Positions 1-38,259 of a stretch of DNA of 38,259 nucleotides are shown here, in pieces; position 1 is the stretch's first letter, and each line of letters starts with the position of its first letter. Origin of the DNA: an uncultured Thiogranum sp. (lineage in GTDB: Bacteria > Pseudomonadota > Gammaproteobacteria > DSM-19610); assembly GCA_913053655.1 (NCBI GenBank), contig CAJXFW010000007.1, positions 1 to 38,259 of the forward strand, given 5' to 3'. The notes below the pieces were generated by a model. The model was not told the DNA's origin. It did not search any database and saw only the letters and a program-made list of their open reading frames with translations. The translations under genes and the position numbers were made by a program.

Positions 1-125
1 CCAGGGAAGCCCTGCGCGGTCAGGTGGTGAGTATCGCCACCGCCGGCGCCGGACGTATCCTGAAACGCGAGCTTGATGCTTCCGCTAACGACGAGCTGCT
101 GAAAGATCTGGTCGCCCGGATCTAG
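1..125 (+). CDS. atpF: F1Fo ATP synthase subunit b, C-terminal 40 residues (partial)
   Basis: The window opens inside this gene. The frame starting at base 3 reads REALRGQVVSIATAGAGRIL and ends at the TAG at 123-125. This is the usual end of subunit b, the peripheral-stalk helix that ties Fo to the delta subunit of F1. The alternating charged and alanine-rich helix and the ending DLVARI fit the family. The next gene, atpH, starts 9 nt later, so the identification rests on both sequence and position. The membrane anchor and most of the stalk are outside the window. Confidence 0.9.
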   Translation, partial: REALRGQVVSIATAGAGRILKRELDASANDELLKDLVARI

Positions 126-134
126 GTAACGGAT

Positions 135-704
135 ATGGCAGACACAGACACTCAACACGCCAATGCGCCGGAAGGTGATGCGGCGCTGGCGCGGCCCTAT
201 GCGCGGGCCGTATTCGAGCTGGCGAACGGCAAGGGTCGGCTGCGGGCGTGGTCGGACCGCCTGGCGTTGATGGCTGCGGTGGTTAGCAACGACACCATGA
301 AGACGCTGCTGTCCAATCCGCGCCTGAGCGCGAATGAAGCCGCCGCGCTGGTCATCCGGACCTGTGGCGATGACATCAGCGACGATACGGTCAATTTGCT
401 GAACATGCTGGCGGAAAACGGCCGGCTGGGGCAATTGCCGATGATCGCCGCGCTGTTCAATCGTTTCCGCGACGACGCGGAAGGCACCGTTGAAGCCGAA
501 GTCATTTCCGCCATGCCGCTTAGCGAGGCACAAAAGACGGCTATTGCCAAAGCTTTGAAGCAGCGCCTTGGGCGCGACGTGCAACTGAATTGTTCCGTGA
601 ACGAAGACCTGGTGGGTGGAGCAGTGATCCGCGCAGGCGACCTGGTTATCGACGGGTCGGCTGTGGAACACCTGCGCCAGCTGTCCAGTGCCCTGGTTCA
701 CTAA
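135..704 (+). CDS. atpH: F1Fo ATP synthase subunit delta
   Basis: Subunit delta sits on top of F1 and joins the alpha/beta hexamer to the b-subunit stalk; it is cytoplasmic. The 189-residue product has the family pattern: an N-terminal helical bundle starting ALARPYARAVFELA near residue 17, and a C-terminal domain with the conserved segment GGAVIRAGDLVIDGSAVEHL. E. coli delta is 177 residues; this one carries about 12 extra residues before the bundle, so a later start is possible, but no other ATG lies ahead of the conserved part. The Shine-Dalgarno is weak. It lies 9 nt after atpF and 15 nt before atpA, in operon order. Confidence 0.95.
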   Translation: MADTDTQHANAPEGDAALARPYARAVFELANGKGRLRAWSDRLALMAAVVSNDTMKTLLSNPRLSANEAAALVIRTCGDDISDDTVNLLNMLAENGRLGQLPMIAALFNRFRDDAEGTVEAEVISAMPLSEAQKTAIAKALKQRLGRDVQLNCSVNEDLVGGAVIRAGDLVIDGSAVEHLRQLSSALVH

Positions 705-719
705 AATAGGACGCAAGCA

Positions 720-2261
720 ATGCAACTGAACCCATCCGAGATCAGCGAACTGATCAAGAAACGCATCGAAGGTTTCGATGCCACTTCCGAGGCGCGCAGT
801 GAAGGTACTGTGGTTAGCCTGACCGACGGCATTACCCGTATCCACGGCCTGGCCGATGCCATGCAGGGCGAGATGATCGATTTCGGCAACGAGCTGTACG
901 GTCTGGCGCTGAATCTCGAGCGCGATTCGGTCGGTGCGGTTGTGCTCGGCGACTACAAGTCGATATCCGAAGGCGACAAAGCCAGGTGCACCGGCCGTAT
1001 CCTGGAAGTGCCGGTGGGTCCGGCATTACTGGGACGCGTGGTTGATTCTCTGGGTACGGCCATCGACGGTAAAGGCCCTATTGAATCGGACTTCAATTCA
1101 CCGATCGAAAAGATCGCCCCCGGCGTTATACAGCGTCAGTCGGTGAACGAGCCGGTGCAGACCGGACTGAAAGCCATCGATGCCATGGTGCCCATCGGCC
1201 GCGGTCAGCGCGAGCTGATTATCGGTGACCGCCAGACCGGCAAGACCGCGGTAGCCATCGATGCCATCATCAATCAAAAGGGCACCGGTGTTAAATGCAT
1301 CTACGTCGCTATCGGCCAGAAAAATTCGTCGGTGGCCTCGGTGGTGCGCAAGCTCGAAGAGCACAGCGCTATGGAACACACTATTGTAGTATCAGCCGGT
1401 GCAGCCGACTCACCCGCCATGCAATACATCGCCCCCTATACCGGTTGCGCGATGGGCGAGTACTTCCGTGACCGTGGCGAAGACGCACTCATTATTTATG
1501 ACGATCTGACCAAGCAGGCCTGGGCCTACCGCCAGGTGTCGTTGCTGCTGCGTCGTCCGCCGGGTCGTGAAGCTTACCCCGGCGATGTGTTCTATCTGCA
1601 TTCGCGTTTGCTGGAACGCGCGGCGCGAGTCAACGAGAAATACGTGGAAAAATTCACCAACGGTGAAGTCAAGGGCAAGACCGGTTCACTCACCGCGTTA
1701 CCGATCATCGAGACCCAGGCGGGCGACGTGTCGGCTTTCGTACCCACCAACGTTATTTCCATCACCGACGGCCAGATTTTCCTCGAATCCGATCTGTTCA
1801 ATGCCGGCATCCGGCCCGCCATCAACGCCGGTCTGTCGGTGTCACGAGTGGGTGGTGCGGCGCAGACCAAGGCCATCAAGAAACTCGGCGGCGGTATACG
1901 ACTGGCACTGGCACAGTATCGCGAGCTGGCGGCTTTCGCGCAGTTCGCCTCCGACCTCGACGAAGCCACGCGCAAGCAGCTGGAACGTGGCCAGCGTGTT
2001 ACCGAGCTGATGAAGCAGGCACAGTACTCGCCGCTATCGGTAGCGGAAATGGCGCTGTCACTGTTCGCTGCCAACGAGGGTTACCTGGACGATGTCGAGG
2101 TGAACAAGATCGTGGCATTTGAAGGCGCGCTACTGGCGCATTTCAAGTCCAGCTTCGGCAGTGACATGGATGCCCTCAACGCCAACCCTGATTACAACGA
2201 TGAAGTGGAAGCGAAGCTGCGCACCATTGTTGAAGACTTCAAGGCCAACGGCGCCTACTAA
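720..2261 (+). CDS. atpA: F1Fo ATP synthase subunit alpha
   Basis: Alpha forms the F1 hexamer with beta and binds nucleotide at the non-catalytic sites. The product is 513 residues, equal to E. coli AtpA. The P-loop GDRQTGKT is at residues 169-176, and the alpha signature [17 protein letters not shown] follows in the second half. The N-terminal beta-barrel begins after the typical [17 protein letters not shown] helix, which supports this start; AGGA lies about 8 nt upstream. Nothing unusual was seen. Confidence 0.98.
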
Positions 2262-2280
2262 CTGAACCGGGACGAAAGCA

Positions 2281-3144
2281 ATGGCTGGCGCGAAGGAAAT
2301 ACGTACCCAGATAAAGAGTATCCAGAATACTCAGAAAATCACCAAAGCCATGGAAATGGTGGCGGCGAGCAAGATGCGCAAGGCGCAGGATCGTATGCGC
2401 GCCTCGCGGCCGTACGCGGAAAAAATGCTTAACGTGGTTGCCCACATGGGCAAGGCGCATCCGGAATACAGACACCCCTTCCTGATCGAGCGCGAAGCAA
2501 AGCGCGTGGGCCTGATCGTGGTTTCCACCGATCGCGGCCTGTGCGGCGGTCTGAACACCAACCTGTTCAAGGCGGCTGTTCGTTCGATGAAAGCATGGCG
2601 TGGCAAGAACCTGGACATCGACCTGGCCGTCATCGGCACCAAGGCGATGGGATTCTTCAAGCGGTTAGGTGGCAACGTGGTATCGGAAAATTCCCACCTC
2701 GGTGACACGCCGCGCGTGGAAGAGCTGATCGGTTCCGTAAAGGTGATGCTGGATGCCTACAATGAAGGTCACATCGACCGCCTGTACCTGGCTAACAACG
2801 TCTTTGTTAATACCATGACGCAGAACCCCACTGTAGCGCAGTTGTTGCCGGTGGTGGGCGACGAGCGCGATGAGGAACTGAAGCATCACTGGGATTACAT
2901 CTATGAGCCGGATGCCAGGACGGTGATGGACGGCCTGCTGATGCGCTACATCGAGTCACTGGTTTACCAGGGTCTGGTGGAAAATATTGCCTGTGAAATG
3001 GCGGCACGCATGGTGGCCATGAAGGCGGCATCGGACAACGCCGGCACGCTCATCGACGAATTGCAGCTGGTCTATAACAAGGCGCGCCAGGCGGCGATTA
3101 CCCAGGAGCTCTCGGAAATTGTCGCGGGCGCCGCAGCGGTTTAA
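2281..3144 (+). CDS. atpG: F1Fo ATP synthase subunit gamma
   Basis: Gamma is the rotating central shaft that couples proton flow through Fo to catalysis in the beta subunits. The product is 287 residues, the same as E. coli AtpG. The N-terminal coiled-coil helix ([20 protein letters not shown], then [11 protein letters not shown]) and the C-terminal helix ([21 protein letters not shown]) are both present; together they form the shaft. The central Rossmann-like domain includes [11 protein letters not shown]. It lies 19 nt behind atpA and 27 nt ahead of atpD. Confidence 0.98.
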
Positions 3145-4548
<1,404 letters not shown>

Positions 4549-4569
4549 CTGTCAGGAAAGGTTTAAACT

Positions 4570-4995
4570 ATGGCTATGACCATACACGTCGACATTGTCA
4601 GCGCTGAGGCCGAAATTTTTTCCGGCACCGCCAACATGGTGTTCGCGCCGGCGGAAATGGGCGAGGTCGGTATCGCGCCACGGCACACACCACTGCTCAC
4701 CCGCCTGAAAGCGGGTGAAGTACGCGTGCAGGTGGAGGGTAAGGAAGAACAGTTCTTCTACGTCTCGGGCGGCATGCTCGAAATCCAGCCACACATGGTA
4801 ACCGTGCTGGCCGATACCGCCATGCGCGCGGCCGATCTTGATGAAGCCGCTGCACAGCGGGTCAAGGCACGCGCCGAAAAGGCCATGGTTGACAAAAAGA
4901 GTGATTTCGATTACGCCAAGGCCCAGGCCGAGCTGGCCGAGGCGGTCGCCCAGCTGCGCACCATTAAGCACCTTCGCGAAAAAGCCGGGCGCTAG
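4570..4995 (+). CDS. atpC: F1Fo ATP synthase subunit epsilon
   Basis: Epsilon binds the foot of gamma and can inhibit ATP hydrolysis. The 141-residue product (E. coli 139) has the N-terminal beta-sandwich ([48 protein letters not shown]) and the two-helix C-terminal domain from about residue 88. AGGAAAGG lies upstream of the ATG; a second in-frame ATG two codons later would also work. It closes the canonical atp gene set. Confidence 0.97.
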
Positions 4996-5007
4996 GATTA
5001 TTTTTTC

Positions 5008-5487
5008 ATGAGTGCCCCGGTGGTTGGCAAACACAAGGTGGTAGCGATCACCTATTCCATTCTTGATGAGTCAGGCGTTATCCTGGAGCAATCAGATATC
5101 CCCGTGTATTACGTGCACGGCGGTCCCAACCAGATGTTCCCGGAGGTGGAAGCGTCACTGGACGGCAGTGAGCTTGGTGCGGCTGTCGAAGTGGTGCTGG
5201 AGCCGGAAAGCGCCTTCGGATACCACGACCCCAGCCTGACGTTTACCGATGATATCGAAAATGTTCCGCCCGAGTTCCGGCACGTGGGCGCAGAAGTCCA
5301 GATGCAGAATGAGAACGGAGACACGCGTTCTTTTGTGGTCTCGAAAATCGAGGGTGAAAAATTGACGGTTGACGGCAATCATCCTTTCGCAGGCAAAAAG
5401 TTGACCTATGCGGTGACCGTTGTCGATATTCGGGATGCGACCGAAGAAGAAAAACAGGAAGGCGCTTCTGCACCGGTAATACACTGA
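5008..5487 (+). CDS. FKBP-type peptidyl-prolyl cis-trans isomerase, SlyD-like
   Basis: Predicted cytoplasmic prolyl isomerase and chaperone, 159 residues with no signal peptide. The order of segments is that of the SlyD/SlpA branch of FKBP: a split FKBP fold (KHKVVAITYSILDESGVILE; GPNQMFPEVEASLDGSELG; EPESAFGYHD) with an inserted flap domain (about residues 75-120, including VPPEFRHVGAEVQMQNENG and NHPFAGKKLTYAVTVVDIR). The His-rich metal-binding tail of E. coli SlyD is absent. The gene starts 12 nt after the atpC stop, with AGGA overlapping the atpC end, so co-transcription with the ATP synthase operon is likely. I do not assign slyD because several paralogues share this layout. Confidence 0.85.
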   Translation: MSAPVVGKHKVVAITYSILDESGVILEQSDIPVYYVHGGPNQMFPEVEASLDGSELGAAVEVVLEPESAFGYHDPSLTFTDDIENVPPEFRHVGAEVQMQNENGDTRSFVVSKIEGEKLTVDGNHPFAGKKLTYAVTVVDIRDATEEEKQEGASAPVIH

Positions 5488-5512
5488 TTTATCCCCTTTT
5501 GGGTTTAATTTC

Positions 5513-5528
5513 TCGCCGCTTGCGGCGA
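5513..5528 (+). terminator. GC-rich hairpin behind the FKBP gene, possible terminator
   Basis: TCGCCGC and GCGGCGA form a perfect 7-bp stem around TT, 26 nt after the FKBP stop, with a T-rich stretch upstream but no T-run downstream. It may end the atp operon transcript or act only as an RNA 3' stabiliser. The following bases (GTAGGAGCGGGCTGATAGCTC) weakly resemble the start of Pseudomonas-type REP elements. Confidence 0.35.
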
Positions 5529-5669
5529 AATCAGTAGGAGCGGGCTGATAGCTCGCCAGCTTGCTGCAGGGTAGTTCATTAGATTGCTGTCGTGGCGGTA
5601 AATTGCAGTATCATAGTGCCACTCGCGTAACGTATCGATTTGCCCGGCCATGAGCCACTGGTTTCCACT

Positions 5670-7040
5670 ATGAGTCTAAGCGTCATTATCCTTGCTGCCG
5701 GTCAGGGAACACGGATGCGGTCCGGGCTGCCCAAGGTCCTGCACCCGCTCGGCGGTTCACCCCTGCTGCAACACGTTATCCGTACCGCGAAACAGCTGGA
5801 TCCATCATCAACTATTCACGTCGTGTACGGGCATGGCGGGGAACAGGTGCGGGAAGCGCTTGAGCAGGAAGAGGTGAACTGGGTATTACAGGCGCAGCAG
5901 CTGGGGACCGGACACGCGGTCGATCAGGCCATGCCTTCGGTACCGGACGACGATGTGTTGCTGGTGCTGTACGGCGATGTTCCTCTGGTCAGGGCGGGAA
6001 CACTTGCGCGACTGGTAGCCCGGGCGGAGCAAGGCAGTCTAGCGGTTCTCACCGCGACGCTGGACAACCCGTTCGGTTACGGCCGCATGCTACGCAACGT
6101 CGATGGCCGGCTGACGGGTATTGTGGAACAGAAAGATGCCGGCGAGGATCAGCTTGCCATCCGTGAAATCAATACCGGTTTTCTCGCCGCCCCGGCCGGC
6201 CGCCTGCGCGCCTGGTTGAAACAGCTGGATAAAAATAACGCGCAGGGGGAATACTACCTGACCGATGTGATTGCCATGGCGGCTGCGGATGGCGCGCCTG
6301 TCGACAGCGCCAGCGCCGATGACGAATACGAAATCCTGGGTGTGAACGACCGTGTACAACTGGCTGCCCTGGAGCGCATATACCAGCGTTGCCAGGCGGA
6401 ACAGCTGATGCGCAACGGTGCGACACTGGCCGACCCGGCGCGGCTGGATGTGCGCGGTGAAGTGGTCACCGGCAACGATTGTTATCTGGATATCAATACT
6501 GTTTTTGAAGGCAGGGTCACGCTCGGAGCAGGCGTGCAAATCGGCCCCAACTGTTGCATTAAAAACGCGACCATCGGTGACGATGTAGTAATTCTAGCCA
6601 ACTGCGTGATCGAAGACAGCACCATCGGCAAACAATCGCGTATCGGCCCTTTCGCCCGCATCAGACCGCAAACAGAACTGGCCGCGCAGGTACACGTCGG
6701 CAATTTTGTCGAGATCAAGAAAACCCGTATCGCCACCGGCTCGAAGGTCAATCACTTAAGCTATATTGGCGATACACATATGGGCTCCGGGGTGAATGTG
6801 GGCGCGGGCACCATCACCTGCAACTACGACGGTGCTTACAAGCACCTGACCGAAATTGGCGACAATGTTTTTATCGGTTCCGACACCCAGCTGGTGGCAC
6901 CGGTCAGGGTTGGCGACGGCGCCACCATCGGTGCCGGGTCCACCATTACACACGATGTTCCGTCCGATGAGCTGACCCTGAGCCGCAGCAAGCAGGAAAC
7001 CCGGTCGGGCTGGAAGCGACCGGTCAAGAAAACCGACTGA
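5670..7040 (+). CDS. glmU: Bifunctional N-acetylglucosamine-1-phosphate uridyltransferase / glucosamine-1-phosphate acetyltransferase
   Basis: GlmU acetylates glucosamine-1-phosphate and then joins it to UMP, giving UDP-GlcNAc for peptidoglycan and LPS. From the ATG at 5670 the product is 456 residues, the same as E. coli. The N-terminal pyrophosphorylase domain has LAAGQGTRMRSGLPKVLHPL and YGDVPL. The C-terminal left-handed beta-helix (from about residue 250) shows hexapeptide repeats and the active-site regions HVGNFVEIKK and NYDGAYKH. A TTG 30 nt upstream is in frame but would add residues the family lacks. glmS follows after 43 nt. Confidence 0.97.
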   Translation: MSLSVIILAAGQGTRMRSGLPKVLHPLGGSPLLQHVIRTAKQLDPSSTIHVVYGHGGEQVREALEQEEVNWVLQAQQLGTGHAVDQAMPSVPDDDVLLVLYGDVPLVRAGTLARLVARAEQGSLAVLTATLDNPFGYGRMLRNVDGRLTGIVEQKDAGEDQLAIREINTGFLAAPAGRLRAWLKQLDKNNAQGEYYLTDVIAMAAADGAPVDSASADDEYEILGVNDRVQLAALERIYQRCQAEQLMRNGATLADPARLDVRGEVVTGNDCYLDINTVFEGRVTLGAGVQIGPNCCIKNATIGDDVVILANCVIEDSTIGKQSRIGPFARIRPQTELAAQVHVGNFVEIKKTRIATGSKVNHLSYIGDTHMGSGVNVGAGTITCNYDGAYKHLTEIGDNVFIGSDTQLVAPVRVGDGATIGAGSTITHDVPSDELTLSRSKQETRSGWKRPVKKTD

Positions 7041-7083
7041 TGCCCGCTAAATCCATGCTAACCCAATACACAGGAACGGAGCT

Positions 7084-8916
7084 ATGTGTGGAATCGTAGG
7101 CGCTGTTGCACAGCGTAAGGTCGCCCCCATACTGCTGGAGGGCCTGCGGCGTCTTGAGTACCGGGGTTATGATTCGGCCGGGCTTGCGGTGTTGAATGCC
7201 GATGCTGCGCTGGAGCGTTTGCGTACCACCGGCAAGGTTGCGGAGCTGGCCGGCGCTTATCAGAATGCCCCGGTAAAAGGCATGGTCGGCATCGCGCATA
7301 CACGCTGGGCCACCCACGGTAAGCCCAGCGAGAACAATGCCCACCCGCACATCTGCCGCAACAAGGTCGCGGTAGTGCACAACGGTATTATAGAAAATCA
7401 CGAAGTACTGCGTGCTGAGCAAAAGGCTAACGGCTTCGTTTTCACCTCAGACACCGATACCGAAGTCATCGTGCACCAGGTGTACCATCACCTCGACGAC
7501 GGCACGAGCCTGCTGCAAGCCGTCCGGCGTACCTGTAGCGATATGCAGGGCGCCTTCGCACTGGGTGTGATCAGCACCAGTGAACCCGATCGTCTGATCG
7601 CGGCGCGGCGTGGTAGTCCGCTGGTGATTGGTATTGGCATCGGTGAATACTTTATTGCCTCCGATGTGGCCGCCCTGTTGCCGGTGACCCAGCGTTTTAT
7701 GTTCCTGGAAGAAGGCGACATTGCCGACCTGACCAGCGATGGCATCGCTATCTACAACGAGGCCGGTGAGCCGGTCGAGCGCCCCGAGACCGTATCCGAA
7801 CTCTCCGCCGACGCAGTAGAGCGTGGCGAATACCGCCACTACATGCTCAAGGAAATCTACGAACAGCCGCGCGCCATTGCCGATACCCTGGAAGGCCGTA
7901 TCTACCAGGGCCGGGTGCTGGAAGCGGCATTTGGCGCCGACGCGGCAAAGATTTTCGAGCAGGTGCAGGGCGTGCATATCATTGCCTGTGGCACCAGTTA
8001 CCACGCCGGCCTGATCGGGCGTTACTGGATGGAATCGCTGGCCGGTATTCCGTGCAGCGTTGAGGTTGCCAGTGAATTCCGTTACCGCAAACCGGTGGTG
8101 CGCAACAGCTCGTTGATCGTCACCATCTCGCAGTCCGGTGAAACCGCAGACACCCTGGCTGGTTTAAAGGAAGCCAAGCGGCTCGGGTTCGGTCAATCGC
8201 TGACCATCTGCAATGTGCCGGAAAGTTCACTGACGCGCGAATCCGACCTGGTGCTGATGACCCGTGCCGGCCCGGAAATCGGCGTGGCGTCCACCAAGGC
8301 CTTCACCACCCAGCTGGTGGCCTTGATGCTGCTCACCATCGTGCTGGGTCGCCGCTTCAGCATGAATGAAGAAACCGAACGCCAACTGGTGCAGCAACTG
8401 GAACATTTGCCGCGCCAGATCGAAGAGGTACTGGCGCTGGACGATAAAATCAAACACCTGTCCGAATCGTTTGCCGACAAGTACCACGCCCTGTTTCTGG
8501 GTCGCGGGGCGCAGTACCCGGTGGCCATGGAAGGTGCGCTCAAACTCAAGGAAATATCCTACATCCACGCAGAAGCCTACCCGGCCGGCGAACTCAAGCA
8601 CGGCCCGCTGGCACTGGTCGACGCCAGCATGCCGGTGGTAGTGGTCGCGCCCAACAACGAGTTGCTGGAAAAGCTGAAATCCAACCTGCACGAAGTCAGC
8701 GCGCGTGGCGGACAGATGCTGGTGTTTGCCGACCAGAACGCCGGTATGTCATCCGACGAGACCAGCACGGTATTGCCGGTCGCACCCACCGATGACTGCG
8801 TTGCACCCATCGTATTCACCATTCCCCTGCAATTGCTGTCCTACCATGTCGCTGTACTCAAGGGCACCGACGTGGACCAGCCGCGCAACCTGGCAAAATC
8901 AGTGACCGTGGAGTAG
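7084..8916 (+). CDS. glmS: Glutamine--fructose-6-phosphate aminotransferase (isomerizing)
   Basis: GlmS makes glucosamine-6-phosphate from fructose-6-phosphate and glutamine, the entry step of the hexosamine pathway. The 610-residue product begins MCGIVGAV, so Cys2 is the N-terminal nucleophile of the glutaminase domain (about 1-240). Two SIS domains follow ([18 protein letters not shown]), and the C-terminus holds [19 protein letters not shown] and ends [19 protein letters not shown] precedes the ATG. The conserved 3' end is the recognition site for Tn7-type elements, which matters because unrelated accessory genes begin directly behind it. Confidence 0.98.
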
Positions 8917-8945
8917 GACACGTCACTTATGTATCACCGCTGTGC
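8881..8945 (+). other. Predicted attTn7 region (3' end of glmS)
   Basis: Tn7-family TnsD/TniQ proteins recognise the last tens of base pairs of glmS and direct insertion about 25 bp past the stop codon, which would be near 8941 here. The codons for [11 protein letters not shown] are intact. No tns genes are seen in the window. At the expected point the sequence TTATGTATCACCGCT (8927-8941) is nearly repeated at 11664-11678. This is a prediction from position and family knowledge, not evidence that Tn7 is or was present. Confidence 0.4.
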
Positions 8946-8946
8946 G

Positions 8947-8968
8947 CAGGTAAAAGAGTTCTTACCTG
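8947..8968 (+). terminator. Hairpin behind glmS, possible terminator
   Basis: CAGGTAA and TTACCTG form a perfect 7-bp stem with an 8-nt loop, 30 nt after the glmS stop. No uridine run follows, so intrinsic termination would be weak. Confidence 0.3.
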
Positions 8969-9147
8969 AGCGGTCATTTCCTTATTCCCTGCGACGTGTG
9001 TGCTCGGCCTCGGCCAGATCAATGCGCCACATATTAGAAATGACTTAAGTTCGACTTTCATCTCGTACCCGCCATTCGGTGAACAGCAAAACCTGGAGCC
9101 AGTTGGGTGAGATAAATATCCGTCACCACTAACCGAACATCTATCGC

Positions 9148-9869
9148 TTACTCAACCAGTACTGGCTGCTGTGGGTCTGCACCCAGGCTAATGTATTCCA
9201 ATCGCCATGGCTTCATCAAGCTGAACTGACGGTAAGTTAAAGCCTCTTCCGACAGCACGTCGCAGTAACGAAGCTCAATGTCCTTCCACTGACCAGACCG
9301 TTTATCGAACAGCTTATCCTTAAAGGCAGCCTGAATTGCTTCCTTCGCTGTATGCGCTGCTGCTTCGGCTTGTTCGGAGTCAGCTTCGACCGAGTACAGA
9401 AGTGTGATATCCAACACATACACCTCATCCGGGTCGGTTCTGACGTGATCCTGGCCTTCATCCACATCGAACAGCACAGCAATAATCAGTGCCCCATGAG
9501 GTTTGACGGCCTTGGCAATCTTGTTAGCCAATTTCGTCTTAGAAACAAGCCGCAGTTCAAACTCATCCGGGAAGGCCGAACGACGGTACCGAGCAGCTAG
9601 CCAACGCTGAAGGCTGGCTAGACCCGATGGGGAGAGGCGTTGTCTAGCCTGCGGTTCAAAATCAAACAACTCTTTTTTGGAGACGGTTTGTTTTCCTGTG
9701 GCACCGAACTCGGCGAGCAAGGGAGCATCACTTTCAAATTGGCTATGAAGCGTTCGGGCAGTTTTAGCGTGAGTGTAGTTGCCATCCATGGAGTCGATAC
9801 GGCGGTGGCAGTTTCATCGGTGAGCAGGTTGCCCTGTCGCCACAGCGTGTCTCGTGCCCACTCTGCCAT
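9148..9869 (-). pseudogene. Unknown-function gene of the 'SHDCDL / YRRSAFPDEFE' family, broken by an internal deletion
   Basis: The beginning and the bulk of this gene are in different frames. From the ATG at 9869 one frame reads MAEWARDTLWRQGNLLTDET, the usual N-terminus of a family often found beside TIGR04255 proteins. The frame from about 9804 down to 9148 reads RRIDSMDGNYTHAKTARTLH and later WLAARYRRSAFPDEFE, FDVDEG and LMKPWRLEYISLGADPQQP, the remainder of the same family. As I recall the family, the missing middle carries a conserved SHDCDL motif and is a few tens of residues long. The junction lies near 9804-9815 and shifts the frame, so the intact protein cannot be made. An ATG at 9789 could give a 213-residue product without the N-terminal part. 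It starts 7 nt after the upstream HTH gene. Function unknown. Confidence 0.7.
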
Positions 9870-9876
9870 CGTCAGC

Positions 9877-10506
9877 CTAGCTCACATCGTTTGCTGCCGG
9901 GAAGTCTGATTCGACTGAACGAGAGGAACTCTTTCTGTCAGCAAACCTGGCAGTCATTCGTTCTCGTTGTTCGTTCTCGTGTCGAACAAATTGAATGAGT
10001 AGCTGGACTGCATCTCGAACCGAACCGCCAGATTGCCCAACTTCAAACAGGTTATTACCATCGAGCACCTTGCGTTTCAACAGTGCACCCGTCACCGGTA
10101 TACCCGCTTCGGCCACCGCATCAGCAGCCTGTGCAAGCGCTCGCAGCTTGGCAAGATGCGCGGGTTTGGGTTGTTCTCCATTCACCCAGTTGTATACAGC
10201 CTGACGGGAAACGCCTAAAGCTCTGGCAAGGTCAGAAATAGCCGGGGAGAAGATTTCACGAACACGCTCCAGGTCTTCTGCCGGGCTTCTTACTGGAGCG
10301 ACTTCAATGGTTGGAACCTTCAAAGTCGTCGGCATAATGCTGCCTGATTTATACTGTTGCCACCAGTGGTAATCAATCGTTCCACCCGTACCAACAGCCA
10401 GCATGGTTGCCGCAAACAAGCAGGCCACTTTATTTGTACTGAAAGATGAGCCAGTTGATGCTGGCTGGTCATTGAACCAGCCGCCGTATCTCGCTGTTGT
10501 TATCAT
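9877..10506 (-). CDS. HTH DNA-binding protein of unknown function with a possible N-terminal membrane segment
   Basis: The 209-residue product has an XRE/Cro-like helix-turn-helix at about residues 90-110 (ISDLARALGVSRQAVYNWVNG), so DNA binding is likely. Ahead of it lies a hydrophobic stretch at about 27-46 (VACLFAATMLAVGTGG) followed by IDYHWWQQY, which may be a membrane segment. The C-terminus is charged. GAGGAG lies 7 nt before the ATG. It is the middle gene of a minus-strand trio, 18 nt behind the TIGR04255 gene and 7 nt ahead of the broken gene. It may regulate its own operon through the TTTAC repeats at 11348-11374; that link is inferred. Confidence 0.7.
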   Translation of the reverse strand: MITTARYGGWFNDQPASTGSSFSTNKVACLFAATMLAVGTGGTIDYHWWQQYKSGSIMPTTLKVPTIEVAPVRSPAEDLERVREIFSPAISDLARALGVSRQAVYNWVNGEQPKPAHLAKLRALAQAADAVAEAGIPVTGALLKRKVLDGNNLFEVGQSGGSVRDAVQLLIQFVRHENEQRERMTARFADRKSSSRSVESDFPAANDVS

Positions 10507-10524
10507 GGTCTTCTCCTCAACCCA

Positions 10525-11319
10525 TTAGTTCCAGGTCTTGGTTGCATGGGGAGTAACCGTCACATTGAACGACTTTAGTATCTCGTCGTGCAGTACGGAT
10601 AGGCGGGTCTCCAACTTGGAGAGGTCAAATCCTTCTCGCTGCTCACAGTAGGCATCGGTGTCAAGGATAGCATGCGGGCCTTCAGGTTGCGTAAAGCGCG
10701 AATTCACCTTCGGTGCTCCGGCGGCCAGTTCTGGAGGAAGACCGACCCTGCCATTCTGAATAATCACCCTTGAAACCAGTTGACCACCGTTGAAGAAGGA
10801 CACCGTCTCACTCACCGAATGCAGCAACTGGCCACCCAACTTCTGGGAAAGACCCAATACCTCCGGCGCCAGATAATCCGACAACGATTCCTTCTCAGCC
10901 TTGGGCAGTACAGCATCAAGGTATCGCAGCCCAACCCGTTCGGTAAAATCGAGATGAAGAGCATCATGCAGGATACTGAGACCATCGAGGAGTTTTTTGG
11001 AGAAGGTCTCGAAGGTTTCATAGTCGGTTGTCTGGAATGACAGGGAGTTATTATCCAGAACAAAACCAGACGTGCCATCAATGTCACCAAACGTGAAACG
11101 AGACTGCGACAGAATGGGAGGAGCGGCAACCTGTTCCGCATCGCCTCCACTAATCGGCAGGGCGATTCGCTGAAGAACTTCTCGCTTGTAGTCTGGAAAA
11201 CGTTCTGCCCTCATCCGGTCCTGGATCGCTGGAAGATAGCTCTCAAGGTTAAGGACAGCATTGAACTGAACCTGCGCAACCGTGAAGTACACAGGTGCGT
11301 TTTTCATTTTAGCGCCCAT
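10525..11319 (-). CDS. TIGR04255 family protein
   Basis: First gene of the minus-strand trio, 264 residues. The opening NAPVYFTVAQVQFNAVLNLESYLPAIQDRMR, followed by RFTFGDIDGTSGFVLDNNSLSFQTTDYETFETFSKKLL and ERVGLRYLDAVLP, has the pattern of the TIGR04255 family (an N-terminal phrase of the type NAPxxxxxxxxxF, a middle segment of hydrophobic strands, then ExVGLRYxN/D). The function of that family is not established; members often sit in small accessory operons. I chose the ATG at 11319 because GGGGGAGG precedes it by about 7 nt; a TTG at 11334 is in frame but lies in that Shine-Dalgarno region. Confidence 0.75.
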   Translation of the reverse strand: MGAKMKNAPVYFTVAQVQFNAVLNLESYLPAIQDRMRAERFPDYKREVLQRIALPISGGDAEQVAAPPILSQSRFTFGDIDGTSGFVLDNNSLSFQTTDYETFETFSKKLLDGLSILHDALHLDFTERVGLRYLDAVLPKAEKESLSDYLAPEVLGLSQKLGGQLLHSVSETVSFFNGGQLVSRVIIQNGRVGLPPELAAGAPKVNSRFTQPEGPHAILDTDAYCEQREGFDLSKLETRLSVLHDEILKSFNVTVTPHATKTWN

Positions 11320-11347
11320 GGCACCCTCCCCCAATAGATATAGATAG

Positions 11348-11399
11348 TTTACAGTAAAGTTTACACTTTACAGTGTAGTTGACACCAGGAGCAAGTCAA
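11348..11399 (-). promoter_or_regulatory. Promoter with TTTAC repeats upstream of the TIGR04255 operon
   Basis: Reading the minus strand, TTGACT (11399-11394) and TACACT (11377-11372) are 16 bp apart and make a reasonable sigma-70 promoter. Overlapping and following the -10 are three TTTAC units: TTTACAGT at 11348-11355 and 11367-11374 with TTTACACT between them. GTAAAGT and ACTTTAC (11354-11371) form a perfect 7-bp inverted repeat with a 4-bp spacer. This looks like an operator covering the -10, plausibly read by the operon's HTH protein. Confidence 0.5.
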
Positions 11400-11679
11400 G
11401 ATTGGCGGCATCTCACAGAGCCAAAAAGCAGGTCAAGGCCATCTTGGTACCAAAAGTTGCCAATGGGTCTGAATCGCATGAGTTTCAGCAAGATACTCGC
11501 CTAACACCTGACGGTCTTTTTTTGGCCGAAACTGGAAGTAACGACGTAAGCGCTTTATTTTCCAGTGCCGGGACTGAATATCTCTCTCAACCCGAAAAGG
11601 TAAAAACTTTACTGGGGTATTGGTCGGATCGCGCTACCTAATCCTTCTTTCTGCCGCACGTCTTTATGTGTCACCGCCC
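11400..11679. other. Spacer between the TIGR04255 operon promoter and the Fic operator
   Basis: No convincing gene. A 79-codon plus-strand reading frame opens with TTG at 11402 and ends at 11641, but it has no Shine-Dalgarno, starts inside the divergent promoter and resembles nothing I know. TTATGTGTCACCGCC at 11664-11678 is a near copy of the sequence 11-25 nt behind glmS. Confidence 0.4.
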
Positions 11680-11740
11680 ATACACAAACAGTGTTTGTGT
11701 ATCACAAATCATTGTAAAAGATACAATAAATGGTTAATAT
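11680..11740 (+). promoter_or_regulatory. Operator cluster and promoter of the Fic gene
   Basis: ATACACAAACA-G-TGTTTGTGTAT (11680-11702) is a perfect palindrome with 11-bp arms. Its right arm is shared with a second one, TTTGTG-TAT-CACAAA (11694-11708), and a third, TTGTA-aaaga-TACAA, lies at 11712-11726. TTGTAA (11712-11717) and TAATAT (11735-11740) are 17 bp apart and fit a weak sigma-70 promoter, so repressor binding would block it. The Fic protein's own C-terminal winged helix is the natural candidate reader. Confidence 0.55.
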
Positions 11741-11775
11741 AGGGCTCCACCTACGACGGGCATACGGATATCGCG

Positions 11776-12879
11776 GTGCAACCCTATACGCCAGAATCTT
11801 TACCAATCAATGCGTTAGATAAGGCCGCACTGTTTACCGCGGTTGGTGAGGCCAACGCCGCCCTGGCTCGATACGATGGCCTGCTGATCGGCATGGTTAA
11901 CCCGGCAGTGATGCTTTCCCCGCTAACCAACCAGGAAGCGGTGCTCTCCTCCAAAATCGAGGGAACCCAGGCGACGGTGGAGGAGGTGCTGGAGCATGAG
12001 GCAGGCCAGGAGCACGATGAGGACAAACGCCAAGACATCAACGAAATCCTCAATTGTCGACAGGCGTTAATCCTTGCCAAAGGAAGTGTGCTGGACCGCC
12101 CTATCCGCCTGAGTCTGATTAGAGAGCTGCACCGGATTCTGATGAACAGCGTGCGCGGCGAAAACAAGGAACCCGGCCAGTTCCGCAAGGACCAGAACTG
12201 GATAGGCTCCCCTGGCTGTACCATCGAGGAGGCCACGTTCGTGCCCCCCAGCCCGCTTCAGCTGATGGACCACCTTAACGCGTGGGAAGCTTACCTCAAC
12301 AGCGAGGATATCGATGCCATCGTGCAAACAGCGATTGTCCACGCACAGTTTGAGATGATTCACCCTTTCAAGGACGGCAATGGGCGTATCGGACGACTTC
12401 TGATCCCGCTTTTTCTTTATCGTAAGGAACGGCTCACCAGCCCAATGTTCTACCTCTCTGCCTATCTGGAACGTAACCGGGATGAATACTACGCCCGCCT
12501 TCGCGCCATATCGCAGGAAGCTGACTGGTCCGGGTGGTGTGCATTCTTCCTGCGCGCAGTCACAGCACAGGCAAAAGAGAATGGCGCTACCCTGCGAGAG
12601 ATCATGGCCCTCTATGAGGTCACAAAGGTCCAGGTGCGCGATATTACCCATTCGCCACACAGTGCTCAGCTGGTGGATGCCCTGTTCGACCGTCCAATTT
12701 TCACCGCCGCTGACATTGCGCGGCGGGCAGATGTACCCAAACCTACGGTACACAAACTGATCAAAAGCCTGCTCGACGAGGGGATGCTGGATACGGTGCG
12801 CGCGGCCTCTGGCCGCCGCCCCGCCATACTTATCTTTGCCGAGTTATTGAATACACTGGAACGCAAACAACTGGTTTGA
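11776..12879 (+). CDS. Fic family protein (predicted AMP transferase) with C-terminal winged helix
   Basis: Predicted Fic enzyme that moves AMP, or another nucleotide part, from a nucleotide to target proteins. The 367-residue product carries the full catalytic motif HPFKDGNGRIGR from His196. An N-terminal SSKIEGT (residues 58-64, Glu62) matches the class II inhibitory helix [S/T]xxxE[G/N], so the enzyme should be auto-inhibited. The C-terminal 70 or so residues (FTAADIARRADVPKPTVHKLIKSLLDEGML) form a winged helix-turn-helix. The start is GTG; MQPYTPESLP is the usual beginning of this subfamily. Such proteins act alone or in toxin-antitoxin-like units; no separate small antitoxin is visible. 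It stands alone, divergent from the TIGR04255 operon. Confidence 0.9.
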   Translation: MQPYTPESLPINALDKAALFTAVGEANAALARYDGLLIGMVNPAVMLSPLTNQEAVLSSKIEGTQATVEEVLEHEAGQEHDEDKRQDINEILNCRQALILAKGSVLDRPIRLSLIRELHRILMNSVRGENKEPGQFRKDQNWIGSPGCTIEEATFVPPSPLQLMDHLNAWEAYLNSEDIDAIVQTAIVHAQFEMIHPFKDGNGRIGRLLIPLFLYRKERLTSPMFYLSAYLERNRDEYYARLRAISQEADWSGWCAFFLRAVTAQAKENGATLREIMALYEVTKVQVRDITHSPHSAQLVDALFDRPIFTAADIARRADVPKPTVHKLIKSLLDEGMLDTVRAASGRRPAILIFAELLNTLERKQLV

Positions 12880-13205
12880 GTTGCCTTGATATATAAATGA
12901 AGAGAGCACCATATACTTAATTCTATATTGAAAATAGTATTTGTATACGCTACACAAACCGTGAGAGAGCACGGATCTCCGAAGTTTCAATATGCAGATG
13001 ACTGGGTAAAATCCGAAGCCGGTCGAGCTTCGTCTCTTTCACTTCTGCTGAAAGGCTGAAAAGTATGTCTGTAGCCTAATTCTCCCTTACATAACCATTT
13101 GAAATCTCGGTAAATGTTGTAAGGCTGTTACAGATCTGTTACCATGCGCGATCCATTCGCAAGCGGCATCCCCCGACGAGGGGATTAAATCGGTGACCAG
13201 GTATT
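12880..13205. other. AT-rich intergenic region behind the Fic gene
   Basis: No gene seen. It is AT-richer than its surroundings at its start. TTTGTATACGCTACACAAA (12940-12958) is an imperfect palindrome sharing the nine bases TACACAAAC with the Fic operator at 11681-11689. AGAGAGCAC occurs at 12901-12909 and again at 12964-12972. Near the right end ATCCCC-CGACGA-GGGGAT (13168-13185) is a perfect 6-bp hairpin without a T-run. Confidence 0.5.
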
Positions 13206-13238
13206 ATGATTTTCTACTGCATTCCCCAACAGGCCTAT

Positions 13239-13472
13239 ATGAAAACGGATAATTGCTGCAATTTGCGCAAAAGACCCGCCGGAAAGGCGCCGGCTGGCGC
13301 CCAGCCCATGTTACGCGCCTGCGAAAAATGTACCATGTACCCGCTGGTCGACAAGAATAAAGTCCCCACGGTCACGCTGGATGACTACCTGGGCGGCAGC
13401 AAGCCCAGGATTGTCAATCTGACGGCCACAGTTAACCGCAAGATAATTCAGGCAAATATCGTAGCTGCCTAA
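13239..13472 (+). CDS. Small hypothetical protein with a CC/CxxC cysteine set
   Basis: A 77-residue frame from the ATG at 13239 (an in-frame ATG 33 nt earlier is also possible). I do not recognise it. It has a Cys-Cys pair near the start (DNCCN), a CEKC near residue 30, and a basic, Lys/Arg-rich N-terminal third; the C-terminus holds TVTLDDYLGG. Codon choice in the second half is GC-rich at third positions like its neighbours, which argues for coding. The Shine-Dalgarno is poor. It precedes the next unknown gene in the same direction. Confidence 0.4.
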   Translation: MKTDNCCNLRKRPAGKAPAGAQPMLRACEKCTMYPLVDKNKVPTVTLDDYLGGSKPRIVNLTATVNRKIIQANIVAA

Positions 13473-13533
13473 CCGGTTGTCGCAAACGGGGTCCACCCGC
13501 TCAAAAGCATCAACCCGCCCCCGGTGCGCGGCT

Positions 13534-14391
13534 ATGAGTCCATACTACGGTGTACGGCGCGTCGGCCCCTATATGGGCGTCATACAGGTTGTCGACGTTG
13601 GCGATGCCTGCGCCTATTCAACCAATGGCCGCAGCTGGCGCATCCGCCAGCAGACCTCGTCCGGCCGATTTCGCTGGGGAATTGCACAAATATCCGCCAA
13701 TAACATGGATGATGTGCGCATTGTCAACGCCGATAATCTGGTGGCGGCGTTGCGTAATCTTCCGCCGATTCCCTTCCCGGTCCGGGATCGCTACGAACTC
13801 TGGTTACTGCATAACCGAACCCGCACTCCGCTGGCATTGTTAAGAACGTGCTACAAAGTCGAAGATATGGGGCGGGTGGCAGACCCGCACTGGCGCCCTT
13901 TCGTCAAGACCGATACCCAGTTTGTTTCGCCGGCGCTGCAACAGCTGCACCGGGACAAACCCGGGCATGCTTTGCCTACTCCCCACAGAGACCAGCTTGA
14001 AAGCCAGATTAATGAAGCGGCACGGCCGCTGGCGGTCGCACAATGGTTTGAGCGTCAGCCCGACGGTAGCGGCATCGGGCACCAGGGTTTGCGGCTGAAT
14101 CCCGACGATATCGGTTGCACACTGGCGGCAGACGATTTCCCCGAGTTACTGATCAGTGAAAACTGGGATGATCCGTTACAGGCCGGACTGGTTGAGGATT
14201 ACCATGACTGGTATGCGGCCTCGCTGCTGGCCCACCAGAATCTTGCCCGCAAGACTCGTACGCGTCTGGAACAGGCCGCCTGCAGACGGCCACAGTCACT
14301 ACTTGCAAATTATGCCCTGATACCTGAAATTCTTGATACGGATACCATCGAAGTTGCGCTGGTCAGTGCCAGGTTAATGAACGCTTCTTAG
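13534..14391 (+). CDS. Conserved-looking hypothetical protein
   Basis: 285 residues from the ATG at 13534, which starts the well-formed part MSPYYGVRRVGPYMGVIQVV; an in-frame TTG 57 nt earlier would add a low-complexity stretch. The composition is that of a soluble, acidic to neutral protein with many aromatic residues (SWRIRQQTSSGRFRWG, YHDWYAASLLAHQNLARKTR). I see no known motif, signal peptide or membrane segment, and give no function. It ends 11 bp from the convergent lplT stop. Base composition matches the housekeeping genes, so it may be a native gene of the lineage. Confidence 0.7.
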   Translation: MSPYYGVRRVGPYMGVIQVVDVGDACAYSTNGRSWRIRQQTSSGRFRWGIAQISANNMDDVRIVNADNLVAALRNLPPIPFPVRDRYELWLLHNRTRTPLALLRTCYKVEDMGRVADPHWRPFVKTDTQFVSPALQQLHRDKPGHALPTPHRDQLESQINEAARPLAVAQWFERQPDGSGIGHQGLRLNPDDIGCTLAADDFPELLISENWDDPLQAGLVEDYHDWYAASLLAHQNLARKTRTRLEQAACRRPQSLLANYALIPEILDTDTIEVALVSARLMNAS

Positions 14392-14402
14392 TCGCAGGTA
14401 CA

Positions 14403-15602
14403 CTATTTGTTTCGGTTCGGTGATACGTCGCCTTTGGGCAGATGCAATGCAACGGCAACTGTCGCAAGCAGGATAAAAATACCCAGCGCAACAACTGTAG
14501 TAACCGGGGAAACATCACTGGCTGCGGCGAATGTATACAACCCCACAGTCAGCAGCATGGCAACATTCTGGAAGAAGTTCTGAATGGCAACGGCGCGGCC
14601 ACTGCCGATGGTGTCATGCCCGACATCCTGCAAGGCGGCGTTGATGGGGACCAGAAAAACGCCGCCGGCAATACCGATAAGCAACAGAACGATTCGTGCA
14701 TCCCATACCGGATCCACCAGGCTGAACACGGGTGTGTTCACCAGGCTAAACAGCAAAACTGTGACGCCCATAACATAGGCTGCAATTCGGGCGCGGCGCA
14801 GCTGTTCCAGCGGAATAAGTTTGGGTGCAACCAGTGAACCGATAATGATACCGATGGCGATAAACAGGGCCAGTGCCGATATGTCACCGGCAGAGTTGAT
14901 ACCGAGAACCAACGGTGCCCACGCAACCAGTAATACGCGCAGTACTGCCGAGGCACCCCAGAACAGGCTGCCGCCCAGCATGGCAAAGCGTGCCCGCGGC
15001 GTATCCAGGAAGTCGCGCATTATATGGGTAAAATTGGGTAACGCGTTTTTGAGCGTACCGCCCTGTGCGGGAAGCAACGGAATCAGCAATGTCACCAGCA
15101 TCGAAACCAGGTACAGCACGAGCACCATCAGAAAAGCGCCACTGACGCTGTAGTCAGCGAGGTAGCCACCGACCACCGCGCCCACGATAATTGCCAGAAT
15201 CGTGGAGCCCTCGATCCAGCCATTGGCTTTTACCAGCCGCTCCTTCGGTACCAGCTCTGGCAGGATGCCATATTTTGCAGGACTGTAGATGGCGGCGCCC
15301 AGCCCGACCAGCGCATAGGCGAACAGCGGTTCGATGCCCCACAGGATCAGGCCTGTGCCGACAGCCTTAACCAGGTTGCCGAGCAACAGTACGCGGGATT
15401 TGGAGAAGCGGTCAGCGATAGGCCCCACCCAGGGTGCCGATACTACATAGGCAATGAGGAAAGAACTCTGCAATGCCGGTATATACCAGCCGGCCACATC
15501 GTCGGCCTGCAATACCATACCGATAGCGGCGAACAGGATGGCATTGTCGCCGAAGGCAGTAACGAATTGCGCAACCAGCAGAGGCAGGACACCGCGGTTC
15601 AT
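14403..15602 (-). CDS. lplT: Lysophospholipid transporter LplT (MFS family)
   Basis: Inner-membrane flippase of the major facilitator superfamily that brings lysophospholipids to the cytoplasmic face for re-acylation. The product is 399 residues (E. coli LplT 397) with about 12 hydrophobic segments. The start MNRGVLPLLVAQFVTAFGDNAILFAA and the block YSPAKYGILPELVPKERLVKANGWIEGST are strongly characteristic. GGAGAG precedes the ATG. In enterobacteria lplT is followed by the acyltransferase gene aas; no aas is seen here. It lies downstream of ycgN and rsmJ on the same strand. Confidence 0.9.
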   Translation of the reverse strand: MNRGVLPLLVAQFVTAFGDNAILFAAIGMVLQADDVAGWYIPALQSSFLIAYVVSAPWVGPIADRFSKSRVLLLGNLVKAVGTGLILWGIEPLFAYALVGLGAAIYSPAKYGILPELVPKERLVKANGWIEGSTILAIIVGAVVGGYLADYSVSGAFLMVLVLYLVSMLVTLLIPLLPAQGGTLKNALPNFTHIMRDFLDTPRARFAMLGGSLFWGASAVLRVLLVAWAPLVLGINSAGDISALALFIAIGIIIGSLVAPKLIPLEQLRRARIAAYVMGVTVLLFSLVNTPVFSLVDPVWDARIVLLLIGIAGGVFLVPINAALQDVGHDTIGSGRAVAIQNFFQNVAMLLTVGLYTFAAASDVSPVTTVVALGIFILLATVAVALHLPKGDVSPNRNK

Positions 15603-15625
15603 ATTATTCTCTCCATGCGCCGGTT

Positions 15626-16069
15626 TTAATCGAACCAGTGCACCAGGTGCTCCGGTAATTCGTCGCGATGTACAAATTCCTCTGAAATAACCCGGTCGTG
15701 TATCGAGATGCCCGCCTGCTGTACGCTGTCTGGATCACCGCTGATCAGTGGATGCCAATCGAATAGTGGTTTTCCTTCTGCCAGTAATCTGTATGCGCAG
15801 CTACCTGGCAGCCATTTCTCTGTACGGGCAACTACGGGTGTGACCTTTATGCAGTCCGGAACCAGTGTGGAGCGTTCCTGGTAGCGGGTGCAGCAGCAGC
15901 GCTTGTTATTGTGATACTCGCATACTACGTTGGTATAAAACAATTCGCCGCTGTCCTCATCCTCGATTTTCAGCAGACAGCACAGGCCGCAGCCATCGCA
16001 CAGGGATTCCCATTCCTGTTGATTCATTTCGTCGAGGGATTTGTTTTCCCAGAAAGGTATAGTCGGCAT
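15626..16069 (-). CDS. YcgN family cysteine-cluster protein (UPF0260)
   Basis: 147 residues, matching the YcgN family in length and pattern: the N-terminal FWENKSLDEMNQQEWESLCD, then the clustered cysteines CDGCGLCC, CEYHNNKRCCCTRY and DCIKV, and the C-terminal WHPLISGDPDSVQQAGISI. The cysteines could hold a metal or Fe-S centre, but the biochemical role is not established. Cytoplasmic. The gene lies between rsmJ and lplT on one strand, with 43 bp and 23 bp gaps, so co-transcription is likely. Confidence 0.9.
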   Translation of the reverse strand: MPTIPFWENKSLDEMNQQEWESLCDGCGLCCLLKIEDEDSGELFYTNVVCEYHNNKRCCCTRYQERSTLVPDCIKVTPVVARTEKWLPGSCAYRLLAEGKPLFDWHPLISGDPDSVQQAGISIHDRVISEEFVHRDELPEHLVHWFD

Positions 16070-16112
16070 CGGTTCTCAATTCCCCACTCGCTGAAACGAC
16101 AGCATGCCAGGG

Positions 16113-16889
16113 TCACAGGGTGACATAGATATCATAGCGTGTCTTTTTGCTCTCTATGGATGTATCGGGCTTCCGGTCATGCAGGAAGCCTGCCCGTTTG
16201 GGACGTTTAATCACCACGCGTCGCAGGGCGGCTCGCAGCGCGATATCCAGTAACTCCCCGGAATCCAGGTCAGGCCCGACAATCTGCTGTAAGGCACGCA
16301 TATCTTTTTTTACTTCTACATGTACCTTGCCGGCCGGGTACATGGGGTCCATGTAGATAACTTGCGGTCGCTGCGCTTCCGCCAGAGACTGTAGTTGCCG
16401 GCCGGAATCTGCGTTTACCAGCCGCAGTCTGTCGCCGACCCAGGCGCCAATACTACTATCATCTGCCGCCCTGAGCAGCGCATCGTGCAGTAACGCAGCC
16501 AGTATGGGAGAGCGTTCGCACAGAGTAACGTGGCAACCCAGACTGGCGAGCACGAAACCATCGCGGCCGAGCCCGGCGGTGGCATCCCAGATGTCCGGAT
16601 TAAAACCCGGCTTCATTCCCACAGCGCGCGCCAGCGGCTGGCCGCGGCCAGCCCCGAAGCGTTGTCGGTGACCCATGGTGCCACCGACAAAATCAATACG
16701 TACAGGACCCGGCATGTGCGGGCCAGCCTGGCATAGTGCCAGCCCGTACTCGTTTAATTCAAGATAAAAACCCGACTCGGGTGTTGCCGGGCAGCGTGGG
16801 ATATCGAATCTATCCATCAGTAATGCGGCCCGTTTTTTTAGAGCGTCAGAGTGATACACCAAGCCAATGTGTTCTGTTATTGCGGGCAT
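16113..16889 (-). CDS. rsmJ: 16S rRNA (guanine(1516)-N(2))-methyltransferase
   Basis: RsmJ (YhiQ) methylates G1516 of 16S rRNA using S-adenosylmethionine. The 258-residue product has the SAM-binding loop DATAGLGRDGFVLASLG, the acidic CERSP that follows, and YMDPMYP as the catalytic N/DPPY-type motif. Family hallmarks VRIDFVGGTMGHRQRFG and the C-terminal VIKRPKRA are present. The start ATG at 16889 lies inside the left copy of a 140-bp duplication; the other copy at 19977-20116 holds its first codons as a remnant, so the gene's upstream region was changed by the insertion. Confidence 0.92.
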   Translation of the reverse strand: MPAITEHIGLVYHSDALKKRAALLMDRFDIPRCPATPESGFYLELNEYGLALCQAGPHMPGPVRIDFVGGTMGHRQRFGAGRGQPLARAVGMKPGFNPDIWDATAGLGRDGFVLASLGCHVTLCERSPILAALLHDALLRAADDSSIGAWVGDRLRLVNADSGRQLQSLAEAQRPQVIYMDPMYPAGKVHVEVKKDMRALQQIVGPDLDSGELLDIALRAALRRVVIKRPKRAGFLHDRKPDTSIESKKTRYDIYVTL

Positions 16890-17019
16890 GTGCCCAGTCT
16901 AACCTGCTTTTACTCGATGATTACAGGTTGGCGATTTGAGGAATTGAAGGAAGTGGCGTACTGCAGCGGGGTTCTTTGCGCTTTATCGCGCATATAGCCA
17001 GTTAGCGTATACCGTTTGC
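16880..17019. repeat. Left copy of a 140-bp direct repeat (rsmJ start / phosphatase gene 3' end)
   Basis: Pairs with 19977-20116 at a constant offset of 3097 bp and no gaps. The first 64 bp (16880-16943) are identical; the other 76 bp differ at 10 positions. This copy contains the working rsmJ start codon and a dead remnant of the last 32 codons of the phosphatase gene: on the minus strand the codon AAA of the functional copy is TAA here. Confidence 0.9.
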
Positions 17020-17249
17020 CCCAGCTAGTTTCACCAGACATTTTTTCATCCGTCTATAGACGACGTTAGACGTGTTTTGTGATTTGGTTATATGTCACTT
17101 TTATACCCGTGCGCTCTAGTGGGAATTGAAAAAACCAGAGTCACTTGTTTCTGATGCGATGAATCACATCGGGCAGTTCGCAATTGCCGGCAATACGCCT
17201 ATGCACAGACCGGGGATGATCGGCGTACACAGTGTTAAAACTGCAATGG

Positions 17250-17768
17250 CTATTGTTCTTCATTTGCGATCGCCTTCGCGATACAGGCAAACGCGTCTTC
17301 GATCAACGGCCAATCCCGTTCGATATCTGAACATGCTTCATCACTGCGTCGATAGACGGCTGGCGAGAATCCTCCATTTTTTAACCGATAAAATCCAACG
17401 GATATAGATTCCAGATTAGCCCGATTCTTTTCCAGGTCGACAACCCAAGGAGCGACAGGGCCGCCACGAGCTGCGACTTTTTCAAGCAAGTCGTCAAGTT
17501 CTATTGCATGCCGTCGGTGGACCGCGATTTGCTCTGCGATCTCTTCGCTGTTGGATTCGCCGATCGCGACTGCATCCGGCCGCCAGGCAAGGTTTTTACT
17601 TTCGAGCCGCATCCAGGCAAGAAGCGCCTGTACTGCTGGACCGGAGATGTCGGCTGGCTGCTCGGCCCAGCGTCGCATCGTTCTGGCGCTGACCGACAGT
17701 AAAAGGGCTGCCTCAGGCACAGTGAGGTCAAGCGATTGAAGGCAGTGCTGAAATTCGGTTTCGGTCAC
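17250..17768 (-). CDS. Helix-turn-helix regulator of the islet
   Basis: 172 residues from a GTG at 17768 (TETEFQHCLQSLDLTVPEAA). Residues about 14-40 read LDLTVPEAALLLSVSARTMRRWAE, a clear helix-turn-helix of the XRE/antitoxin type. A Lys/Arg/Glu-rich middle (EEIAEQIAVHRRHAIELDDLL) may dimerise; the C-terminal RLKNGGFSPAVYRRSDEAC is unrecognised. The frame stays open to an ATG at 17885, but that extension crosses the operator palindrome and the promoter at 17776-17803, so I prefer the GTG. No Shine-Dalgarno is visible, and the predicted transcript start is almost at the GTG. Likely self-regulating; targets unknown. Confidence 0.65.
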   Translation of the reverse strand: MTETEFQHCLQSLDLTVPEAALLLSVSARTMRRWAEQPADISGPAVQALLAWMRLESKNLAWRPDAVAIGESNSEEIAEQIAVHRRHAIELDDLLEKVAARGGPVAPWVVDLEKNRANLESISVGFYRLKNGGFSPAVYRRSDEACSDIERDWPLIEDAFACIAKAIANEEQ

Positions 17769-17775
17769 TCTGGCT

Positions 17776-17817
17776 AGTGTATAGACATATTGTCCGGTGT
17801 CAATCGGACAATATGTC
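17776..17817 (-). promoter_or_regulatory. Promoter with embedded operator palindrome for the islet HTH regulator
   Basis: GACATATTGTCCG and CGGACAATATGTC (17784-17796 and 17805-17817) are perfect 13-bp inverted arms around an 8-bp spacer. Each arm holds a smaller palindrome of the form GACA-tat/ata-TGTC. On the minus strand a perfect -35 box TTGACA lies in the spacer (17803-17798), with TACACT (17781-17776) 16 bp further, so the operator brackets the -35. Confidence 0.6.
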
Positions 17818-17889
17818 CAGAGCTGGGGCCTGGCAGTAGGCGCTGCCGTGTGGCACCCGGCATTTTTCTGAGTTATCGTCAGCAAATAG

Positions 17890-17942
17890 TAACATTATGT
17901 TGAATGCTAACATTGGTAATGTTAGCATTCAACATAATGTTA
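17890..17942. promoter_or_regulatory. 53-bp perfect palindrome, triple operator upstream of the AbiE-like pair
   Basis: Two perfect 25-bp arms flank a 3-bp spacer (GGT, 17915-17917). Inside are three sub-palindromes with the half-site AACAT: AACATTATGTT (17891-17901), AACATTGGTAATGTT (17909-17923) and AACATAATGTT (17931-17941), with centres at 17896, 17916 and 17936, exactly 20 bp apart. TTGAAT (17900-17905) and TAGCAT (17923-17928), 17 bp apart, could serve as promoter boxes inside it, in both directions because of the symmetry. The region is AT-rich in a GC-rich setting. Confidence 0.75.
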
Positions 17943-18968
17943 GAAACATTTCTGAAATCCGCTGGTGGCAACGATTTCGCGGTGCAGCTTCAAAACTACC
18001 TTGGCGCAACGCTGCACCAAGAGGTGAGCTTGGGCGTTTGGGATAAGGCCCGCGGTCTGCCAACCTTCTTATTGCGACGGTATGGCTATTATGCAGGCAT
18101 GATCGCGCAGCAGCCGTGCCTATTCGCTATCGATCTTGCTACAGCCGACGCTACACCCGCAGAGGTCGCCAAACACATTGCGCACATCGCCCGAAGTTTT
18201 GACGGTCTTGTAGTTTACGCCGCACAGCAATTGTCCGCCAATCGGCGCGCGCGTCTTATCGTCAACAGCGTGCCATTCGCTGTGCCTGGTAATCAGCTGT
18301 ATATACCTGAGCTCGCGGTAGATCTCAGAGAGCATTTTCGCACCCGATCAACGCGAAGTCCTGATCAGCTATCGCCGGTCGCACAAGCCGTCCTGTTTTT
18401 CGAAATTTTGTACCGCGAAAAATTGCACTCTGATAGCGAGCACCGTACTCCGTCCCGATTAGCCGAGTCGCTATGCTACTCCGCCATGTCGGTTGGTCGC
18501 GCGTTCGAGGAACTGGCCAGCGCCGATCTTGCAATCGTCACCAAACACGGTCGCACAAAGCAAATCCGCTTTGCCACAGACCCCCGCGCGTTGATTGATG
18601 TTTCCCGTGCGCTGCTGCGTAAACCGGCAAAATCTCGGAAATTCGCCAAAGGCCGTCCCATAGTGCCGCAAATGAAGGTGGCGGGTGAAACTGCGCTATC
18701 TCATATAACAAGTATTTCTCCGCCGCGATTGCCGGTGTTTGCCGTGCACAGCGACGAATGGCGTCTGGTTGCGGCGACGAACGATCTAACGATAGTCGAC
18801 GATGCGGATCAAGCAGATTCAGTGATCGAACTCTGGCATTACAGGCCAGACGTTCTGTCGGACGACATAACTGTTGATCCCTTGTCACTTTACGCGCAGT
18901 TCTGGGACGATCCAGACGAACGTATTGCTATGGCTGCCGAAGAAGCATTGGAGCACGTCTCATGGTAG
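17937..18968 (+). CDS. AbiEi-like regulator/antitoxin candidate (winged helix)
   Basis: 343 residues from the ATG at 17937 (MLETFLKSAGGNDF); a 33-nt longer form starting inside the palindrome is possible but adds a hydrophobic run. The N-terminal half has hydrophobic strands with LVVYAAQQLSANRRARLI and VPFAVPGNQLYIPELAVDLREHF. Residues about 155-205 (HRTPSRLAESLCYSAMSVGRAFEELASADLAIV) form a winged helix. The gene overlaps the next by 7 bp, so the two are translationally coupled. The order regulator then nucleotidyltransferase is that of type IV AbiE toxin-antitoxin systems, in which the first protein represses the operon. Assignment to AbiEi is inferred from context and fold hints, not from a diagnostic motif. 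Confidence 0.6.
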   Translation: MLETFLKSAGGNDFAVQLQNYLGATLHQEVSLGVWDKARGLPTFLLRRYGYYAGMIAQQPCLFAIDLATADATPAEVAKHIAHIARSFDGLVVYAAQQLSANRRARLIVNSVPFAVPGNQLYIPELAVDLREHFRTRSTRSPDQLSPVAQAVLFFEILYREKLHSDSEHRTPSRLAESLCYSAMSVGRAFEELASADLAIVTKHGRTKQIRFATDPRALIDVSRALLRKPAKSRKFAKGRPIVPQMKVAGETALSHITSISPPRLPVFAVHSDEWRLVAATNDLTIVDDADQADSVIELWHYRPDVLSDDITVDPLSLYAQFWDDPDERIAMAAEEALEHVSW

Positions 18969-19717
18969 TGGGAATCGACAAGTTTCGAGAACATTTTGCG
19001 GGTCACGAAGAACAATATGCGTTGATAGGTGGTGCGGCTTGCGACTTGATCTTCGCCGATGCCGGGCTCCCGTTTCGGGCGACAAAAGATCTGGATGTCG
19101 TTCTTTGCGTTGAAGTTGTTAATTCTAACTTCGCGACCGCGTTTCTAGGATTCCTTGACGCTGGCGGCTATGAAGCGAGACAGCAAAGTGAAGGACACAA
19201 AGAGTTCTACCGTTTTCATCAACCGAAAGACGGATCGTACCCTTTCATGATCGAACTGTTTTCTCGCCGGCCTGGCGGGTTCAAACTGCCCGATAAGTTC
19301 GCCATCGTTAAGGTTCCCGTTGATGAAGATATCCTGAGCCTGTCGGCTATCCTGCTCGATGAGCACTACTACGCTGCTTTACAAAATTCGCGAATCGTCA
19401 TCGACGGAATTTCGCTGTTGAGTGAGGACCTGCTCATTCCTTTCAAGGCCAAAGCGTTTCTCGATCTTACCCAGCGGAAGGCCAATGGCGATAAAGTGAA
19501 GAATGACGATATTAAAAAGCACCGCAGAGATGTATTTCGTTTGGCACAGCTATTACCCGCAGACCGCCAGGTCAAAATCGCCGAGGCCATCGCAAATGAC
19601 CTTCGCGAATTTCTGGACAATATCCGAGACGACGAAACCTTCGATCCGAAGGCGTTTAAGGCGCCGTTGACTCGGGCTGAGGGCATTTCCCTCTTGGAAA
19701 CAGTCTATGGTTTATGA
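18962..19717 (+). CDS. Nucleotidyltransferase, AbiEii-like toxin candidate
   Basis: 251 residues. The N-terminal LIGGAACDL (Gly23-Gly24) followed by RATKDLDVVL (Asp43, Asp45) is the GG...DxD signature of the nucleotidyltransferase fold; the Glu in YPFMIELFSRRPGG is a candidate third carboxylate. The C-terminal half (LLSEDLLIPFKAKAFLDLTQRKANGD, DDIKKHRRDVFRLAQLL) is the helical, basic region common in AbiEii/AbiGii proteins. In characterised relatives the enzyme modifies tRNA or other RNA with nucleotides and stops growth; here activity is only predicted. The start ATG overlaps the stop of the preceding gene (ATGGTAG). Confidence 0.75.
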   Translation: MVVGIDKFREHFAGHEEQYALIGGAACDLIFADAGLPFRATKDLDVVLCVEVVNSNFATAFLGFLDAGGYEARQQSEGHKEFYRFHQPKDGSYPFMIELFSRRPGGFKLPDKFAIVKVPVDEDILSLSAILLDEHYYAALQNSRIVIDGISLLSEDLLIPFKAKAFLDLTQRKANGDKVKNDDIKKHRRDVFRLAQLLPADRQVKIAEAIANDLREFLDNIRDDETFDPKAFKAPLTRAEGISLLETVYGL

Positions 19718-19818
19718 AACATAAAAGGGGTTCAGAAATAAGAAAAACCTGGCGTCCTGATAGTTATGTCTGTTCTTTGGGTTATAGAGGAATAGCGCTA
19801 AGTTAAGCTCATAAACCC

Positions 19819-19925
19819 TGTCATTTCGAGGAGTGCAGCGACGCGGCGATCTCAGAATGACGGCGTATAACGTCATGAGATTGCTGCGCTACGTTTATGC
19901 CCTGCCCGTGGGTGCTCGCAATGAG
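19819..19925. repeat. Imperfect inverted-repeat element of the TCATT-CGAG ... CTCGCAATGA type
   Basis: The left arm (19819-19854) and right arm (19875-19925) are inverted partners: CTGTCATTTCGAG against CTCGCAATGAGGG at the outer ends, GCAGCGACG...GATCTCA against TGAGATTGCTGCGC inside. The centre has its own stem, ATGACG-8 nt-CGTCAT (19857-19876). Short dispersed elements with this wording are common in many bacterial genomes. It lies between the nucleotidyltransferase gene and the right direct repeat. Confidence 0.6.
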
Positions 19926-19976
19926 GGTCATTTTTGCTTAAGCAAGTGCCATTCAGATCAGGTCCGACAATTTTTG

Positions 19977-20116
19977 TTGCGGGCATGTGCCCAGTCTAAC
20001 CTGCTTTTACTCGATGATTACAGGTTGGCGATTTGAGGAAGTGAAGGAAGCGGTGTACTGCAGCGGGGTTCTTTGCACTTTATCATGCGTATAACCAGTT
20101 TGCGTATCCCGTTTGC
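19977..20116. repeat. Right copy of the 140-bp direct repeat
   Basis: Partner of 16880-17019. This copy carries the functional last 32 codons of the SpoIIE-type phosphatase gene (stop at 20018-20020) and, at its left end, only the first few codons of rsmJ reading into unrelated sequence. Confidence 0.9.
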
Positions 20117-20842
20117 AGTGCGGGACAGCAGTTTTTTTGAGCCTGGTTGTTGTTTGAGCAGGAACAGTGTGAGGTCATCGGCAAATTGCTCGCTACCGTT
20201 GAGGGCTACCAACGCATCAATCAATGCTTGGTAGAAACCGTTTATGGTAGTTTGTTCGATACTGTTCAGCAGCGCGATCAATCCGTCGAATCCAAGCCGG
20301 GTCCCGTCTTTTTCGAAATAACGGATGTCTCCCAGAATACCGATCGGTGGGCTGGAACCGCATTCCGGCAGAGTCCGCCAGACCCCGTCGCGCTGGATAA
20401 GTATATAGGGGTGTCCGGCATAGGCGTAGGTCAGACTACGGTCCCAGTGGTTATAGGTCGCTGCGGCTGCTGTGGCAAAGCTGCCGCTGGATTCTGTAGA
20501 AAGTAGTTTGCTGTTCAGTTCTTCGAGGATGGCACCGTTACCCAGCTCGGTCATCAGCTTCGACAATGGTTGTTTAAGGCGCGAGGAAATTTCTGCCGCC
20601 GAATCATCATGTCCGGCGACATCGATAAGCAAAAATTTACTGAACACACCATGATTGCACACCGTGACATGGTAGATATCACCGCCGGTGTTTTTGTCAG
20701 CGCAAGGTATGGACAACAGGTAGCCATCCAGTCCCGGCATAGTGAAGGTTTCCAGTGCTCGCTCATTGCCGCCCCAGACGATGTTACAGAACCAGGTATC
20801 AGGCTGGCTGGTCAGTGGCAGTGCCCACGCAGTGGTTTGCAT
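20018..20842 (-). CDS. PP2C/SpoIIE-type serine/threonine phosphatase
   Basis: 274 residues from the ATG at 20842, chosen because AGGAG lies 7 nt upstream; an in-frame ATG at 20881 has none. Motifs of the metal-dependent phosphatase fold are in order: GGDIY (residues 53-57), LLIDVAGHD (72-79), YAGHP (141-145) and FADDLTLFLL near residue 213, which supply the metal-binding aspartates. No sensor or receiver domain is attached, so it resembles stand-alone RsbX/RsbP-like output phosphatases; the substrate is unknown. The last 32 codons lie in the right direct repeat, and the basic C-terminal tail (KKLLSRTANGIRKLVIRMIK) is intact only there. Divergent from uvrD. Confidence 0.8.
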   Translation of the reverse strand: MQTTAWALPLTSQPDTWFCNIVWGGNERALETFTMPGLDGYLLSIPCADKNTGGDIYHVTVCNHGVFSKFLLIDVAGHDDSAAEISSRLKQPLSKLMTELGNGAILEELNSKLLSTESSGSFATAAAATYNHWDRSLTYAYAGHPYILIQRDGVWRTLPECGSSPPIGILGDIRYFEKDGTRLGFDGLIALLNSIEQTTINGFYQALIDALVALNGSEQFADDLTLFLLKQQPGSKKLLSRTANGIRKLVIRMIKCKEPRCSTPLPSLPQIANL

Positions 20843-21024
20843 ACCGGTCTCCTGACAGGGGCGATTGAAATGCAGTAACAACCGGATGGACAGCAGGCGA
20901 ACGGTCAGGTTCCGTCCACGGGGTCCGTAATGGTGTCTATGATGGACTAAGCTGTTAGTGGGACTGCAAATTTTTAATTACAGAAAATAACAACTATTCC
21001 GGTTATTGTACGGGCCGGCTTTGC

Positions 21025-21030
21025 TAGAAT
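21025..21030 (+). promoter_or_regulatory. -10 box directly ahead of uvrD
   Basis: TAGAAT ends 6 nt before the uvrD ATG, so transcription from it would begin at or next to the start codon and give a leaderless mRNA. No good -35 lies at the right distance (TTGTAC at 21006-21011 is only 13 bp away) and no LexA box is seen. Confidence 0.35.
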
Positions 21031-21036
21031 GCACGC

Positions 21037-23211
21037 ATGGATGTGTCCTTCATTATTGATTCCCTGAATGAAGCGCAGCGCGAAGCCGTTACCGCCTCGC
21101 AGGACCCGCTGCTGGTGCTGGCCGGTGCCGGCAGCGGTAAAACCAGGGTACTGGTACACCGGGTTGCATGGCTGGTGCAGGTCGAAGGACTCTCGCCATA
21201 CGGCATACTCGCGGTGACGTTCACCAACAAGGCCGCCGGGGAAATGCGCACCCGTATCGAGCAGCTGATCGGGGTGCCGACACGTGGCATGTGGGTCGGG
21301 ACTTTTCACGGTCTGGCACATCGCCTGTTGCGTACTCACTGGCAGGAAGCGGGACTGCCGCAGTCCTTCCAGGTGCTGGATTCCGATGACCAGTACCGCG
21401 TAATACGGCGCATACTCAAGGCGCTGGAGCTTGATGAGAGCCGTTGGCCACCACGCCAGTCGCAGTGGTATATCAACGCGCGCAAGGACGAAGGCCAGCG
21501 CCCGCAGCATATAGAGCACAAGGGTGACCCTTACCAGCGACAGCAGGTTGCGATTTACCAGGCCTACGAAGATCTCTGTCGACGTTCCGGACTGGTCGAT
21601 TTCGCCGAGCTGCTGTTGCGTGCGCATGAACTCTGGTTACAACACCCGGAATTGCTGAAACATTACCAGGAGCGCTTTCGGCATATCCTGGTCGACGAGT
21701 TTCAGGATACCAACACCATCCAGTATGCCTGGTTGCGGGTGCTGTCGGGTACACAGGCGAATATCACCATCGTCGGTGACGACGACCAGTCTATTTACGG
21801 CTGGCGTGGTGCGAAAATCGAAAATCTGCTGCGCTTCGGCAAGGATTTTCCGGGCGCGCGCACCTTGCGCCTGGAACAGAACTACCGCTCCACCGGCGTC
21901 ATTCTTAAAGCGGCCAATGCGCTCATAGAGCGTAACGACGGCCGTATGGGCAAGAATCTCTGGACCGAAGGAAATGAAGGCGAACCCATTCAATTGTATA
22001 AAGCCATGAATGAGCAGGATGAAGCGCACTTTGTTATCGAACGTATTCAGGCCCTGATCGAACAGGGTGAAACACGCAGCGCCCACGCCATATTGTATCG
22101 CTCCAATGCCCAGTCACGCGTTTTTGAGGAACGCCTGTTACAGACCGGTATTGCCTATCGGGTTTACGGTGGCCTGCGTTTCTTCGAGCGCCAGGAAATC
22201 AAGGATGCGCTGGCCTATTTGCGCCTGTGTGAAAATCACGATGATGACGCGTCTTTTGACCGGGTCGTAAACCAGCCATCGCGTGGTATCGGAGAGCGCA
22301 CACTGGCCGTTGTGCGGGAGCACGCGAAGCTGGAAAAAATCCCGCTTTGGTCAGCGGCGCAAGCACTGGTCAGCGGAGACGAACTCAGCGCCAGGGCGCG
22401 CAACGCACTGGCGAACTTTCTGAAAATCATTCAAACCTTTAGCGGGGATATAGAGCCTCTGCTGCTGGGTGAGCAAGTCGCACATGTTGTCCAGTGCAGC
22501 GGTCTGAAAACGCATTTTGCGAAGGATAAAAGTGAAAAAGGCCAGGCGCGTATCGAGAACCTCGATGAACTTGTGAATGCAGCCCGTGAGTTCGAATACG
22601 ATAGCGAAGAGGAAGAAATGCTCAGGCCGCTACCCGCGTTTCTCGCACATGCCGCACTGGAAGCCGGAGAAGGTCAGGCGGATAAGTGGGAAGACTGTGT
22701 GCAACTGATGACACTGCACTCCGCCAAGGGCCTCGAATTTAATGCCGTATTCCTGTGTGGCCTGGAGGAAGGTTTGTTTCCACACCAGCGTTCGATAGAA
22801 GAAGCGGGGCGCCTGGAGGAAGAGCGGCGCCTGTGCTACGTCGGCATTACACGAGCCTGCAAGCGGTTGTTTATAACGCATGCAGAATGCCGGCGCCTGC
22901 ACGGCAGCGAATCCTACAATAGGCCGTCACGATTTATCGGTGAGATTCCCGCCGAGCTGGTGGATGAAATACGGCCGCGTATCCAGGTCAGCCGGCCGTT
23001 TGCCGGCCACCACTCGCCGGTTCGACGGCAACCCATAGAGCCGGGGCCGGAGGGCCTGAATCTTGGACAGCGCGTGCAGCATGCCACCTTTGGTGACGGT
23101 GTGATACTTAACTACGAGGGACAAGGCGCCCATGCACGCGTACAGGTGAACTTCGAAACAGCCGGCAGCAAGTGGCTGGTGGTGGCCTACGCCAATTTGC
23201 AACCGGCCTAG
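21037..23211 (+). CDS. uvrD: DNA helicase II (UvrD)
   Basis: 3'-5' superfamily 1 helicase of nucleotide-excision and mismatch repair. The product is 724 residues (E. coli 720). The start MDVSFIIDSLNEAQREAV is that of UvrD. Helicase motifs appear in order: LAGAGSGKT (residues 28-36), VTFTNKAAGEMR, VDEFQDTN, GDDDQSIYGWRGA, QNYRST, LHSAKGLEF and VGITRACKRL. The C-terminus has the tudor-like RNA-polymerase-binding segment GQRVQHATFGDGVILNYEG. The stop overlaps the convergent nhaA stop by 4 bp. Confidence 0.97.
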   Translation: MDVSFIIDSLNEAQREAVTASQDPLLVLAGAGSGKTRVLVHRVAWLVQVEGLSPYGILAVTFTNKAAGEMRTRIEQLIGVPTRGMWVGTFHGLAHRLLRTHWQEAGLPQSFQVLDSDDQYRVIRRILKALELDESRWPPRQSQWYINARKDEGQRPQHIEHKGDPYQRQQVAIYQAYEDLCRRSGLVDFAELLLRAHELWLQHPELLKHYQERFRHILVDEFQDTNTIQYAWLRVLSGTQANITIVGDDDQSIYGWRGAKIENLLRFGKDFPGARTLRLEQNYRSTGVILKAANALIERNDGRMGKNLWTEGNEGEPIQLYKAMNEQDEAHFVIERIQALIEQGETRSAHAILYRSNAQSRVFEERLLQTGIAYRVYGGLRFFERQEIKDALAYLRLCENHDDDASFDRVVNQPSRGIGERTLAVVREHAKLEKIPLWSAAQALVSGDELSARARNALANFLKIIQTFSGDIEPLLLGEQVAHVVQCSGLKTHFAKDKSEKGQARIENLDELVNAAREFEYDSEEEEMLRPLPAFLAHAALEAGEGQADKWEDCVQLMTLHSAKGLEFNAVFLCGLEEGLFPHQRSIEEAGRLEEERRLCYVGITRACKRLFITHAECRRLHGSESYNRPSRFIGEIPAELVDEIRPRIQVSRPFAGHHSPVRRQPIEPGPEGLNLGQRVQHATFGDGVILNYEGQGAHARVQVNFETAGSKWLVVAYANLQPA

Positions 23212-24386
23212 CGTTTATCGGTAGCGGGTAGTGTCTTGTGCAACCAGAAATAACCCAGCAGTGCGGCAATAAACGAACCGCCCAGAATGCCTATCCGGTC
23301 CTGGTAGAGATAGGGTGAATCCGCACCCTCGAATGCCAGCGAACCGATAAACATACTCATGGTAAAGCCAACGCCGCATAATATGGCGATACCATATAGT
23401 TGCATCCAGCTAACGTTTTCAGGCAGTTTCGTGATGCCAAGTTTGATCCCCAGCCAGCACAGACCGAACACACCGAGCTGCTTGCCCAGTACCAGCCCCA
23501 GCGCGACGCCCACCGGTACCGGGCCCAGAATCTGATCCATGCTCATACCCTGTACCGTGACACCGGCATTCACAAAGGCGAACAACGGCAGGATGACAAA
23601 AGACACACTACTGTGCAGGTCGTGTTCCAGTTGGTGCAGGGGGGACGTTTCGGTTAGCGGATCTTTCTTGATAGGAATGAACAGCGCCAGCAGTACACCG
23701 GCGAGCGTTGCATGGATGCCGGACTTGAGCAGCGCCGCCCACATGACGACGCCGATCAGAATATAGGCGCTCGACGCCATACTGCCGCGCCAGTTGATAA
23801 ATGCCAGTAGCACGAGGCAGCCCATGGCCGTGTACAGCGCGCTCATCGACAGATCGGCGGTATAGAACAACGCAATAATTATAATGGCGCCGACATCGTC
23901 AAAGATCGCCAGCGAGACCAGGAAGATTTTCAGCTGGGGAGGTACGCGTGAACCGAGCAGTGCCAGGATCCCAAGCGCGAAGGCAATGTCGGTCGCGGCG
24001 GGAATGGCCCAGCCGCTGGTCGCCAGTTCGTCACCCCGGTTGATGAACAGGTAGATGAGGGCCGGTACCACCATGCCCCCTACTGCGCCAAGGGCCGGGA
24101 GGGCGATTTTACGCATATCGGACAGCTCGCCTTCGATAAATTCCCGTTTCAGTTCCAGTCCGATGAGAAAGAAGAATACCGCCATCAGGCCATCGTTGAT
24201 CCACAGCAGTGAAGGTTTGCTGATTTCAAAGGTGCCTATAGCGATGTGTATCGGGATATCGAGAAATTGCTCGTAATAGCCTGACAGCGGTGAATTGGCC
24301 AGTACAAGCGCGATGACTGCGGCTGCTATCAGCAGGATACCGCTGGCGGCTTCCATTTTGAGGAAGTCCCGGATGTGGTAAATCAT
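23208..24386 (-). CDS. nhaA: Na+/H+ antiporter NhaA
   Basis: Inner-membrane antiporter that exchanges Na+ (or Li+) for two protons and protects against salt and high pH. The 392-residue product (E. coli 388) has about 12 membrane segments. The ion-binding Asp163-Asp164 pair is in IFDDVGAIIIIALFY, and Asp133 is in ATDIAFALG; both match E. coli numbering exactly. The N-terminus MIYHIRDFLKMEAASGILLI is typical. Convergent with uvrD; the upstream neighbour is the c-di-GMP gene on the same strand. Confidence 0.96.
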   Translation of the reverse strand: MIYHIRDFLKMEAASGILLIAAAVIALVLANSPLSGYYEQFLDIPIHIAIGTFEISKPSLLWINDGLMAVFFFLIGLELKREFIEGELSDMRKIALPALGAVGGMVVPALIYLFINRGDELATSGWAIPAATDIAFALGILALLGSRVPPQLKIFLVSLAIFDDVGAIIIIALFYTADLSMSALYTAMGCLVLLAFINWRGSMASSAYILIGVVMWAALLKSGIHATLAGVLLALFIPIKKDPLTETSPLHQLEHDLHSSVSFVILPLFAFVNAGVTVQGMSMDQILGPVPVGVALGLVLGKQLGVFGLCWLGIKLGITKLPENVSWMQLYGIAILCGVGFTMSMFIGSLAFEGADSPYLYQDRIGILGGSFIAALLGYFWLHKTLPATDKR

Positions 24387-24405
24387 GACGGGATCATACT
24401 ACGAT

Positions 24406-27288
24406 TCAGTCGGCACGCCCGGCAGTTTGCAAGTGTGTGTTTGGGAGGCGGGCGATATTCATCAGCGCTTCACGCGGTTTACCGATGTAATTACCTTGCG
24501 CATAATCCACACCAAAGTTGCGCAACAGTTCCAGTGTGGCGGCGTCTTCGACATATTCGGCAATGGTTTGTTTGCCCAGCGCATGAGCGACCTGATTCAT
24601 GGAATGTACCATGGCCTGGTCTATCTGGCTGCTGGCCATGTTTTGCACAAAGGCGCCATCGATTTTCAGCTTGTCGACCGGCAGGTTTTTGAGATAGGCG
24701 AAAGAAGAGAAGCCTGCGCCGAAATCATCCAGGGCAAATTGACACCCCATGGTCTTGAGCGCAGAGATAAACTTTTCCGCTTCCGAGAGTTTGGCGATAG
24801 TCGCTGTCTCCGTTATTTCAAAGCATACCCGTGACGGGTCAACGCTGGAGTTATCCAGCAGTTCCTGAATCATCGGCAGCAAGGTAGCATCCTCGAAGGC
24901 TTTACCGGACAGGTTGATGGAAAAGCGTATCGCTTCTCCCTGCTGATGCAGGCGGGACAGTTGTGTCAGCGCGCGGCGTACAATCCAGCGATCTACCGCG
25001 TGGATGAGGCCAAAGCGCTCGGCTGCCGGCATGAAGCCGCCGGGCAGGATAATCTCGCCGTCGTCGCACACCATGCGCACCAGCACCTCGTAGTCCCGGA
25101 CCTGGTCATCGTTAAGCGCCATGATAGGCTGGTAGACCAGCTGGAACTTGTCGTGCTCCAGCATTTCACGTACCCGCGAAGCCCAGCCCATATCTTCGGC
25201 CATGCCCGCCTTGTTGCTGTCAGAGGGATCGTAGAGATTAATTCGATTGCGGCCCTGCGCCTTGGCCAGATTACAGGCGATGTCGGCGTGCGACAGCGCT
25301 TCCTCGGCGGACTCGACCAGCGCATCGATGATAGCGGCGCCGATACTGCAACTGATATTGAAGTTTTTACCATCCTGAAGAAAGAGATATTCTTCGATCA
25401 GCACACGGAAATGATCGGCGGCGGACAGCACGTTCTCAGCGCGAATGTTGTAGAGCAGAAGGGTGAATTCATCACCACCAAAGCGTGCCAGCAGATCGCC
25501 ATCACGCACATGGCTCAGCAGCAGTTTGGTAATTTCGACGAGCAACTTGTCACCGGCGGCGTGGCCCAGTGTGTCGTTGATATACTTGAACTGGTCGAGG
25601 TCAATGTAGAACAGTGCACACGTTCTGTCCGGGTCACGGGATATCCGCGCCACGGTACGTTCCAGTTCCTGTTGAAAATAGTGGCGGTTAAATAACCGGG
25701 TCAAAGAGTCATGTTCGGCCTGGTAGGTTAGCTGCTCGTGAAACGCTTTCTGGTCAGTTATGTCACGCGCCGTACCACTGACCTGAAGTATATTACCCTG
25801 CGCGTCCAACTGGGCCTTGGCATTAAAGCTCAACTGTCGGAGATTGCCGTCGACATCGATGTGTACCGTTTCATATTGGTACAGGTCTTTGCCGGCAAGC
25901 AGGGCACTGAACGCTTTCCGGTCGGCGTCCTGATAGTCCGGCGCGCAGAATTCCGAGATAGGACGACCCAGCATGTCCTCCGGCTCCAGCCCGTAAATGA
26001 TTCGCGAGGACGAGTTCAGGTAACTCCAGCCGCCCGTGGGGTCGGCGCTCCACACCAGGTCGTGAGCTGTTTCGACCAGCGCGCGGTAGCGGGCTTCAGC
26101 TTCCAGTAATTCGCGCTCGGCGGATTTGCGTTGCGTGATGTCGGCAACCAGGCAGGTGAACATGCGTTTGCTGCTGATTTCCATTTCCGAAATGCGCAAG
26201 GATATCTGGATAATCGAACCGTTGCGGTGGGTACCCTCGACCTCGTGCTCCTCGGTATGCGCATGGATGGGCTTTTTGACCTCAAACACGCCCGGCATCA
26301 GGGATGACAGGTGGCGCCCGCGGATTTCCTGCGCCAGGTAACCGAACAAACGTTCAGCTGCCTGGTTGAAGGTATCGGTCAGGCCATTTTCATCGACCAC
26401 GATAATACCTTCGGCAGCCGTATCTATAATGGCTCGCATATGGGTCTCCTGATCTCCGAGACGCTGGAACACCTTGCCGAGCGTCTGGGTCAGGTGACCT
26501 ATCTCGTCGGTAGATGCCGGTCGCAGGCGGGCAAGATCTTCGTGAGTGGATGCACCGCTGCGATTAAACAGTTCCTGAAACGGGTGCAGTGCCTGTTGCA
26601 TACTGCGTATCGACAACAGGCTGATGGTGATGGTTATGACACCCAGCGTGATCCAGGTGATCAGATAGCCTGTATCCAGCCTGCCGGTGTTCAACCAGTA
26701 GTACTCGACCAGCATCGAGCTGGACAGCAGTGGCACCAGTCCGGTCAGTAACAGCGTTCTTGATTTCAGGCTGACCATGATGCGGTTCAGGCTCAGGTGC
26801 CCCGCCAGTTTGCCAAGCTGGTGCAGGCCGAACAGATAGGCGGGCATGCCCACCAGAATGGCGGACACGGATTGCAGTAACAGAAAATGCACAAAGGCAA
26901 ACTGGTTGTCGGCAGTGATGCCGCCATCCAGACTCCAGAATACCAGCACAGGACTGGCTAACGCATGCAGCGCCATCAGGCCCCAGAAATCGCGACTGAA
27001 ACGATTTAGCAGGTTATGCAGGTGGCCGGGTGCGTTACCACCCGCAGGATGTTGCATAGCCCAGGTGGTCAGCGGCGTGATCAGCCGTTGTAACTGAAAC
27101 AGCGAGAAGAAAACCAGGGAAACGGAAAAGACGGGGACGATGCCGACGGCCAGCACCTGTTGCAGTTGCTCTGTACTGATAACACCAAACAGTATCGCGG
27201 CGCTGAAACCGGTGAGTGGCGCCAGTAAATAGCCAAGGAAAAGATAAATCGAAAATCGGGCGCCGGTGCGCTCCGGAGCATCCAACAT
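24406..27288 (-). CDS. Membrane PAS-PAS-GGDEF-EAL protein (c-di-GMP turnover)
   Basis: 960 residues. The first 240 or so contain several hydrophobic segments, followed by a HAMP-like linker (LHPFQELFNRSG, DEIGHLTQTLGKVFQRL). Two PAS domains follow (about 285-400 and 410-530; TFNQAAERLFGYLAQEIRGR and VETAHDLVWSADPTGGW). The cyclase domain has an intact RFGGDEFTLLL (around 603-610) with an RDGD inhibitory site five residues ahead, so it can probably make c-di-GMP with product inhibition. The phosphodiesterase domain keeps the key glutamate as YEVLVR (EVL instead of EAL, near residue 733), with NLSGKAF and DDFGAGFSSFAYL. The net direction is not predictable. GGGGGGAA precedes the ATG. Confidence 0.92.
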   Translation of the reverse strand: MLDAPERTGARFSIYLFLGYLLAPLTGFSAAILFGVISTEQLQQVLAVGIVPVFSVSLVFFSLFQLQRLITPLTTWAMQHPAGGNAPGHLHNLLNRFSRDFWGLMALHALASPVLVFWSLDGGITADNQFAFVHFLLLQSVSAILVGMPAYLFGLHQLGKLAGHLSLNRIMVSLKSRTLLLTGLVPLLSSSMLVEYYWLNTGRLDTGYLITWITLGVITITISLLSIRSMQQALHPFQELFNRSGASTHEDLARLRPASTDEIGHLTQTLGKVFQRLGDQETHMRAIIDTAAEGIIVVDENGLTDTFNQAAERLFGYLAQEIRGRHLSSLMPGVFEVKKPIHAHTEEHEVEGTHRNGSIIQISLRISEMEISSKRMFTCLVADITQRKSAERELLEAEARYRALVETAHDLVWSADPTGGWSYLNSSSRIIYGLEPEDMLGRPISEFCAPDYQDADRKAFSALLAGKDLYQYETVHIDVDGNLRQLSFNAKAQLDAQGNILQVSGTARDITDQKAFHEQLTYQAEHDSLTRLFNRHYFQQELERTVARISRDPDRTCALFYIDLDQFKYINDTLGHAAGDKLLVEITKLLLSHVRDGDLLARFGGDEFTLLLYNIRAENVLSAADHFRVLIEEYLFLQDGKNFNISCSIGAAIIDALVESAEEALSHADIACNLAKAQGRNRINLYDPSDSNKAGMAEDMGWASRVREMLEHDKFQLVYQPIMALNDDQVRDYEVLVRMVCDDGEIILPGGFMPAAERFGLIHAVDRWIVRRALTQLSRLHQQGEAIRFSINLSGKAFEDATLLPMIQELLDNSSVDPSRVCFEITETATIAKLSEAEKFISALKTMGCQFALDDFGAGFSSFAYLKNLPVDKLKIDGAFVQNMASSQIDQAMVHSMNQVAHALGKQTIAEYVEDAATLELLRNFGVDYAQGNYIGKPREALMNIARLPNTHLQTAGRAD

Positions 27289-27507
27289 AGTTCCCCCCAG
27301 GGATAGCCAGGTTCAGAACCCGCCTGCCAAAATGCGCCAGTCTGCTGAATTTCCTTATATTGCAGTGAAGTGCAACTCAATAGTAAATGAGTTCGCGCGG
27401 ATAGTGTCATAACCTATCAGAATTGCAAGATATATTTTTATCAGGCCATAAATTTACCGAGGTCGTACAATGATGCACCTCACCAGCACGGCTTCGCAGG
27501 GGGTCAG

Positions 27508-28629
27508 ATGAAACGAAGACATTTTTTACGCCGATTAGGTACCGGGACGCTGGCTGCCGGCGCGGTTCTGGGTGCGGGTTGCCAGCAGCAGAAGACAGCC
27601 GAACCGAATGCAGTCGCGCCAGCGGCAAGTTTCAAGCCGGTGAAATGGAAAATGGTTACCACCTGGCCGAAGAATTTCCCCGGTCTCGGGACGGGCGCCA
27701 ACAAACTGGCGGAACTGATCACACAAATGACCGGTGGGCGTGTCCAGGTCAAAGTGTACGGCGCCGGTGAGCTGGTGCCGGCTTTCGAAGTGTTTGATGC
27801 CGTTTCGAGCGGCACCGCTGAACTGGGTCACGGGGCGTCCTATTACTGGAAGGGCAAATCGGAGGTTGCACAGTTTTTTTCTGCGGTGCCCTTTGGCCTG
27901 ACCGCCGGGGAAATGAACGGCTGGCTGTATTACGGCGGCGGCATGGAGTTGTGGCGTGAAACCTACGCACCGTTTGGGCTGGTACCGATGGCGGCCGGAA
28001 ATACCGGCGTGCAGATGGCGGGCTGGTTTAACAGAGAGATTAACACGCTGGAAGATCTTCAGGGACTGAAGATGCGCATTCCGGGGCTGGGCGGGGAAGT
28101 GCTGGCACGCGCCGGCGGCATACCGGTCAGTTTGCCTGGCGGCGAGCTGTTCACTGCGCTGCAATCAGGTGCTATCGATGCTACTGAATGGGTGGGGCCC
28201 TACAACGATCTCGCCTTTGGCCTGTACAAGGCTGCAAAGTATTACTATTACCCGGGCTGGCATGAGCCTGGAACCACCCTCGAGGCCATCATAAACAAGC
28301 AGGCATTTGCAGCCCTGCCGGAAGAATTACAGGTGATCGTTCGAAATGCTGCGCGGGTTATTAACCAGGATATGCTGGCCGAGTATACCGCGCGCAATAA
28401 TCATGCGTTGCAGACGCTGGTTAACGAGCATCATGTGCAAGTCAAAAAATTACCCGACGCTGTACTCGGGCGTCTCAAGGATCTTTCCGACCAGGTGGTA
28501 GCGGAAATTGCTGACAAGGATGCGCTGTCACAACGGGTCTATGCATCGTTCCGCAGTTTCAGAGAGGAGGTCATCCAGTGGCACAACATTTCCGAGCGCG
28601 CCTATCTGAATGCCCGCGCCGCCGGATAG
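27508..28629 (+). CDS. TRAP transporter substrate-binding protein, DctP type
   Basis: Periplasmic receptor of a tripartite ATP-independent transporter, 373 residues. The N-terminus KRRHFLRRLGTGTLAAGAV has the twin-arginine motif RRxFLR, so export in folded form by Tat is likely; a Cys at residue 25 (LGAGC) suggests a lipoprotein, though the box is not canonical. The mature part shows DctP-family features: KMVTTWPKNFPGLGTGANKLAE, YGAGELVPAFEVFDAVSSGTAELGH, and GGELFTALQSGAIDATEWVGPYND. The wording is close to the mannitol/chloroaromatic subgroup, but the substrate is unknown. Its membrane partners lie on the other strand 0.5-2.4 kb downstream. Confidence 0.92.
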   Translation: MKRRHFLRRLGTGTLAAGAVLGAGCQQQKTAEPNAVAPAASFKPVKWKMVTTWPKNFPGLGTGANKLAELITQMTGGRVQVKVYGAGELVPAFEVFDAVSSGTAELGHGASYYWKGKSEVAQFFSAVPFGLTAGEMNGWLYYGGGMELWRETYAPFGLVPMAAGNTGVQMAGWFNREINTLEDLQGLKMRIPGLGGEVLARAGGIPVSLPGGELFTALQSGAIDATEWVGPYNDLAFGLYKAAKYYYYPGWHEPGTTLEAIINKQAFAALPEELQVIVRNAARVINQDMLAEYTARNNHALQTLVNEHHVQVKKLPDAVLGRLKDLSDQVVAEIADKDALSQRVYASFRSFREEVIQWHNISERAYLNARAAG

Positions 28630-28647
28630 CCGGCCACGATTTCCGCG

Positions 28648-29091
28648 TTAGAGCGGCGGGGGTACGTTGCGTACCGTCCAGTACAGCTCAAGTGACAGAA
28701 TAGCCTCGAAAAACTCTTTGCTTTCGACCGGCTTTCGAACGAAGCTGTTAGCGCCCAGGTGATAGCTGTCAATGACGTCGCGCTGTTCATCCGAGGTTGT
28801 AAGGACGACGACCGGAACGATACGGGTGTATTCGTGGGAGCGCATTTTCTGCAAAACCTGCAGGCCGTTCACGCGCGGCATGTTCAGGTCCAGCAGAACG
28901 ACCACGGGTAGTAGATTGGGTTCGCCCGCATCATCTGTTCCGAGCAGGTAATCCAGTGCCTCCCGGCCATCTCGCTTAACGATGATCGGGTTCGACAAGT
29001 GACCTTTTTTAAATGCACGCAGGGTCAGTTCCACGTCGTCCGGGCTGTCTTCGACGAGGAGTATGGTTCCGTGGTTGCTCTGCTCGCTCAC
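28648..29091 (-). CDS. Stand-alone CheY-like response regulator (Rcp1-like)
   Basis: 147 residues, a single receiver domain without output domain. It has the acidic pair in LLVEDSPDDVELTLRAF, the phosphoacceptor Asp in VVLLDLNMPRVNG, the switch Thr in VVLTTS and Lys in GANSFVRKPVE. The insert between the acidic pocket and the phosphoacceptor (REALDYLLGTDDAGEP) is typical of Rcp1-like receivers that work with phytochrome or hybrid histidine kinases. No kinase is in the window. The start is GTG with GGGAGGG 7 nt upstream. It lies between the two halves of the TRAP transporter. Confidence 0.9.
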   Translation of the reverse strand: MSEQSNHGTILLVEDSPDDVELTLRAFKKGHLSNPIIVKRDGREALDYLLGTDDAGEPNLLPVVVLLDLNMPRVNGLQVLQKMRSHEYTRIVPVVVLTTSDEQRDVIDSYHLGANSFVRKPVESKEFFEAILSLELYWTVRNVPPPL

Positions 29092-29130
29092 GAACCCTCC
29101 CGTAAGGCCAAGTCACGAAATTGTAACACA

Positions 29131-30504
29131 CTAGTCCCCATATATGAGGCCGGGCAGCCAGGTTGCCAGGGCGGGCCACAATGCGAGCATGCCAAGCATG
29201 GCCAGCTGGATACCGATAAACGGCATGACGCCGCGATAGATATCTCCGGTGGTAATGCTGTCCGGCGCGACACCGCGTAAATAAAACAGGGCGAAGCCGA
29301 AGGGTGGAGTCAGGAAAGATGTTTGCAGGTTAATGGCGATCATGATGCCCAGCCACACCGGATCAAGCCCCATCGCCAGCAGTATCGGCCCCACGATCGG
29401 CACCACCACAAACGTAATTTCGATGAAGTCGAGCACAAAGCCCAGCAAAAACATGACCAGCATCACCACCAGCATGGCGCCGAATACGCCGCCCGGCAGC
29501 CGGGTTAAAAGCTCCTCGACCAGTACATCGCCACCGAAGCCGCGAAACACCAGAGAGAACACCGAAGCGCCGACAAGAATCAGAAATACCATGCTGGATA
29601 TCCTGAGCGTACTGCGCACGACATCGCGCATAATTTTCAGACTGATGCGGCGCTGTATGACGGCCAGCAGCATGGCACCGACCGCCCCGACGGAGGCGGC
29701 CTCAGTGGGTGTAGCCAGGCCGCCGAGTATCGAGCCCAGCACGGCAAGAATCAGTGACAGCGGGGGTAGCAGCGCACGCAGCGCCCGCAGGCCGACAGGC
29801 TCAGCGTCATCCTGTTCGTGTACCGGCATGCTGTGTGGCCGCTTTACCGCTACAAAAACCAGGTAGGCGAGGTACAGGATCACCAGCAGCAATCCCGGGA
29901 TCAGTGCGCCGGCAAACAAATCGCCAACGGATACGGTTTTTGGTGAATAGATACCCTGGTCGAGCTGAGCTTGCTGATAAGCCGACGACAGCACATCGCC
30001 GAGCAGCACCAGCACGATGGACGGAGGAATGATCTGGCCCAGTGTGCCCGAGGCGCAGATGGTGCCGGCCGCAATTTTCGGGTCATAACCGTGTCGCAAC
30101 ATGGTCGGCAGTGACAGCAGGCCCATGGTAACGACGGTGGCGCCAACGATACCGGTACTGGCAGCGAGCAGCATGCCCACCAGCATGACCGATATGCCCA
30201 GCCCGCCGCGCCGCCTGCCGAACAGCGCCGCCATGGTTTCCAGCAGGTTCTCTGCAACCCGCGAGCGTTCCAGCATGACACCCATGAATACGAACAGCGG
30301 GACAGCGACCAGCGTCAGGTTGGTCATGATGCCAAACAGGCGGTTTGGCAGGGCCTGTAGAAAAGCGCCATCGAAACTGCCCGTCAGCTGGCCGGCGAGT
30401 GCAAAGCCGAGCGCCGTGCCGGCCAGGCTGAATGCGACCGGATAACCCGCCAGCAAGACTACGAACACGCTGGCAAACATGATCAGCGCCAGAGCGTCAT
30501 TCAT
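29131..30504 (-). CDS. TRAP transporter large permease, DctM type
   Basis: 457 residues with about 12 or more membrane segments. DctM proteins form the ion-coupled translocation channel. Family phrases include LAGYPVAFSLAGTALGFAL, VALPLFVFMGVMLERS-like VAVPLFVFMGVMLERSRVAE, ASGTLGQIIPPSIVLVLLGD and LQTSFLTPPFGFALFYLRGV. The start codon overlaps the dctQ stop in ATGA, indicating translational coupling. It should work with dctQ and most likely with the dctP at 27508, which is on the opposite strand. Confidence 0.93.
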   Translation of the reverse strand: MNDALALIMFASVFVVLLAGYPVAFSLAGTALGFALAGQLTGSFDGAFLQALPNRLFGIMTNLTLVAVPLFVFMGVMLERSRVAENLLETMAALFGRRRGGLGISVMLVGMLLAASTGIVGATVVTMGLLSLPTMLRHGYDPKIAAGTICASGTLGQIIPPSIVLVLLGDVLSSAYQQAQLDQGIYSPKTVSVGDLFAGALIPGLLLVILYLAYLVFVAVKRPHSMPVHEQDDAEPVGLRALRALLPPLSLILAVLGSILGGLATPTEAASVGAVGAMLLAVIQRRISLKIMRDVVRSTLRISSMVFLILVGASVFSLVFRGFGGDVLVEELLTRLPGGVFGAMLVVMLVMFLLGFVLDFIEITFVVVPIVGPILLAMGLDPVWLGIMIAINLQTSFLTPPFGFALFYLRGVAPDSITTGDIYRGVMPFIGIQLAMLGMLALWPALATWLPGLIYGD

Positions 30505-31025
30505 GCGTTGTTGTCTTCGCGCGAGGTCAGTAGTGTGCCGAAGCTGGTCAGTGCCTGGCTGATGCCTTGCAGAATCAGCAAAAAGGCAGCGAGTGGAATC
30601 AGTGTTTTAAGCAAATAGACATAGGGCAGACCACCGGTTTCACGTGACCCTTCGTGTAGTGACCAGGCCGTGCTCACGTAGCCCCGGCTGCTCCATAGCA
30701 GGAATATACACACTGGCAATAACAGGAACAGTGAACCCAGCAGATCGACCAGGGCCTTGCGCCTTGCCGAAAAGCCGCGATAGAAAATGTCTACACGAAC
30801 GTGTCCATCGACTCGCAGGGTGTAGGCGGCACCCAGCATGAACACGCTTGCGTGCAGATAGAGAATCGACTCCTGCATGGCGATGGAGCCGAACTGAAAT
30901 GCGTAGCGCAATACCACGACCGCAAAGGTAACCAGTACCAGTGCCAGTGTCAGCCAGGCGGTAGCCTGTCCGGTTAGTTCGGCAAGGCGATCAAGTCGGG
31001 CAGCAATGCTGCGAAGCCTTGACAG
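30501..31025 (-). CDS. TRAP transporter small permease, DctQ type; start codon unresolved
   Basis: The small four-helix subunit of a TRAP transporter. The clear part reads VVLRYAFQFGSIAMQESILY, then LHASVFMLGAAYTLRVDGHVRVDIFY and the C-terminal hydrophobic segment. The first usable ATG/GTG/TTG is the GTG at 30917, but it falls inside the first membrane helix and would give only 138 residues. The frame is open upstream and encodes a good helix start (RLRSIAARLDRLAELTGQAT, then AWLTLALVLVTFAV), so the true start must be earlier. A CTG at 31025, 20 nt behind the DUF2782 stop, gives 174 residues, a normal length. No Shine-Dalgarno is visible there. Coordinates use that CTG and are provisional. 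Confidence 0.75.
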   Translation of the reverse strand: MSRLRSIAARLDRLAELTGQATAWLTLALVLVTFAVVVLRYAFQFGSIAMQESILYLHASVFMLGAAYTLRVDGHVRVDIFYRGFSARRKALVDLLGSLFLLLPVCIFLLWSSRGYVSTAWSLHEGSRETGGLPYVYLLKTLIPLAAFLLILQGISQALTSFGTLLTSREDNNA

Positions 31026-31045
31026 TTTGGTATGTGTGATCGGTT

Positions 31046-31378
31046 TTACCAGCGAAAAAGTACCCAGTGGGGAATCATGATATCCGGTTCCAGGTCAGTG
31101 GCGGTTCTGGTCTCCATGGTGCCGTCTCCATCCTTGTCGATCAGGTAATAAGGTGGTGCGTGTTTTGGGATCACTTTGATCATGTACAGCTGTCCATTGA
31201 CCCGGTACTCTTCGATGGTCTTGTCTTCACGCTGGATGATAACCACTTCCGGTTCGATTTCCTCCTGCTCTTCCTGATCGCTGAGACTGGGTGGCGCTGG
31301 AACATCAGCTGCCTGAACGGTCATGGCGATAAAGGCCAGCAGGCCGGCCACTAAATAATATTTCATAACGTTATCCAT
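31046..31378 (-). CDS. DUF2782 domain protein, exported
   Basis: 110 residues with a cleavable signal peptide (MKYYLVAGLLAFIAMTVQAA from the second Met) and a short acidic linker rich in Glu. The mature domain has VVIIQREDKTIEEYRVNGQLYMIKVIPKHAPPYYLIDKDGDG, the hallmark of DUF2782, whose function is unknown. The DKDGDG could bind calcium. In Pseudomonas, as I recall, this gene lies next to polA; here the LOG-family gene separates the two. Either ATG (31378 or 31366) could be used; GGAAAAG fits the first. Confidence 0.85.
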   Translation of the reverse strand: MDNVMKYYLVAGLLAFIAMTVQAADVPAPPSLSDQEEQEEIEPEVVIIQREDKTIEEYRVNGQLYMIKVIPKHAPPYYLIDKDGDGTMETRTATDLEPDIMIPHWVLFRW

Positions 31379-31404
31379 TTTAACTTTTCCGGTCGCGACA
31401 GCGG

Positions 31405-32130
31405 TTACAACTCGAGCAGGATTTCCTGCTCGCTGGGCGAAGGTTCAAAACCTCGTTTGTCGTAGTGGTCAAAAATAGCATCAACCACCTCCTGTGGCTT
31501 GTCCAGCACTTTGAACAGGTCCATATCCTGCGCATTGATGGTGCCCTCTTCCACCATCACCTTTTTGAACCAGTCAATCAGGCCCTCCCAGAACGGACGA
31601 TGTACCAGGATGATCGGAATACGCCGGCTTTTCCCGGTCTGGACCAGCGTCAGTATTTCCGCCAGTTCGTCCAGGGTGCCGAAGCCACCGGGTAAAACCA
31701 CGTACGCCGACGCATACTTTACGAACATCACCTTACGCGAAAAGAAATGCCGGAAATTCAGCGCGATATCCTGGTAGGCATTACCCGTCTGCTCGTGTGG
31801 CAACATAATATTAAGCCCGATGCTGGGGGAGCGGCCGGCAAAAGCGCCCTTGTTGGCTGCCTCCATGATACCGGGCCCACCACCGCTGACCACCGAGAAT
31901 CCGGAATCAGACAGGGCGCGCGCAATATCCTCGGCCAGCTTGTAATAAGGGTGATCAGGAGCGGTGCGCGCCGATCCGAATATGCTGACTGAGGGTTTGA
32001 TCTGTGCAAGCCGTTCAAAGCCTTCTACAAACTCGGTCATGATCTGAAAGATCTTCCAGGATTCGCGGTTCAGCTGGGCGTCTATTGGCTGGCCCGGGCC
32101 GGGTGAGGGTTGCCGTGACTGTTCATCCAT
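31405..32130 (-). CDS. LOG family protein (TIGR00730-type Rossmann fold)
   Basis: 241 residues from the ATG at 32130, preceded by AGGA; an upstream ATG at 32190 would add 20 residues that look unrelated to the family. The nucleotide-binding pattern SVSIFGSARTAP, then VSGGGPGIMEAANKGAF, and the signature YVVLPGGFGTLDELAEIL are those of LOG proteins, many of which hydrolyse nucleoside monophosphates or cytokinin ribotides. The physiological substrate in bacteria like this is uncertain. Divergent from polA with an 89-bp gap. Confidence 0.88.
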   Translation of the reverse strand: MDEQSRQPSPGPGQPIDAQLNRESWKIFQIMTEFVEGFERLAQIKPSVSIFGSARTAPDHPYYKLAEDIARALSDSGFSVVSGGGPGIMEAANKGAFAGRSPSIGLNIMLPHEQTGNAYQDIALNFRHFFSRKVMFVKYASAYVVLPGGFGTLDELAEILTLVQTGKSRRIPIILVHRPFWEGLIDWFKKVMVEEGTINAQDMDLFKVLDKPQEVVDAIFDHYDKRGFEPSPSEQEILLEL

Positions 32131-32219
32131 AGCGTATGTCCTGTTTTTTATGCGGCGCGGACCGCACTGCAGTTTATGGAATGATACCATCGCACCCTGA
32201 TTAAACCGAGACGCGCAGC

Positions 32220-34934
32220 ATGGCAGCCGATAACACCTCTCCTCTTATCCTGGTTGACGGGTCGTCCTACCTTTACCGGGCATTTCACGCCTTACCGGAG
32301 TTAACCAGTTCCAGCGGCCAGCAGACCGGCGCCGTGTACGGTGTGCTGAACATGTTGCGCAAGCTGGTTGACAGCTACCGGCCGCAGTATATGGCTGTGG
32401 TGTTCGATGCCAGAGGCAAAACCTTCCGCGACGATATTTATCCGGACTACAAGGCTAACCGGCCGCCGATGCCACCGGAATTATCCTCCCAGGTAGAGCC
32501 GCTGCTGGAACTGGTGCGTGCTATGGGCTACCCGTTGTTGCAGGTTCCGCGGGTGGAAGCAGATGACGTCATAGGCACGCTGGCCTTGCAAGCCGACGAG
32601 GCGGGTTGGCATACCGTCATTTCGACTGGCGACAAGGACCTTGCACAGCTGGTCAATGACCGGGTCTCGTTGATCAACACCATGAACAACAGCCGGCTTG
32701 ACGAACAGGGCGTGGTAGAAAAATTTGGTGTAAAACCCGAACAGATTATTGATTACCTGGCACTGATGGGGGACGCCTCGGATAATATTCCCGGGATTCC
32801 CAAAGTCGGTCCGAAAACGGCAGCCAGGTGGCTGAGCGAATATGGAACACTGGACCAGCTGGTTGCGCACGCTGCGGAGATCAAGGGAAAGGTGGGTGAT
32901 AACCTGCGCACAAATCTGGACCAGCTGGCCTTGTCCAAAGATCTCGCCACCATTCGTTGTGATGTGAAGCTCGATAAAACACTGGGCGACCTGTCGCTGC
33001 GTCCACCACAACATGATGTACTGCGCGACTGGTTTAAACGCCTTGAATTCAACAACTGGCTGAAGCAGCTGGATGGCGATACAGCGCCAACGCAGGAAGA
33101 AGCGGATGCACCCCCTGCCGGGTTCAAAAGCGACTACCAGACTATACTGACCCAGCAGGCGTTCGATGACTGGCTGCAGCGCCTGCAGCAGGCGGAATTG
33201 TTCGGGTTCGATACCGAGACCACCAGTCTTGACTATATGCAGGCCAGGATCGTGGGATTGTCATTTGCGATCGAACCGGGCGAGGCCGCTTATCTGCCCG
33301 TGGCACACGATTACCCGGGGGCGCCGGATCAGCTGGATCGCGACCGGGTGCTGGAGCAGCTTAAACCGCTGCTTGAAAATCCGCGCCGAACAAAGATAGG
33401 GCATCACCTGAAATATGACCGCAACGTGCTGCTCAACCACGGTATCCGGTTGCAGGGCATTGCCTATGATTCGATGCTGGAGTCCTACCTGCTGGACAGT
33501 ACCGCCAGCCGTCATGATCTGGATTCGTTATGCCGGAAATATCTCGCCCATACCAACACCAAATTTGAAGAAGTTGCCGGCAAGGGCAAGAAACAGCTGA
33601 CCTTCAACCAGGTTCCACTGGAAACAGCAGCACCTTATGCAGCCGAAGACGCCGACATGACCCTGCGCCTGCACCGGCTGTTCTGGCCACGCTTGTGCAA
33701 AGAGGAAAAGCTCAAAGCGTTGTTTGAAGATCTGGAGCGTCCACTACTCACGGTGCTGGCCGACATCGAGCGCACGGGTGTTAAGGTCGATGTATCGATG
33801 CTCGGACAGCAAAGCCGGGAATTGGCAGAGCGTATGCTGGAAGTGGAGGGTGAGGCGCATCAGCTGGCAGGTGAGCCATTCAACATGGCATCGCCCAAAC
33901 AGGTACAGGCGATCCTGTTTGACAAGCTGGGGCTGCCCTCGCTCGCCAAGACCCCGAAGGGAACGCCATCGACGGCGGAACCGGTATTGCAGGAGCTGGC
34001 GCTGGATTATCCGCTGCCGAAACTGATTCTGGAATACCGCTCGCTCAGTAAACTTAAATCAACCTACACCGACAAGCTGCCGGGACAGATAAATCCTGAC
34101 ACCGGACGGATACACACTTCGTATCATCAGGCCGTTGCCGCGACCGGGCGTTTGTCTTCGTCCGATCCCAATTTACAGAATATCCCTGTTCGCAGCGCAG
34201 AGGGGCGGCGTATCCGGCAAGCATTTATTGCCGAGTCCGGATTCGAGATGCTGGCGGCCGATTATTCCCAGATCGAATTACGCATCATGGCACACTTGTC
34301 CGGCGATGCCGGGTTGCTGGCGGCCTTTGCGGGTGGCGAAGATATACACCGGGCTACGGCAGCCGAAGTGTTTGCTATAGCACCCGACCAGGTGAGTACA
34401 GATCAGCGGCGCTCGGCCAAGGCCATAAACTTTGGTCTGATCTATGGCATGTCGGCCTTTGGACTGGCCAAACAGCTGGGTATCCAGCGCGCTCACGCGC
34501 AGGAGTACGTGGACCTGTATTTCCAGCGCTATCCCGGCGTGAAGGCCTACATGGACAAGACCCGAGAGCTGGCGCGCGACCAGGGCTACGTGGAAACACT
34601 GTTTGGCCGACGTTTGTATCTGCCCGATATCGGGGCTCGTAATGCGGTGCGTCGCCAGGCCGCGGAACGCACCGCAATTAATGCACCCATGCAGGGAACT
34701 GCGGCAGACATCATCAAAAAAGCCATGCTTTCTGTGCATGAATGGAATAAATCCAGGGCGGAAGACGTTAACATGGTTATGCAGGTACACGACGAACTGG
34801 TTTTTGAAGTGTCAGTGTCAAAATGTCAGGTGATTGCGGAAGAAATCCGGGCATTGATGGAGTCCGCAGCGGAGTTAGCGGTGCCACTGGTAGTGGATAT
34901 CGGTCATGGCGCCAACTGGGATGAAGCACACTGA
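32220..34934 (+). CDS. polA: DNA polymerase I
   Basis: 904 residues (E. coli 928) with all three domains. The 5'-3' exonuclease (about 1-290) starts LILVDGSSYLYRAFHALP and has GDKDLAQLV and GPKTAARWL. The 3'-5' proofreading domain keeps its acidic residues (Asp331 and Glu333 in FGFDTETTSLD). The polymerase domain has motif A LAADYSQIELR (Asp681), motif B RRSAKAINFGLIYGMSAFGL and motif C VMQVHDELVFEV (Asp858). It fills gaps in Okazaki-fragment maturation and repair. The structured intergenic RNA and engB follow, as in Pseudomonas and E. coli. Confidence 0.98.
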   Translation: MAADNTSPLILVDGSSYLYRAFHALPELTSSSGQQTGAVYGVLNMLRKLVDSYRPQYMAVVFDARGKTFRDDIYPDYKANRPPMPPELSSQVEPLLELVRAMGYPLLQVPRVEADDVIGTLALQADEAGWHTVISTGDKDLAQLVNDRVSLINTMNNSRLDEQGVVEKFGVKPEQIIDYLALMGDASDNIPGIPKVGPKTAARWLSEYGTLDQLVAHAAEIKGKVGDNLRTNLDQLALSKDLATIRCDVKLDKTLGDLSLRPPQHDVLRDWFKRLEFNNWLKQLDGDTAPTQEEADAPPAGFKSDYQTILTQQAFDDWLQRLQQAELFGFDTETTSLDYMQARIVGLSFAIEPGEAAYLPVAHDYPGAPDQLDRDRVLEQLKPLLENPRRTKIGHHLKYDRNVLLNHGIRLQGIAYDSMLESYLLDSTASRHDLDSLCRKYLAHTNTKFEEVAGKGKKQLTFNQVPLETAAPYAAEDADMTLRLHRLFWPRLCKEEKLKALFEDLERPLLTVLADIERTGVKVDVSMLGQQSRELAERMLEVEGEAHQLAGEPFNMASPKQVQAILFDKLGLPSLAKTPKGTPSTAEPVLQELALDYPLPKLILEYRSLSKLKSTYTDKLPGQINPDTGRIHTSYHQAVAATGRLSSSDPNLQNIPVRSAEGRRIRQAFIAESGFEMLAADYSQIELRIMAHLSGDAGLLAAFAGGEDIHRATAAEVFAIAPDQVSTDQRRSAKAINFGLIYGMSAFGLAKQLGIQRAHAQEYVDLYFQRYPGVKAYMDKTRELARDQGYVETLFGRRLYLPDIGARNAVRRQAAERTAINAPMQGTAADIIKKAMLSVHEWNKSRAEDVNMVMQVHDELVFEVSVSKCQVIAEEIRALMESAAELAVPLVVDIGHGANWDEAH

Positions 34935-35159
34935 ACGCCTGTCGGTAGATTGCTGCATTTATTTCAGTTAGTGGGCGAGGAACCAATCGCTGGAAGTCGT
35001 TGTCGGTATGAGTAAGGCTGGATTTTTATTGTTAACACATGTTTGCTAGAAAAATGCTAAAAGTGAACTATAGTAATAGGTATTAAAGCGTGAGCAATCT
35101 GTTGGCTAGTGGCGAGGTGAATATTTATTAAGTGACTATTCACACATACTATACATTAT

Positions 35160-35305
35160 GTATGTGATTTAATGCCATGGAGAGCGTTGCAGCTTTAACG
35201 CTCCCGTTCGCTAACCAGCGGAGCGGGAATTCCTCCAACCCGGTTTCCCCAAGCCGGGTATTCTTGACCCCGGTGCTTCCCCCCTTGCATTCCGGGGTTT
35301 TTTTT
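35160..35305 (+). ncRNA. Candidate small RNA between polA and engB (Spot 42/ErsA position)
   Basis: The polA-engB gap (34935-35306) holds no gene but ends in four consecutive stem-loops: GAGCGTT-8 nt-AACGCTC (35182-35203); a longer imperfect stem CCCGTTCGCT against AGCGGAGCGGG (35203-35225); ACCCGG-10 nt-CCGGGT (35238-35259); and a terminator (35267-35305). Upstream, CACATAC and GTATGTG (35143-35149, 35160-35166) are inverted around an AT-rich core with -10-like TACTAT/TATACA. Spot 42 in E. coli and ErsA in Pseudomonas aeruginosa are encoded in this gap. The 5' end is uncertain by tens of bases, and I cannot show sequence homology. Confidence 0.55.
35267..35305 (+). terminator. Rho-independent terminator
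   Basis: ACCCCGG (35267-35273) pairs with CCGGGGT (35292-35298), with a TGC/GCA extension inside, followed by eight T (35298-35305). It ends the candidate small RNA and abuts the convergent engB stop at 35307. Confidence 0.85.
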
Positions 35306-35306
35306 G

Positions 35307-35906
35307 TCAAAAATTTGATAACCAGCTATTCAATACTGCTCTGGCTTCATCGACCCCGGTTTTCTTCAGCGCCGAAAAAAGCTGCACACTGGCCTGTGGG
35401 TGAAACTCCGGTAGACGTTTGCGTACCGCCAGCAGACCGCTGCTGGCAGGACCACGTTTCAGTTTGTCAGATTTGGTGAGTAGTATATGGGTCGCCAGGC
35501 CGCCGTCAGCACACCACATCAGCATCTGCCGGTCATAGTTGTTCAGGGGGTGGCGGCAGTCCATCAGCAGGATCAGGCCGCGTAGCGACTGTCTGGTCTG
35601 CAGGTACTCGGTCAGGCTGCGCTGCCATTTTTCTTTCATGGCCACTGGCACCCTGGCATAACCATAACCGGGCAAGTCCACCAGGCGCATGGTATCGCCG
35701 AGATCAAAAAAGTTAATTTGTTGAGTGCGCCCGGGGGTCTTACTGGTGCGAGCCAGCGCCCGCTGTCCTGAAATTACGTTCAGGGCGCTGGATTTTCCGG
35801 CGTTGGAGCGCCCCGCGAAGGCGACTTCAGCGCCCTCGTCGGGTGGCGCCAGGTGCGTTTCGGGTACGCTGGTAAGAAAGACTGCACGACGGAAATCGAT
35901 ACTCAT
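35307..35906 (-). CDS. engB: Ribosome biogenesis GTP-binding protein EngB (YihA/YsxC)
   Basis: GTPase needed for assembly of the large ribosomal subunit. The 199-residue product has the P-loop [12 protein letters not shown] (residues 32-43), the switch region [29 protein letters not shown] and the base-specificity TKSDKL. Length and motif order match YihA/YsxC. Convergent with the candidate small RNA, whose terminator sits 2 bp from this stop, and divergent from the cytochrome c4 gene. Confidence 0.96.
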
Positions 35907-35942
35907 CGGCCTATTTTCTCACAGTTTTCACCGCAGTTTTTG

Positions 35943-35971
35943 TTGACCGGCCGGAAGTCCACTGGTATACA
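35943..35971 (+). promoter_or_regulatory. Sigma-70 promoter of the cytochrome c4 gene
   Basis: TTGACC (35943-35948) and TATACA (35966-35971) are 17 bp apart, and TG one base before the -10 gives an extended -10. The predicted leader is about 70 nt. Confidence 0.6.
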
Positions 35972-36049
35972 GGTGTGCTAATTTTCGGGTGGCAGTTCAT
36001 TAGTAGGTCGGAATTGTCGGTGCAGCTTTTTTTTGGAGATAGAATCAGT

Positions 36050-36658
36050 ATGGGCAAGTGGCTTGTTTTTACAACAGTAATTTCGTTAATTACCAGTGTT
36101 TCCCCGGCCTGGGCCGGTGGTGATGTGGCCTCCGGCAAGGTGAAATCAGCGGCTTGTGCCGGCTGTCACGGTGCGGACGGCAATAGTGTCAACCCGGATT
36201 GGCCCAAGCTGGCGGGTCAGGGTGAAAACTACCTTGACAAGCAGTTGCAGGATTTCAAGAGCGGAGCACGCAAGAACGCCACTATGGCGCCAATGGTGGC
36301 GGCCCTGACCGGGCAGGACATGGCGGATCTGTCTGCCTTTTTTTCGAGCCAGACGAGGCAGGTTGGCAGCGCCGACGAAAAACTCGTCGAGCTGGGCCAG
36401 AAGATCTACCGCGGCGGCAATCCTGCCAGTGGTGTTTCGGCCTGTAGCGGTTGCCATTCTCCCAACGGCGCAGGAAACCCCGCGGCCAGTTTTCCTGCGC
36501 TTAGCGGCCAGCATGCCAAGTACGTCGAAACCCAGCTGAATGCTTTCAAGTCAGGCGAGCGCAGCAACGATCCCGGTAAGATGATGCGCGCCATCGCCGA
36601 CAGGATGACCGAGAAGGAAATCAAGGCGGTAGCGTCTTATATGCAGGGCCTGCACTGA
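36050..36658 (+). CDS. Di-haem cytochrome c4
   Basis: Periplasmic electron carrier between the bc1 complex and terminal oxidases. From the ATG at 36050 (GGAGA upstream) the product is 202 residues with a signal peptide (KWLVFTTVISLITSVSPAWA). There are two haem c sites: CAGCH at 36-40 and CSGCH at 132-136, each in the usual phrase (GADGNSVNPDWPKLAGQGENY and SPNGAGNPAASFPALSGQHAKY), showing the internal duplication of class I c4 cytochromes. Later methionines (ATMAPMVAALT; GKMMRAIA) are the axial ligands. The upstream frame to 35975 is non-coding. It lies beside dsbA, as in Pseudomonas. Confidence 0.93.
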   Translation: MGKWLVFTTVISLITSVSPAWAGGDVASGKVKSAACAGCHGADGNSVNPDWPKLAGQGENYLDKQLQDFKSGARKNATMAPMVAALTGQDMADLSAFFSSQTRQVGSADEKLVELGQKIYRGGNPASGVSACSGCHSPNGAGNPAASFPALSGQHAKYVETQLNAFKSGERSNDPGKMMRAIADRMTEKEIKAVASYMQGLH

Positions 36659-36681
36659 GCAGCGTTGCACTGTTACCCGGC

Positions 36682-36706
36682 AAGGCGGCCTTTGGCCGCC
36701 TTTTTT
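36682..36706 (+). terminator. Rho-independent terminator of the cytochrome c4 gene
   Basis: AAGGCGGCC-TTT-GGCCGCCTT is a perfect 9-bp stem with a 3-nt loop followed by further T, 23 nt after the cytochrome stop. It separates this unit from dsbA. Confidence 0.92.
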
Positions 36707-36798
36707 ATCCAGTGAACTATTGTACCGCTTTTCTGTCTCACTAGTCTCCGGTGGGGGGCGCAACAGGACGGTTTCACAATTTTAGCGCCACCTTGTTC

Positions 36799-36889
36799 TA
36801 TAATGCCTCCTTCCGGATGTGTCCCGGGGGGACAGATCCAGTATAACCACCAGGTTTTTAATTTATCGGGCTACCCGTAACCCCCCGGG
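36799..36889 (+). promoter_or_regulatory. dsbA -10 box and structured leader
   Basis: TATAAT at 36799-36804 is a perfect -10; TTCACA (36773-36778) is 20 bp upstream, longer than ideal. The leader would be about 113 nt. CCCGGGGGG (36823-36831) and CCCCCCGGG (36881-36889) are exact complements 49 nt apart and enclose CGGG-CTA-CCCG (36867-36877). The first strand can instead fold locally as TGTCC-CGGGG-GGACA, so two folds compete. Confidence 0.5.
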
Positions 36890-36923
36890 GGTCTGGTGAA
36901 ACATGGGAGATTGGAGAATTCGA

Positions 36924-37568
36924 ATGAAGAGAGTATTCATATCATTGCTGTTGCTGTTGCTGATGCCTTTTGCTCATGCCGGTTTTGAGGAGGGTGTTCA
37001 ATACAAGACGATTCAAAACGCCCAGCCGACTGCGAATGCAGACAAAATAGAAGTGCTGGAACTTTTCTGGTATGGATGCCCGCACTGCTACCACCTGGAG
37101 CCCGAGCTTGATGCCTGGCTTAAAAACAAGCCGGGCGACGTTGACTTCGTCCGTTTGCCGGCGGTACTGGGTCCCAGCTGGGAACTGCATGCACGTGCAT
37201 TCTATATCGCTGAGCTGCTTGGTATCTCTGACAAGATACATAAACCCCTGTTTGACCGGATTCACAAAGAAAAGAAACCGGTCCGAAATGTGCGGCAGCT
37301 GAGAGAATTCTTTGAAGAGCAGGGTGTTTCTGCGCAGGAATTCGACGATACATACAAGTCCTTTGCCGTTATCACCAAAACCAATCGCGCCAAACAGGCT
37401 GCCAGCCAGTACGGTATTAAAGGTGTCCCGACGATGGTGGTTAACGGGAAATACCGCACTTCCGCAAGCATGGCGGGTAGCAACAAGAAAATGCTGGAAG
37501 TTGTCGATTTTCTGGTCGAGAAGGAACGTGCGGCAGCGGGTAAAAAAGCACAGGCAACAACACAGTAA
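36924..37568 (+). CDS. dsbA: Thiol:disulfide interchange protein DsbA
   Basis: Periplasmic oxidase that gives disulfide bonds to secreted proteins and is re-oxidised by DsbB. The 214-residue product begins at the ATG at 36924 (GGAG 8 nt upstream); an earlier ATG at 36903 would spoil the signal peptide. The signal is KRVFISLLLLLLMPFAHA, cleaved before GF. The active site is Cys52-Pro-His-Cys55 in FWYGCPHCYHLEP, the usual DsbA dipeptide. The cis-proline loop is in GIKGVPTMVVNGKY. The C-terminal tail is Lys/Ala/Gln-rich and probably disordered. Confidence 0.96.
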   Translation: MKRVFISLLLLLLMPFAHAGFEEGVQYKTIQNAQPTANADKIEVLELFWYGCPHCYHLEPELDAWLKNKPGDVDFVRLPAVLGPSWELHARAFYIAELLGISDKIHKPLFDRIHKEKKPVRNVRQLREFFEEQGVSAQEFDDTYKSFAVITKTNRAKQAASQYGIKGVPTMVVNGKYRTSASMAGSNKKMLEVVDFLVEKERAAAGKKAQATTQ

Positions 37569-37762
37569 GCAAACTGCGCACGCACCATTCATGGCAGATG
37601 TCTGCGGCCCTTTGACAGGCCACGCCGGGCCAATTACAGAGTATACTTAAGGAAGCGCCGACGCAGCCGACGCTTAGTATTATCAACTGCCCGGTTGATT
37701 ACAGCGAGAAACCTGAATTGACGGAGCAGCCGAGGAACCTGGTCTGCCCGATATGAGCAAAA

Positions 37763-38259
37763 ATGCCAAAAACAGCGAATGCCAAGCAGCTCCCGCATGC
37801 GCACAACCGCACGTTGCGCCTGCTTAGCTATAATATACAAATCGGTATCAAGACCCGGCGCTATGGCCAGTACCTGACGCATAGCTGGAAACACGTAATC
37901 CATCATCCGCAGCGTTTCGACAATCTGGACCGTATCGCGCAACTGATGAGCGAATACGACGTGGTAGGCGTGCAGGAAGCCGATGCCGGCAGTGCGCGTA
38001 GCGGTTTCGTAAATATTACCCAGTACCTGGCCGCCAGCGCCGGCTTCCCCTTCTGGGACGACCAGACCAATCGGCGCATCGGTCGTTTTGCGCAACATAG
38101 CCTGGGTGTGTTGAGTCGCTACAAGCCCAGCGGTATTACCGAACACAAGCTGCCGGGGCGTATCCCCGGCCGTGGTGCCATGGCCGTGCGCTTTGGCGAC
38201 GGTACCGAATCACTGGTGGTGCTGATTGTACACCTGGCGCTGAGCCGGCGTGGCCGCAT
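37763..38259 (+). CDS. Endonuclease/exonuclease/phosphatase family protein (partial, runs off the end)
   Basis: From the ATG at 37763 the frame stays open to the last base, giving 165 residues. It reads LRLLSYNIQIGIKTRRYGQY, then VVGVQEADAGSARSGFVNIT and HSLGVLSRY, and finally VVLIVHLALSRRGR. SYNIQ, the VQEAD glutamate and the VHL segment are the first motifs of the EEP superfamily (metal-dependent phosphodiesterases); the catalytic C-terminal motifs lie outside. The substrate is not predictable. Its place behind dsbA matches the Pseudomonas gene order as I recall it. The 190-bp gap before it shows no clear promoter. Confidence 0.85.
   Translation, partial: MPKTANAKQLPHAHNRTLRLLSYNIQIGIKTRRYGQYLTHSWKHVIHHPQRFDNLDRIAQLMSEYDVVGVQEADAGSARSGFVNITQYLAASAGFPFWDDQTNRRIGRFAQHSLGVLSRYKPSGITEHKLPGRIPGRGAMAVRFGDGTESLVVLIVHLALSRRGR

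Follow-up and report, generated by a model that had tools for sequence, protein, structure and literature searches.

A perfect 53-bp palindrome as the probable operator–promoter of a toxin–antitoxin operon of diverged AbiE/MenAT type in an uncultured Thiogranum sp.

A 53-bp perfect palindrome stands at the head of two overlapping genes in the stretch of 38,259 nucleotides from an uncultured Thiogranum sp. that was analysed here as a whole and is called the window. In our opinion, judged from the sequence, it is probably (about 0.82) the operator–promoter through which a diverged AbiE/MenAT-type toxin–antitoxin operon represses itself, composed of four half-sites and with the transcription start at or adjoining the ATG of the first gene. 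With this would go binding by the first product, repression, the start itself and toxicity of the second product, all of which we infer. The element and the two genes are as follows.

17890 to 17942, no strand assigned: 53-bp perfect palindrome, candidate operator–promoter, with a 23-7-23 layout taken from the conserved geometry
17937 to 18968, plus strand: open reading frame of an antitoxin-like regulator of 343 aa, AbiEi_2/COG4861-like, its predicted start being the ATG in half-site 4
18962 to 19717, plus strand: open reading frame of a toxin-like nucleotidyltransferase of 251 aa with a MenT/AbiEii fold, its start overlapping the end of the regulator gene

The two arms (17890–17914 and 17918–17942) are complementary at 25 of 25 positions around GGT, exactly as a previous sequence-only reading of this DNA had described. 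Other inverted repeats of the surrounding 2-kb region are of 14–19 nt and 79–86%, and no second copy of the palindrome was found in the genome. Comparison of 25 homologous loci, the window included, gave the conserved pattern TAACA-N13/15-TAACA-N7-TGTTA-N13/15-TGTTA, which in the window is distributed as follows.

17890 to 17894, plus strand: half-site 1, TAACA; the TAAC core is found in 25 of 25 loci, with placement by best match within 17–21 bp
17908 to 17912, plus strand: half-site 2, TAACA, part of the central dyad; TAAC core in 25 of 25 loci
17920 to 17924, minus strand: half-site 3, TGTTA, part of the central dyad; GTTA core in 25 of 25 loci
17938 to 17942, minus strand: half-site 4, TGTTA, overlapping the start codon; GTT in 25 of 25 and the final A in 24 of 25 loci

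At 40% identity the antitoxins of these 25 curated loci group into 8 clusters, at 50% into 13. A central dyad matching at least 9 of 10 bases was found at a gap of 7 in 25 of the 40 loci examined, and every other gap from 0 to 15 was represented by at most 8 loci. The loci were chosen by the central dyad, so its invariance is partly a result of selection of the loci; the outer sites were taken as the best match within 17–21 bp and their presence was not required. Among the loci with a dyad of at least 8, the outer sites lie at 18–20 bp on the left in 26 of 29 and on the right in 29 of 29. A scan with the four-site model scored 16–20 of 20 in the clear loci, and the shuffled sequences gave means of about 12–14 and maxima of 13–16. 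The array was also detected in L009 and L011 by the scan and in L010 by eye; visual inspection also showed a GGTTAA-like variant of the half-site in some Pseudomonas plasmid operons (L010, L042, L043). In some homologues, e.g., L045, L048 and L050, no clear array was found by the four-site scan. The same four-piece array upstream of distantly related gene pairs in many bacteria means that the element is real and conserved, and as far as can be read from these sequences its half-sites are under strong selection.

The earlier reading had divided the palindrome otherwise, into three AACAT...ATGTT operators spaced exactly 20 bp apart. Such pairs are indeed present at the proposed centres, 17896, 17916 and 17936, but the units are not equal, since the first and third are AACAT-1-ATGTT and the second is AACAT-5-ATGTT (gaps 1, 5 and 1). 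Moreover, the inner halves of the outer units, ATGTT at 17897–17901 and AACAT at 17931–17935, match 0–4 of 5 bases, never 5, in 24 homologues, whereas the outer TAACA and TGTTA match 4–5 of 5 in 24 of 24 homologous loci and are what is conserved. Three tandem dimer operators are therefore highly improbable. Whether the three-unit spacing recurs in homologues had been proposed as a check. A multi-site spacing is kept, but what is conserved is a distance of 18–20 bp between half-sites of the same orientation around a 17-bp central dyad. This spacing upstream of homologous operons supports the earlier suggestion that the site is a DNA operator on which the 343-residue regulator would act.

Symmetry as such is another matter. 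Over 26 pairs, 25 are symmetric in the window and 9–18 in the homologues, where the outer pairs fall out of register at spacings other than 18, and the perfection is thus local. Symmetry without an error is a peculiarity of this genome, and the function does not need symmetry beyond the half-sites. The additional symmetry plausibly, as we assume, arose by quasi-palindrome correction via template switching. Recent origin or strong selection had been offered as explanations for the whole palindrome; it may be said that selection applies to the half-sites, while the symmetry outside them is genome-specific and fits a recent local event.

The half-sites are interleaved with predicted promoter elements.

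17900 to 17905, plus strand: predicted –35 element, TTGAAT; 17 of the 25 loci have TTG here, where the background frequency is 1.7%
17923 to 17928, plus strand: predicted –10 element, TAGCAT, after a 17-bp spacer; weak by consensus and absent from the output of a generic promoter scan

Both elements agree with the consensus at 4 of 6 positions. In the 17 loci that have it, the TTG precedes half-site 2 by 8 bp, and the T ending the –10 element is likewise found in 17 of the 25. With the A of the ATG nine bases past the –10 element, the predicted transcription start falls at the ATG or 1–2 bases earlier. The start codon at 17937–17939 does lie in the right arm, inside the third AACAT/ATGTT unit, as had been pointed out. 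An in-frame ATG in half-site 4 is found in 15 of 25 loci, and the annotated start agrees with it in L005, L006, L007, L037 and L038; in other loci, e.g., L025 and L044, the start is 20–28 bp downstream and a Shine–Dalgarno-like sequence was recognized by eye. In this branch, the mRNA is likely to be leaderless or nearly so, as suggested by the position of these motifs. Owing to the exact symmetry of the palindrome, identical –35 and –10 elements stand on the minus strand of 17890–17942, together with a mirrored ATG (17895–17893), and divergent leaderless transcription toward the HTH-like gene on that side is possible.

The position of the start bears on the proposal that the palindrome is both a DNA operator and an RNA switch, in which a transcript begun upstream would fold into a 25-bp stem and hide its own start codon. 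If transcribed through, the hairpin of the window would be very stable (–33.1 kcal/mol, z –10.4). However, with a predicted start at or adjoining the ATG, the usual transcript would be without the left arm, which argues against such a switch, and neither symmetry (9–18 of 26 pairs) nor stability of the stem is conserved: the nine homologous segments gave –9.3 to –22.6 kcal/mol, several of them being not clearly better than shuffled sequences. The generic scan found no plus-strand promoter upstream, although the same scan also misses the predicted promoter. An RNA switch is accordingly unlikely, and the combined operator and switch may be rated as very improbable.

The preferred reading, an autorepressor operator, is consistent with the properties of the two proteins, for which no meaningful family match was obtained in Pfam, NCBIfam and PADLOC. 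Profile–profile comparison of the regulator with nine AbiEi_2 (PF09952) proteins gave a remote similarity over the whole protein (probability 97.6, E 4e-12, 318 columns, 12% identity). In Pfam searches, PF09952 gave no match to the regulator at E 1 and none to 14 homologues at E 0.01. The structural model (pLDDT 83; pTM 0.56, so the domain arrangement is uncertain) has three parts: the N-terminal domain resembles XisH proteins (Z 8.7), a winged helix of MarR type spans about 143–229, and the third part is a C-terminal domain. The winged helix is thus central, and the two-domain COG5340 type of antitoxin with an N-terminal winged helix was not recognized. Foldseek gave no match below E 0.001; AbiEi was not among the structures listed, and this is no evidence against a likeness to AbiEi. 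Comparison with solved structures by sequence led mostly to generic winged helices.

For the toxin-like protein, the model (pLDDT 84) is closest to MenT3 (Z 11.5, rmsd 3.9, 203 residues aligned), with MenT1 and MenT4 also among the top structures. Motifs I–II of the family (hGG...DhD) are represented by IGG and an RATKDLD-like segment, in which GG, R, T, D and D are invariant in 11 homologues, at a spacing longer than that of AbiEii. In place of the canonical motif IV, +DxxD, there is a variant KHxxD, with K, H and D invariant in the same 11 proteins; taken together, GG, RxTxDxD, the lysine of motif III and KHxxD vary little or not at all. The search with Pfam PF08843 gave no match over the cut-off, and a relative (L046) reached E 0.0016, also below it. 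Profile–profile similarity to AbiEii is modest (E 1.8e-5). Similarity to the toxins linked to AbiEi_2 is weak and confined to the catalytic core, 2 of the 9 downstream open reading frames compared being not toxins. Nothing convincing was found by sequence among solved structures. Within residues 39–45, an invariant Thr stands two residues ahead of DxD, and this residue seems positionally equivalent to Ser78 of MenT3. It is possible that it is a control point. Ser78 of MenT3 is phosphorylated (PMC11375011).

Relatives of both proteins, usually encoded side by side, occur on plasmids and in genomes, mostly of Proteobacteria, and also in Bryobacterales, Acetoanaerobium, Sulfurospirillum and others. 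Among 369 sampled genomes of the class to which the window belongs and 398 of the phylum, 7 were matched in the antitoxin search and 9 in the toxin search, its own genome included; the sparseness of the pair and its presence on plasmids suggest horizontal movement. Viral contigs scanned with the single toxin gave nothing, and the alignment scan gave five loci; in the antitoxin alignment, no segment was conserved well enough for scanning. Antitoxin homologues without a detected adjoining toxin were observed in L011, L016, L018 (near a contig end), L019 and L047, and split or partial toxin genes in L007 (beside an IS481 transposase gene), L039, L040 and L041. The genome of the window (G000) has eight AbiEii (PF08843) matches elsewhere, some of them fragments, none being the toxin of the window. 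The gene at 11776–12879 encodes a Fic-domain protein that resembles Fic_N at its N-terminus and a winged helix at its C-terminus.

The operon itself is situated on an insert.

17020 to 19973, no strand assigned: insert (islet) carrying the operon, bracketed by 143-bp direct repeats
16877 to 17019 and 19974 to 20116: the 143-bp direct repeats, 92% identical, that bracket the islet

The left copy of the repeat resembles the 3' end of a SpoIIE-domain gene at 20018–20881, and in three relatives (genomes G004, G006 and G012) the SpoIIE-domain and methyltransferase genes are adjacent and the insert is absent at this site. A second inverted repeat (CATATTGTCCG...CGGACAATATG) was noted on the minus strand at 17776–17815, overlapping a good promoter (TTGACA-16-TACACT) of the divergent HTH-like gene that ends at 17250; it is probably the operator of that gene itself.

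The location on an insert, the terminator-like patterns scored on the minus strand and the fragmented, incomplete state of the genome assembly could all speak for a palindrome of another kind than an operator, whether a terminator, a site of islet recombination or insertion, or a fold-back of the assembly. Nevertheless, the element is single in the genome, and the same half-sites recur at the corresponding position upstream of homologous genes in unrelated genomes and plasmids. The insert ends about 0.9 kb and 2.0 kb from the palindrome. A fold-back would continue past the arms, but the sequence flanking them is unique. Such explanations are hardly credible.

An operator–promoter of this kind has known counterparts. 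In Streptococcus agalactiae, AbiEi represses its own operon by binding 23-bp repeats 3 bp apart over –35, –10 and +1 (PMC3985639). This system (COG5340 AbiEi and DUF1814 AbiEii) and that of the window are alike in having the antitoxin gene before the nucleotidyltransferase toxin gene, a winged-helix autorepressor and mirrored 23-bp repeats over –35, –10 and +1, the autorepressor and the promoter positions being predicted in the window. They differ in the sequence of the repeats, TGTTGCTTTTA... in abiE and TAACA half-sites in the window, and in their layout, by sequence 23-3-23 in the former and 23-7-23 in the latter, with arms 7 bp apart. The AbiE antitoxin has two domains with an N-terminal winged helix and its mRNA carries a leader that includes a ribosome binding site, whereas in the window the winged helix is central and the mRNA is probably leaderless. 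The MenAT4 system of Mycobacterium tuberculosis (Rv2827c–Rv2826c) likewise has several antitoxin sites around the promoter, autorepression (predicted here) and a MenT-type toxin, and Rv2827c binds four 23-bp repeats (PMC7319586). Unlike the compact 53-bp mirror of the window, these repeats extend over about 131 bp in two pairs, and the antitoxin belongs to COG5340.

The literature passages that we found on COG4861 antitoxins contain no description of an operator, and the operator work found covers only the COG5340 branch of AbiE/MenAT systems; one of the four pairs of M. tuberculosis has Rv0837c as its putative antitoxin, and this has been named a COG4861 protein (PMC7319586). The AbiEi_2/COG4861 antitoxins share with the regulator of the window the full-length profile similarity, a nucleotidyltransferase gene directly downstream and, in 5 of 8 canonical loci (L055, L056, L057, L059 and L062), an array of four mirrored half-sites with an outer spacing of 17 bp and a 6-5-6 dyad, which scores 16–18 of 18 and is equalled by 0 of 100 shuffles. 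In L058, L060 and L063 the array score does not stand out. The canonical central dyad of 17 bp has the same length as that of the window family, counting six-base half-sites. In contrast, the canonical half-sites are GTTCAC/GTACAT-like at 17 bp, those of the window family are TAACA at 18–20 bp, and the antitoxin of the window has no match to Pfam PF09952. We regard it as an even chance that the whole class of COG4861-type antitoxins uses a compact mirrored operator of four half-sites (17–20 bp, 6-5-6 dyad, 17–20 bp), in which the geometry is kept and the half-site sequence has changed, and that one branch fuses operator, promoter and leaderless start codon into about 53 bp.

In the preferred reading, the regulator would use its central winged helix to bind the four TAACA half-sites, each 23-bp arm providing two half-sites 18 bp apart and the arms being mirrored across 7 bp. 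As the half-sites interleave with the –35 and –10 elements and the predicted start, their occupancy would block RNA polymerase. When the antitoxin is plentiful, both genes would be repressed; a drop in antitoxin would lift the repression, and transcription would start at or adjoining the ATG in half-site 4, giving a leaderless or near-leaderless mRNA with no hairpin.

Systems of the AbiE/MenAT kind are common as modules of defence and stability. A recognizable operator of a diverged AbiEi_2-like branch could serve to find such operons; both proteins of the window are missed by Pfam, NCBIfam and PADLOC. Exact half-sites with a start-site prediction are now available for testing, and the operator, imperfect in the relatives, is present in the window with perfect symmetry. 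If the class-wide operator and its fusion with the start codon are true, the operator would also determine the opening codons of the gene for its regulator.

Follow-up and report, generated by a model that had tools for sequence, protein, structure and literature searches.

A predicted small RNA gene with C-rich loops between polA and engB of an uncultured Thiogranum, and its proposed kinship with sX13, ErsA and anti-hemB

The polA-engB gap and the fold of the RNA

The window analysed here, a stretch of 38,259 nucleotides from an uncultured Thiogranum sp., carries the convergent genes polA and engB, separated by an intergenic gap of 372 bases (Table 1). An earlier note, made from the letters alone, had placed a small RNA candidate in this gap, and the ends of both genes agree with that placement. 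The last third of the gap is its strongly folding part, and the T8 tail at its end stops one base short of the engB stop codon. The interval from SL-A to the terminator folds with -65.1 kcal/mol, compared with -41.6 +/- 3.8 for shuffled sequences (z -6.2, none of 200 shuffles as good), and the four stem-loops proposed in that note, the last of them a terminator, are all present.

Table 1. Features of the polA-engB region, in window coordinates
Feature	Position	Strand	Remarks
polA	32220..34934	+	upstream neighbour of the small RNA gene
CTATAGT	35068..35074	+	conserved within the genus; may be a -10 box giving a longer transcript
Position of the sigma-E/AlgU promoter in relatives	35143..35175	+	in the window a CACATAC/GTATGTG repeat, no recognisable site
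Small RNA core, SL-A to terminator	35182..35305	+	from the fold and covariance model R1 (which covers 35199-35304)
SL-A	35182..35203	+	stem GAGCGTT/AACGCTC; differs among relatives
SL-B	35203..35227	+	CCCGTTC/GAGCGGG; stem strongly covarying
B-C linker with TTCCTCCA	35228..35237	+	no variation in the window's family
SL-C	35238..35259	+	stem ACCCGGTTT/AAGCCGGGT; loop CCCC
SL-D	35267..35305	+	hairpin 35267-35298, ACCCCGG/CCGGGGT, loop CCCCCC, then T8: intrinsic terminator
engB	35307..35906	-	convergent neighbour downstream of the small RNA gene

The exposed pyrimidine stretches of the window RNA are the linker with TTCCTCCA and the loops of SL-C and SL-D; the loop of SL-B is C/U-rich in most relatives, but not here. 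Two stretches had been put forward as unpaired. CTCCC (35201-35205) proved to lie in stem arms of the predicted fold, whereas TCCTCC (35231-35236) is indeed free in many folds of sister sequences and when a longer transcript is folded, though partly paired in the exact interval. Among the sisters in the window's family the linker, SL-C and SL-D are nearly invariant, while SL-A and SL-B vary, and the linker is likely to be a target-pairing stretch.

Compensatory change and distribution

Our covariance model R1 (106 positions, 25 pairs) was built from 31 sequences including the window RNA, and the score of the latter (109.4 bits) is therefore true by construction. The training left out six badly aligning sequences found with a search pattern (L020, L023, L026, L030, L034 and L045). 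The same pattern, which served for 34 named contigs and for part of the R1 training, fixed a large part of SL-C and the beginning of SL-D, and the invariance of these bases in alignments A1 and A2 is therefore partly by construction; the class-wide R1 counts and the neighbour counts are independent of it.

Conserved SL-B, SL-C and SL-D hairpins with compensatory change are found in the family and in the window RNA, itself a training member of R1. In alignment A3 (104 matches, 100 of them distinct), which was fitted to the model structure, thus favouring paired cells, and takes in eight pattern-found loci, 91.9% of the cells hold standard pairs, against 55.1% and 56.8% when the partners are slid by one column. 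Double-sided changes occur in all 25 pairs (458 cells, compared with 125 +/- 13 in shuffles), and the covariation score is 0.513 versus 0.192 +/- 0.007, a value equalled by none of 500 shuffles, in a control that is inflated by kinship. So large an effect, with pair types so varied, is hard to account for without a real structure; the earlier note had set compensatory changes in the stems of relatives as a check beforehand, and they were found. The loops remain C/U-rich while the stem sequences change: the C content of the SL-B, SL-C and SL-D loops is 63%, 66% and 52%, with only 3%, 2% and 6% G, and 84 of the 100 sequences have a C-rich motif in all three. RNAalifold recovered only SL-C and SL-D from the MAFFT alignment A1, because MAFFT misaligned SL-B, which was recovered with the named structure and the covariance model.

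A DNA search of 56 genomes, the window's own included, gave matches in 21. Among the 19 loci with polA, engB stands on the other side in 18 (it was not found at L015); the place reported in genome G013 (L021) is a short chance match and is not counted as the RNA. With R1 the RNA was found in 18 of the 20 genomes of the window's family, and not in G013 and G014, which are 82% and 75% complete. A collection scan (34 contigs) revealed close relatives in Thiogranum, Thiohalobacter and gammaproteobacterial MAGs, and remoter carriers among records of Thiocapsa, Natronospirales and Chromatiaceae. Across the class, R1 matched 149 of 369 genomes (E <= 0.001, the E-values being rough). The RNA family is mostly unannotated and is present in over a third of the sampled genomes of the class.

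The neighbourhood was examined for 139 loci. Of the 149 genomes, 134, in which a match stood among those listed, contributed one locus each; G040 added a second, and the sX13 model supplied four more. Within 1.5 kb, 65 of them have both polA and engB, 30 only engB, 19 only polA and 25 neither, i.e. 114 are close to at least one of the two genes, and the orientation is nearly always the same: of the 84 loci with polA, 79 have it upstream and on the strand of the RNA, and of the 95 with engB, 88 have it downstream and on the other strand. Since R1 knows nothing of these genes, their adjacency is an independent check on its matches. The window RNA lies beside both genes in the usual orientation. 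Of 249 genomes drawn from the phylum, nine had R1 matches, namely the window's own genome, five further members of the class, four of which have the match beside polA and/or engB, and three genomes outside the class, in none of which the match is near either gene.

Strays outside the polA-engB gap occur in some lineages (L146, L149 and L176 of family f103; L124, L127, L134 and L147; L087, L089, L109 and L153). Judged by eye from translations, these relocated loci have an M48-type protease, a nuclease-like protein or a transporter upstream and often a cytochrome c gene downstream; among the 14 of 25 strays inspected, L087, L089, L124 and L135 precede a gene resembling the cytochrome c gene that lies beyond engB in the window (by eye, translated frames). 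Several genomes carry tandem copies of the RNA, two to four in number (L061 1501-2238, L066 1501-2418, L198 3001-3357, L163, L185, L192 and L197), with four each in G189 and G296. In G040 a third copy stands beside engB on a separate contig (L019/L073).

The promoter region

Upstream of the RNA in the wider family we found a site of the form TGAACTT, a 17-base spacing and a GTCTTA-like element, which we take, from the known consensus and from the ErsA papers, to be of sigma-E/AlgU type. Outside the window's family, the -35 motif is present at 96 of 135 loci (shuffles 4.4 +/- 1.9) and the full site at 74 (shuffles 1.3 +/- 1.0); over all 139 loci, 66 of 77 sites have the 17-base spacing. With a matrix made from 70 sites, 105 of the 135 loci, training loci included, beat 99% of their own shuffles. 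The matrix counts are probably lower bounds, because the ErsA promoter is missed, its spacing differing by one base, though the motif can be seen in L199, the locus of ErsA. A loose form of the pattern is found in 15 of the 34 named contigs, for instance in Thiocapsa roseopersicina DSM 217 (L023) and Thiocapsa sp. KS1 (L034). A sigma-70 TATAAT box was also considered for the region upstream of the family and rejected, as it shows no overall enrichment (38 hits, versus 63 in shuffles).

In the window's family the sisters L007, L011, L014 and L016 retain the sigma-E-type site, 51-56 bases ahead of SL-B. The window RNA itself has no such site better than shuffles according to the 70-site matrix. 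The AT-rich, promoter-like stretch with CACATAC/GTATGTG inverted repeats that had been described here does occupy the ancestral promoter position, and the repeat exists (35143-35166), but its sequence is not conserved. The aligned sisters do not have it and the genome holds a single copy, which rules it out as a conserved operator, and by itself it is not above chance, since ten inverted pairs of at least 7 nt occur in the gap, counted over 381 nt. Further upstream, most of the genus keeps the G-rich motif GGCGAGG (35111-35117) ahead of the core as GCGAGG or GCGGGG; in a longer transcript, should there be one, this motif might base-pair with the C-rich stretches. The genome carries an RpoE gene (318 bits) and an Hfq gene.

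Proposed function and relation to known small RNAs

In the window no Rfam family reaches its cut-off, and the same was found for the 18 relatives tried; together with the compensatory changes, this agrees with the suggestion of the earlier note that the RNA is an undescribed member of the polA-engB positional class. The best sub-cut-off scores in the gap belong to sX13 (RF02232, from Xanthomonadaceae; 23.4 bits, gathering score 50), anti-hemB (RF02837, known as ncS04/Bc7 in Burkholderia cenocepacia; 22.5 bits, gathering score 49.5) and Pseudomon-1/ErsA (RF01719, from Pseudomonas; 21.0 bits, gathering score 50). Within the class, the sX13 model matches 15 of 369 genomes (3 over the cut-off) and the Pseudomon-1 model 13 (1 over the cut-off). 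R1 has a match of at least 21 bits overlapping each of the 13 Pseudomon-1 places (G074 by coordinates). At the sX13 places R1 overlaps clearly in 10 of the 15 genomes (G031, G040, G100, G155, G183, G189, G251, G291, G296 and G383) and weakly in two more, with 12.9 bits in G141 and 15.0 bits in G249, while in G034, G083 and G314 no R1 match was seen at that place; three sX13 loci are matched at identical coordinates. The anti-hemB model matches 34 of the 35 R1-positive genomes tried, exceeding its cut-off at R1 places in four, and gives sub-cut-off matches in 3 of 14 control genomes. At L061 matches to the sX13, Pseudomon-1 and anti-hemB models are all present. Because their models match relatives at the same places, sX13, ErsA/Pseudomon-1 and anti-hemB look like branches of one family, and the simplest reading of the sequences would be that they and the window RNA belong together. 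The alphaproteobacterial Rfam models ar14 and Atu_C7 also give sub-cut-off matches at the same places (L059, L057, L061, L064 and L073; 29-40.5 bits), hence the kinship may reach beyond the class.

We consider it quite probable that the window encodes a stand-alone, trans-acting small RNA, which represses mRNAs through its C/U-rich stretches and is a branch of a class-wide polA/engB family that includes sX13, ErsA and anti-hemB. The gene, with a core of about 125-130 nt, would give four stem-loops closing in its own terminator; the TTCCTCCA linker, the CCCC of SL-C and the CCCCCC of SL-D would base-pair with ribosome-binding regions rich in G on several mRNAs, mostly repressing their translation, and Hfq would probably assist the pairing. 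For the organism of the window we infer transcription of the RNA, the way it pairs, its targets, its binding by Hfq and what drives it. A sigma-E/AlgU-type factor seems to drive the RNA in most branches, so the ancestral role was probably a response to envelope stress. The observed basis comprises the structure, its compensatory change and conservation, the location, the promoter motif in relatives and the presence of hfq and rpoE genes. Weighing against it are the window's missing sigma-E site, an SL-B loop that is not C-rich, scores far below the three Rfam cut-offs, the 25 strays among 139 loci and the two family genomes without the RNA. Inspection by eye of the mRNA of hfq, a target of sX13, revealed no run of four G near its start in L213.

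With polA ahead of it on its own strand and a terminator at its end, the RNA might be merely a structured 3' UTR of polA with no trans-acting function. We regard this as improbable: 30 of the 139 loci are near engB but not polA and others are near neither, a separate promoter motif precedes the RNA in most relatives, the C-rich loops are kept although a terminator has no need of them, tandem copies occur, and ErsA and ncS04 have been published as separate transcripts (for ncS04, PMC5688073, as far as the portion consulted goes). A cis-acting antisense element of engB, overlapping its read-through transcripts, would account for the convergent arrangement, for a T-run ending directly before the engB stop codon and for the presence of engB downstream at 88 of the 95 loci that have it; 19 of the 139 loci, however, are near polA and not engB, and the conserved loops and covarying stems indicate a structured trans RNA, which makes this alternative slightly less probable still. 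There is also a frame of 100 aa with an ATG start at 35177, and the small protein SpfP is annotated within E. coli Spot 42, which invites the idea of a small protein encoded at the locus, either in place of the RNA or in addition to it. That frame reads on past the terminator into engB antisense, the near-identical sister L003 has CAC in place of its ATG, and indels of the sisters in loops and linkers break the frame; we therefore rejected the small-protein reading, to which we give hardly any chance.

The main competitor to a single family accepts a real small RNA and ascribes the likeness to sX13, ErsA and anti-hemB to convergence, C-rich hairpin RNAs having arisen repeatedly at a favoured insertion site. 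It would explain why the cross-matches mostly stay under the Rfam cut-offs, with R1 scoring ErsA at 22 and sX13 at 24-29 bits, and why the anti-hemB model responds in some controls. On the other side stand intermediates that match several models at one place (L061, L062, L064, L072 and L096), the four genomes in which anti-hemB exceeds its cut-off at R1 places, and the agreement in position, orientation and, sX13 excepted, promoter type; convergence thus appears unlikely, even if less so than the alternatives above. Common descent is the reading towards which we lean, with some reserve: a single ancestral small RNA, its loops C-rich and its promoter under sigma-E, may have been present between polA and engB early in Gammaproteobacteria (in the GTDB sense) and survive in more than a third of the sampled genomes, with ErsA, sX13 and anti-hemB, which Rfam keeps as three unrelated families, as its branches and with the promoter lost or rewired in the lineage of the window.

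Spot 42 of E. coli (RF00021, gathering score 80 bits) shares the gap and the orientation with the window RNA. The earlier note saw no obvious resemblance between the two, rightly so, as the Rfam model has no match in the window at its gathering score, nor in the gap at E-values up to 10, and the R1 score of Spot 42 is a mere 11 bits (E 0.03), which rules out identity; descent of Spot 42 from the same polA-engB ancestor seems doubtful to us. That note had named ErsA as an RNA of the same gap, and a measurable kinship was found with it and also with sX13 and anti-hemB, neither of which it mentioned. ErsA is reported to lie between polA and engB, under sigma-22 control and dependent on Hfq (PMC5819304, PMC8575079, in the sections available), and to repress algC by pairing with its RBS (PMC6321483, likewise in part). 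The window RNA shares with it the gap, the C-rich loops and a terminator with a C-rich loop, and differs in having no sigma-22/AlgU-type promoter, which most relatives do have, and no long unstructured stretch such as that between the first hairpins of ErsA (PMC8575079, same sections). Anti-hemB has the same hairpin series as the window RNA and is listed, as ncS04, among transcribed, Hfq-binding RNAs of Burkholderia (PMC5688073, in the portion consulted).

sX13, like the window RNA, follows polA and shares its strand, at a distance of 175 bp according to the passages available of PMC3771888, and has stem-loops with CCCC or CCCCC loops and a terminator hairpin with a C-rich loop. Its three C-rich apical loops have counterparts in 84 of 100 relatives, whereas the window RNA has them in SL-C and SL-D and not in SL-B. 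The sX13 loci (L057-L059) have no clear sigma-E site, though GAACC stands at the -35 place. The same passages describe the C-rich loops as acting on G-rich motifs near start codons, compare sX13 with Spot 42 and the alpha-r7 RNAs, and report it to be independent of Hfq, for which reason the use of Hfq by the window RNA is uncertain. In literature outside the subscription journals we found no paper uniting sX13, ErsA, anti-hemB and Pseudomon-1, and none that names even two of them. If the proposed kinship is true, three separately named regulators would be united as branches of one RNA family, the findings on biofilm, anaerobic growth and virulence in Pseudomonas and Xanthomonas could be understood as describing variants of a single ancient envelope-stress RNA, and the covariance model would find the gene where annotation has nothing. 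The 2013 paper on sX13 asked whether the polA loci of other bacteria encode small RNAs that act alike (PMC3771888, in those passages); for one bacterial class our analysis provides a computed answer, with many polA loci whose predicted RNAs have stems that covary, loops rich in C and a stress-type promoter in common.
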